NCBI GenBank assembly: GCA_025642075.2
Contig: JAODUO010001608.1
Coordinates: 1-64,000 of the forward strand
Origin: Ridgeia piscesae
Taxonomy: Eukaryota > Annelida > Polychaeta > Sabellida > Siboglinidae
Length of the DNA stretch: 64,000 nt
Direction: 5' to 3'
Each line of letters starts with the position of its first letter. Within the stretch, counting starts at the first letter, position 1. The translations under genes were made by a program, and so were the position numbers. This document shows, one piece after another, positions 1-64,000 of the stretch. Below the pieces are notes generated by a model, which saw only the letters and a list, made by a program, of their open reading frames with translations, did no database searches and had not been told where the DNA came from.

Positions 1-2
1 AC

Positions 3-164
3 GCCAATCACGCCGTCAACTTCTTCCTCTACAGTCTGACGGGAGCTCACTTCCGGTGCGAGTTGGTCGCCTTGTTTCGTCGTTGCATCCAACGAGGACT
101 TGTAACAGCCGGCTGCGTTCGTAGAATGACGGCACGTGTTACGGGCTCGTTTCGTTATCGCTGA
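3..164 (+). CDS. C-terminal end of a rhodopsin-type (class A) GPCR, partial at left edge
   Basis: An open frame enters from the left edge and ends at TGA 162-164 (53 residues). It begins with NHAVNFFLYSLTGAHFR, which reads as the end of transmembrane helix 7 (an NxxNFFLY variant of NPxxY) followed by amphipathic helix 8, then a basic cytoplasmic tail. Class A receptors of this look bind small peptides at the plasma membrane and signal through G proteins; the ligand cannot be told. The same segment recurs at 8656-8865 with a few substitutions, so this is one member of a local receptor family. Nothing in the visible part is broken, and it may be the tail of an intact gene lying mostly off the window. 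Family identity is sure; functional status is not. Confidence 0.7.
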   Translation, partial: ANHAVNFFLYSLTGAHFRCELVALFRRCIQRGLVTAGCVRRMTARVTGSFRYR

Positions 165-224
165 GAAGTTGACCATCACTTGGAAATGCGTTAACATGAA
201 CATTTCTGACATGTCGATAGGGAG

Positions 225-3200
225 AACAAGAACAATATATTTATATTTGACCCTAATAAGTAAATGAATCAATAATCATAAGGTGAACATAAACAAAACT
301 TCATCATAAGTAATTTAAAACAGAATTGTGAAATGGGGGTCAGTGGTTCCTGTTAAGACTGAAAAGTCGCTATCACAGGAGCCACTCATAGTAATTATAC
401 ATAGGTAACCTCTCTACATACGAATGTGTACTATTTTGTTTTACTTCAATACGATTGTATCTCTTTATAGTTAAATCTATCTCTGACGCATGTGTATATG
501 CTTCTTTGTAGTACATGTAGAACTAATTAAGTGACAATAAAAAATACATATAACATGTGTTTGTATCTATCGATATACTAGCATGTTGATATTCTAACAA
601 TCATATATTATGCATTCGTTTTGATATATTTGTAAGAGATACTTTTTAAGTAATTCGCATATCCACGTAAATTGTGAGTAACGATTGTTTCCAAAACTAA
701 TTCTGGAGTATCATTTATAATGTGAGGCAAATTGTATTTCAGACACTTTTTGGCAAGACTCATGTCTTGTCATAGATGTGTGTATATTTGTAGCTTTGCG
801 GGTATCATGACCGTGTATATTATAATTGGGGATAACATTCCAACTGAATAAGTCAACTGGCAAATCACCATGCCTATATTTATAGAAAAATATCTTGCAA
901 TTTTAATTGATCATCTATTTTCTATATTTGAAGTGTTTTAAAAAGTGGTTCTGTGTGTGAATTGTACCTGTTCTATGTTACAATTCGAACTGCTTTTTTG
1001 ATTTCTCAATATTCAACTACCTTTATATCCACAAACCGTAATACAATAATTAATATGTGATAGAATTAGATAATTGTATAGAAGTGTTTTATGTCTAGCG
1101 GTAGTACATGCTTTAGTTTGTTTAGAACGCCTGTAGTTTTGTAACATTTATTTTCAATTTTATTTACGTGTTTTTCCCATGTAAGATTTGTGTCCAGAAT
1201 TAATCCTAGAAAATGTTATTCACCCATTTTATTTATTTATATTATCGATTTTATGAGTAAGAACTTGCGTCTCTTTTCTAGGTACACGAAAAATCATATA
1301 TTTAGATTTTTCTTTGTTTAAGGACAATCTATTTATATCTAGCCAATCTATAACTTTACAGAGTTCTTAATTTATTTAGGATTCTACTTTGTTGTTGTTA
1401 TGTTGTGTGCTATGAGTAAATTGGTTTAATGTACTAGAGAATGTTGTATCATCTGCAAACATAATGAAGTTAAATATATTACTGACTTGTGGGAAATCAT
1501 TAATATAAATTGTAAACAATACTGGAAGGGTTTCTGATTGCATTTCATCAATTTCAACATACTGTCGTCGATTCCTTAAACAACTTTCAAATAAAAGTAG
1601 AGTCGAACCATCTAGTCCATAAAACCTTAAGTTATGTAATAAAATATTATGATCAATGGTATCAAAGGCGTTTGATAAGTGAAGAAATATATTAATTTGC
1701 ATCTAATTTTTGTCCATGTGATATATAATTCTGTCTACTAATTCAAGCGCAGCATACTCAGTCCAGTGTGTCCGTCTAAAACCATATTGGTTATCGAAAG
1801 ATAGTCTAACTTCATTAAAATATGAAGATAACTGGGTGAAGATATTTTTCTCTAGTACCTTTGATATCGTTGTTAATAGAAAAATTGGTCTGTTATTTTT
1901 TAATAATGCCGATCATCCTTTTTAAAAGTTGGAATTACATTGGCAATATTGAGTTTATCTGGAAAAATTCCCGCATTTAGCACTTGATTTAATACCATAG
2001 TAAATGATATTATGATTGCAGTTTCAATTATATATTTACAAAATTGAAGAGATACCATCGAATCCACAACTATGTTTTATGTGTAAATTATGTATTATTT
2101 TCTTTACTGCGTCTTTATCTACATTGTTTATTTTAAAAGTTGGGTGTATTTGTCTATTTAGGTAATAAGTAAAGTCTTTGGTGCCTTCACACTTGATTTC
2201 ATTTACAATAGCCTGAGCTATTGTTGTGAAATTGTTATTAAATGTATCAGCAATTATTTGTTTGTCTGACAATTGATTGCCATTGTGTTAAAAATGAGTT
2301 GGAAAACTGTTTTTAATATGGTTTTTTTACAGACATTATTGTTTTCCAGGTATTTCGTATATCATTCTTAAAAAGTGAAAAACGAGATTCAAAATATATT
2401 TGCTTAGCCGCCCGAATGTTTTTCTTTAATATTGTGTTATAGGATTTTAGATAAATGTTAATAATTGCATAATTATTTGAACTTGGATTTGTTAATTGTA
2501 ACTGTTTGTACATTTTGTCTCGATATCTTATTGATTTTAACACACCATGGGTGATTCATGTAGATTTCTTATGTTTTTATATACTAAATTTTATTAACTT
2601 GTTTGGCATATGCATAGTTTTAGCACCTGTAATGTCTGTATATATTATATCATAATTACAATTTGGGCAACAGTTGGATTTTTCTTCAGTTTGTCATAAA
2701 TGTTACCTGATTTTATTGTATTCATTACATTTATCATTGCGTCCGCATCTACGATATTTATTGTTACATGTTTTGGAGGGGATTATGCATAATCATAAAA
2801 TATCGTGATCGGAAAATCGTTTTGGTAGTACCCTGCGGTATTTTTTTATATTGACTTATGAAGTGTACAAAATAAATTATCTATCAGGGTTCCAGTTGTT
2901 CTAGTTAATCTAGTGGGCAGGGATATTTGAGGTACAGACTATGCAATATTACCCTGTCTAAGAAGCTACTAATCATGTCATTTTCATTTAATTTAAGTAA
3001 GTTAATATTAAAGTCCCCGGCAATAACGATATCTTTATTATAGTTATCCAATCTCAATATAATTTGTGTTAATTCATCTATAGACATGTTTAAGTCTTCA
3101 TTTCGCGTTCTCGGAGATCGATATATATTTCCAATAGTAAACGTTTTTGATAAAGTATTACCCTGTACTTTATATATAAACCCTTCCCAGTTTGTATACG

Positions 3201-3632
3201 TATTGAGATTAAATATTACTGTTGATTTATACTGGTCATCTATGAATATTATCAGCTCTCTTTTGCTGATACATGTTTTACCCTGTGATATACAGTCATA
3301 GCTTTGTAAATGAAATGGCGATATATCGTCACTTTCATCTATCCATGTCTCTTGAAGATATATTACACTAAACTTAAAGTTTACAATATGTAGTTCTTCT
3401 GTGAATGCCTCAAGTTCAGATAGCTTGATATTTACAGACTGTGTATTTGTACTTAAAATACTAAGATTTTTTTTATAGCTAATTTACTAAATTGGTCGAA
3501 ATCATGGTATGACGAACGTCGAACTATTATTTGTTGCTCCTTTATGTCATTTTCATTTATATGTAACATATTTGTTAAGCAGTTGTTTAGAATACCTCCT
3601 GAATAGGAGAGGAAAAATTCACCCGAAGTCAT
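225..3632 (-). mobile_element. Decayed CR1/jockey-like non-LTR retrotransposon (LINE), nearly full length
   Basis: Read on the minus strand from an ATG at 3632, the translation gives an APE-type endonuclease (LQETWIDESDD near 3340; AGDFNINLLK near 3010), a linker with HSCGFDGISS near 2055, and a reverse transcriptase with AFDTIDHNILL near 1650 and the catalytic FADDTT near 1455. The RT thumb (FLGLILDTNLTWEKH) is near 1190 and a C-terminal region runs down to about 700. The frame is broken many times, and the GVPQGS box expected before the catalytic motif is missing. This is the ORF2-type protein that nicks DNA and copies its own RNA. It is a dead copy. The 3' end near 225 is inferred from the drop into plain AT-rich sequence. 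Confidence 0.8.
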
Positions 3633-3764
3633 TTTCGATTAATTGAAATTATTTCGTTATACTGTCATTAAAAACGAGTCATTGTGTAAAGATATTGTGA
3701 TAGATATACGGAATACAATTAATTGAGTTGTACATTTCAAAGCACATTACAGTTCTTAGTAAAG

Positions 3765-3767
<3 letters not shown>

Positions 3768-3836
<69 letters not shown>
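3768..3836. repeat. (TA)n microsatellite
   Basis: About 70 bp of uninterrupted TA dinucleotides, just upstream of the 5' end of the minus-strand LINE. Confidence 0.97.
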
Positions 3837-3842
<6 letters not shown>

Positions 3843-3999
3843 CTGTAATGAAGTAGAGATAACCATCACATTGATTTCAATAAACAAACATAACAAAAAA
3901 GAAAGGAAACGCTAATTAGGCTCTGAGTTAATGACATCATGATATGTTCATAGGGAGGAAACAGTTAAATTGAAATATATGTTTAGACGATTACAAAAC

Positions 4000-4385
4000 T
4001 GCACATGACGGATAGCGCAGTCAACAACAAAATGTGTCTGCACATAGTGACACAACCAAAAACATGTACACCTCAACATAGTGGTAGCACTGTAAACAAA
4101 ACTGTATCCACATAAAGTGTTACCTTACCAACATAATCAGACAAATGTATTACGTATATCTGAACATAGCAATGGCGCAGGCAAACATTTCTCTCAGCAC
4201 AGTCAACACAACCACTAGTTTGTATATCTACATATGATGACAGCACTATCAACAAAAATTAAACAGCTTAACAAGTTAATATAGCCAGCAGAACCATACA
4301 AAAACAATTACTACGAATACCAGAACATAATAATTGCGCAGTTTACAAAAGTGTTTCTGCAGGTAATACTAGCACACTTTTGTGA
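4000..4385. repeat. Highly degenerate minisatellite, unit roughly 35-50 bp
   Basis: Phrases such as acatagtg, gcacagtcaacaca and aaatgtgtctgcacat return roughly every 35-50 bp with many substitutions and indels. This looks like an old tandem array that has drifted. No coding signal is seen between 3840 and 4440. Confidence 0.45.
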
Positions 4386-4439
4386 ACCCAAAAATTAAAT
4401 ACGAAATGATTTATATCACAAGATTCAGGTTGTAGGTTA

Positions 4440-5000
4440 TCAATCAGCGTCGCCGGTTCAATACCCAGTTAATTCAACGTTAGGTCGGATTTCTTTCACA
4501 ACACCGTCTATAGCTTTACTGTTACTTTTCCGTTGAAGGTCCAACAGTCATTTATTTTTTCTTGACTTCTTCAGTTGTCTCGTCTTCTTGGCCAACGCCG
4601 CCCGCCGACGTGTCAGGTCTTCGTTGACGTACACCGTCGGTCCATCGCCGCTTTCACGCAAGCGGCGTCTCGCACGGATGACCACGTCGCGCACGTGGGT
4701 CGTCGCAAATTTAACAATCACTGGTCGTGGTCGTGTTTGCGCGTCTGCACCTGGCATGCGCCGTCCGAGCCGATGACTTGTCACTACTTCGGCGCTCACA
4801 GCTCACAAGCAAGCAGCTTGCCGGTGGTGTCTTCCCCCTTCTCTGATCGGGGATTCCGAAAAATATTAGATTTGTTGTATTGAACATTGTTCTAGTTGGT
4901 CAAGATCAGCCTCAACTGAGGACAGTCTTGCCTCTACAACAGTAATATACTCGTCTTTCTTATCCAACCGTTCGTTAAGCTGGGACTTTTTCAGTTTATG
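4440..5000 (-). mobile_element. LINE ORF1-like fragment (coiled coil plus RNA-binding C-terminal domain)
   Basis: On the minus strand an 83-codon frame at 4548-4799 carries SHRLGRR, RPRPVIVKF, RARRRLRESG and VYVNEDLTRRRAALAKK, typical of the C-terminal part of the nucleic-acid-binding ORF1 protein of non-LTR retrotransposons. Upstream (4880-5000) a charged heptad-like stretch (DKKDEYITVVEARLSSVEA) suggests the ORF1 coiled coil, separated by stops. Downstream, WTFNGKVTVK at about 4520 fits the usual ORF1 end. ORF1 coats the element RNA for retrotransposition. The copy is broken and lies next to an oppositely oriented LINE tail, so the two are probably separate insertions. Confidence 0.65.
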
Positions 5001-5039
5001 TGTCCAGCTTATCAGTGAGGGCCTTTGGGTTTAGCACAT

Positions 5040-6063
5040 GAGGAAAACCCCAGTTGCTCCCATTATTATTAATGGTGAACCTATCGAAAGGGTGGACTCT
5101 TTCAAATTTCTCGGCACAATAATATACAGTGACTTGGGACGGGAAAATAACACAGATGCAGTCGTGAAAACGGCTCAATAAAGGCTGTACTTCCTGCGCA
5201 AACTAAAGTAGTTCGAACTGAGGAGGGAGATTATTGTTCAGTTCTATCGTTCTGCTATTGAGAGTATGCTTGCATTCTAAATATGTGTGGTTCGGCGGCA
5301 TCAGAGAAGCAGGCTTGACAGAGCGCTGAAAACAGCTTCCAAAATTGTCGACTCACCACTTTAACAGCTACATACAACGACAGATAAAAAAAGAGCTGGT
5401 AATTTTATCTCAGACCAAACTCACCCCGCTCATCATCTGTTCAAATTATTACTATCAGGCAAACGTTTTTTAAGCATCCGTACGAAAACAAATCGCTTTA
5501 TAAATCGTTTTATCCTCGTGCCGTAGCAGCCTTTTCAGGAATGAAATATGTAACATAGCGGTAGCGATCTTGGAATGTTAACTTGGCTGTTTTCAACACT
5601 CTGGTGGTTTTATTCTTTTAATGACGCTGGTTGGTGGTACCGGACCGATCGCGTGTGGAGTGTAGGTGTGCCTCTTCTCAAATAACGGATCGATAGCGCT
5701 GGACACCACATCTTTCTTATTGTGAAAGCTTAACATAATAATTTTAAATATAATTTTAATATAATTTTAATACTATTATTAATATAATTTTAATATAATT
5801 TGTAATCTAATTTGGACCCATTCCATTAAAAAAATTATTCAATTTTATTTATATTTAATTCAAAAAGATATTGTAAACACATTGTAATATTTATGCATTT
5901 ATTGGCTTAACATAATACATTTTAAATAGATAATTATATATTTATTTATCATATTTCATTTTATTGCATGTAGGCAATACGTGACTCAACGTCGGAACAC
6001 ACTGTATAATGTGAAGTGTACTTGCATGTTGAAAATGGCAAATAAAGCTATATTATTACTATT
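5040..6063 (+). mobile_element. LINE 3' part (end of reverse transcriptase and 3' tail)
   Basis: The plus strand reads IINGEPIERVDSFKFLG, then KTAQ-RLYFLRKLK, IVQFYRSAIESML and LDRALKTASKIV, then KTNRFINRFYPRAV with several stops and frameshifts. This is the C-terminal part of a CR1/Rex-type reverse transcriptase, the same family as the minus-strand element at 39763-40635. The AT-rich 3' region ends near an AATAAAGC / TATTATTACTATT tail at about 6040-6063, as expected for a 5'-truncated LINE insertion. Non-functional. Confidence 0.7.
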
Positions 6064-6350
6064 GCGCCTGAATCCTTAGAAGCCAAGCTCAGAGACGCAT
6101 CAACATCAAAGGGTCAATCGATCTCAGATTCAATAAACAAATCCAGTCGTCATCAAATTGATTGATACACCAGGTAGCTATGGTGGATAGACAAGGTTGT
6201 AAAGGTACGACTTTTAATGACGTCGGAACTTAGCAATATTGTCAACTGATTTAACACTAGAAGGAAGCATATTCCAAAGAATAGGAGCACCCACAGCAAA
6301 AGCCCTGGTCACAATTCTAGTATTGACTTTAGGGACAGCAATAAATTAAT
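6064..6350 (-). mobile_element. LINE reverse-transcriptase C-terminus fragment
   Basis: On the minus strand: PKVNTRIVTRAFAVGAP, then ILWNMLPSSVKSVDNI and FRRH..KSYLYN. The RAF..aaP.LWN.LP pattern is the classic end of CR1/L2-type LINE proteins. It is about 90 codons long with stops after it. 6351-6800 shows nothing further that I can recognise. Confidence 0.65.
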
Positions 6351-6807
6351 TATGGTTAATTATGCAGCTTGAGTATAATGAATATTCATACATGCGCAGT
6401 GATCCATGCACTGACGGGTTACCTTAAAAGGATTGTACCTGTTGGTTGTATGTTTTTATTGTTGTAAAGTTATGCTACACAGTCTAAATTACATCTTTTA
6501 CAACGCAACCCAAACATATTTTAGAACCAACTTTAAAATGTAACTGTTCCTTGTTTACAATAATCGCCGAGCGGCCACTCGCAGCTGTAACTGTAAGCTT
6601 TATTACCTTTATGTTTTATACTTATGCAATAGTCTGACAAGTATGTTTAACAATAATTAATAATAATTACATTTGTTTAACACATCTATTAGTTTACGAC
6701 CATTTTAGAACAAGGGTCTATATATAAAGACAACTGTGTTGATACCATGGAGACAACATAGTTTTTGTAAAGAAGTATTTGCAGTTCGACATTATAATTA
6801 TGTATGT

Positions 6808-7080
6808 ATGAAAATCGGATTATGAATCAGCCGAGTAAAACAACAAAGCTTTACGTCGGTGATGTCGTGGAATAAATGTTCCACATCAGGCGGCTGCTTG
6901 AAGCCACGGTGTGGAATTTAAAGTTATGGCCAATCCTCAACATCAAATGTCCATGTCAACACAGGGATTACCAATATTATAATAAAACCGATGGTAGAGC
7001 CGCTATAGAATTCATTCTAGAGTTTATTCTTGACAGAGTAGATCACCTGTGGCCAGATTTTACTATTTTCGAGATGGACA
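6808..7080 (+). repeat. Duplicated upstream region of GPCR copies (pair with 11240-11497)
   Basis: This segment aligns with 11240-11497 through shared blocks: cggattat-aatc, atgtcgtggaata, ggtgtggaatttaaagtta and cctcaacatcaa. The receptor duplication therefore carried about 270 bp of 5' flank (presumptive promoter/5' UTR) with the coding sequence. No TATA box or other specific site can be defended. Confidence 0.6.
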
Positions 7081-8865
7081 ATGGCAAATGTCACTGCTTT
7101 AATGTCGACGGCGTCGTCGGTTCTAGAAGACGTTGCTACGTATAATGAAAACATCACGGATGATTGTGTTTTAGATGTGTACACTAACATATGGCGGTAC
7201 GGCTGGCCGCCGCTGTGCATGATGGGACTCGTCGGTAACACGCTCGTGCTGCTCGTGCTGAGGCGGGACGGACTCGTGCGGACGTCGACCAACGTCTACT
7301 TGAGCGCCCTGGCCTTCGGTGACAGTCTCGTGCTTCAGTGGCGGTTTATAGGGCCTGCAAGTGGGTCACGATACATGGCGTGACTCCGCGCGACTGGAGC
7401 TTATTGGGGACTAAGCGAGAGTAATTGGGGCTGGACACAAGAATAATATTCTAACGATGGATGATAGTTGTAGCTTCCGACTGATGAATACTAGGACAAT
7501 CAGTTCATAAATATTTTATGTTATACGTTTCTTATCTTAAAAGTCCGATTTAATATTGAGTTTATCACACCATCATAGACACATAGCGATTTACGTAGTG
7601 CAGATAATAGACACGATGTCAGTTAGGCCGTATGTGTCTTTTACGGAATTTGCGTTTTACATTGCTGTACGTTGTGGTTTCGATAAGCACTTATATCTGA
7701 CAAGTTGTCTAAATGCACATAATCATAACACATGTATACGTTTGGCCCAAACAGGTTGTACTGCGCGAAAACTGGGACTCTTCATTATTAGTCAAGATCG
7801 CCAAACACAAGTGCTTGCCGCTATTGCCATGGCAACCACCATGATAATCGATTAAAATTCATGATTTCCGTGATCATTGTCACCGGCAAAGTGTTCCACT
7901 GCTTCTGCTTGTAATAATCCTTCGGACAATATAACTGAAATACGCTATTTCGGAACAGATCGATTATTACGACCAAACACAAAACAAAGTCCTATACGTT
8001 AACGTGGAGTTTATGGACCTCCTGCCCCCAGCCCCAGCCTCGTTTTCGCGCGCGAGACTTGCACGCCCTATTCAGGTTTATTGTGGGGTTGGTGGTTTGA
8101 CAGTACCAGTAGATTGGTGTGTCTCATCACCTGGCCCGTTTTACACACTAGCAAACGCGTCCACTTGGTTCATTGTCGCGTTCACTGTCGAGCGCTGCGT
8201 TCTCGTCCGCTTCCCGCTACTCAAGCTACGTCTGTGCACCCCGCGCAACGCCGGCTTGTGCTGCGGGTCGCTGCTGGTGTTAGCCTTCGTCAAGAACATC
8301 GACCTCTTCTTCATAAATGACCTTGTCGTCGGTACTGATTTGCGCTGTACAGTTACTTTCCTGGGATTATGTGAACAATTACCGACCAATGATTACCTTC
8401 GTTACGTCCTATGTGATCCCGACAGGTGTCGTGATTGTGTGTAGCTGGGCGATAATGCGAACACTTCGGCGGGATATGATGCAAACATCAACGTGAGACT
8501 CGATCGTTAGACACGTGACAGTCATGTCCTTGGCCGTGTAGTTCGCATTTGTCGTCTGCGTCTTTCCCGCCCATATATTCTATGTCACTATTCCCAACTG
8601 GCCAATGCCTCTACAGGTCCAGTTCGATATCCGGCAGTCCCTGCTTCTTCTGCGGTACGCCAATCACGCCGTCAACTTCTTCCTCTACAGTCTGACGGGA
8701 GCTCATTTCCGGTGCCAGTTGGTCGCCTTGTTTCGTAGTTTCATCCAAATAGGACGTGTAACGGCAGGCGTCGTTCGTAGAGTAAAGTCACGTGTAACGG
8801 ACATTGTTCATTATCGCCGAGAATTGGACCATCACTTCGAAATACATTACAATGAACACTGCTGA
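7081..8865 (+). pseudogene. Class A GPCR (peptide-receptor-like) pseudogene, split by an inverted-repeat element
   Basis: The N-terminal block starts at ATG 7081 and contains YGWPPLCMMGLVGNTLVLLV (helix 1) and NVYLSALAFGDSLVL (helix 2). At 7349 the frame runs into a 722 bp element ending at 8070. Receptor sequence resumes with LWGWWF (ECL1), then a frameshift, then YTLANASTWFIVAFTVERC (helix 3, with ERC in place of DRY) and helix 4. A second frameshift near 8380 leads into VTSYVIPTGVVIVCSWAIM (helix 5). TGA 8494-8496 and TAG 8539-8541 then interrupt ICL3 and helix 6 (FAFVVCVFPAHIFYV). Helix 7 and the tail end at the stop of 8605-8865. Two frameshifts, two stops and an insertion make this a pseudogene. 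The family resembles invertebrate neuropeptide/FMRFamide-type receptors; the ligand is unknown. Confidence 0.8.
7349..8070. mobile_element. Non-autonomous DNA element, 722 bp, TIR TAGGGC(C/G)TGCAAGT, copy 1
   Basis: The left end is tagggcctgcaagt and the right end is the reverse complement of tagggcgtgcaagt: 13-14 bp terminal inverted repeats with one mismatch. A second copy lies reversed at 46248-46966 and aligns end to end. No transposase reading frame is present. It interrupts the helix 2 coding region of the receptor copy. No clean target-site duplication is seen: both copies have TA at their ends, and an imperfect gcggttta/caggttta pair flanks this one. The superfamily is therefore open (Tc1/mariner, hAT and PIF/Harbinger all possible). 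Confidence 0.75.
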
Positions 8866-9730
8866 TAAAAAGTAATTGGGTGTGAGAAACATTTGGGGCT
8901 AAAGGGCTCAACCCCCAAAGTTGAGATAAGTTTTCCACTCCATATTGGGAGGTTTATGTATGGTGATTTGTCGCGTATATGTCATGATTTGGTTATATTC
9001 TATATTTCGGAGTTTTAATTGAATTGCTTTTCCATCCAAATTCTCCTAATGTGACGAGAGGCAAAGGTAAAATGGTGAATGTTACTGCTAAATGTGCGAC
9101 AAAATCCCGTCGTTTTCCGACGTCATGTTTAACAGAACCGACAGAGGAACGCATATGTAGAAGCACTCATCTCCTTCCTTTGCCGTCGACAATGTAATAC
9201 ATGTCTGCTTTAATTATGTTTATCAGGTCGGATGGTTGTTAAGATTATTACCATGTAATGGTTTATTATTCTTCAGTTGATATACATGCGCAATGTTCCA
9301 TTTATACTTAGAGCTCAGTAATACGCAAGTGCATACGTGTATTTTATTTTGTGATGCATTAGAGTCCGTTGTACCTTTTTCCAACTATGGCGTTTAATAC
9401 AGAGGATGCCATTAGAGTTCGCTACCTCAAGGGAATGTGACGTTTTGTTCTAATGTGACGTACGTATCCCAAGGTACACGTTATTGTATAACTGGTGTAT
9501 AGCTGTCAGTTTGTTCAGACGCGCACAAGCAGGTACTGTTTCATGTAATACCATTTCCAGTTGATAGCGTATGTTATAGTGAAAACAACACAAAATTCCA
9601 TACGTTTCGTTGTAGTAGTAACTAGTTGACAACTTTATTTGTTGTATTTATGTAATTACAATCAAAATTGCATTTGTAAATTATGAATGTTTCTGTAGAT
9701 GATAATGTTTTGTAACCATTATAAAATGAA

Positions 9731-9732
<2 letters not shown>
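8866..9732. other. Non-coding stretch, nothing recognised
   Basis: AT-rich sequence between the receptor pseudogene and a TA microsatellite. No convincing reading frame, repeat or RNA gene was seen. 9822-10160 is likewise blank. Confidence 0.5.

Positions 9733-9821
<89 letters not shown>
9733..9821. repeat. (TA)n microsatellite
   Basis: About 90 bp of TA dinucleotides with one interruption (attttat) near 9785. Confidence 0.97.
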
Positions 9822-9824
<3 letters not shown>

Positions 9825-10164
9825 GGTGGTGCGTGGTGCGTGCGTGTGGGTATGTACGTGTGTGTATTTGTACGTTGAAACAGGACTGAATTGGCGTCAA
9901 CATATATTGGCTTGTGACAAATAGATGCCTACTAGTTTAAAACAGTTGTTATAATAATAATAATAATCAAATATATGTGTAAATAAAGTTTGAGCATACA
10001 AGCCTAACTTTATTATTATACAATGTCTTTTCTCTTATCAGACAAACTATGTTCTTCGTTTCGAAACGTAGTTGTCAGACCGGCGGGCGGACATAATGCT
10101 TTAAGTCGTATATACATGTTTATTCGTCTTACACAATTTCAATACCCGGACAAGTCGTTCTGTG

Positions 10165-10270
10165 TCAGCGTTTCTTCTACGTCACCATGTCCAACTAGCC
10201 AATGACCTTATCAACAGAGTCAGACCGCCACCACTGTCCGGCAATCCTTCGCTACTATGCCCGGCATTCC
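10165..10270 (+). pseudogene. Short relic of a GPCR helix 6/7 region
   Basis: The blocks ttctacgtcac, tccaacta-gccaatga, cggcaatcc, ttcg and tacgccaatc-like cattcc line up in order with 8572-8660 of the receptor pseudogene (ttctatgtcac, cccaactggccaatgc, cggcagtcc, cttc). Identity is low and the frame is lost. I read it as a fourth, very old copy of the local receptor family. An alignment is needed to be sure. Confidence 0.4.
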
Positions 10271-10280
10271 AGCGCCCCGA

Positions 10281-10890
10281 CTTCAAAACAGAACTGAAAA
10301 GTTTTCATATATATTGGGTTTGAAAACATAGCTAAATCCAAAATATCAATTTTTGGATATCGATGTCCTTTTAAAACTATTAAAACCAACAATGACAGTA
10401 TGGTGGTCTGATAACCCATCCGAAATAGTAGATGTTTAGATAATGTTAAATTTGAACGGTTTATCACTATGCAACGCAACGCAAATGGTCGTGCATCTTT
10501 GTCGAACAGGTGATGAATTGTTTAAGTCAAAGGATGGCAGAATGTGATCAAAAGTAGTCGTAGATGAAGAAGGTATATCCAAATTAAGACTTAAATTGAC
10601 AAGAATGTAAAATTCAGAATGATTGGTTGCAAGATTTTCCAATATATCCTGACAGTCTGCCAAGAAAATTGACTGGTTGTCCTGGAGGACGATAGCTAAA
10701 ACTGAATATGCAGAGAAAGAAAAATCCGAAGTTACCGCACAGATGCTCTCAAAACTGTAGTGTTCAGAGTTGAAATATAATTTGTCTAAACGTGGTTGAC
10801 GTTGAAATGCGTAAACAGAAGGATAAAAATCACTACATGTTTTTGGAAAGACGTAATAATAATAATAATAATAATGATACACGACATAAG
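10281..10890 (-). mobile_element. LINE endonuclease-domain fragment
   Basis: The minus strand reads FNSEHYSFESICAV, then DCQDILENLATNHSEFYIL, VNLSLNLDIPSSSTTTFD and TISDGLSDHHTVIVGF. The order (FESI..., LATNHSEFYI[LG]DFNLHLDIPSS, SDGLSDHHTV) is that of the apurinic-type endonuclease of a CR1/L2-like LINE. The catalytic GDFN motif is mutated to VNLS, so the copy is inactive. It is a different LINE family from the one at 225-3632. 10891-11239 shows nothing recognisable. Confidence 0.6.
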
Positions 10891-11239
10891 TGATTATTAA
10901 ATTAAACCGACTTAGCCTCAATGTTACTTTTTTGAAGAACCATCTTCCGCTGTATGCATAATGCGTGCCATTTCCCCCAGATGTAAACACACCTGTGTTT
11001 ATTTAGGGCGCAAGGGCTATGGTGTCAGAAGTCACACTGGACATGAAAATATCCAGATTCAAAACCTCTTCGAACTAACGTTTTCGAAGCTTGGAAAATT
11101 TCGTTCACTCAGTTGTCATTCAACTGAATTGACGCTTCGTGAGAACGTCTTGTTTAACTACAAACTCCGATATTGCTTCCATGTTCACGGGATTTGTTTT
11201 CTGAAAGACATATTTGTCGTTCGACTCAGTGATTATAAC

Positions 11240-11497
11240 GTAGTGAAAAGCGGATTATAAATCCGCCTAATAATGCAATAACGCGGTTATGTCGTGGAAT
11301 ACATTTTCACCCTCAGGCAGCAGCTAGAAATCATCGTTAAAGCCGGTGTGGAATTTAAAGTTACCACCCTTCCTCAACATCAAGTGATAACGTCAACAAA
11401 AACCTTAGTTAGCACTGTGACTAATAACTCTAAGTCATTATAAAATTCATTCTCAATTACATTTTTATTCGTAACGGAATAGATCACCTGTGACAAG
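11240..11497 (+). repeat. Duplicated upstream region of GPCR copies (pair with 6808-7080)
   Basis: This is the partner of the 5' flank at 6808-7080, with the same order of shared blocks ending directly before the receptor N-terminus. It supports tandem segmental duplication rather than retrocopying. Confidence 0.6.
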
Positions 11498-11830
11498 ATG
11501 TTAACAGCTTCGAGACGAACAATTGCAAATGGCAAGGCAAGGTTAATGTCGAGGGCGACGTCGGTTCTGAATGACATGGTTTCATCTAAAGAAAACAAGA
11601 CGGGTGATTTTGTTGTCGATGTGCCCGTTACGTTTTGGTGGTACGGCTGGCCGCCGCTGTGCATGATGGAGCTCGTCGGTAACACGCTTGTGCTGCTCGT
11701 GATGAGGCGGGACGGACTCGTGCGGACGTCGGCCAACGCTGATGGTCGCATCGACCGTGTGGTACCCAGTGCTAGCTTGGGGTTGGTGGTTGGTCGATGC
11801 GAATACACTGGCATGTTACGCCGCCGGGTC
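11498..11830 (+). pseudogene. Truncated class A GPCR copy (helices 1-2 and ECL1 only)
   Basis: From ATG 11498 the frame reads VTFWWYGWPPLCMM-ELVGNTLVLLVMRRDGLVRTSAN, matching helix 1 and ICL1 of the 7081 copy. About 38 bp encoding helix 2 is then missing, and the next sequence is only in receptor frame one frame over (MVASTVWYPVLAWGWWLVD, then ANTLAC). Similarity ends near 11830, followed by a cgtggcttagccagga phrase and a kilobase of microsatellite. The copy lacks helices 3-7 and is dead. Its ECL1 is intact where the 7081 copy is split, which shows what the insertion there replaced. Confidence 0.7.
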
Positions 11831-11895
11831 GGTACACATCACACCGTGGCTTAGCCAGGATCTTCCATTGGAGGGGGCCACCCGACAGCCAAGCA

Positions 11896-13045
<1,150 letters not shown>

Positions 13046-13685
13046 ACAAATAATATGTCAAAACGAGTGGTGTAGTGTAAAACGCCCAACCTGTGATAAT
13101 TGCCCTATTTGGCGGGCATATTGTCCCAGCCAAGTATTTTTTTACTTTTTCAGATTGTAAACATCTTGAAAAAAATTAATAGTCAGACTTTGAATGCTGG
13201 CTATTTTATAAAGTGTAGCATCCTCTTTGTGAGTATTAAATTTGTTTCGAATAAAGTTTATTATTTGTTATTATTAAATTTCTTTCTTAGGGTAGGCGTA
13301 TTCCCCCGCCCTACCCTACAGGACATGCATGCCTCGTCTGCGGCCATATCGTTATTATGCTATTTTGCCATTGTTATTCATGATCGGTCCCAAACGACTC
13401 CAACGAACTATATATTCGCTTGCGTAGGCTACAGGCGCATCTGCCACAGTAGAAACCTCCGTTGTACTTTTTTTTAATTTCCATCCAACAAAAATTCATC
13501 TATTAGGTGGGAACTATTATGCAGATAAGTTATTAGTTTCAAATTGTTAGCGTATTGCAGTAATTGTGACTTTGAATACGCTTACGGACAACGACGTCGG
13601 AACCAGGTGTATAGGCGTCTATGGTCTCGTTAAGCACCGCTCAAAACGACCTGAAATTAGAATCAAATGCATGCCCTCGTCAGAG
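13046..13685. other. Non-coding stretch, nothing recognised
   Basis: Ordinary AT-rich sequence between the microsatellite and the left inverted repeat at 13686. No supported gene. Confidence 0.5.
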
Positions 13686-14014
13686 TTAGTCAAGTTGCCG
13701 CTCTCATACTTACTATATGAGACCCTGCAATGTAAATTACTGTAAACTTTTTTATGGAAATGTATTTTATATAGTTAGGAGAGCAAAATTAGCTTGGTTG
13801 CACATTGTGCAACCTTGAGCATTTCTCAGAATTCAAAATGGCGGTCTCGGCCATCTTAAATTTCGGCAAATTTTCAACCTTTGATCTCGATGACATAGAA
13901 GGTCGTGTAGTACCTCTTTATAAGGGTTTTCCAGGATGGGGAGTCCATTTCTGGAGTAATGTTTTGGATACGGGGTCAAAGTCAAGGTCACATCAGAGGT
14001 CAAAGGTCAAATTT
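13686..14014 (+). repeat. Left terminal inverted repeat
   Basis: About 329 bp, pairing with 16604-16894. Contains a run of ggtcaaggtca-like direct half-repeats near its inner end. Confidence 0.85.
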
Positions 14015-14564
14015 GACCTAAAATCTGTAAACAATCACCTCTATTGACCGATTAGATGTGGTTCGTTGCCTACCTATTCCAGAATGTCAGGGTTTACTAG
14101 GATGGATAAGTAGGTACATGTATGTGTTATATGTCTACATGCAGGTAGGTCCTGGGTATCATATGAAGTTTTGCAGGTTGAGAAATGGGTCGGGTTTCAT
14201 TAAACTCGCAAATTTTCCGCCATGCACGCACTCATCAAGCTTTGCAATCAGTGGTTTAAGACTTACCACCAGGCCGTCACACTCATCATGTCTTCTGAAG
14301 GGGAGAAGTGCCTGTTTAGTCCATGTCACGCCAGTGGAGCGCTACAAACCGTGGCTGTGCAGAAAATCGTCGCTACAAGCAAAGTGAAGCACGACGAACT
14401 GTAGAAAACTCTGTCTGGAAGTTACATTCTAGCTCACAAATCATATTACTGTAGCTATACTTCGAGGAGTAGAAAAATGAACAGGGAAAGAGAACGTCTA
14501 CACTGACTGACACTGGTGTTTCCAAAAGGTTGTTGAAGTCTCAATGTAGTGACTTTGTTTCAAT

Positions 14565-16430
14565 TATGCCCGCTACCTGAGCTGGTATGTGCGACAGATG
14601 GAGCACCTTCCCCAGCGTGACAAGGAGGACCTATTGGCAGGTGCACACGTCTGTCGGCACTCGGATTGGGGGACCGCAGTGCCAGCATATCAGTTCGGAG
14701 AGCAGACATATATCAAGCGAGGGAAGGGTTCTGGAGGTATGAAGAGCATTTCAACGAGTCCCGAGCAAGTGGTTGTGTGGGTGAATAGTTTCAGTTTGTG
14801 CGCCCACCTTGACATCGCGATGGAACATATGTACAATGAAGCTGGGGAGGAACTGAAGCCACACGGTGAAGTAGATGGGGAGGAGAAGAATAAGCACACG
14901 GAGGAAGGAGAGGGAAGAAGGAGACTGGACGAGGCCGAGCGGAAGCAGATCACGGCGGAACTGGAGAAGTACAGTCACCCCCTCAACGACCAGCAACCAG
15001 GTGTCTATAACATCTGCAATGGCCAAGTGGCGCCAGACACAGTGAATGTTCGGAACGCATTGGCCATCGGGAGTGAGCAGAGCAGGCAGTTCTCCGCTTC
15101 GCTAAGCAGTGAATTCCACAAGACATTAAAGAAGAAGGTCAAAACAATGGAGTTGTTCAAGAAGGCAGTCACTGTCAAGGGGAAGGCCATATACGACGTC
15201 GTGACGCTGTTCAGTCGGCTGTTAGTCGTGCGGCAGCAGCGCAGCGTTGATATAGCCGATGTCTTCCAGTTTGAACTGAGTCCTGTCCCTCCGGCCTTGA
15301 TCGATGAGTACGGCTGCTTGAGGAAGGGTGACAAAGCCGTGCTCGTCAAATCTCTCAGTGTCTCTGTTACGACTCCATATGCTCCAGACGTGGTGCTGGT
15401 TGATGCCGGTCAGCTTCTGTATCACGTTATTTGGCCAGTCTCCGAGACTACAGGAGACCTGGCTGCAAGTTCGGCACTCGACTTGCCCACTACCCTCCTG
15501 TCTCCAAGAAAATCATTCTGTTCGACATATATGACCAAGATGCTCCCAGGACCATGAGCGGACGAGAAGAGGAAGAGCCAACGAAGTACGTTTAACCCCA
15601 AACATACCCCTTCAATGCCGAAAAGTTATTCTTCACAATTCCAAGAACAAGGATCTGCTTAACAACATTCTATGCAGTTATCCCATTCCACACAACACCC
15701 AACTCGTCGACATGCTGGACTGTGTCGTTACTCATGTTGAGGCAGACGTCACTCTCTGCAGCTACATGCTGAAAGCGGTGGCAGTAGGCGCCCAGACCAT
15801 CCGAATCCTCAGTGATGATACCGGTGTCTTCGTTCTCTTGATGTATTGGACATCAAGGATGCGCTTTGTCGCCAAGATTCAAATGGAAAAGTGGAATGGC
15901 AATATTTTGGACATCAACGAAACTGTTCAGCGGTTAGGCCACACAAAATGCAGTCAACCTCTCGGTATCCACGCACTATCAAACTGAGATACACTGTCAT
16001 ACCCATTTGGAAAAGAAAAAAAGTCAGCGCTCATGCTCCTAGAGATAGATATACCAGGTCTCGATCAAGTGCTCGGACAACCTGGCGCGATCCACGCTCA
16101 GCTCCAGGAGACAGCATAGACATTCTTCTTACCCCTCTACGGACAGAAGGGATGTACAACAACGAAGATGCTACTGTGGAAGGTCGCGGACCAACGTGAT
16201 CCACCTGTAGAAGCTCGAAATATTGCCAACTTTGGTTGGAATATCGAAGGCTCCGCCATCACACCGGCCGTCTCAACAGCGCCAGTTGCTCCCCAAACAC
16301 TCCTTGATGTAGTTAGCTGTAGCGGCACTGCAGAGTGCAAGGCATGCAGTGCACACGCTGCAGCAGCAACAGCGCAGGCCGCAGGACTACTGCAAATACG
16401 AGGGAGGAGACATCTGCTGTAGTCCTTTCA
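14565..16430 (+). pseudogene. Transposon protein remnant: PIN/XPG-like nuclease core with Cys-rich C-terminus
   Basis: An uninterrupted frame of 322 codons at 14589-15557 reads HLPQRDKEDLLAGAHVCRHS, YQFGEQTYIKRGKGSGGMK, a charged DEAERKQITAELEKY segment, PPALIDEYGCLRKGDKAVL and VVLVDAGQLLYHVIWP. After a frameshift: KKIILFDIYDQDAP. From 15712: HVEADVTLCSYML and RILSDDTGVFVLLMYW, then CSQPLGIHALSN-stop-DTLSYPFGK, LPLYGQKG and LLWKVADQRDPP. The acids in VDA, EAD and SDDT look like a PIN/XPG nuclease site, though the last expected Asp is Gly here. The end has CSGTAECKACS and, one frame over, YCKYEGGDICCSP, a CXC-like zinc motif. Stops lie at TGA 15985-15987 and TAG 16117-16119. Probably only the C-terminal half of a larger protein; a related N-terminal part lies at 24736-25620. 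Dead copy. Confidence 0.65.
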
Positions 16431-16603
16431 TCAGCTAGCAGATGGATATCGAAGACAAGTGTCGATGATGAATAAATATGTTCTTTATTTCCTTGTTATA
16501 TACAATGTATATACTTGCATATCGAAATGGCTGACAAATAAATACAAATTCACATATGTTTTATTTCCTTAATATTCTGAGTAATGCTAAAGGTTGTACA
16601 AGT

Positions 16604-16894
16604 AAATTTGATCTTTGACCTCTGATTTGACCTTGACATTGACCCCATATCCAAAATATAACTTCAGAAATGGACTCCCCATCCTGGAAAACCCTTAAAA
16701 AGAGGTATTACACGACCCTCTATGTCATCGAGATCAAAGGTTGAAAATTTGCCGAAATTTAACATGGCCGAGACCGCCATCTTGAATTCTGAGAAATGCT
16801 ATTTTTGCTCTCCTAACTATATAAAATACATTTCCATAAAAAAAAGTTTACAGTAGTTAACATTGCAAGGTCATCATTATGGCAACTTGACTAA
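16604..16894 (-). repeat. Right terminal inverted repeat
   Basis: About 291 bp, the reverse complement of 13686-14014 without the 27 bp palindromic insertion. Confidence 0.85.
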
Positions 16895-17039
16895 GTAGTC
16901 TTTAGTTGTCGTGAAAGACCTGCCTCGTGGCGACAGCCGCCAGCCGGCGGCGCAAAGTGTTAAGTATACACTGACTGAAAGCCGTAGTATCTTACGTCGG
17001 GCACCGCGAGCAATGTGCGCGCCAGCGAAGCCAGTTATG

Positions 17040-18211
17040 CTGTGGCATGGTGGGGGGAGGCAGGGGGCCAAGCCCCCAATCCCGAAAAACATTAGGTTGG
17101 TGGGGAACGGAGTACCAGTAACTGGCTGCCTGATTAATAGAGTCACAAAGTACAGCGGGTTAAAGGTTGCCTGTGTAAGATTTTATTTCCCAGTCGTACC
17201 CTTTCACACACACAAATCAGAATTCATATAGGATTAATTTAGGAATTCTCCACTTCCGTCGCTGGCTGCAGCATAAGAGTTTTGACAGAGCAATGATAAA
17301 GTCATTGTTCTCAATGTGCATGTTGGCTAATGGCTATTAAGGATTAAAAATAATAGCTGCCGGGTTACTAGACTAGGGTCAAATTACATTTTGTTATTAT
17401 TTTCTTGGCATCATTATCGTCACTGGTGAGTTGACCATGATTTCCTTGGCCATTGTCTTTTTTCCTCTCACTTTTCTCTGACTACGTTCTCTGTCAGCCT
17501 CCAATTCCTTCTAGCTGTCATTTATCATTCTTCTCCCGCTCTTTCGAGGTCATTTTAATGCAATCCCCAATTTCAGTCTTCCTCGCCCCAGTTCCTCTCC
17601 CATTTCTGTGCATCTGCTCTCTTTGACAGTTTATCATCTGCCATTTTTTCTACATGACAGCCCATATACTCCTCACCAATTTCTTCTTAGAATTTATCTT
17701 CACTCCAACCTCCACTGTCATTTCATCCATTTCCTCTTATCAGCTCTCTTAACTACCACAATTCTTCTTACCAGGTTGTTTTTCGCAAACCTAGACGTTC
17801 TACTGTTGTTTCTCTGTTAGTGCCATCTTCTGTAGTGCATCCATGTATGCCGGAGTAACACACGAGCTGAGTACATTTCCTTTACACGATATACGTCTAT
17901 CTCCTATCACCCCTTCGACGTTCCTCCAAGCATTTGCCCCGGCTGTAATCCTCATTGTAACCAAAGCAATTAATCTAGTGGATTTTGCTCTGGGAAAATG
18001 CCACTTCCTATAATAAATTTATAAATTGTAATATGCAACGTTACATGTTGTGAAGTTACTGGTTGAACGCCAACGCCACATCATCTATGTTAAGGTAGGG
18101 GTGTTTAATTATTGTTTCATCAAAGTAAGTGACTACATGTTGGTATTTGTCATGGTCTTTGTTAGTTTGGGAGAGTAGCGTGAGAAATGTGGTGGCCGGC
18201 TATAGGCTGAT
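17040..18211 (+). repeat. Dispersed ~1.1 kb repeat, family A, copy 1
   Basis: Aligns over its whole length with 37240-38256: gggggccaagcccc start, tgattaatagagtcacaaag, ggctgcagcataa, atggctaatggctatta, ttttcttggcatcat, and the shared end gtggccggctataggctgat. No coding capacity and no evident inverted ends. Two shorter relatives lie at 29840-30360 and 30460-30995. Confidence 0.75.
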
Positions 18212-18369
18212 GTTCTGTAGGGGCTTTGAGTTCGTGTCTCTTTAATGTGTCGTTTCTCTCTTATTTTCTAACTTTGACGCCTTCTGTGAATGGTTTTGCT
18301 GAACTGCCAGCTATATTGGTCAGTGACCTTGGTTGTCCTTCGGTATTCATTTTAAGCTAGTTGGATTTG

Positions 18370-18373
<4 letters not shown>

Positions 18374-18424
<51 letters not shown>

Positions 18425-18727
18425 CATATATATATATATATACATACATATATACATACATACATACATACATACATACATACATACATACATACATACA
18501 TACATACATACATACATGCATACATACATACATACATACATACATACATACATGCATACATGCATACATACATACATACATACATACATACATACATACA
18601 TACATACATACATACATACATACATACATACATACATACATACATACATACATAATACATCATGCATGCATGCATGCATGCATGCATGCATGCATGCATG
18701 CATGCATGCATGCATACATACATACAG
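18374..18727. repeat. (TA)n, (CATA)n and (GCAT)n microsatellites
   Basis: TA dinucleotides to about 18440, ~220 bp of TACA/CATA tetramers with scattered CATG variants, then ~55 bp of pure GCAT tetramers (18661-18716). GCAT is self-complementary. Confidence 0.97.
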
Positions 18728-19357
18728 TGCAAACTCCTGCTATGCCACTGCAGTTATGCAGTCGATAGCGGTACGACTGTGAACTAATTAAGATTCTACA
18801 GGTTATATAGCAAACCGAAACACAACAGTTAACACTCTCAGTGACTTGACCATTGGTTAAAGAGGTATATCTGGTTCCATCTATCAACCGATATCCATTT
18901 TAATCCTGGTCGGCAAACATTAATATGGGAGACCCAGGCTAGTTGTAACACAAACAACATATTTCTGCAAAATTGCAATGACTCTGCATAATTTTGCCGG
19001 TGGTTTTTTAACCGATCGAAACTTTTTCATGCCAATGGATCCCCACGTATCTTACGCAGATAATTAAAGCATGATTAATTGTCCGGCCTGTTACACATTT
19101 GTGGTATAATGAGTTATGTGAGATGTCCTAAGTGTTACAAGTTACCTCGATACGGGGCAAGTTGCACCACACCACGCGGTAAGTTGTAAAATACATGTTT
19201 TAACATTGGTGCAAATTATACTAAAATAGAAAATTACACAATTCGTGTAATTCCTTTCTATATATAACTTAGGCAATATAAGTAGCTTGTTACTTGACAA
19301 TAACAATATAAACCATGACGTACTAGCATGTAATTAACTAGATTCTACGTATTAACT
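18728..19357. other. Non-coding stretch, nothing recognised
   Basis: AT-rich sequence between a microsatellite and the palindrome at 19358. No supported feature. Confidence 0.5.
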
Positions 19358-19665
19358 ACTTCTACGTATTTTGTATATTCACAGTAACTGTCACGTTTTC
19401 ACATATGCGGATGTTTGCTTGAGCAGTTACAAGTTGTATTCTACAGGTCACAGTAGTTGAGATTGGTTGTGTTATTGCGTGGTTCTGTATAGAATTCACT
19501 TTTTAAATATCTCATTTAACAAAACCGTTTCATTACCAAACCACGCAATAACACAACCAATCTCAACTACTGTGACCTGTAGAATACAACTTGTAACTGC
19601 TCAAGCAAACATCCGCATATGTGAAAACGTGACAGTTACTGTGAATATACAAAATACGTAGAAGT
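19358..19665. repeat. Perfect 127 bp inverted repeat with a 54 bp spacer
   Basis: The left arm 19358-19484 (starting acttctacgtattttgtat) is the exact reverse complement of the right arm 19539-19665, 127 of 127 bases by direct reading. The spacer is 19485-19538. There is no protein similarity, and the 64-codon frame crossing it is incidental. The duplicated word tctacgtatt just left of the arm (19344) could have primed its formation. Confidence 0.95.
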
Positions 19666-20755
19666 GCCATCGAGTTACAGACCTACTCGCACAGGTGACA
19701 AAATAGGATAAATACAACCAACAGTGTTTTTGTTAGGAGTTTAAATGCCCCATACATACATCAAAATGTTAAACCATTTGAAAGCCCACATCTCGTATCA
19801 CAACGAGTCGTGCCGTAAAATACCAAGTGTGAATCCTAAGTCAAATAAGTGCGCAGTCCCTCTGTTCTCGTCATCAAAATGTCTTAATATTATAACTGAG
19901 CCACATCTATTTCATTTATTTACACAATGGCCTGTTTACATATTTTAAAGCTTATTCTCTCCCCGTCAAAATGAAGTTAGGTGCGTAGCTCTTAGCTGCT
20001 GTGCTAAGGGTAAACTGACGGAAGAATATTCGATTTTTTTGTAGAAAGCTCCGAATGTCATAAAGTAACAATGACTCTGCACGAAGAAATGACAAACTAT
20101 GTGAAAGAATAATTGATCTCCGCTCCTACTAATGTTTAATGGTTTGTGTAAGATTTACAATACTATACACGTAACCACATATACCAACAATAAAGCATTA
20201 AACATACGCTTAACGTTTAGATATAGAGAAAGTTGAGAATACACCTGACATTATACGTGACATGCTCTAATCTACTGATGAATGTACGGTCGCCTTTCTG
20301 ATTAATTTGCATTAGCCCCGGTCTCCCCTACCAATTTGAAATAAATTAGTTGTCCATGAATGATCAATACACATGTTTATGACCAATGTAATTAATTTGT
20401 TCTGTTATCTGTCGCTTACGAATGCAGTAGCAGGTATATACCATGTTGATAATTGCGTGCAATGAGGAGATAATGCTATCATGGGCGTTAGTTAATAATG
20501 GATATTTTATATCTTATTATCATAATGCGTGTATGCATTTTCTCCATTCTTAGTGCGAATTTCTTACGCGTATTGTACAGCGACGTCACAGATAATAACA
20601 TAACTGGAGCGTTGTGATAAGCTAGCAAAACTGAGCGTTCCTTTGACACAGTAACTTTGGTTGACAAACTCCTACTACACACAGTTGTCGCAGAAGGCTG
20701 AACAGAACAGTTATGTGAACACTCCTTTAGCGACTATATTGTCGCACAATATCAC
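19666..20755. other. Non-coding stretch, nothing recognised
   Basis: No convincing gene, repeat or RNA. Short open frames lack any family motif. Confidence 0.5.
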
Positions 20756-21545
20756 AATCATGCGACAAGTGTCGCCAATCTTGTGCCAAGTGTTGTCAAT
20801 CTTGTACTTCTACAAACGGTATCGTCACTTTTGTGTCTCATGATAAATGTTACCAGTCTTCTTTCTCGAGTAAGTGTCATCAGCCTAGCGTTTCCTGACA
20901 AGGATCATTCGATTTGTGTCTAAAGCTAGTGTAGTCAATCTTGTATCTCATGACAAAGGTCGTCAGTCTGGTGTCTCATGACTAAGGTCGTCAGTCTGGT
21001 GTCTCATGACAAAGGTCGTTAGTCTTGTGTCTCATGAAAAAGGTCGTCAGTCTTGTATCTCATGACAAAGGTCGTCAGTCTTGTATCTCATGACAAAGGT
21101 CGCCAGTCTTGTCTCATGACAAAGGTCGTTAGTCTTGTGTCTCATGACAAGGGTCGTCAGCCTTGTATCTCATGACAAGCGTTGTGAGTCTTGTATCTCA
21201 TGACAAAGGTCGTCAGTCTGGTGTCTCATGACAAAGGTCGTTAGTCTTGTATCTCATGACAAGGGTCGTCAGTTTTGTATCTCATGACAAGCGTTGTGAG
21301 TGTTGTGTTTCGTGACAAAGGTCTTTCTTGTTGTCTTATGCAAGTGTGTCCAGTTAGGTGTCAAGCAAGAGTCGTCCGTCGTGTGGTTCCTTACAAGTGT
21401 TGTCAGTCTCTTGTGACTAAACAAGTATCACCAGTCTTATATCTTATACAAGTGTTTTCACTCTTGTTCCTCGTGACAAGTTCCGTCAGTATTATGTCTC
21501 AAAACAAATGTAGTTAGTCTTGTGCGTTATGAAATGTGTCTTCAG
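20756..21545 (+). repeat. 28 bp minisatellite with homogeneous core and drifted edges
   Basis: The unit is close to ctcatgacaaaggtcgtcag followed by tcttgtat. Between about 20930 and 21310 units are nearly identical; towards both ends they diverge gradually (for example gcgacaagtgtcgccaatct near 20760). About 28 units fit the span. No coding sense. Confidence 0.85.
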
Positions 21546-22667
21546 TATTGTTATTTGATGGAAATGTCATGGTTACAGTGTTTAATCGTAACGACCGTAG
21601 CTTTCAAGACAACTTGGAATTCCTCTAAGCCCGTCGCACAACGCTGATTGTCTACTTTACTGCGCACCTCAACCGCCGCAGTGTCGACCACCGAGCGCAA
21701 TTGGGGCGGTGTGCAGGTGATTACGACTACGGTTGCTCAGTCTAACGACGAATGTTCCCATATCTTATTACTTATGCCACCAAGAACGCTAATATCGGAG
21801 TTATAGTATACGTATGTGGACAGCCGATTTCAATTTAGTGAAATATTTTGTATTTGACCGTCGTTTTACAAAATAGCGGCCGTCAAAACGAATTCAGCCT
21901 ATACCTTTAACATGCGTCACTCAGAGACGCTACATTTGTGTCAAAATAGAAGTTTTCTGAGGTAACGACTTTAAATATGTAATTTATACTCTCCAATATT
22001 TACTTCCGCTTTATTAAAATAACACCGTTCAACGGCAGTTGTTCTCATGTCGACTTAAGAACTGAATCACCAAACGAGATAACTGTGACGTCAGAATTTA
22101 GGGTGTGAGTGCGGATTTGTCAAATATGATAGGCCTACTTTTAATCTTGTTGGACATTCGTGTCGGCCATGTTTTCCAAAATGGCGGTCATTTGCCAAAA
22201 TAACTACCATCAATTGCTATCTTAATTACCTATTAGACTAAATCCGTGGTAGGAATATCAAAGTTCGTTCCTTTCCTTCCTAGTTTCAAGTTATTAAAGT
22301 AATAGACTGTCGCAGAAATGCCACCGTTTTCTTGGCCGAAATGTGATCATTGGCGTGGGTGGTAGAAATTAACAACTGAACATGTTATGTTGAAATAGGG
22401 ATACTTCTGGTCCATGGAACTATGTGAACTAGTTGTGATGTATGTGATCTATTTTTTTTATTTATTAAAGACCGCATGATCATAGAACATAACTAAACGC
22501 AACTTGAAAACTCGAACCGGGAGCGTTCATTGTTCCATGCATACCATTAAAGTGGTGAAGCGTCGTTTTCCCGATATGGCACATTCCTCCCCACTTTAGT
22601 TAGAGAGGTAGCCAGACTGATGCTGATTTGACACTTATAAGTCCAACCGTTCAGAAGGCTTCCTGCA
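21546..22667. other. Non-coding stretch, nothing recognised
   Basis: No supported gene or element. Confidence 0.5.
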
Positions 22668-22975
22668 TCATGTTGAACGTCTAGGCTCTGCTACGGCTGC
22701 AGAAGGTGCAATGTCTACCGTCTCATTCGGCTGGAGCGGTTGGGCAGCTTCCAGCTCTTCGTGAGACTTATCCCCGAATTCAGGGAATATCACCGATGAT
22801 GCCAACTGGTGACTCGACAGACTTCCTTGTAGTTGATCGATGTGACGGACGGACGATATATGATACCGGTCCCGTTTGTTGTTCGATGGTGCCGGGTACC
22901 CAGCTTGCCGTGTTGTCATGGTAACGTAGAGCGTATACGAGATCACCGGATTTGAGGATACGAACTCTCGCGTGC
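22668..22975 (-). mobile_element. Ty3/gypsy integrase C-terminal fragment
   Basis: On the minus strand: LKSGDLVYALRYHDNTASWV, PGTIEQQTGPVSYIV, then after a frameshift SVRHIDQLQGS. The GD.V....(Y).....W.pG.I....GP.SY.V....RRH.DQ pattern is the C-terminal DNA-binding part of gypsy integrases. The remaining residues are acidic, as is usual for the polyprotein end. It is truncated upstream by a microsatellite and broken by a frameshift. It may belong with the RT fragment at 23830-24735. Confidence 0.65.
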
Positions 22976-23068
22976 CGCACGCGCACGCGCACACGCACAC
23001 GCACACGCACACGCACACGCACTCGCACACGCACACGCACACGCACACGCACACGCACACGCACACGC

Positions 23069-23101
<33 letters not shown>
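22976..23101. repeat. (CACACG)n / (CA)n microsatellite
   Basis: About 125 bp of alternating purine-pyrimidine hexamers ending in CA dinucleotides; potential Z-DNA. 23102-23829 holds nothing I recognise. Confidence 0.95.
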
Positions 23102-23829
23102 GGCATTAACCATCTTCAGTGCCAACATAGAAAGGTCACCTTGGCAGACTAGTCAGTTAGCGGAACCCTGCCGAATGTTGTAAATAATTAGAAACCGTCA
23201 AAGTAAGAAACAAAGTGAAAAATGACACAATACTATGATATAGAAACACGAACCTATAGCCCCTATACAAAAGCCACCTAAACACCGGCCACCATATTTT
23301 GCATCATTGTGATGATATCGCATTGAGAATGATGACATTTGTGTTGCCCTGTCATCTAATGGGCTCCATCCAGCTGGGTGTTTATCGCCTACGATAGTGT
23401 TATTGGGACCAATGTCAATTATGTCGCTATAACGGTATATTTGCCTACACTGGACAGTAGGTGATACTAACCCTAACCTAAATTACAATAATTCATCATT
23501 CCCAGGAATATTTATGTATTACAAATAATTCGTTTTAGGCATGCTTTGTGACCCAAAGTAGTCCTCCAATTTGTGTCAGCCGCAAGCGCAGTGACCACGT
23601 GTTACTGCACAGTGCACTTGCAATGAGCAACATACAGTTTGTTTTTGTCGACGGCACTGTCATTTCGGCATCAAACGCGCCCTAAGACGCGCTGTTTGTG
23701 GAATATAAATATGCATGGGATGATGTTAAATAACTGATTTTACGGAATGTTGTAGCAAATGTTGCCAAAGATAACGGTAAAATTCGACATTTGAGTGCTC
23801 AAAATATGTTACCAGCTTCTTGTTGTGCT

Positions 23830-24735
23830 TTCCTTCAGTACCACCTCTTGTCCTTTCTGAGCAGCTCATGCATGGGCTACGGGATCGTCGCTAGATTGGG
23901 CAACAAATGACCGTAGTGGTTGATCATCTCGAGGTTGGATCGCGGATTGCTGAGAGTGTCGTACCGTAAGAGTGGATTCCTTTTGCGTCTATCAGGTGAC
24001 CTACCGATTCTACTTCGTCACTTAAGAAACTGCACGTTGATGCTTTCAGTCAGAGACTGGCTTGAGCAAGGTGTTCGAGCACTCGCTCAAGTGTCTGCAA
24101 ATGTTCTTCTTCAGATGGATCTGTCACCAAGATATCGTCAAGGTACACCATTGTGTTTGGTATACACTTTAAGAGGGTGTCCATGACGCGTTGGAAAATC
24201 CCTGGTGCTGATGACACACCGTACGGCAGTCGCTTGTACGTGACGAGGTCTCGGGGACTTGATCGTAACGAATTTATGACTGTCCGGGTGCAGCTCAATT
24301 TGCTCATAGGCGTAACGCATGTCGGGCTTTGTGTACGTGCCACATTTCCCCAGTTGGGCGTATAGATCCTCCATTCCGGGAATGGGATACCAATCCAAGG
24401 TTGCCACCTGATTCACGATGAGTTTGTAGTCCCCACAGAGATGTACGCTTTAGTTTGCTTTTATCACCGGGACAACTGGTGCGGCCTAGTCCGAATATTG
24501 TACGGGCTCTATGGCGTCCTCAGCCAGGAGTCTATCCAGCTTCTTGTCCGCCATATCTCGCATGACATGTGGCAGCGGCCGCGAATTGTAGTACTTGGCA
24601 ACAGCATTGTCACTTGGCCGCATCTGTTTGGACAGCCCGGAGAGTCCCCACACACGGTGGCGGACAAGGAGCTGGATAGACTCCTGGCTGAGGACACCAT
24701 AGAGCCCGTACAGTATTCGGACTGGTGATTACCCC
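23830..24735 (-). mobile_element. Ty3/gypsy reverse transcriptase fragment, locally rearranged
   Basis: Minus-strand reading: ADKKLDRLLAEDAIEPVQYS near 24550, HLCGDYKLIVNQVATLDWYP near 24425, TYTKPDMRYAYEQIELHPDS near 24340, TYKRLPYGVSSAPGIFQRVM near 24220, and the catalytic VYLDDILV near 24140. The thumb follows (GHLIDAKGIHSYG near 23970; HYGHLLPNLA near 23900). These are the motifs of a gypsy polymerase in the right order, with frameshifts. A 66 bp piece of the N-terminal part is present twice in opposite orientation (24488-24553 and 24658-24723). Inactive. Confidence 0.8.
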
Positions 24736-25620
24736 TCTGATTTTCATATACTGGCCAGTGTATATCCGAAGTCTGTCTTTGGTGGCTTCGATATTCGGAT
24801 GTGTTTAGGCTAACACACGGCGTTCTCCATCTCATAATGATAACATACTTTGATGCCCAGTTCAGTAAGGTGTTGAGTACCGTGTTATAATGAAACAGTC
24901 AGTCCCAGATCATACAGGCTGTCTACAAAATCACGCTTGCGAGACTTAGCATGAACAATGACACCATGCGTGTCTTCGTAGGGACAAGCATCCCTAGACA
25001 AATCTGATGTAATGTTTCCCATTCTTTGTTGTGCTTATAGTAATACAAGCAGTGTCATCTTCCCAGTGACATACCGAACTGTTGAATATACATTATTAGC
25101 TGTGAGAAGGAGAGTGTTGGTTGAGGCATGGATGCAGAGTTGAGCTGCATGTGTTTTGATGTTTGGTGCAAAACCTCTCAACACCAAATGTAATCTACTA
25201 ATATCAAGAATGAAACTGCACACACTCATCCTGGCATTTGTTTTCGAATGAAACGATGAATTTCCTTTTCATTGTTTAAACATGTCTCCTCAGCGGCCTA
25301 AGCAAGGCAGACAGCGTCGTCACTTTCACACGTCTTCGCATTGCCGACCCAACCTCTTCGTTGCAAACGAGAACCACTTCACGGCCTTGCTTACAAGCTT
25401 CCATATCTGGAACGTAAGCAAGTATTCTATATTTAAGACTGGTGGAATGGGCACGTCCCGTTACACCACTTCCTAGTTGTTCGAGTCGGGTAAGTACACA
25501 TTTGTCAGATATGTCTGGTACAAGTGGACGCCCTGTGTAAAGATGTTCCAGCTGGACGGGTACCACGGAAGAAACATGTTTCTTCAACATTTTAACGGGC
25601 CAACTTTTTGAATGCAGCTG
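24736..25620 (-). mobile_element. N-terminal fragment of a large transposon protein (Academ-like, tentative)
   Basis: Minus-strand pieces in two frames: LTRLEQLGSGVTGRAHSTSL, KYRILAYVPDMEACKQGREV and VLVCNEEVGSAM (25276-25590), then KFIVSFENKCQ, FAPNIKTHAAQ and NNVYSTVRYVTGK (25035-25270). Then HGVIVHAKSRKRDFVDSLYD, LGLTVS and TELGIKVCYHYEMENAVC. I recognise these as the N-terminal region of the large uncharacterised transposon proteins whose C-terminal half resembles 14565-16430. About 270 codons are traceable with many breaks. It abuts the gypsy RT fragment directly, so one inserted into or recombined with the other. Confidence 0.5.
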
Positions 25621-26790
25621 TGTTATCTTCTATGTGATATATTCTCCTCTCCCGCTGGCGGTTTGCCTGGTTGAACTGCAAGTCTTGCTATTTGTCTTTG
25701 CGCTGCCGGAAAGTTGCTTCAGTTCCTTTTACCACATCTGAATAAGACAGATTGATTGTTTTAGCCAAGCATGGTTGCTTTGCTGCCGAACCCTGTGATC
25801 TTGGCTGATTTCAGCCGCACGCTGCTCGTGCAATATGCAATGTGTGGGGCATAGACTCAAATATCAAATACACAAAACTATTCAGCGGGACATTATCCTG
25901 GTGTTGTGGTCCAGATTCGGCCGGTCCTAGATTCGGCAAAACGCACACCTGACAAGCGCAGTCCCCGCTGTTGTCTGCACTCACGTAGCATTGGTGGCAG
26001 ACGTCAAGTCCGGGCCGAGTTTCCTAAACAAGCACATACCGCGCATGCATTTTTGTTTAAAATTTGCGAATAACAATCATATTGGAATATTTTATGTATT
26101 TGTTAACGAACTTATGTTAGCAACAAGTGATAATCCTGGCCCGCTACCGTCGCGGTCCTCGATTCGGCAGATTCTCACGGCTGAAGCAATCGCGACTGGT
26201 GAAGTTAGTTGTCTGGCCTGCATCCTCGCAAACAAACCCTGGCAGATCCCATACGAGAATATAATTTATCTTGGACGATTTCATTGGTTTGAGCTCAAAT
26301 TCAGAGTTTCACAAACCGACCAGCCACGGGCACTGCCGCTGGTACAGACGTCATCAGCAGCAACGACCCTTGACTACTTCGGCCTGACAAACAGCCTTGC
26401 CTTGCGAGGATGGCCAAACCACTCACATTGAGTAAGATGTAATCCTGCCGGATATCAAACGATTTATTAGAATCTTGCAGTTTTATATCACTGTCATTAA
26501 AAGTTTAATTGTAGTAGCAAATGGATAGTTTGCATTAACTTTGTCATCAAACTGTAGCGTTTTGGTTCCCTTTAATAACTTACAGTGAACACTAAGAGAC
26601 TCATCGCACATAAAATCGGTCGGGCACACGTTTCCAGCTATAGCTGTGTCCGGTATTTGGCTCGGGGCATAAAGATTTACGAAATTAGCTTGCCACACTA
26701 GCACATTTCGACCATGGTTCGACGGACGCTCTGGAACCATTACAGTTGTTTATGGTATACGTTGGAGCCACGGGTTATTGCGTGGCTCTT
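25621..26790. other. Unassigned stretch with a 146-codon open frame at 25991-26431 (+)
   Basis: The frame 25991-26431 begins with MVADVKSGPSFL and has no motif I know, no good start context and no neighbouring exon. The phrase cgattcggca/agattcggc recurs nearby. 25621-25900 on the minus strand may be more of the transposon N-terminus. I would not call a gene here. Confidence 0.3.
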
Positions 26791-26799
26791 GGAACGCGG

Positions 26800-27175
26800 C
26801 GCTCGGCCACCAAATGCGGGCGTTGGTGGGGCGGACGAACAAACGAACGGGTGAGTGAACGAATGGATAAAAGGACGGACCGACGGACAAAAGGACGGAC
26901 AGACGTACGAACCAAATGTCGGACAGAAGGACGGACAGACGAACACGCGGACAGACAACTAGGGGGATATGTGGAGTGAAGGACAGGCGGACTGACGGAC
27001 TGACGGACTGACGGACTGACGGACTGACGGACTGACGGACTGACGGACTGACGGACTGACGGACTGACGTACTGACAGACTGACAGACTGACGGACAGTG
27101 GATTGACAAATAAGAGGTCAAAGAAACAGATGGACGGGAGGACAGATGGACACAAACCAGTGGACAGACAGGCAT
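26800..27175. repeat. GGAC-rich tandem repeat with a pure (GGACTGAC)n core
   Basis: Irregular ggac/gacggac words begin near 26820, resolve into exact 8 bp units between about 26988 and 27070, and fade by 27175. 27190-27330 adds a short direct duplication (acagctgtcgtcgccactat, twice). Confidence 0.9.
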
Positions 27176-27330
27176 ATATAGGAAGCCAGCTTAACAAATA
27201 ACAGCTGTCGTCGCCACTATACGTACGTTGTTCACTATACGTACGTTGTTCACTACAAGCAGCTAACAGCTGTCGTCGCCACTATGTGTACGTTGTTCTC
27301 TATAAGCAGCTAACAGCCACTTAACGATCA

Positions 27331-28079
27331 CCTGTGCTATGAAGTAGAAAGTCCATTTTTGAAGTTAAAACTACGATATGACACAATTATTAATTATCAG
27401 TAATATTATTATACAACCGTCAGTATAAATATCTGGCTACGAGGTGAACGCATTTGTGGGAACATTTAAAGTACTAATATTAAAACAAAATGTCGACTGC
27501 TGGCAATCTGTCAGTTTAACTGTACCATAATACCATTAGTCTCAATTACACATACAGTCACAAATGTTGGAAAATAATCAACTCTGCATCCACTTTCGGG
27601 TGGAAAATATCGAGTGTGCAATATAACTAAACTGTGTGTTTATTTCCCATGAGCTTATGTTATACTATACATTATTGTCAATGTCGTTACCATAAATCAA
27701 ACGCGAATAAAACATATTTAAACCGCCAGTACAAGGCGATCTTAACTGCATATTTATGCTAATAATGAGCAATATCTTACACAGAAACAGCGTCAATAGT
27801 TTACGTCATTGCTGTGTGCGCTCTGTGTATGCGCGAATCGGGCGACTTGGTCGAGCCAGTGGCCGTGGCCGGGCGTGTACATCACGGGAACGAGACGTCT
27901 GGAAGACCGAACCTATAAATGAGATTTACGTGAAACCAAGGATGCTCTGTCGAGAGTTCGCCGGCTCGTTTTATGAGCGCGTCTCAAGGAGCGGGTTAAT
28001 TATAGCTAGATAACCCTGTTGGCGGACACTGCGAGTGTTTAGTATCCGTACAATCGTTCACTGGTTACAATGTCGTGCC
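27331..28079. other. Non-coding stretch, nothing recognised
   Basis: No supported gene. An 85-codon frame at 27756 has no family features. Confidence 0.45.
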
Positions 28080-28515
28080 GCATCAAGACAATTGTCTAAT
28101 GCCTGCGTGATATCATTGTTACGCTTACTTGTGTTTGGCGACCTTGACAAGTATACCACCATTCGCACAGTACAACCTGACTTTAAGCCACTCATTTGTT
28201 ATGATTATCTGCATCCAGACCACTTGCCAGATATAAGTGCTTATTGAAATACTGTGAAATCACAACCTAGGGTTATGTAACATTCACGGTTTTTAATCAC
28301 GAGCATTGGCGTTGTATGTGTTTTATTATCGTTTTAACACTCATTTTTACATAATTGTTAACCATATTATGTCATCAATATGAGCTATTTAAATTAAGTT
28401 TAATACTATAACGATTTTTTATTATCTCTAAATCAATCAAAGGCAAATCCAGTAAAAGACATATGCTACCTAAAATAGGTAATACTATCTGCGCTACGTA
28501 AATCGCTGTTTGTTT
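28080..28515 (-). mobile_element. Diverged third copy of the TAGGGC inverted-repeat element
   Basis: Blocks match the 46248-46966 copy in order: acttgtgt-tggcga-cttgac, cagtacaacctg, tgttatgattat-tgcat, cagatataagtgcttat. After ~180 bp of unrelated sequence (28260-28440) the match resumes: gcaaatcc-gtaa, ctgcgctacgtaaatcgct. The inverted ends are not visible. It is older than the two intact copies. Confidence 0.55.
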
Positions 28516-28969
28516 TTTTGCTGCGTTGTGTTGCACTGGTTTGTTTTTGTATAAGTTTTGTTGATGTTTATTTGCTTGCTTGGTTGTTGCTTTCTATGTT
28601 GCTTTGGGTGTTGCTCTGGGTGTTGCTTGACTGAGTTGCACGAACTTTGGCATTTTTAAATTCAAGAATGTGGCCGGTTTGTTTTGCTGTAGCTGATGTG
28701 TAGTGATGTTGTCAGTTGGTTGCACTGAAGCAACAGAGTACTGTGGTCGCTGCTCATCCTCGTTCTCCACTGACTCTGAGGTAATGAGTGTTTTGTGCTT
28801 CGCGGAGAAGCCGATGTGGTATTTGCTTAAAGAGGTCTGCTAAGTAGTAAAGGGTAAAGCGCTTTGCCATTGAGCAACCCTGAGGATTGGATATTGCGTT
28901 ATATAAGAACTGTTTTTCGTTACTTTGCTTTACACTGGACTAACCACTTTAGCTGAACATTCCAGAGCT

Positions 28970-29565
28970 GTGATCCAAACCATCTCCTACAGACAGTGCG
29001 GACAACTCGCTAGTACTATGTCTTTGATAAGATCTTTGTTTTGTCAGACTTCGTGATGCACTTTCTTCCATCAGATAATAAGTGATCCATCTACATTATT
29101 TACCCTCTTTCTACAAATGTTACAGTTTCGAACTATCTCTGCAATTCGCTGTGACAGACCTGGCCACTAAACCAATTGGTTAGTACTTTCACGACACTTA
29201 GTTATCGCGAGGTGACCCTGGTGAAGACGTTTGACAACATCTAAACGCTTCGACTGAGGAATCACGATCCTATCATCATACAACAGTATGTCATCTATAA
29301 TTAGAATATGACCACGATTTTCTCAACATGGACACATAAGCGAATCTGCTGACGATGCATACGGAGGCCAACCTGTATGCACCTACTAGCTTGGAGGTTA
29401 CACAACTCAACTAACCGTTTAGGCGAAGCACTGAAATCAACTACATGCTTCCACTTCGGCCATATCAACCCCCCAATTTCAATATGATTTGCCCTATATC
29501 GCGATAACGTATCTGCAGCACCATTTTCCTTTCCGGAAACGTGTTCAACTTTGTATAACAAAAAT
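28970..29565 (-). mobile_element. Ty3/gypsy fragment: RNase H end and integrase zinc-binding domain
   Basis: The minus strand starts VEHVSGKENGAADTLSRYRA (29520-29560), the signature end of gypsy RNase H. About 200 bases later follow DDRIVIPQSKR, LHQGHLAITKCREST, QLV-stop-WPGLSQRIAEIV and CNICRK: the His-His-Cys-Cys zinc finger of integrase. A stop replaces the first W of the usual VWWPGL. The catalytic integrase core is absent. Probably not the same copy as 22668-24735. 28516-28970 shows nothing certain. Confidence 0.7.
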
Positions 29566-29644
29566 TATCATTCGCATTAGAAATATCTGTAGCATATCTA
29601 GGCTAATGCCATTGAGCTGTGGTATCAACGGTTTGTCATCCGTC

Positions 29645-29714
29645 TGAATTCGTGCGTGTGTGCGTGCGTGCGTGCGTGCATGCGTGCGTGCGTGCGTGCG
29701 TGCGTGTGTGCGTG
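29645..29714. repeat. (TGCG)n microsatellite
   Basis: About 70 bp of TGCG tetramers with rare TGCA/TGTG variants. Confidence 0.95.
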
Positions 29715-29839
29715 TGACCTGATACATATAAAAAAAATTGGTAAAAATATAACCTAATGAATTGTTGGTAATTTAAAAATAAACAAAGGCCTTTATGTTA
29801 TTTATGCTATTTAAAATAATTATGTTGGCAACACATATT

Positions 29840-30360
29840 TTAAGAGGGGTCATGGCCCGTTCCAATCACTGAACATTTGGAGGGAAAACTTTGGACCCAA
29901 CACTGCTTGCCTGATTCATAGAGTGACAATATGCAGAGGTTACAGGGATGCCTGTGTGGGACTTCCCAAACCCACTTTTTGGCAAATAAGTTTGTCATCA
30001 CTCAAATGGGATCAAATTACACAAAGAATCCGCTGGTTCCGCCGTAGGCGATATAAGTATCTACTGTGGCGACCAGGCTGCAATCCAAGGGGTGACAGGG
30101 CAAACAAAAATGTATAATCTATAATGTGTTTGATGGCTAGTGCCTATTAATATATAAACAAAATTATGCAAAATGACAGAGCCTGGCATGATCAATATTG
30201 ACTGGACTAAAACCAAGTTGCGGGCTGCGGCCAACCAAGCAATTTATCTAGTGATTTTCCACTGGGTAGTCGGAAGTTTATATCTGAACTCGTATACTTT
30301 TTATATATTTTACTACTAGACCGATATAGGGATTTTAAGAGAGGGGAGTGATCAGTCTAG
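29840..30360 (+). repeat. Dispersed repeat family A, diverged copy
   Basis: Shares tgcctgattcatagagtgac, ggatgcctgtgtg, and the end block aaccaagcaatttatctagtg with the copies at 17040 and 37240. Shorter and more diverged. Confidence 0.55.

Positions 30361-30361
<1 letters not shown>

Positions 30362-30452
<91 letters not shown>
30362..30452. repeat. (TA)n microsatellite
   Basis: About 90 bp of pure TA, between two family A copies. Confidence 0.97.
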
Positions 30453-30455
<3 letters not shown>

Positions 30456-30459
30456 TATA

Positions 30460-30995
30460 CATGTGTTTTATGAACTGAAAAAGTGTGAGGACATTTCCTA
30501 TGCTGTCCCCCTCAGGCTGAAAAGTGGGGACGCGTCCCCCACCGATCGACGCCCACGCTGTGTAGAACTTCCCAATCCAACATTTTGGCTAAGAAATCTG
30601 TCATAACTGAAATGGGAATAAGTTACACAAAGTGCAGGAATCCGCCGCTTCTGCTGTAGGCGATAAGCACCAAGCAGGCGAGGGGTGAAAGAGCAACACA
30701 GCGGCGCAGTCCGGCATGATGATTATTTACTAAAGTAAGATCAAGTTGCGCGCTGTGGCCAGGCCCAGCCAAGCAATTTATCTAGTTGATTTTTCTAATG
30801 GATGGTCGGAACTTCATATCGCGAGTTTATTGTCTAGCCGCTTTTAAGAGAGGAGTTGTGAGTCAGGCTATATGCCCCGCAATTTTTCTGAACTGAAAAA
30901 TGGGGGGACAATTCCTATGCTGTCCCCCCACGCTGAAAAGTGGAGGGACGCGTCCCTCCCGCGTCCCCAACCGATCGGCGCCCGTGCTTGGTTGT
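30460..30995 (+). repeat. Dispersed repeat family A, second diverged copy with duplicated end module
   Basis: Repeats the family A body (agccaagcaatttatctagt) and carries twice a module with ctgaaaagtggggacgcgtc and ccgatcg-cgccc (30480-30570 and 30890-30990). Confidence 0.5.
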
Positions 30996-31200
30996 AGGTG
31001 CCCAACTTCACCAACAATGCTGCGGTCCCTAATCTGCGTCGATCGATCTGGAAATATACATCTGTCCGCAGACTCATTCAATGCACGAATAAACTGTTCC
31101 ACCTCTCTCCTTACGTTTGTCCTTTACGAACGAATTTCGCTCTCTCGTAGATTACGTATCGCCGCGGTGAAAAAATAATCATCAAACACTACCTTAACTT
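30990..31200 (-). mobile_element. Gypsy-like gag fragment
   Basis: The minus strand reads SPRRYVIYERAKFVRKGQ, then in the next frame EQFIRALNESADRCIFPD and IRDRSIVGEVGHLQPS. Y(I)YERAKF followed by VEQFIRALxxLAExC and IRDRIVVG is the usual run of Ty3/gypsy gag (capsid end). It is about 65 codons long and frameshifted. 31200-31830 may hold more of a retroelement on the same strand, but I could not assign it. Confidence 0.5.
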
Positions 31201-31829
31201 TGGAATATCTACAAAGTTCATCTGCAGTGAGGCCATGACTGGAAAATAATATTCACTCAGCCCGGCCTTGGTTCCATGTACTGTCAATTTGTACTGTGTT
31301 TTCTTCTTTATCAAATCTTGACCATCGACTGGTCCACCTTGACCAATTCTCGGGAAGAAAATCAAAGTCCTTCAGTGGATTATACTTGGATCCTATCGGT
31401 GCGATAACTTCGACTACTTGACGACCAAACACACATTACCTCTATTATTTACTACTTCAAGGCTGACTATTTGTGTTTTAAGTTTGTCCGCTCGGCGACG
31501 CCACTCTAAACCACGCCTTGCTTAACCAGAGCAAACGGTTGCCCTTCAAAACTACGAACATCGCATTTTCTTGAGCTCCTTCGAATTCTACTGTACGCCA
31601 TTCTGTTCTCTGAGTTGTGAGTTCAATTTCTCTTGGACCACCATGTTACATTATAAACGAAATAGTCATGACACAACGAGTGCCGACTGGCATGGCGTCT
31701 AACATGTAACCGTATAACTATTTAATAGATAAATACGTACAGTATAACTATTTAATAGATAATACATATAGTATAACTATTTTAATAGATAAGTATGTAC
31801 AGTGACATCATTATAACAAAAGAGTGCAC

Positions 31830-32440
31830 CATACAACAGTAATGTCTACTGTAGGCACGCAAGGAAGCTCAACAGGTTCCATATCAATTGCCTGTGCAGA
31901 ATGCTTCGCATCACTTGGCAAGACATGATCCCAGACATGGAGGTCCTCAAGCGTGCAAGGCTACAAAACATTCATGCTCTACTCAACTTCGATGGGCTGG
32001 CCATGTTGTCAGAATGAGCGATGAAAGTTTACCAGAGCGCCAGCTGTGTGGAGAACGGTCAGGGGGAGTCTACTGGCGGTCAGTGCCAACGTTATCAATT
32101 AGACTCCCTCAAATCCTCCCTAAAGGCCTTTGAAATCAACAACGAGTCTTAGGAAAACCTAACAGCTGAGCGAGGCACCTGGAGCAGTCTGATCCGGAAG
32201 GGAGCTAAGTCCTATGAACAAACCAGGATACGCCAGGCGGAAGAAAAGAGACTGCTCCGCAAATCCAGTGCTGCGGAAACAAACTCTGCGATTGTTGCTG
32301 CTCTTCCGTGTCCGAACTGCAACAGAACTGTTCGTGCCTGAATCGGCCTTATCAGCCACATCCGGACACATCGCCTACATGCGACAGATCAGTGATGTCA
32401 CGATCATCATCCCCGACGGATGGACGAACAAAATTAATGT
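31830..32440 (+). mobile_element. LINE 3' end with C-terminal C2H2 finger motif
   Basis: Plus-strand pieces: LNRFHINCLCRMLRITWQD, EVLKRARLQNIHALL, RWAGHVVRMSDESLPERQLC, LKSSLKAFEIN, SLIRKGAKSYEQTRIRQAEE, then CPNCNRTVRA-stop-IGLISHIRTH. This is the C-terminus of a non-LTR retrotransposon ORF2 of the kind that ends in a CxxC...HxxxH finger. Several frame breaks and a stop inside the finger. Confidence 0.75.
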
Positions 32441-32479
32441 CTTCACCAAAAATCGGACTCGGCATAGCCGCATCACAAC

Positions 32480-32750
32480 CACCTCGTGTACGTCATCTCG
32501 TGTACGTTACCTCGTGTACGTCACCTCGTGTACGTCACCTCGTGTACGTCACCTCGTGTACGTCACCTCGTGTACGTCATCTCGTGTACGTCACCTCGTG
32601 TACGTCACCTCGTGTACGTCACCTCGTGTACGTCACCTCGTGTGCGTCACCTCGTGTGCGTCACCTCGTGTACGTCACCTCGTGTACGTCACCTCGTGTA
32701 CGTCACCTCGTGTGCGTCACCTCGTGTACGTCACCTCGTGTGCGTCACCT
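32480..32750. repeat. 14 bp minisatellite, unit tcgtgtacgtcacc, ~19 copies
   Basis: Near-perfect 14 bp units with a tac/tgc polymorphism (gtacgtcac or gtgcgtcac). Each unit contains TGACGTAC or TGACGCAC on the minus strand, a CREB/ATF-type half site. As 14 is not a multiple of 3, three frames stay open across it; these are not genes. 32751-33300 shows nothing. Confidence 0.95.
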
Positions 32751-33303
32751 CCAGCTCCTCTCTCTCTCCCTGGCACTTTCAAACAATCCTCTAGTCTTTA
32801 ACATCTCGATCGGCCACAGGCATCAGAACAGAAAAAGTGTAAACTGCGTGAGCAATGCGAAAAGTCTGAAGAAAATAAAAACTGCAATATTTTGTCAATT
32901 AAAATATTTTGTGAAACATTTAAATCCGTAATACAGCAAAGAATAAATGATATTGCCTGATTGACAATAAATATTCTATGATTTTAGAAGATATTTGTTG
33001 TACCTCCAATTATTACCCATCCACCACCAATGATATTTCTACCCGTCCATATGACGAGTGGACGGCTCTCTGCACAAAGATATGCCAAGAGTGTAAATTT
33101 ATAGTTGAAAATTATAGAAACATGAAATATATTCCACACAGATATACATCAGTAATCTTAACCGTTGGGGCATGAGCCAACATCTGGTCGCCAAGTAAGT
33201 TTATGTATCGCCAAGAGTCTAGTGATTACCCGACAGAGGCAGCTGTATATTCCAAACAATAAGATTTAGCTTTACAGCGTATGACGTACATACAAATTGC
33301 ATT

Positions 33304-33347
33304 AACTTAAAATGCTGTGTGGTATTAACCACAAAGCATTTTAAGTT
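33304..33347. repeat. 20 bp hairpin with 4-base loop
   Basis: Arms 33304-33323 (aacttaaaatgctgtgtggt) and 33328-33347 pair with one mismatch. Too short for a typical animal pre-miRNA. 33348-33900 contains a diverged ~140 bp direct duplication (ataacaagtgagaa at ~33556 and ~33693). Confidence 0.6.
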
Positions 33348-33899
33348 TACCCGACATTTAGTGTAATATTGACGCTAATGGGTATATTTGAAAAGTTACA
33401 GTCCGCAAAAGGTTAATGCGTGTAATTGTGCGGATAAAATGCATTTATGCTTATAAATATGACGTTTCACAATACGTCCACGTGGGATCACCTTGAGCGG
33501 CATCATGCGAACTTGTGAGGCTCATATCTGTGCGTATTTGTTTGGCAAAATTAAGATAACAAGTGAGAATATGAAGTTTTAATTGTGGCGCCACTCGTTT
33601 ATAATGCATTCAAAATTAATAAGCAGCAATTCCAAGCAGAAGAGTTTTTTGCGTTACCCTATTCCTTTTACAACATTTAGATAACGCCAATAACAAGTGA
33701 GAACACAAAAGTTAAAATGTAATTGTTTTTAATTGTGGTTCCACTTCGCTATTACAGCAACATCTAACGCATTACTCGCGTTAACAAAATTGTACGAATT
33801 CAGGAATGAAAATGTTCAACACGATGTCAAATGTACATGTCAATTATGGTTGCATGTGGCATTTCAGTTCAGTATAATCTAAATATGTTCTTTGTTTCT

Positions 33900-34280
33900 T
33901 TTAGGTGCACTGCGTGACAATGTCTGTTACCAGTCGACATACAATGTCTGCCGTAGCAAGATGTGTGTAATCACGTCTGTCAGCACATGATGAATGCCGT
34001 CACATAACGTCACACCTGCAATCATGTGACATTTGCTAATACATGACGTCTGCCAGTACGCCACATGGATTGTTATGCGTCATCAGTTGTCACACCACAC
34101 CGCAAGTTGCCGTGTGATGTTTGCTGCGACATGACATTTGATGTCACATCACATGACGTCTGTTCAAACAGTGCTTCTGTCACATCTGACATCACCGAAT
34201 GTCTGCTATCACGCCATGTCGTTACGTACCTGTATACCGAGACATGATATTTGTCACAATGCCAAGTGTGTGGCATGCTG
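33900..34280. repeat. Degenerate tandem repeat rich in catgacgtctg / gtcaca words
   Basis: Words such as catgacgtctg, cacatgatg, gtcacatcac and tgtctgc recur irregularly every ~20-30 bp. Probably an ancient minisatellite. 34281-34773 shows nothing. Confidence 0.45.
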
Positions 34281-34771
34281 TCATGCTACACCACATGCAT
34301 ATTGTCATATATGAGGTTTCCTGCAGTATGACATGTCAGACGTCAGGACATACCACATACGTGTACATATAGGGTCAAATACAATTGTGTTTGTATATGC
34401 CAAAATCAGTCGTATACATATATTAGTTTTCGGTCAATCGCAATACAAATGATATATCCACTTCAGACTTTTCAAATTGAAATGTTATAATTATTACCAT
34501 GTAGACTTTACTATTTTTGTTACAATTCAATTGTGTTTTACTTCCTTATATAGTTATATGCACTTTGAGTTTGTTTTCACATTATTTAAAGGTACATAAA
34601 TTCAGTTGCTGATTTGTTTTAATCCAACAGTGTCAAGTTGAATACCAGTTCAAAATATAGCAATTAGGAACTATTTAACCAATTCTTTCCATGGGATGAT
34701 GATCTAATTTGCATAAATTGAAAATGGCTGTCAAAAGACTAATTATATATATATGTCCTGTAAAAAAATAA

Positions 34772-34903
<132 letters not shown>

Positions 34904-35434
34904 GGTATATTGTTTTAGTATGTGATGTCAGGCTCTCGTATATAATACACGTCTGAGACGTGATGGTCAACTCAGTTGTGGCTGTCGTACATCCATTCCA
35001 TGCTGACGTGTTGCCTTTACCGCTTAACTGGGACGTTGCATCAGAACATGAGAAGGAGTAAAAAGGGCAAAGCACGAGCTTTTTCCTCCTCAAGTTCTCG
35101 ACAGATGTAATTGATATGGTAGTAGCGGAAGCATTTTCCTCACTTCATGTGCCAAAGCCTAATAACTGCATTACTGGATGGTGAGGGACAACATAGTGAA
35201 AGATTCCAAACTAAATAACAACCACATCCTTGTATACGGTTCTGACGAAAACAGTAGTTTCCCAGAGCATCGTCTACAATGTATAGACACGTTCTGCCTC
35301 TTCTTGGTCATTTGCCGACATTGATATGTCAGCGCGATTCGTCTTTACACGTGAATCACCGGTAGACATGTTTGTAGTACATTACTGTACTCATGCTTAG
35401 TTAGTGCATGGGTAGTTATGTTTGACTACATCTC

Positions 35435-35920
35435 CCGTCAGTAGATGGAAGAGCTCTTCGTTTTCGTAGCATCTTGTAAGAGGCTTTTAAAGTACTTTGG
35501 CTATATGACATCACGGGACACTTTTCTGCGTGCGACTGTTCCTCGTTTTTCTCGGGTTGTGGCTTTCAAGTTGTCACGTCGGCAAGTGTCCCAGGTCCCA
35601 GACGATGTCAATCCTAGAGCAGCCTTGAAGTTGTCTTTCAGTTCAGGGAATGGAGATGCATGGTGTCACTGTATTCACCAAACGTTGCTGTGTTTTTCTA
35701 GTGTTAGATACTATAGTAACACCATCAAACACTTCGCCATCAAAGTGAGAGGGTGTCTCTTGCTGGACGTTTGGTTCAATGCAACGCAACAGCTTTTTTG
35801 GCACTCGCTTGTTGAAGTTTCCCAAAAAAGAGACAATGTCAGCGGCCACGGGTGGTTTTCATTTACAAAGAACTCATCCAGTTTGGTGTTACGGACTTGT
35901 GCAACAATATTTATGTGACC
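35435..35920 (-). mobile_element. Fragment of an uncharacterised transposon-associated protein family
   Basis: The minus strand reads in three alternating frames: KLDEFFVNENHPWPLTLS, then FGK-like loss, GEVFDGVTIVSNTRK, then RIDIVWD, LKATTREKRGTVARRKVS. Metazoan genomes hold many repetitive, mostly uncharacterised proteins with DEFF.HEN..PPSLS, DG..IV and IVWD.Y...SLK...R.KRG..RR.V in this order, and I take this as a relic of one. The opposite-strand open frame 35445-35918 is its shadow. No inverted ends were found. 35921-36849 shows nothing. Confidence 0.5.
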
Positions 35921-36849
35921 ATTTAACAGCTCGAAGTTGTAAAGATATCAAATAAAGTATGTTAACATAAAGCCTCAACAGTTAAACCATTCCGCAAATG
36001 TTCAAAATACCTACATGCCAGACCTATTTGAGCAACAGAGCCGTATCGTAAAGTGTGGTTTTTGATATACGGTAAACATAAATATTACATTACAACAACG
36101 TTTGTAACATTCATACACTGAAGCTATGATATCAAAATTAATATATAATAATTATATTACATTTAGTGTTATCTTCTGTCAAGGGTGTTTACATTTTGTC
36201 TGGACAAAATGTTACATTTGTCTAGACAAATAACGAAACAGTCCTCCATTTTATATTGATCATTTAGGATGTGATGTACTATGTGACATCACTTTGTTGC
36301 AGCTGTTAGTCAATCGATCCGCTCTTGACGACAACATTTGCCCGACGGTTGTGGGTGGAATACTTTCTCGAAGCCCAACTCGTTTCAACCTGCGATGCGG
36401 TCTCGTTTTCTACAGCGACTTAGGAACTTATTGGCGCCACTGTTTTGTATAAAACATCGTAGGTAACGGTAGATTGCGAGTTTTTTGTGCGTGCTACAGA
36501 TTGTCGTTACGACTTATGCCAAACATTCTGGATATAACTATTAAATTAACATTATTATACGTTAATGATTGCATAATGGTAATACATGAGATATTCGGAA
36601 TGCATTTCAAAATTCGTTTTCATATAATCTGATCCCATCATATGTTGCTTATTTACAGAATGAAGGCATTTATATACATTCGGTGCTAAAAGTAAGATCT
36701 TGTTTAGCATAGTATCCAATCCTCAAGATTGCTTAACACGATTTACACTTTACTCCCTGGCAGTGCTCTTGAATTGAACACCATCTCGGTGTGCAGCCAC
36801 GCTGCAGTTACTGTGCAAAGACTTTCGTACACAAGTATGCGCCAATATC

Positions 36850-37005
36850 AATAGTCAGGTAATCATTCATAAAACTGAGTGAAAAAGCAATGTAGAGTGA
36901 AAAACTTGCCCAAGGTTTAACATGGCAGCATAGGCTTCGAGTCCGGGTTCTCATAGTAGAGAGTCCGAAGAATATTAGCCACTGCACCACTGCGCTACCA
37001 CTAGC
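36850..37005 (-). mobile_element. tRNA-derived SINE
   Basis: On the minus strand the element starts with a tRNA-like head: ggtagcgcagtggtgcagtg (pol III A box TAGCGCAGTGG), then cccggactcgaagcc about 50 bases later (degenerate B box). It continues with accttgggcaag, actctacattgc and atgaatgattacctga, the body common to many invertebrate tRNA SINEs. No folded functional tRNA is implied. Confidence 0.7.
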
Positions 37006-37239
37006 ACATTTTGGCATAACAAAATTATGGGTGACAAAGCATGGCTCCATTTTTAGATACGGTTCTTGGGAAATACTAACTCGGGAACACAGAATGAATA
37101 AAATATGGGATTTACCCACGGTAACCCTGTAACAAAACATATTCTCATGTACATCAAACATGTCATCGTGTCCGAGCATATGACACTGTGTCGCCTTCAA
37201 CCAACGATTCAGAATCATGGTCGATTAAATTTTCTTTCT

Positions 37240-38256
37240 CACCAGTGGCGTAGCCATAGGGGGCAGAGGGGCCATGCCCCTCAATTGCGGACAAAAATTT
37301 GGATGGTATGGAATGGCGGACCAATAACTGGCCGTCTGATTCATAGAGTCACAAAGTACAGTGGGTTTCAGAATGCCTGTGTCAGGTTTTCTTTCCCAGT
37401 CCTACCTTTTCGCAAAAAAACAATTCATAATTCAAATAGGATTAAGTTAGAAATGTTCTACTTCTGTCGCCGGCTGCAGCATAAAAGTTAACAGAAAATG
37501 CCATTATTCTCAATGTGCATGATGGCTAATGGCTATTAAAGATTCAAAATAGTAGTTGCCTGGTTACTAAATGAGGGTCAAATTGCATTTTTCTATTAAT
37601 ATTTTCTTGGCATCATTGTCGTTAGGGATGAGTTGACCATGCGTTCCTTTTCCGTTGTCTTTTTTCTTCCTCTCACTTTTCTCTTTCTACGTTCTCTGTA
37701 AGCAGTCTCAAATTCATTCTATGTGTACTTTTTTCCCATTCTTCTCCCACTTTTTCTAGGTCACTTTTAATGCAATCTTCTGTCGTAATTTCGGTCTTCC
37801 TCGCCTCTATTTCCCTCCATTTTCTGGGCATCTGCTCTCTGCCAGTTTGTCATCTCCCATTTATTTCTACATTCTACATCCATGTGTGCCGAAGTAACAC
37901 ACGAGCTGAGTACATTTCCTTTACATGATATACGTCTATCTCCTATTATCCCTTCGACTTTCCTCCAAGCGTTTGCCCCGGCTGTAATCCCCATTGTAAC
38001 CAAAGCAATTAATCTAGTGGATTTTGCACTGAAAAATGCCACTTCCTATCGTGAAGTTATAAATTGTAATATGCAACGTTTCATGTTGTGAAGTTATTGG
38101 CTGAACGCGAATGTCACATTATCTATGTTAGGGTAGGGGTGTTTAATTATTGTTTCATCAGAGTAAGTGACTACATGTTGGTATTTGTCATGGTCTTTGT
38201 CAGTAAATTTGGGAGGTGTAGCGTGGGGAATGTGGTGGCCGGTTACAGGCTGATGT
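37240..38256 (+). repeat. Dispersed repeat family A, copy 2 (long)
   Basis: Near full-length partner of 17040-18211, starting agtggcgtagccatagggg and ending gtggccggttacaggctgat. Non-coding. Confidence 0.8.
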
Positions 38257-38569
38257 TATGCCACACCAATGTTTCTCACTTCTTACTAGGACGTCAATAG
38301 AGGGGTGTATCTCGTTGAGGGCGACTCTCGTGTTCTCCGGCTGGTCCTGGTGCTTGTCTTCCACCTGTGTCCACGCGCTTCTTGTTGAATGGGAACTGGA
38401 CATTCTGAGGGTGTTGGTCGAGGTCCGCGCTCTTACGACAGCTTATTATGCAAAGTCCCTATGTCCCAGTCCACGATCTGAACTGATCAGTTTACCAATG
38501 CAAGTTCTGAGAGCGTGTGTTACCCTCGTGCCAGTGTAGTCACGATACAGAAGTATTGATACAGCAGCA

Positions 38570-38830
38570 ACAATAATAGAAGCTGCGAGATTGCGAAGAA
38601 AGGAAACTTTCCAAGAGAGCCGAGGCGGAACTACACGAAGGACACAGGGGAATGAGAAGGTCACAACTGAGGTGGGAGGACCGTGTGAGGAGGGATCTGA
38701 GACGACCAGGGAAGTACGACAGCCGGGAACAATGAATGAACAGGGAGTGGTAGAGATTTTCCAATACGGCGCTAGACGGAACAGAGCTACAGGTTCTAAT
38801 CATGGGAAGTCCATACAAAGATGCATTAAA
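38570..38830 (+). mobile_element. Probable LINE ORF2 C-terminal fragment
   Basis: Read with frameshifts: MRRSQLRWEDRVRRDLRRPG, then MNREWWRFSNTALDG-like residues. Weak but patterned like other LINE tails nearby. 38831-39170 is unassigned. Confidence 0.35.
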
Positions 38831-39174
38831 TAAAAAAAACTGTGTGCTGCTTCCGGGTGTTACAAGGGAAAAGAAAACATATTCTGAAAGATGACATCCA
38901 TATATGGGGTCTTCCATGAAATGGAACTGCCAAAGAAATGCGGAAACGTTCGCCAAATCGTGAAGGCGAAACCAAACCCAGTCTATCCGTCCTTCCTCAA
39001 TGAGAACCAACACCAAGCGAACTACGTCTGTCTGCGGATTTTAAGTCTACATCTACGATCAATCACACTGAATGATTACAAATGTTGCTCTAATATCAAC
39101 GTTTTGCTAACATGTGGAATCAAGTATGAATTTTCTATTAGATGGCGTCTGCAGGCGCCCTGATCTTGACCCCT

Positions 39175-39400
39175 ATACCGAACATGCCAGGCACGTAGTT
39201 CTATAGCCGATCGGGAAGGGAGGCGACCCCCCTCCCGGGACGAGGCGAAGAAGTAGGCCACGAAACACCTGGCAAAAAGACACAGAAAGGGAAACAAAAG
39301 AGATTGGTTACACTAGGAGAGAATTGGAGAGGATGGCCACGAACAGAAAATAGTGGCGTTCCTTGGTCGATGGCCTATGCTCCCATAAAGCAAATAGGCG
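39175..39400 (+). mobile_element. LINE ORF2 C-terminal end
   Basis: RPRNTWQKDTERE, then one frame over GYTRRELERMATNR and WRSLVDGLCSH: the rGRP.nTW.R..E.E....G.T...L...A.DR..WR.LV.aLC ending of a LINE protein. One or two frameshifts. Confidence 0.55.
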
Positions 39401-39411
39401 TAAGTAAAGTA

Positions 39412-39415
<4 letters not shown>

Positions 39416-39476
<61 letters not shown>
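39416..39476. repeat. (TA)n microsatellite
   Basis: About 60 bp of pure TA. Confidence 0.97.
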
Positions 39477-39478
<2 letters not shown>

Positions 39479-39762
39479 TGGAGCCCGCGAATCAACTGAA
39501 TCAAAACATGCCGATTTTTCCAACTGATATTAAAAATATGTAACACTTATTTTTCCACTTGTGCAAAGTAATTGTTAAAAAGGTATATTTTGGAGAAATG
39601 CTTATCCATCCCACGAGACGAAGGCGCGCGAACAAATTGTTCGCGAGTGGAAAGAGACTACCTCTGAGCAAGGACAACTTTGCTACAATTATCAGCTTAA
39701 AATGTAAAATATGAAATAAAATAATATATAATAAATTATGATAAAATATACACACTAAACAT

Positions 39763-40635
39763 TCATGGGAAAGTGGAATGTGTGTTTGCTGCGGGTCTTG
39801 AACGGCTAAGGGGAAAAGCTAGTACTAAAGCGGTTGGTCCTGGTTTCGATGGATCTGAATCGGCGACTAGATGGAAGAGGTTCAAATAGGTCATGGGCAG
39901 GATGGGATGAATCTTGAGAGTTGAGAGTGGCTCTTCATAACAGGCGCTGCTGATTTCAAGACCGGGAAGGTCGCTGCCGATGATTCGGGAAGCAGTTTTC
40001 ACAACTCTGTTTAATCTGAGCGTTTCCTTCTGTGTAATCGACCCAAACCATACTGTGATAGAAAATATCAGAACACTCTCGATTACAGCTCTGTAAAAGT
40101 TGAGCATGACCTGTGTGGTCAAACCAAACTATCTTAACCTTCTTAAAAAGTATAGCCGCTGCTGGGCCTTTTTGACAAAATTAACAACATTTAGCTCCCA
40201 TTTAAGATTACTGGAGATTGTAAACCGAGAAATTTGAAATGTTGGACGATTTCAATTGTCCTGTCATCGATCACGGGAGGAGAAGATTTCTTTCTCCTAA
40301 AATCCACAATCATTTCTTTCGTTTTATTTACATTAAGTTCCAGATTGTTATCGTTGCACCAAATGATGAGTTTGTTTACTTGATCACGATATTAAGATTC
40401 ATCAGAATTTGTTATTAGCCATATCACCGTAGTGTCATCGGCAAATATCAGTATTTTAATACATACGTGACAAGATAAACAATCATGTGTAAAAAGAGAA
40501 TATAACATTCGTGACAGAACATAGCCCCGAGGCGTGCCAGTAGATAACGTAACTGATGATGATAAGTAGTCGCCTATTTTTACAACTTGCGGCCTATTTA
40601 AAAGAAAATCGATGATCCACAGACACATTGATGAG
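39763..40635 (-). mobile_element. 5'-truncated CR1/Rex-like LINE (reverse transcriptase)
   Basis: Minus-strand reading: [40 protein letters not shown], catalytic [61 protein letters not shown], then the 119-codon frame VMLNFYRAVIESVLIFSITV, WFGSITQKETLRLNRVVKTA. About 290 codons of reverse transcriptase from the palm onward with few breaks, so younger than the other LINE pieces. It is the family of the 5040-6063 fragment. Its 5' truncation abuts an oppositely oriented LINE. Confidence 0.75.
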
Positions 40636-40640
40636 AGAGC

Positions 40641-41315
40641 TAGCTGCTCCTCGCAGATGACAGTGCACAGGTTGCCCACTCTGCTGAAATGACGCAGAAA
40701 CTAGTGGATGCTTTCTCCGATGCGTTGACTCAACGAAGATCGGTCTGAAGATTAACATCAAAAAGACCTAGGTGCTGTACCTCTTCAACTCTACAAGAAC
40801 CCGAGAGGAACATATCATGGTTGATGGAAACAAGCTGAACTCTGTTCTTGAATTCACCTACGTCGGAAGCACTATATCAAGTAATAACTGATGACGATGA
40901 AATACAGAGGAGGATGGCCAAGTGCATCTTTCGGCAGACTACGCCAGAGACTCTGGAACAACCACAATATGTATCCATGCGGGTTAAAGGCAAGATATAC
41001 AGACGACAGATGAAAAAGTTGCATGCCTTCATGGTGCGACATCTGCGTTCGATCATGAGGATAACCTGGATGGACAAAGTGACAAACAAGGGAATACTTG
41101 AATGGACAGGGCTGCCATCTATGGAAGATTTTCTTATCAGAAAGAATCTCCGGTGGACTGGACACCTCATGAGGATGTCACCAGACACGCTACCAAAGCA
41201 GATTCCCTACTCTCAACTGTCTTTTGGTCACAGCAAGAGAGGGTGCCCTTCTCTCCGGTTCAAGGATACCATCAAGAGAATCCTGAAGCTGAGAGATATA
41301 AAGACCGATTCATGA
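40641..41315 (+). mobile_element. 5'-truncated LINE, different family (reverse transcriptase end and C-terminus)
   Basis: Starts [20 protein letters not shown] (RT catalytic motif variant LADD), then INIKKT.VLYLFNSTRTREE and VDGNKLNSVLEFTYVGSTIS. The 155-codon open frame to 41315 follows: RSIMRITWMDKVTNKGILEW, GLPSMEDFLIRKNLRWTGHL and RFKDTIKRILKLRDIK. This is the C-terminal part of a LINE ORF2 with a few frame breaks. The ORF is open over its last 150 codons. Confidence 0.75.
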
Positions 41316-41326
41316 ACATCATATAT

Positions 41327-41327
<1 letters not shown>

Positions 41328-41410
<83 letters not shown>

Positions 41411-41411
41411 G

Positions 41412-41458
<47 letters not shown>

Positions 41459-41474
41459 CGGCAGGCAGGCAGGG

Positions 41475-41510
<36 letters not shown>

Positions 41511-41516
41511 GCAGGG

Positions 41517-41587
<71 letters not shown>

Positions 41588-41700
41588 AGGCAGAGGCAGA
41601 GGCAGAGGCAGAGGCAGAGGCAGAGGCAGAGGCAGAGGCAGAGGCAGAGGCAGAGGCAGAGGCAGAGGCAGAGGCAGAGGCAGGCAGGCAGGCAGGCAGA
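41328..41700. repeat. (GGCA)n / (GGCAGA)n microsatellite
   Basis: About 255 bp of GGCA tetramers with a few one-base slips, then ~100 bp of GGCAGA hexamers (41583-41682) and a last GGCA run. It ends 176 bp before the ZXD start codon. Confidence 0.97.
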
Positions 41701-41876
41701 GACAAACTAAAACAGACAGAGACAGGATCTAGTTTGGAAACCTTAAATTTTGCCTTGCGCGGAGACTCTATAACAGTGGCGCCACTTAGTGGACAGTTTA
41801 CGGACGGAATGCATAATGTAGGTCAGGGCAGCCACTGCCTGTCACATGACAAAGCGCCTCGCTCTTTGTAAATGTA
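41701..41876 (+). promoter_or_regulatory. 5' flank / probable 5' UTR and core promoter of the ZXD gene
   Basis: Only 176 bp separate the GGCA microsatellite from the start codon, unless an upstream non-coding exon exists. There is no TATA box at a convincing place. cgcatgcg-like words are absent, but gtcacatgac (41841-41850) is an E-box-like palindrome. Start context gtaATGG has G at -3 and +4, adequate for initiation. Confidence 0.4.
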
Positions 41877-44800
41877 ATGGACGGCCCCACATGGAAGTCA
41901 GAAACGGGGATTGAAATGTCGCTGAAAGGGGGACCAAACTTCGAGAAAAATGGCGGCGCCCATAGCGTCACACATGGGTCGTCGATTTTGGTAAACAACA
42001 ACGAAGTACAGTCGGTGTTCAGTTTGAAAGTGCCTTATCTGGACCAACAGGGTGACGGCGAAGATATAGATGTTGTGCAAAATGGCGGGCACAAAAGTGA
42101 ACAGGTTACGGCGGCGAAGGCGGACAACACGTCCCTGGTGGAGAGGGAATATATGGAATCGTCGTCGCCAGCAGACGATCTTGGAAGCTCTCCAGCAGAC
42201 GATGAGGCCGTTTCTGCGCTGGGACAGGCTATTGACGGTGAAAATATCGAATGGATAAAAGCGACGGTAGACCATGAACTCGGTAGAATCACATTCGATC
42301 CAATCAGCGCCATTAGAGAAGCAGCTATTGACGGTTTAGACATGGGCGATAAAACCAGCAGAATAGAGTTCGGCGATTTGTTTACGTCGAGCACTGCCAA
42401 CTGCTCGTCTACGTCGGCTGATTCAGCACTGAGCACTTGTTCGGTTTATTCAGTGGCCGCAAATATGCTTAGCTCTGGTCAGATAATTCGTACAAATAAT
42501 GTCACAAGTCGAAATACACAATCCAGTCCGTCAAGCCCACGACGGTGTTACCGTGCCGGCAAGCAGCGTCTTCAACGATCACGCAGCTACAGTGACAGTG
42601 ACGACAACAGATTGAGTTTACAGGACAGAGCCTGTCTGGAAGAGATTGAGAGAGGTTCTCAGTTGACGCAAGAGGAGAGAGAGCTTTTTGAAAACAGCCG
42701 ACAAGAACTACAAGCGATGGAGTTTAACTCACTGCAGGATAAAAGCAATATGTTGATGACTCCTCAAGAACTGGAAAGCATGCCAGACCAGGGACTTGAG
42801 TTTGAAGCTTCAGTCGGACCAAAACAGGATCTTCTGAGTATGAAAGACGATATACAGATTATAAATATACCAGATTTGTTGACTAATACATCTGTTATAG
42901 CAACAGATGAAGATTTAATTAGCAATGCTTTACAACCTGGTGTCAATACGAACATGCAGAGTGTCTTAAAAACACCATTTTCAGACATACAATTACCATC
43001 CCATGATGTTGATGATACTCAAACAAAACTGGTAGATGGTTCATCGATTGTCAGTGTAGCCGTTTCAACTGCAACAGCTATTGACACAAACGATCCTACC
43101 ACGCAGATCATTGTAAACTCTGGTGCTGATCAGCAGATCTTTCATATCAGTAACTCAGACCTGGCAAAGTTGCAGCAGAACAATGCCGGATCTCCTCTGT
43201 CACTGTTGGGTGTCGACAGCGAGTCATTGTCTGGCTTATCTGTGCAAGATGGTAACTAACATTAAATACTTCATTCAGCATTCTATGTGATATTGGGCAC
43301 AACTGTTTTCTATAACAATTACAACAGTGACCACTGCCTATTGAAAAGGATAGGTGCTACCAGTTTCCTGACAATTGTAACATCAAATGTCTTACTGTAT
43401 TTACACAGTTTGTTTCATTAGCCTTACATCACTAGTTCATATTTAATTTTGAATGATCTTTATTTGTCTTATTTTAAAGTTTCAAATAGAATTATGAAAG
43501 CTCTTTAGTAAAACTCTGACTAAAACTTTTATTATTTTCTGACTAAATAGTTGCTAACTGCATACAATTCTACACATAAACAATACTTTTGCTACTTGAT
43601 CTCTGAGGTTATTCAAATATGGTAAACCTGATCAGCATTGTGTTTTCCTTTCCACTATTTAAATATAAAACCTTGTATATGTCGGTGGTTTTGAGTATTT
43701 CTGTTTTAAAAATAACCATACATTTGAATAATAATTTTTTTGCAGGTTATTTAGTCATTCCTGTGGATGTTGGCAGCAAGACCAATCCAACAGCTGATGT
43801 ACATGCTTTGAAGACAAAGTCCACAAAGATAACACCAACAGCAAAGCACACATCCTCTGATGTAAGTAAACATTTTAAGGTTTTTGGAAACCTGAACATT
43901 TTGAATTTACATCATATTTTATATCCAGCACAAATGTTTTTTTTCTTGAAATAATGACTTCAAATATGTGCTCACTATCTAACTTGTGTTTCTATTTGAC
44001 CTTGTTTATGTTGCATTACCTTATTTCTGCTGTGGGTGTTCTCTGCTGAGTGTCTGTAATAGCACTGTTTGTATGTGCATTAACAATGATTTATATACCA
44101 TTGTCCGTAGTAAAAAAAGACTAACAACATCAAAGTAACCATGTTAGAGGGAATTAGCAATGTAAGAAATACAGTCTAGTCTCTTTCTTATGTACATGGA
44201 TTAATAGGAATGCTATAATATGGGGCTCAAAATAAACTTCAATTATTTAAATAATATATTTTATGAATTAAATTACACGCATGTGTGTGTCTGCAGTCTA
44301 GGCTAGCGCTGTCGATCGGCAATTGCGCCATAGGCGAAACGGTTTGCTATTTGGCGAAAATAAGATAAAACTCTTCGTCAAATTGGAGAAACTGAATTTT
44401 GGTCTTTATTATTGACATTATCAGCCGTACATGACTGCATTATTCACTGCCTGGTTTTGTTGAAGTTGTCTGAACTATCGCACATCACACCGACCCAAAT
44501 AACCAATCAGCGTGACATGCCAAGCAGGGTAAACAATAGGTCGCTAATCCCTCATTTAGCCACACTTATAGACAATAGCACAGCTTAATTTAATTAAGAA
44601 TTGTGTTGCCTGGACAATGGGGACATGCTGGATGACACTAGTTACAAGTTTGAGTTGAGTAACCAATGCTGTACCTGACAGGTTCCCTATTATCGCTCAG
44701 GGTTAGCACAGTCACATCACTCACATGGCATGACCATTAAATAATCGATGTGCAATCTGGTAAATTTTAAACCAAATGTCAATTTATGGTTGATCTAATT

Positions 44801-47800
44801 CATGTATATTTGACAAGTCTCATAACCAGAACACATTACAGAGAGAGAGAGATGCATGTCAAAACATGTTTTATAATTTGTATATAGCCTCTGTCACCCA
44901 GGCCAGAATTACAGTTGATATGTAGACTATTACAGCTAATTTGGAGAATTATTCTATTCAACTAATCAGTTTTTGACCAGCCAAATGATGCTTTAAGATA
45001 GGTAATAATTATATCAGTCCACTGTTTGAATCCCTGTGTGGCAACAAAAGTAGAGTGGAATTTTCTCAATTGTACAGCCTTGTTATAAAATCTTTTAACT
45101 TTTATAAATGAAAGATGTCCCATTGATTTATTTTGTGTATTTGCAAAATTCTCAACTGTTATTCGGCTTTCTTTTTTATGGTTAAAATGTTCTTTTAAAT
45201 TATATAGGTGTTTGCTTTATATGCTTTTTATACTAATCGTGTTGTCAATGTTTAGATAACAGTGTTTTATAATGAATAATGTATGGGCAATTCCATGGTA
45301 ATGGAATTACAATTCACAACATTTTTTGGTTGATGATGGTTATATTTTCCCATTCAGCATGTGTCTAGAAAAGAAACTTAAACATGGTTTGAAGTCCACA
45401 CTACTCCCTGTAAGTACCAGTGGTACCTATTAAGAAGGGTAAAATAATTATGAAATTATGGCTATTTTGGTAACGGAATTACACAGAAAATGTGAACAAC
45501 TTTTTTCAATAAATGTCATGACATATTGTCTGAAATCTGCAATCTACCGGGGCCAGCAGCTAGCATTATTAAATAGACATAAAATGACCTTGTAGTGGAT
45601 AGAATTTTACTCATGATATGTATATCGTTCTTTTTTAGTGAACAGGTTTTGATCGGTAATGAAATTACGTGTTATGGTAACAGAATTATGAGTCTTGATT
45701 ATTTTTTTAATAAAACATCAAATAATAATTGATACTCATTTTTTCATAACTTCATTTCATGTTCTACTAAAAAAAATCAATTGTACTGGCCAATAATTGT
45801 ACACACAGTACACCGACGTAGTTCACATTTAATTCAAGATCAGTCAAAAGCAGTTATTGAACTCCTGTCCATCCGTGGGTCAGGGTAGATCTTAATGTCA
45901 CAATCTTTATCAGTTGAGACTGTCAGTGTATCTTCAACATCAAGCCACACAAATTTACATACTTCAACACATTTCAAGTAAGTTGTCACTTTAGTTTAAA
46001 AAACCTGGAAGAAAAAATTATTGTTTTTTTTCACAACCATCCACTTTAAGTCCAGATTTTTTGCAAGGTCTTTTCTGTATTCTCAAGGTTGATTACCCAA
46101 ACTGTTGTCTTCTTTGTCATCTTCATTATTTCTGTGTTTTACTTTTGAAGAAGTTCTTGTGGATTATTATTTGACATGGTTGTATAACAGTCACAAACAA
46201 TGTAACCAACTACCCTCTGTGACTCTGCAACTGCTTAATGTTGGGAATAGGGCGTGCAAGTCTCGCACGCGAAAATGAGGCTGGGGCAGTTGAGGGCAGG
46301 AGGTCCATATACTCCATGTTAACATATTGGACTTTGTTTTGTTTTGGTCGTAATAATCGAACTGTCCCGAAATAGCGTATTTCAGTTATATTGTCCGAAG
46401 GATTATTACAAGCAGAAGCAGTGGAACATTTTGCCGGTGACAATGATCACGGAAATCATGAATTTTAATCGATTCTTATGGTGGTTGCCATGGCAATAGC
46501 GGCAAGTACTTGTGTGTGGCGATCTTGACTAATAATGAAGAGTGCTAGTTTTCGTGCAGTACAACCTGTTTGGGCCAAACGTATACATGTGTTATGATTA
46601 TGTGCATTTAGACAACTTGTCAGATATAAGTGCTTATCGAAACCACAACATACAACAATGTAAAACGCAAATCCCGTAAGACACATACAGCCTAGCATCG
46701 TGTCGATTATCTGCAATACGTAAATCGCTATGTGCCTATGACAGTGTGGTAAACTCAATATTAAATCGGACATTTAAGATAAGAAACGCATAACACAAGA
46801 TATTTATGAACTGATTTTCCTAGTATTCATCAGTCGGAAGCTACAACTGTCATCCATCGTTAGAATATTATTCTTGTGTCCAGTCCCCAATTAGTCTCGC
46901 TTAGTCCCCAATAAGCACCAGTCGCGCGGAGTCACGCCATGTATCGTGACCCACTTGCAGGCCCTATTAGACTGATCCCATTCCATGTAGAATATTCTGA
47001 CAGGTCCTGGCAGCCTCTCTGGTAAACTCGTTGGATGCGATCACGTGATATCACTTCAGAGAACACTTGAGTCATAGCCTAGGACAATAAACCTTAGCCA
47101 CGTGGAAAAGAAATACTATGTAGAATTTCTTTGAAAGTCAATGAAAACATTCTGCAACTGATCTATTGATCTGGCGTATCTAATAGATTGATATGGATCA
47201 CTGGTGCCATTTCATGTAGTATCACGTCACGTGTTACAGACAGTACATGTTACACATGGTACATGTTTCTGAATCTATGGACAGTTTTCATAAGTATTGT
47301 CCAAAGGTTCCATTGATATTTAACTGAAACATTGCCCCAGTGCCTGTGCGGAACTCTAATGTACTTAGGTCCCATTACTACTTTCTTATGATTTATAGTG
47401 CAAGAGAAAAACCATGTAATTCTGTTATTATAATTCCGTTACCAAAATGTAATTCCGTTACCATTTTGGACAATGCAGCACCGAATGTACAGCGTTCTAA
47501 CTGCAGTACAACACGCTTTTAGCAAACACGCATATAACAAATTGATAGATATAACGAAACAATTTCTTACATACATATTTTTTCCTATCTTTTCTATTAT
47601 AAGTGTTCACACATATTATGAACATGGGTATATAACGAATTAATGATTATAATGAACAACATTTCCCAAATTTCACAAATTCCGCAGTACAACAAATTTC
47701 TGTGCACCTGAAAATCACCTGGGTTTTTGCAAATACGCCTGTGACCTAGAACTTATATAGCAGCACGTTGCACCAGTGGATAAGTAATCAGGTCAATGAT

Positions 47801-50800
47801 ATAACAGGGCTATACAATGCAGAGCAACTGGCTTGGGGGTTTCTTCCCAAGCCTAGAATAAATAAACATCAATAGAATACTTCTTGAAAAGCAGATTAAC
47901 TCTGATGAGTGTGTGATGTCAGGTGCAGGGAGTATGGTAGACCTGTACACTGGTGTGTGTCATTTTGTAGGATGCAAGGAGTGTGGTCTGTACACTGGTG
48001 TGTGTCATTTTGTATGATGCAGTGAGTGTGGTCTGACCAGGTCTGTACGCTGGTGTGTGTCATTTTATAGGACGCAGGGAGTGTGGTCTGTACACTGGTG
48101 TGTGTCATTTTATAGGATGCAGTGAGTGTGGTCTGTACACTGGTGTGTGTGATGATGTAGGACGCAGGGAGTGTGGTCTGTACACTGGTGTGTGTGATGA
48201 TGTAGGACGCAGGGAGTGTGGTCTGTACACTGGTGTGTGTGATGTTGTAGGACTCGGAGTGTGGTCTGTACACTGGTGTGTGTGATGTTGTAGGACTCAG
48301 GGAGTGTGGTCTGTACACTGGTGTGTGTGACGATGTAGGGTGCAGGGAGTGTGGTCTGTACTCTGGTGTGTGTGATGTAGGACACAGGGAGTGTGGTCTG
48401 TACACTGGTGTGTGTGATGATGTAGGACGCAGGGAGTGTGGTCTGTACACTGGTGTGTGTGATGTAGGACACAGGGAGTGTGGTCTGTACACTGGTGTGT
48501 GTGATGATGTAGGACGCAGGGAGTGTGGTCTGTACTCTGGTGTGTGTGATGTTGTAGGATGCAGGGAGTGTGGTCTGTACACTGGTGTGTGTGATGTTGT
48601 AGGATGCAGGGAGTGTGGTCTGTACACTGGTGTGTGTGATGATGTAGGACGCAGGGAGTGTGGTCTGTACACTGGTGTGTGTGATGTTGTAGGACTCAGG
48701 GAGTGTGGTCTGTACACTGGTGTGTGTGTGATGATGTAGGACGCAGGGAGTGTGGTCTGTACACTGGTGTGTGTGATGTTGTAGGACGCAGGGTGTGTGG
48801 TCTGTACACTGGTGTGTGTGATGTAGGACACAGGGAGTGTGGTCTGTACACTGGTGTGTGTGATGTTGTAGGATGCAGGGAGTGTGGTCTGTACACTGGT
48901 GTGTGTGATGATGTAGGACGCAGGGAGTGTGGTCTGTACACTGGTGTGTGTGATGTTGTAGGATGCAGGGAGTGTGGTCTGTACACTGGTGTGTGATGTT
49001 GTAGGACGCAGGGAGTGTGGTCTGTACACTGGTGTGTGTGATGTTGTAGGATGCAGGGAGTGTGGTCTGTACACTGGTGTGTGTGATGTTGTAGGGTGCA
49101 GGGAGTGTGGTCTGTACTCTGGTGTGTGTGATGTTGTAGGACTGCAGGGAGTGTGGTCTGTACACTGGTGTGTCATTTTGTAGGACGCAGGGAGTGTGGT
49201 CTGTACTCTGGTGTGTGTGATGATGTAGGATGCAGGGAGTGTGGTCTGTACACTGGTGTGTGTGATGATGTAGGACGCAGGGAGTGTGGTCTGTACACTG
49301 GTGTGTGTGATGTTGTAGGACGCAGGGAGTGTGGTCTGTACACTGGTGTGTGTGATGTTGTAGGATGCAGGGAGTGTGGTCTGTACTCTGGTGTGTGTGA
49401 TGTTGTAGAATGCAGGGAGTGTGGTCTGTACACTGGTGTGTGTGATGTTGTAGGATGCAGGGAGTGTGGTCTGTACCTGGTGTGTGTGATGTTGTAGAAT
49501 GCAGGGAGTGTGGTCTGTACACTGGTGTGTGTGATGTTGTAGGACGCAGGGAGTGTGGTCTGTACACTGGTGTGTGTGATGTTGTAGGACGCAGGGAGTG
49601 TGGTCTGTACACTGGTGTGTGTGATGTTGTAGGACAGGGAGTGTGGTCTGTACACTGGTGTGTGTGATGTTGTAGGACGCAGGGAGTGTGGTCTGTACAC
49701 TGGTGTGTGTGATGTTGTAGGACGCAGGGGTGTGGTCTGTACACTGGTGTGTGTGATGTAGGACCAGGGAGTGTGGTCTGTACACTGGTGTGTGATGTGT
49801 AGGACGCAGGGAGTGTGGTCTGTACACTGGTGTGTGTGATGTTGTAGGACGCAGGGAGTGTGGTCTGTACACTGGTGTGTGTGATGTTGTAGGACGCAGG
49901 GAGTGTGGTCTGTACACTGGTGTGTGTGATGTTGTAGGACGCAGGGAGTGTGGTCTGTACACTGGTGTGTGTGATGTTGTAGGATGCAGGGAGTGTGGTC
50001 TGTACACTGGTGTGTGTGATGTTGTAGGATGCAGGGAGTGTGGTCTGTACACTGGTGTGTGTGATGTTGTAGGACGCAGGGAGTGTGGTCTGTACACTGG
50101 TGTGTGTGATGTTGTAGGATGCAGGGAGTGTGGTCTGTACACTGGTGTGTGTGATGTTGTAGGACTGCAGGGAGTGTGGTCTGTACACTGGTGTGTGTGA
50201 TGTTGTAGGACGCAGGGAGTGTGGTCTGTACACTGGTGTGTGTGATGTTGTAGGACGCAGGGAGTGTGGTCTGTACACTGGTGTGTGTGATGTTGTAGGA
50301 CGCAGGGAGTGTGGTCTGTACACTGGTGTGTGTGATGATGTAGGACGCAGGGAGTGTGGTCTGTACACTGGTGTGTGTGATGTTGTAGGACGCAGGGAGT
50401 GTGGTCTGTACACTGGTGTGTGTGATGTAGGACACAGGGAGTTTGGTCTGTACACTGGTGTGTGTGATGATGTAGGACGCAGGGAGTGTGGTCTGTACTC
50501 TGGTGTGTGTGATGTTGTAGGATGCAGGGAGTGTGGTCTGTACACTGGTGTGTGTGATGTTGTAGGACGCAGGGAGTGTGGTCTGTACACTGGTGTGTGT
50601 GATGATGTAGGATGCAGGGAGTGTGGTCTGTACACTGGTGTGTGTGATGATGTAGGACGCAGGGAGTGTGGTCTGTACACTGGTGTGTGTGATGTTGTAG
50701 GACGCAGGGTGTGTGGTCTGTACACTGGTGTGTGTGATGTAGGACACAGGGAGTGTGGTCTGTACACTGGTGTGTGTGATGTTGTAGGATGCAGGGAGTG

Positions 50801-53800
50801 TGGTCTGTACACTGGTGTGTGTGATGATGTAGGACGCAGGAAGTGTGGTCTGTACACTGGTGTGTGTGTGATGTTGTAGGACTCAGGGAGTGTGGTCTGT
50901 ACACTGGTGTGTGTGATGTAGGACACAGGGAGTGTGGTCTGTACACTGGTGTGTGTGATGTTGTAGGGTGCAGGGAGTGTGGTCTGTACTCTGGTGTGTG
51001 TGATGTTGTAGGATGCAGGGAGTGTGGTCTGTACACTGGTGTGTGTGATGTTGTAGGACGCAGGGAGTGTGGTCTGTACACTGGTGTGTGTGATGTAGGA
51101 CGCAGGGAGTGTGGTCTGTACACTGGTGTGTGTGATGTTGTAGGACTCAGGGAGTGTGGTCTGTACACTGGTGTGTGTGATGATGTAGGACGCAGGGAGT
51201 GTGGTCTGTACACTGGTGTGTGTGATGATGTAGGACGCAGGGAGTGTGGTCTGTACACTGGTGTGTGTGATGTTGTAGGAATCGGAGTGTGGTCTGTACA
51301 CTGGTGTGTGTGATGTTGTAGGACTCAGGGAGTGTGGTCTGTACACTGTGTGTGATGATGTAGGACGCAGGGAGTGTGGTCTGTACACTGGTGTGTGTGA
51401 TGTTGTAGGATGCAGGGAGTGTGGTCTGTACACTGGTGTGTGTGATGATGTAGGACGCAGGGAGTGTGGTCTGTACACTGGTGTGTGTGATGATGTAGGA
51501 CGCAGGGAGTGTGGTCTGTACACTGGTGTGTGTGATGTAGGACACAGGGAGTTTGGTCTGTACACTGGTGTGTGTGATGATGTAGGACGCAGGGAGTGTG
51601 GTCTGTACTCTGGTGTGTGTGATGTTGTAGGATGCAGGGAGTGTGGTCTGTACACTGGTGTGTGTGATGTTGTAGGAGGCAGGGAGTGTGGTCTGTACAC
51701 TGGTGTGTGTGATGATGTAGGATGCAGGGAGTGTGGTCTGTACACTGGTGTGTGTGATGATGTAGGACGCAGGGAGTGTGGTCTGTACACTGGTGTGTGT
51801 GATGTTGTAGGACGCAGGGTGTGTGGTCTGTACACTGGTGTGTGTGATGTAGGACACAGGGAGTGTGGTCTGTACACTGGTGTGTGTGATGTTGTAGGAT
51901 GCAGGGAGTGTGGTCTGTACACTGGTGTGTGTGATGATGTAGGACGCAGGAAGTGTGGTCTGTACACTGGTGTGTGTGATGTTGTAGGGTGCAGGGAGTG
52001 TGGTCTGTACTCTGGTGTGTGTGATGTTGTAGGATGCAGGGAGTGTGGTCTGTACTCTGGTGTGTGTGATGTTGTAGAATGCAGGGAGTGTGGTCTGTAC
52101 ACTGGTGTGTGTGATGTTGTAGGATGCAGGGAGTGTGGTCTGTACTCTGGTGTGTGTGATGTTGTAGAATGCAGGGCGTGTGGTCTGTACACTGGTGTGT
52201 GTGATGATGTAGGACGCAGGGAGTGTGGTCTGTACACTGGTGTGTGTGATGATGTAGAATGCAGGGAGTGTGGTCTGTACACTGGTGTGTGTGATGATGT
52301 AGGATGCAGGGAGTGTGGTCTGTACACTGGTGTGTGTGATGATGTAGGATGCAGGGAGTGTGGTCTGTACACTGGTGTGTGTGATGTTGTAGGACGCAGG
52401 GTGTGTGGTCTGTACACTGGTGTGTGTGATGTAGGACACAGGGAGTGTGGTCTGTACACTGGTGTGTGATGTTGTAGGACGCAGGGAGTGTGGTCTGTAC
52501 ACTGGTGTGTGTGATGTGTAGGACCAGGGAGTGTGGTCTGTACACTGGTGTGTGTGATGTTGTAGGATGCAGGGAGTGTGGTCTGTACACTGGTGTGTGT
52601 GATGTTGTAGGACGCAGGGAGTGTGGTCTGTACACTGGTGTGTGTGATGTTGTAGGATGCAGGGAGTGTGGTCTGTACACTGGTGTGTGTGATGTAGGAC
52701 ACAGGGAGTGTGGTCTGTACACTGGTGTGTGTGATGTTGTAGGATGCAGGGAGTGTGGTCTGTACACTGGTGTGTGTGATGTTGTAGGGTGCAGGGAGTG
52801 TGGTCTGTACTCTGGTGTGTGTGATGTTGTAGAATGCAGGGAGTGTGGTCTGTACACTGGTGTGTCATTTTGTAGGACGCAGGGAGTGTGGTCTGTACTC
52901 TGGTGTGTGTGATGATGTAGGATGCAGGGAGTGTGGTCTGTACACTGGTGTGTGTGATGTTGTAGGATGCAGGGAGTGTGGTCTGTACACTGGTGTGTGT
53001 GATGTAGGACGCAGGGAGTGTGGTCTGTACACTGGTGTGTGTGATGTTGTAGGACTCAGGGAGTGTGGTCTGTACACTGGTGTGTGTGATGATGTAGGAC
53101 GCAGGGAGTGTGGTCTGTACACTGGTGTGTGTGATGATGTAGGACGCAGGGAGTGTGGTCTGTACACTGGTGTGTGTGATGTTGTAGGAATCGGAGTGTG
53201 GTCTGTACACTGGTGTGTGTGATGTTGTAGGACTCAGGGAGTGTGGTCTGTACACTGGTGTGTGTGATGATGTAGGACGCAGGGAGTGTGGTCTGTACAC
53301 TGGTGTGTGTGATGTTGTAGGATGCAGGGAGTGTGGTCTGTACACTGGTGTGTGTGATGATGTAGGACGCAGGGAGTGTGGTCTGTACACTGGTGTGTGT
53401 GATGATGTAGGACGCAGGGAGTGTGGTCTGTACACTGGTGTGTGTGATGTAGGACACAGGGAGTTTGGTCTGTACACTGGTGTGTGTGATGATGTAGGAC
53501 GCAGGGAGTGTGGTCTGTACTCTGGTGTGTGTGATGTTGTAGGATGCAGGGAGTGTGGTCTGTACACTGGTGTGTGTGATGTTGTAGGACGCAGGGAGTG
53601 TGGTCTGTACACTGGTGTGTGTGATGATGTAGGATGCAGGGAGTGTGGTCTGTACACTGGTGTGTGTGATGATGTAGGACGCAGGGAGTGTGGTCTGTAC
53701 ACTGGTGTGTGTGATGTTGTAGGACGCAGGGTGTGTGGTCTGTACACTGGTGTGTGTGATGTAGGACACAGGGAGTGTGGTCTGTACACTGGTGTGTGTG

Positions 53801-56800
53801 ATGTTGTAGGATGCAGGGAGTGTGGTCTGTACACTGGTGTGGTGATGATGTAGGACGCAGGAAGTGTGGTCTGTACACTGGTGTGTGTGATGTTGTAGGA
53901 CTCAGGGAGTGTGGTCTGTACACTGGTGTGTGTGATGTAGGACACAGGGAGTGTGGTCTGTACACTGGTGTGTGTGATGTTGTAGGATGCAGGGAGTGTG
54001 GTCTGTACTCTGGTGTGTGTGATGTTGTAGGATGCAGGGAGTGTGGTCTGTACTCTGGTGTGTGTGATGTTGTAGGATGCAGGGAGTGTGGTCTGTACTC
54101 TGGTGTGTGTGATGTTGTAGGATGCAGGGAGTGTGGTCTGTACACTGGTGTGTGTGATGTTGTAGGATGCAGGGAGTGTGGTCTGTACACTGGTGTGTGT
54201 GATGTTGTAGAATGCAGGGAGTGTGGTCTGTACACTGGTGTGTGTGATGATGTAGGACGCAGGGAGTGTGGTCTGTACACTGGTGTGTGTGATGATGTAG
54301 GACGCAGGGAGTGTGGTCTGTACACTGGTGTGTGTGATGATGTAGGATGCAGGGAGTGTGGTCTGTACACTGGTGTGTGTGATGATGTAGGATGCAGGGA
54401 GTGTGGTCTGTACACTGGTGTGTGTGATGTTGTAGGATGCAGGGAGTGTGGTCTGTACACTGGTGTGTGTCATTTTGTAGGATGCAGGGAGTGTGGGTGA
54501 GGCTGTGTTTGGACATCGTTGCGTGTGTCCAGAGGAAGGCTGTGGCCAGTCTTTCAGCCGACCTTACAAGCTAAGGATACACATGATGACGCACACAGGA
54601 GAGCGACCATTTAAGGTATCTTCATTAGGAGCATTCTTTTACAAAATGCAAAAACATATTCTTAAGCTAGGATTGGATCTAAAACCTAGTAAACCAATGA
54701 ATGTGGTGCCAAGTGGAGATATAAGTAGTTCCAAACATACCCTGATGGATGAGCTTTGAAGTCAAGAACGGAACTGAATCCTGATATTTCGGGGTTTATA
54801 CTAGTGTGAATAATAATCGCTAGATGTCACTAGGTTTTGGGGTAACATCACCAAATAACACACGTATCTAGACAGCAGATTTTCCGACAGTTTGTCACCA
54901 AGTTTACAGATATTGATTGATAAAAATTGTAATTTCAAGCAAAATAAAATCGGCAATGGATCATAGCTGTCTTACTGTGGTATCGATAATTGTGAGCAAG
55001 AATTGTAGTTGTTTACCGGTAGTTATTATATTCGATGATTTGGATGAAAATGTGATCAGCAGCAGCGATGTTGACAGGCCTGGTTGACATCAGCGATACT
55101 TCTGTTTGTTCTGAACTGTCATATAATTATGCATTAGCCATAAAATAAAACTGGTTTCCATGTTTCTTGGCGGCCATCTTATTTTTTACATAAAGGATAT
55201 TCTGATTACTTTCAATAATTGTTGTAGTTCCATAACTAATTTTGATGCTAAAGGCAAATTTATTCTAATTCATGCAATATTATTTTATTTTGTACTTCCA
55301 TACGCTGTATTCCATATAGTACTTGTAATGGCAGTGTTATTTGCTGTATGTACTATTTCAATCCTGTTTTGAGATAAGACAGGACCAACTTCCTATGTGA
55401 CAAATATAGAAATCCAATTGATGTATGAATATAACTTTTGAAGTACTTATAGAAGATACCTTACATTTTAATAATTGCTTATAACTGTGAAGGAATCACA
55501 AAGTAAAACTGATTTTCATATTTATTTTCGTCCATGTTTGATTTTTGACATGTAACTTATATACTAATTAGTTTCAAATAGTTATACAACAATGATTTAT
55601 ATACCATTATATAGATAATTGCTTTCTGATTCAGGTAATATACATTATATAATTATGACAAACTGTTTACAATATGGTTCATTCAATAGTGTTGAAGCCC
55701 TCAGAAACTGGATGCCTATCTTCTGTCTACCCACAGTGTCCTGAGCCTGGGTGTGCGTGGGCATTCACAACAGCATACAAGCTAAAGCGACATGAAGAAT
55801 CTCACGGAGGAAAGAAAGAATACATTGTAAGTTGTCATCGGATTGAAAGAGACTTGAATGTACCATCTTTGATAGTTAGTAAGTATAACAGTTAATTAAC
55901 CCTAGAAGTGACCAAGGCCAAAAATCAGCCAAATGCACCTGCCTCTGTTGTAAAAAAAATCATTTCCATCATACTAAACTGACACATGAAAATTTGGTAT
56001 CATTGGATAGCTGACAGATTTTTCTAGATGGTGTATATTTTTCCTTGCGTGGATTCAGTGACAGATACTTCGCAGTCAAGTTTAAAAAGCACATGATGCA
56101 GTTGCTATCCATATTTTGGGAGATTTTACTATGTCCTAATGAATGAATTTACGCATTCATTCATAAAGTCTACACCCCCACACATGCAATATTAAAAGAA
56201 AGCTCTGTGAGTGGCCCATCTGCCAAAAATAAATCACATGGGTTCAATCCATTCAGCCAAACAGAAACGTGATTTCACCGACCCTGCGAAACCAAAGTTG
56301 AAGACAAAATGGCATCGCAGTAAACAACAGTTTATCAGCTTCGCAACTTTCCTTTGGATCATCTCCAGTTTCTGTGGTGATATTTTGACAAAATGCTTGA
56401 CAGTATTCATAAACAAGGTTATTATATTAGTTCATGTAGTTAGATTGACTTTGGAGGCATTTTGAGGGTGAAAATTCACCAAATTAGCAGTGCGACATTT
56501 ATCCAGCTGGGCACATGGGTTGCAATGGTAATGAGTGCGGCCGCAATTGGCCGGCTTGAATCAAGGTATTTTTAAGTCAGAAAAAATCTTTAAAATAATA
56601 GTTCTCAACAGATTAGTTTCAATTTTTTTTTTCAGATACAAATATCCCCATTGTTTTGGTTTGTTCTACATATATTATAATGTTATTATAATAAAGCATT
56701 CTTTTAGTGTTTAGTGTCATATTTTTATTACCAATATTAGCGAAGTTATGATTTTTACAGGAACAGTATGCTACAGAGAATTGTTTTTGGTCCCTCTAGG

Positions 56801-59800
56801 GTTAATATCGATAACCCAGTAGATCCATGTTAAACTAGACAGTTGCTGCCTATATCTTCATTTAAACTACCAATTTTATATGCAGTTGTGTTAATTTTGA
56901 TGTTTAACTCTTTACTGGGTAGACAGCCTTCTTATTTTACACCCTGCTGTGGGCAGATAATTTTAAGATGGCAGCCATCTGTGAATTACGCTGCATGTTG
57001 CTTGCATTAAAATTTGAATAACTCGACAATCGATGCATGAAAATATATTAAATTAATTACACTGTACATGGAATGATTGTGTGAATAAAATGTATTTATT
57101 TATGTGTTGCAATCAATTACATTTCAGATCTTGAAGCTAACTTCAACAATTATGATGACAAAATAAATAAGCAACTTCATCATGCTACATATTAAAAAAT
57201 TCACAAGATGGCGACAGCACATGTTTCCGTGACCTACATAGAGCTTAGATCAGCAGTTGGTTATTGTAAAAGAAGGATCTGATCACGGTAAATGAAAGGC
57301 CCACGAACTGTGAGTTTACTGGGCGGTTTTGGACGGTCTGCACAGTAATGAGTTAATTATCTTTAAAATTATGTGACTTTGGTTCGTGCTTGTTAAAGAT
57401 ATAAGTTTTTATAAGAACCACTGTACAGATTATAATTTTATGTTGGTGTAATTTCAGTGTGATATTGTTGGTTGTGGTCGTAAGTTCACAACCGTGTATA
57501 ACCTGAACTCCCATCGCAAGCTGCATACACGGCCATGCACAGAAGAGTGTCCTCAGCCAGGGTGTGGCCAGAGATTCCCAACAAAGAAACAACTTGATTA
57601 TCACATGAAGGAACACGGTCCTGGCCAGAAGACTTACTGGTGAGTGGTGTCTTCACAATTGTCACACTAGTGCTGTCTTCGCAACTGTCACACTAGTGCT
57701 GTCTTCGCAACTGTCACAGCAGTGCTGTCTTCACAACTGTCACACCAGTGCTGTCTTCGCAACTGTCACACTAGTGCTGTCTTCGCAACTGTCACAGCAG
57801 TGCTGTCTTCGCAACTGTCACAGCAGTGCTGTCTTCGCAACTGTCACACCAGTGCTGTCTTCGCAACTGTCACACTAGTGCTGTCTTCACATCTCTTTTA
57901 TATGCTTTTAGTATGATTTAAAATAATTTTTACGAAATGTCTTTTGGTTTGTGAATTCTCAAGAGACACTGCATGCTAGAAAGGCAGTGGCATCACACTG
58001 TTCTAAACGTGGCTTATAATGTATTCTTCTAGACGTGCACTCTACATGTCATACGTCTTCCTTTTGTTAAAACTCAGGCTTGTATGGTTTGGAAGCTTCT
58101 TCTATTCAAGGTGTATGGAATAGTAGCTTAACAGAACAAAATTAATGGATTTGAAGCAGCACAAAATTATTGCGGCAACAATTTACATGAGTGTGATACA
58201 CAACTCTTACAGCTATGTCGGAAACAAATCTTTTCTGATTCTCAAAAAGAAACAACTAATTATCCTAAAAAACAAAACAAAATTATTTAGTTGCATTTTA
58301 TATTGCAAGGCGGTTTTATGCTGTTTTTCAGTTACATTTAAAATATGTAGTGAGGCAGTATTATGCTGTTTTTCCTGTTTCTTTGTGAAAACTTGATTTG
58401 AATTGCAAAAAGATATTGTTATATACTGAATTCTTGCCATGATAGACAATGTCATTTTATTATAATATATTTATAGTTTTTTATAAGTTTCTTGACCAGT
58501 TCATCATTTCGTCCATATTCCCATGTTTGTCTGTAGTTGTCCACATGCAGGGTGTGACATGAAGTTCTACTCCCCATTCTGCATGGGTTCCCATGCACGT
58601 GTGCATCAACGTACACGTGACCTCACATGCAAGGTGGAAGGCTGTGGTCGCAAGTTTGACAAACAGTGTCGACTGAAACAACACATGCGCTCCCACACAG
58701 GAGAACGACCCTACATTTGTAGGTGTGTAAATGGTCATTCTATTCCACAATTTCTCACTGTCAATACTGTGTCAGTACTGTGACATTGTTATTCTTGGTT
58801 TCAGTTGATTTTGAATAAGTAAATACAAGTCCGATCTACAGATTCCTTAATCCTGCACGTGACCTGGGCCGAAAATTGAGCCAATGGCACCTGCCTCTGT
58901 TGTAACAATTTTCATTTCCATCACGCGAAACTGACCGCAGTAATGGCGGATGATAGTACTTGTAAATAATGCTGGCAATAATAGACTTTATAAACATTAC
59001 CAATGGAGGCAAACCTGCAAATAACAGCAGCCAGGTCATTATGCTAACTGTAAATGACGTATTTGTTAGGTTAATGATCATGAAATTAAAATATCTTAAC
59101 TACCTTACTTGCTGAGTAGTCAACTTTCAGAATGTATAATTTTATGATGTTCCTGTTGTAAAATTCAATATGTGTGATTATGATCTAAAATAAACTACAA
59201 ACATTTTGGTGACACAATATAATAGGGCACCATAGTCTTCTTTCCATGCAAAAAACTATGGATGAGGTAAATTGGAAAAAATTGAAAATTTACATTGAGT
59301 AGATAGTCAAACGAATTGCAGTAGGAGCGTAATAAGGTGGCGCCCATTGGTCAACGATATCCAAGTTTGAAAACATTATTTTAAATATACCGTGGCGCCA
59401 TGCTCATCAAATCATGGTCACATATCCTCTAAATGTAATTTTTTATGTTTGAGTTGTAAACTATATTATACATTAGGTGTTTAAGCTAGATGATATGATG
59501 TTTACAGTATTGAAGGATGCGGATGGGCATTCTCGTCATCGAGCAAGCTGAAGCGCCACCTACACAAACACACGGGTAACCGCCAATGGATGTGTCCGGA
59601 GCCAGGGTGTGGCAAAGCATTTATGAGATCAGAACATTTAAAGGGTCATATGATCACACACACAGGACAGCGACCATTTGCCTGCCCAATTGAAGGTTTG
59701 TGTCAAGTTAAAACGGCAAGTTAAAAAGGCAATGGTCTTTATGTGTATATATTGTGTATGTAACCCTTGATGTTTAACCCTGCGACCAGCCAGGGCTGAT

Positions 59801-62800
59801 TAATCGGCCCGAGACACCTTCCTGCATAAAAACATTTTTAGTTTCCGTAATCAGTAGCTGACCCGCGCACATTTGGTTGGTATCATCAGATAGCTGACAG
59901 ATTTTTCAAGATGGTGTATATTTATTCATGATCAGATTGAATGGCAGCTAGGTACATGCGGACGGACAAAACATGTGACAAAGTTGATGCCCAAATTTGG
60001 GTGGTTTACTATGCCTTCCGTGACAAATTTACGCATCCATTCATAAAGGTCCGACCCCCGCATATGTTGCACCAATAGAGAGCTCTGTTCTTGCCCAATC
60101 TGGAAAAAATAAGCATGTGGGTGGGGCTGGTCCAGCGAATCAGAACCAAGCTTTTAAACACCGCGTCATCTTCCTGCCGGACATTCGTGTCGAAGAACTT
60201 TCTCGATTCAAATGCTTACTTTGGATTATCTAAAGTTACTGCATCTATGTTTCAACAAAACAACTGAGAGTATTCAAGAATATGCCGATTATACTAGTTG
60301 AAATAGTTAGAATGACTGGATGATTTTTCGTCTGAAATATCTACCATTTGTCAGCGCAACATTTCACCGCTCGCGCCACGGGTTTGCGCAGGAGGCGAAC
60401 GTAGCAGTGATCGGGCGGCCTAAAATGGCCTACTTTCATGTTGAAAAAAATCATAAAAATTAAAGTTCTCAATGGATTTGATTTATTTTATGTTATTTGG
60501 CAGCTAAAACGTATGGCTACATTCGTCTCACAGAAAGTAGGAAATTTGTCCGTTCAGTAATTATTTGGGAGCAGGATAGTGCGTTTGTTTTTTCGTATAT
60601 TTGTTTGGATGACGTTCAGCTAATAATATCACCATGATTATCTGACATAATAGAGATAATATAATTTTATTATGATAAAGACTTCATTTGGCAGTAAAAT
60701 GGTGCCTCATTCATATTTTTATGATAAGTATTTACATAGTTATGAATTTTATTGTAACTATGAATGGCCGCAGGGTTAAAGTGTGGTGTCATAAGATGAC
60801 AGCATCCAGTATTTTAATGTGTAACAAAGGGCAGTTATTTGGGTCTGCATCTAGAAGTGTAAGCAAAACCTAAGCAGTCATTTGCAACTACAATTATAAT
60901 TATGTCGGTAGTTTACTAGGAAGGTCTTGTAGAAGAGAAAATATTCATGATGCATGGACAATGCAATGTTGAGGGAAAGGCTGATGCAATGTGTTCCTAT
61001 TAAAACCAGTTATCTTACCTTATCTCCAGAATATTTGACATTTTGACACAACATTTCAAGTTGCACATGCATCGACTCCTTTACGTGGATAACATAAAAA
61101 CGTGGCCTCTCAGTTCGCTAATGTATCTTGTGTTGAGTATCAGCCTTCATCAATGATTCAGTGTTATAATAATATTGTTGTATGAGAACTTTGTCTGAAG
61201 TGTTATCATGTGTGAACACCCTTGCAGGCTGCAACTCTCGCTTCACAGCCAAGAGCAGTCTCTATGTACATGAACGTAAACATCTCAACAGCAAACTGCA
61301 CAAAATCATCTACTTCTGTCCACTTGACTCGTGTGACAAACGGTATACAAGCAAGAATGCACTACGCTCACATCTTGCGAAGCATGTTCAGAATCAGTAC
61401 AACAACACGTTGGGTAAGTGACTGCAGCCGTGGTGGGTAAGCATTGGCTCCTTTGTGAAACAATCAGTGAAGGCCATCACATCAGTTATCAGATGTTATC
61501 ACTAAAGTGAAAGCTGTCACAAGTCATCTTGAAAACATGATGCAGTTTACTTATTGGTTAAATTGAGAGTAATTATTTAAAATTATATTTTTATAACTTG
61601 ATAACAAACTTGATAACAACATTGAGGAGATATCTTTCTCTCTTGTGGATGTTTATGCAAGTTTAATTCTTTATAAATGTGAGTATCAAGGAGTTTTGAA
61701 GTAGTACCACTTTTATTAAACAAGACATTGTTCACCCCATTACAACTGCTTCTTTTGTTGTTATGTTAAGGAAGTTAGTGGCCACCCTGTATTTCTTAAG
61801 CTTGTTATACCAGAGGCTGATCGGAAGTAAGTCTCCTAGTACCCAAGTAAAGTCCCTTTCATATAGATATCATGCATGGTCCTTGTGTATCTTGTGTTTG
61901 TTATACTTTATTTATCAGCATATGCCAAAACCTGTATGTAAGGTGACAGCTGATAGAACTCTTTGGTGGTGTGCCTTCATGCGTGACTTGTGCTGACTGG
62001 GGCTGTAATGTTTCAGTGCCCAGTGATCTCAACCTGATACCTATTCTGAATGCGGAGGACTACCAGACAGGACTGGACAGCTTTTCACAAGAACAGTCAG
62101 ATGCAGTGTCCACAGTAACTAGTGCAGCACGTATGTCTTGTTAACAATTGATAGCAGTAGCTTCTTCACCTGTCAGCATGCTGGTTACTTGCATTCCCAA
62201 AGTGTTTTTGTGTTAGGATGTGTTTCCTTATACATGTTTAGTATTCTGTATGCACCATTAGCTCCCACATCTCAGAAACTGTTCAGCAGATTTTATTTTT
62301 TATTTTGCATAGATGTATTGTTGGTTTTTTATTGTGCATGAGAAATCGGTATTTGATTGAATCATTCTAAGAATTCTATAATTGCATAGGCATAGGACCC
62401 CCAAAATTAGTACATTTTCACATTTTGTAAATGTTTAGTTCTTTGGGCCAAAGGTCCAATAGACTTATGGCATCACTTTGTGTCTGCTGTGTGCCGTTAG
62501 CTCTCAGATCTCAGAAACCACTGACGATCTGTTTTTTATATTTTGCATATATGTTTCTTAGGGTACTGTCACTATGCACAAGAAATGTCAATTTGATTCA
62601 CACATTTTTAAGCCTTCTCGGGTCATTTAGTACCTAAGAACCATCCCCAGGGTTGGTACATTTTAAAGTTTTCCTATTTTATTCAAAACGTTTTCTGACG
62701 CTTTTCCTCTAATGTTGCATAGACATCTGATGATTGTACACAAGAAATATGTAGTTCACTAGTCTTTTGTAAGGGCATCTCAGGGCCTCCCCAAAAAGCA

Positions 62801-63519
62801 AAGTGTAAAAGTTTGCCTGTGTCTGCCTGGGATTTTAGCAGATCACAAACTCCTGTGGTGGGCAACTGTCTAACTAATTGCTCTTCCCTAGCTGTGTTAG
62901 GAGCTGTATCAATAACCCAGTTGATCTTGATGTTAAACTGGACAGTTACTGTAAGCATGTTGTAAGCTATGTCTTGATTTAAATTACTGATTTATAGATA
63001 CAAAAACGTAGTAATGATTATAGCCGTTGTAAACATTACCGATGGAAACAAACCTGCAAGTCTGCAACTAACAGCAGCAGCATATTAGTTCATTATGCTA
63101 ATTGTACATTACATATTTGTTAGGTTAGTGATCATGAAACTAAAATATATCTTAATTACGATTCAATTTTAAGAATATATGATGTTCCTGTTGATAAAAT
63201 GCAGTATGTGCAATTATGACCTAAAATAAACTACAAACATCCGTGTAACATGGCACAATATTCTTGTTTTGCATGCAGAAAACTCTATGGATGAAGTAAA
63301 TCTGGAAAAATGGCAGCGCCCAGTGGTCAAGTTTGAACAAATTATGTAAACTATACAGTGGCTCTGTACTCGTCAAATCATCATCACATATCCTGTAAAT
63401 GTTATGTTGGTGTTCAAACGCTGCATCTGGATCAATACTTGCAGATTCGACTGTCGCGAATGTGTTGCTCACTCCTGATGGTAGCGCTGTCATCAACCCT
63501 GCTGATCTCATGACGTCAG
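41877..63519 (+). CDS. ZXDC: ZXD-family C2H2 zinc-finger protein (ZXDC/ZXDA/ZXDB-like), 10 exons seen, 3' incomplete
   Basis: Nuclear zinc-finger protein; vertebrate ZXDA/ZXDC bind CIITA and help activate MHC class II genes, a role that cannot be assumed here. Exons: 41877-43251, 43746-43861, 54481-54615, 55737-55826, 57458-57639, 58537-58722, 59508-59695, 61228-61413, 62017-62130, 63445-63519. All junctions are GT/AG and phase-compatible, giving 882 codons. Exon 1 codes an acidic, Ser-rich N-terminus without fingers. Residues ~513-812 hold ten C2H2 fingers, mostly C-x4-C-x12-H-x3-H, from CPEEGCGQSFSRPYKLRIH (exon 3) through CKVEGCGRKFDKQCRLKQH, GCGWAFSSSSKLKRH and CGKAFMRSEHLKGH to CPLDSCDKRYTSKNALRSH. 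Ten fingers with the GC(G) spacing is the ZXD hallmark. Exons 9-10 begin the C-terminal region. Exon 3 follows directly on a 6.6 kb satellite. The symbol reflects family, not proven orthology. Confidence 0.85.
45297..47475. repeat. Scattered ggtaacggaattac motifs in intron 2, inverted across the interval
   Basis: The words ggtaatggaattac (45297), ggtaacggaattac (45469), ggtaatgaaattacg (45655) and ggtaacagaattatg (45675) face two copies in reverse (gtaattccgttaccattttg and aattccgttaccaaaatgta near 47430-47470). They may mark the ends of an old inverted-repeat element later hit by the 46248 insertion. The rest of 43862-47890 (intron 2 before the satellite) shows nothing else. Confidence 0.35.
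46248..46966 (-). mobile_element. TAGGGC inverted-repeat element, copy 2, in ZXD intron 2
   Basis: 719 bp, reversed relative to 7349-8070 and aligned end to end. Ends tagggcgtgcaagt and acttgcaggcccta. Non-coding. Minus-strand open frames of 77 and 102 codons correspond to identical frames in the other copy and show no protein family, so they are probably chance. Confidence 0.75.
47890..54480 (+). repeat. 45 bp satellite in ZXD intron 2, ~145 units, each carrying a copy of the exon 3 splice acceptor
   Basis: The unit is gtgtggtctgtacactggtg followed by tgtgtgatgttgtag and gatgcaggga. Common variants: gatgatgtag, gacgcaggga, a 42 bp form (gatgtaggacacaggga), tactctgg for tacactgg. The unit contains ttgtag|gatgcagggagtgtg, identical to the intron 2/exon 3 junction at 54474-54495. 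Edge units and a few internal ones (47961, 48061, 48109, 49173, 52865) have the cattttgtag or cattttatag form seen at the true acceptor. Because units are mostly 45 or 42 bp, open frames of up to 1530 codons run through on both strands; these are artefacts. Blocks of units recur as higher-order repeats. Confidence 0.97.
54465..54495 (+). other. Exon 3 splice acceptor (only phase-compatible one)
   Basis: tgtgtcattttgtag|gatgcaggg. The AG at 54479-54480 is the only one that continues the exon 2 frame (phase 0) into the first finger. The in-frame codon just before it is TAG, so reading in from an upstream repeat copy would stop there. Confidence 0.75.
55900..56801. mobile_element. TTAA-flanked non-autonomous element (piggyBac-like), 902 bp, ZXD intron 4
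   Basis: Flanked by TTAA at 55896-55899 and 56802-56805. Ends ccctagaagtgaccaa and, reversed, ccctagagggaccaaa. TTAA targets with CCC-starting inverted ends are typical of piggyBac elements. No transposase. Homologous to 59778-60775 and, over its left ~90 bp, to 58846-58938. Confidence 0.7.
56908..57352. mobile_element. TTAA-flanked inverted-repeat element, 445 bp, ZXD intron 4
   Basis: TTAA at 56904-56907 and 57353-57356. Inverted ends ctctttactgggtagacag and, reversed, ctcattactgtgcagaccg (about 14 of 19 matching). A different family from its neighbour at 55900. Non-coding. Confidence 0.6.
57646..57890 (+). repeat. 26 bp minisatellite starting at the exon 5 splice donor
   Basis: Unit gtgctgtcttcgcaactgtc plus acacta or acagca, ~9 copies. 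The first, more diverged unit (ggtgtcttcacaattgtcac) begins within about 6 bases of the donor gtgagt at 57640. Confidence 0.9.
58846..58938. mobile_element. Truncated end of the 55900-type TTAA element, ZXD intron 6
   Basis: Matches the left end of 55900-56801: cctgcacgtgacc, gggccgaaaat, gcacctgcctctgttgtaa, catttccatca, aaactgac, then stops. The right end is missing. Confidence 0.6.
58975..59441 (+). repeat. Intron-6 repeat, pair with 63012-63402
   Basis: Long collinear match with 63012-63402 (taaacattacc-atgga, caaacctgcaa, ttaggtta-tgatcatgaaa, aaataaactacaaacat, cacatatcct-taaatgt). Both copies end roughly 40-70 bases before an exon. Confidence 0.65.
59778..60775. mobile_element. TTAA-flanked non-autonomous element (piggyBac-like), 998 bp, ZXD intron 7
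   Basis: TTAA at 59774-59777 and 60776-60779. Ends ccctgcgaccagcca and, reversed, ccctgcggccattca. Homologous to the 55900 element through tatca-cagatagctgacag, tttacgcatccattcataaa and others. Non-coding. Confidence 0.7.
62215..62800 (+). repeat. Diverged ~200 bp direct triplication, ZXD intron 9
   Basis: Three successive stretches share the order ttagctc-catctcagaaac, ttttgcata-atgt, tg-gca-aagaaat, tttgattca, ttggtacatttt. The third is the most degraded. Intron 9 otherwise holds the repeat at 63012-63402. Confidence 0.45.
63012..63402 (+). repeat. Intron-9 repeat, pair with 58975-59441
   Basis: Collinear copy of the intron 6 repeat. The ~80 bp before it (62912-62990: aataacccagttgatct, atgttaaactggacagtta) matches 56813-56880 in intron 4. 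Confidence 0.65.
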
Positions 63520-64000
63520 GTAACTGTGTTCTCATCTCTACAAGTATTTTAATTGAGCACATTAAGGTAGGCCCCTAGTCCAAAAATGGGTTTGAGATGA
63601 TATGTCAGCAATGGCCAACCAGACATGCAAACTTTATCAAATTTTCTGGAATATGACCTTTATATAATTTTATCTCATTTGCATAACTGTAACCATGGGA
63701 TACCGCTTTTCTATGAAAATAGGTTTGCATAATTTTGCAGGTCTCATATTAAAACCAAGTCAATGTTACTTTTTTGTTTGACGTGATCCATGGAGATGCG
63801 GTAGAGTACACTGATGCTATTTTTGTTCAATCCCATAACATAATTATTATCCAAGAATTTTTTCTCCAAAATGTTAATTTTATATCCACCTCAGATGTCC
63901 ATATAGATGTCAAAATATTTAAAAAGTATCATTGCACTCATTGTTCTATGAGAATACCTGGTAAAACAATTTAGACACACTTTTTTTATGGAGACTTCCC
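63520..64000 (+). other. ZXD intron 10 (continues past the right edge)
   Basis: Begins gtaactgtg after the phase-1 donor at 63519/63520. AT-rich; no further exon is visible before the window ends, so the C-terminus of the protein is outside. Confidence 0.6.

Follow-up and report, generated by a model that had tools for sequence, protein, structure and literature searches.

In the siboglinid annelid Ridgeia piscesae, a 45-bp tandem array of 147 units fills the terminal part of intron 2 in a ZXD-type zinc-finger gene, and in our gene model the repeat unit spans the boundary between this intron and exon 3. With a probability of about 70%, we regard the array as a minisatellite seeded by the splice junction itself, of the kind described in amphioxus as "mirages". 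Arrays spanning a splice junction were also found in five other genes of a small sample, and junction-seeded arrays appear to be frequent in Ridgeia, which is a more interesting result than the ZXD case itself.

Gene model and anatomy of the ZXD array

The window analyzed here comprises bases 1-64000 of a contig of 162,579 bases (C1608) from the Ridgeia piscesae assembly. Its ZXD-type gene was rebuilt with nine exons, GT/AG introns and a reading frame kept throughout, and mapping of the deposited protein to the DNA added five further exons, one of them still within the window. The best protein match, NP493_1608g00035 from the same species, is 100% identical over the part covered, and many of the best relatives of the gene product carry the name ZXDC-like. 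The start of the deposited ZXD protein (P0001) lies within intron 3, and exons 1-3 are missing from it, of which annotators should be warned; exon 1 was located in two relatives (P0121 and P0122). The exon 3 acceptor is a prediction of the model, based on the phase-0 donor of exon 2 and on the nine exons staying in frame (Table 1). Another protein with a near-identical exon 3 frame (P0123), retrieved with the translation of exon 3 and the array, has the GTG of the exon as its first codon and was set aside as uninformative on the upstream DNA.

Table 1. Positions of the ZXD exons and repeat arrays discussed in the text, numbered from the first base of the window
Feature	Position	Strand	Basis
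ZXD exon 2, donor GAT/GTAAGT, phase 0	43746..43861	+	gene model
Further, decayed unit flanking the array on its 5' side	about 47905..47942	+	by eye
45-bp tandem array of 147 units in ZXD intron 2; 3' end covers 16 nt of exon 3	47943..54496	+	Tandem Repeats Finder
ZXD exon 3, 135 nt, phases 0/0, zinc finger 1; predicted acceptor within the last array unit	54481..54615	+	gene model
ZXD exon 4, phase 0; skipping of exon 3 would leave exons 2 and 4 joined in frame	55737..55826	+	gene model
Second ZXD array, 26 bp x 9.5, starting with base 4 of intron 5	57643..57888	+	repeat listing and gene model

Tandem Repeats Finder gave a period of 45, 147 copies and 93% matches, confirming the array that the initial annotation had proposed from the bare sequence; units follow each other at 45 bp in 110 of 145 intervals and at 41-55 bp in the remainder. 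The annotation had also placed one and the same string in every unit, which held in part: TAG occupies the acceptor position in 146 of the 147 units, but the exact 21-mer TTGTAGGATGCAGGGAGTGTG occurs only 32 times, and the pattern TGTAGGA[CT]GCAGGGAGTGTGG 92 times. Its estimate of about 145 decoy acceptors before exon 3 agrees with our count of 145 upstream of 54481. All of these run into a stop in the exon 3 frame, so that, as had been claimed, the last site alone (one acceptor of 146) is open through exon 3. The expected 14 open codons before the TAG apply to 111 of the upstream acceptors, the other 34 stopping after 11-13 codons (n = 22) or 21-396 codons (n = 12). An exon 3 of at most 300 nt is implied by four of the 146 acceptors, the true one among them.

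The splice signals around these copies are weak, with a longest pyrimidine run of 2 in 122 of the 146 acceptors and a mean pyrimidine share of 0.49 in the decoys versus 0.60 at the true site. The array contains 138 (GT)4 runs of 8 nt, most units having one, and a UG-rich stretch lies upstream of the exon 3 acceptor. There are three branch-point-like YTNAY motifs in the 6.6-kb array, compared with 97 in the 4.1-kb part of intron 2 that precedes it. This scarcity was considered as a sign of selection and rejected, since every unit repeats the same 45-bp sequence and since YTNAY is likewise missing from the stretch tested at the true acceptor and in introns 1, 6 and 7.

The two edges of the array resemble each other. 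The outermost units were said to share the CATTTT form of the true acceptor, and TCATTTT is indeed found in units 1-4, 28, 111 and 147 of the 147; seven units drawn at random would contain units 1-4 and unit 147 with a probability of 4e-8. Unit 1 is the nearest of 146 to the unit at exon 3, and comparison of the edge units indicates that the array edges are exempt from homogenization. The interior is built of blocks of 5-9 identical units that recur at offsets of 25, 43 and 68 units, and the 41 unit types of the array lie in ordered blocks. Together, interior blocks and edge forms give the usual minisatellite picture of block duplication with ends spared from homogenization.

The satellite is private to this locus. 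Occurrence at many unrelated loci had been named as the observation that would speak against an origin from this junction, and the genome was searched for it in two ways. With a 221-base DNA query, 66 of 66 matches fell inside the ZXD array (best candidates scored). A 20-base pattern allowing up to 2 mismatches gave 142 matches genome-wide, 138 forward and 4 reverse; as the window alone has 138 forward matches, all forward matches lie in the array, while the four reverse ones are isolated single copies on four other contigs. Neither the query nor the pattern revealed a second locus with the satellite in the genome. A unit that straddles the acceptor, edges that both keep the acceptor variant and a satellite found nowhere else support the origin from a splice junction suggested in the initial annotation.

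Junction-spanning arrays in other Ridgeia genes

The neighboring genes on C1608 were examined because of the ZXD finding. The next gene, encoding CNOT11 (PDB 8bfi, E 1.8e-76), has an array of 43 bp x 52 across the donor that follows ...VVNRLTT, with GTAA kept in 47 of 48 anchored units. Four more cases were found among protein-kinase loci. A PAK-type kinase gene has an acceptor array (51 bp x 20.5) in which all 17 anchored units have CAG; each of the 18 upstream acceptors found in it leads to a stop after 9 codons. PASK also has an acceptor array (40 bp x 23, CTGTAG or CTGCAG in 21 of 23 units), as does CHK1 (36 bp x 3), and MAPK7 has a donor array (20 bp x 16, GT in 14 of 16 units). In the arrays counted (ZXD, CNOT11, PAK-type, PASK and MAPK7), most units thus keep their splice signals. 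In each of CNOT11, PAK-type, CHK1, PASK and MAPK7, the residues that the exon encodes where it meets the array match the solved homolog, so that in those five genes the exon is ancestral and the array derived.

Most arrays lie elsewhere. Eight arrays with a period of at least 15 were listed between 41.9 and 85 kb of C1608, two of which span a splice junction and six of which do not; of the latter, one begins 4 nt into ZXD intron 5, one lies over the CNOT11 stop codon and four do neither. Two CNOT11 arrays were considered as donor arrays whose bulk copies had lost a working donor, and were rejected, as the 29-bp array overlaps the stop codon in the final exon and the 31-bp array lies ~250 nt from an exon; the idea of a general silencing of bulk copies was dropped with these two readings. 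The 23 protein-kinase loci, comprising the best 15 of 135 matches and 8 added from a longer list of 20 (picked by coordinates, with the sequence unseen), hold 13 merged arrays, of which four span an exon junction and nine do not.

The Ridgeia genome is rich in minisatellites: in 16 sampled stretches totaling 135 kb they account for 21% of the sequence, at 0.18 arrays per kb, and some are 3-7 kb long. The length of the ZXD array alone is unremarkable; its position is remarkable. Under a null that takes 0.18 arrays per kb, allows each junction a window of 45 nt and assumes 60-100 junctions rather than counting them individually, six junction-spanning arrays were seen versus 0.66 expected for 80 junctions (Poisson 7e-5). 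Five remain when the given ZXD case is left out (6e-4), and the kinase loci alone give four versus 0.5 expected with 60 junctions allowed (0.0017). For a small sample with assumed junction numbers, this excess at junctions is a strong hint. The initial view of the ZXD gene as unusual is not supported, given junction-spanning arrays in six genes of this sample, and such arrays look like a habit of the genome rather than a special brake on ZXD.

Proposed origin of the array and probable tolerance of its splice-site copies

In the mechanism we favor, the ZXD array would have been seeded by tandem duplication of a short stretch across the border of intron 2 and exon 3. It would then have grown away from the exon into the intron through block duplication and homogenization, leaving the first and last units nearest to the ancestral form; copies on the intron side would be free to multiply, while copies on the exon side would alter the protein. 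The productive site would be the outermost copy, beside the exon body and closest to the exon 3 donor. If the exons here are recognized across their own length, as in animals with long introns, that copy would win, and most copies of the acceptor would imply an exon too long for such definition. Because the productive acceptor lies closest to the body of the exon, exon definition is the likely reason why the decoys are tolerated, and little use of the array would be predicted, perhaps with some use of the nearest one to three copies. The survival of splice signals in most units fits harmless decoys; it could instead mean recent homogenization.

The direction of seeding at ZXD, with the exon first, is what we infer, and the reverse order deserves some weight. 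The satellite may have come to lie beside exon 3, with one unit becoming the new acceptor of the exon and contributing its first five codons. The residues at the start of exon 3, before finger 1, vary among the distant homologs compared, which leaves room for this order at ZXD; we nevertheless consider it improbable, as no other genomic source of the satellite was found and in the five other genes the array is clearly younger than the exon part. A wrong array length is less probable still. A published Ridgeia assembly, a short-read assembly with a contig N50 of 10.4 kb in the accessible text of its report (PMC9921365), could hardly resolve such an array, so that the real one might be much shorter or longer. 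However, the assembly analyzed here differs from it (628 Mb in 4875 contigs versus 575 Mb; PMC9921365), and our guess from a citation in part of PMC13058721 is that it comes from the third-generation sequencing study of Perez et al. 2023. The window contains no N, N runs elsewhere are round blocks at the ends of stretches, and the ordering of the unit types also argues against an artifact. The ZXD copy number, read from a single haplotype, is to be taken as approximate.

Two further readings give the array a function. In the one raised at the outset, the array would act as a brake, with frequent use of upstream acceptors causing early stops and transcript decay, and with ZXD output falling as the array lengthens. 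Each upstream acceptor does lead to a stop before exon 3, and all are transcribed earlier than the true site. We nonetheless think a brake improbable: the bulk units have weak pyrimidine stretches, several unrelated genes share the anatomy, which argues against a device special to ZXD, and no aberrant mRNA is described for mirages in the accessible parts of PMC3087553 and PMC3902484. The normal splicing reported for the amphioxus counterparts, together with decoy signals left unpurged in the Ridgeia arrays counted, is why this reading is not favored. By analogy with CFTR exon 9, the GU-rich array might alternatively set exon 3 inclusion through a protein that binds UG repeats. The length and phases of exon 3 mean that skipping gives an in-frame ZXD without finger 1, a product that weak recognition of the exon could possibly yield, and the abundance of (GT)4 and the CFTR precedent (PMC12171016, as far as its available text goes) point the same way. 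This reading rests on GT-run counts and exon phase, however, and the GT content may simply reflect the seed; we rate it as slightly less probable than the brake. Seeding by the junction is accordingly the reading we retain, and ZXD splicing would, by analogy with amphioxus, be near normal.

Relation to known systems and significance

The decoy and cryptic 3' splice sites known from introns occur singly or in small numbers and have demonstrated effects. The ZXD copies are likewise upstream acceptor-like sites able to compete with the true one, but they comprise about 145 copies of one junction. Choice among near-identical splice sites is usually studied with engineered constructs of few copies.

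The closest counterparts are the amphioxus mirages, which, in the portions of the reports available, are tandem repeats across intron-exon boundaries of Adh3, BflGb6 and BflGb9 (PMC3087553), with mirages in Adh, TnC and PGBD5 also mentioned (PMC3902484). They are described as leaving regular splicing undisturbed and as a possible explanation of intron gain (PMC3087553). As in Ridgeia, the unit spans the junction on the acceptor or donor side, some units keep AG or GT, and the edges escape homogenization while internal units turn over (PMC3087553, PMC3902484). Amphioxus is a cephalochordate, however, and its BflGb6 mirage has 6 and 3 units in two haplotypes (PMC3087553), whereas the annelid array has 147. 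The CFTR TG tract before exon 9, bound by TDP-43, resembles the ZXD array in being a UG-rich stretch just upstream of an acceptor, but is a short tract without repeated acceptors. Normal splicing was shown for mirages, and binding and skipping for CFTR (PMC12171016), whereas any such behavior of the ZXD array, or an effect like that of decoy sites, would be a prediction from the DNA. No annelid report of junction-spanning minisatellites was found in the literature searched, a scope outside which most subscription journals lie, and what is new relative to the known mirages is the phylum, the size and the apparent frequency.

We lean somewhat towards a Ridgeia-wide process in which minisatellites arise preferentially at splice junctions, be it at the acceptor or the donor side of an exon, and which has left tens to hundreds of splice-site copies in many genes, with the spliceosome taking the copy nearest the exon body. 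Ridgeia offers natural arrays of 3 to 147 copies within one species, on acceptor and donor sides and with weak (ZXD) as well as strong (PAK-type) splice signals, in which it becomes possible to test directly how exons are defined, in what order transcription and splicing proceed, and whether introns are gained from duplicated junctions. If such a process operates, every gene affected would put exon definition to a natural test and might give rise to new introns.

Junction-spanning arrays in CNOT11 and other genes

Tandem arrays at exon borders are found in CNOT11, the next gene on contig JAODUO010001608.1 (C1608), in several kinase genes and in ZXD intron 5. In the CNOT11 donor array, GTAA is kept in 47 of the 48 anchored units and a CACAG acceptor-like site is also present in the units, a combination that makes each unit look like a 10-nt micro-exon.

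Arrays and recurrent frames (C1608 prefix, contig positions; L numbers, sampled genomic stretches)
Feature	Location	Coordinates	Gene context
43-bp array, 52 copies	L009-L010	C1608:72671-74903	across CNOT11 donor
29-bp array	L009	C1608:71323-71775	over 3' end of last CNOT11 coding exon and stop codon
26-bp array, 9.5 copies	window	57643-57888	starts at fourth base of ZXD intron 5, adjoining donor
Arrays across exon junctions	L038, L042, L044, L050		PAK-type, MAPK7, PASK and CHK1 genes
Similar GPCR-like open frames	window	7042-8865, 11483-11854, 46191-46773 (minus)

GPCR-like frames

The GPCR-like frames of the window recur as if repeat-borne, and the 7tm_1 match at 7042-7383 is weak, falling under the curated cut-off.

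The ZXD array and gene calling

The deposited protein NP493_1608g00035 (55674 to C1608:66964) starts within intron 3 of the rebuilt ZXD gene. Exons 1-3 are missing from this protein, possibly hidden from gene callers by the 45-bp array of intron 2. On the minus strand of this array (47943-54496), all three frames are open over very long distances (up to 1584 codons), and these antisense frames are a trap for gene callers.
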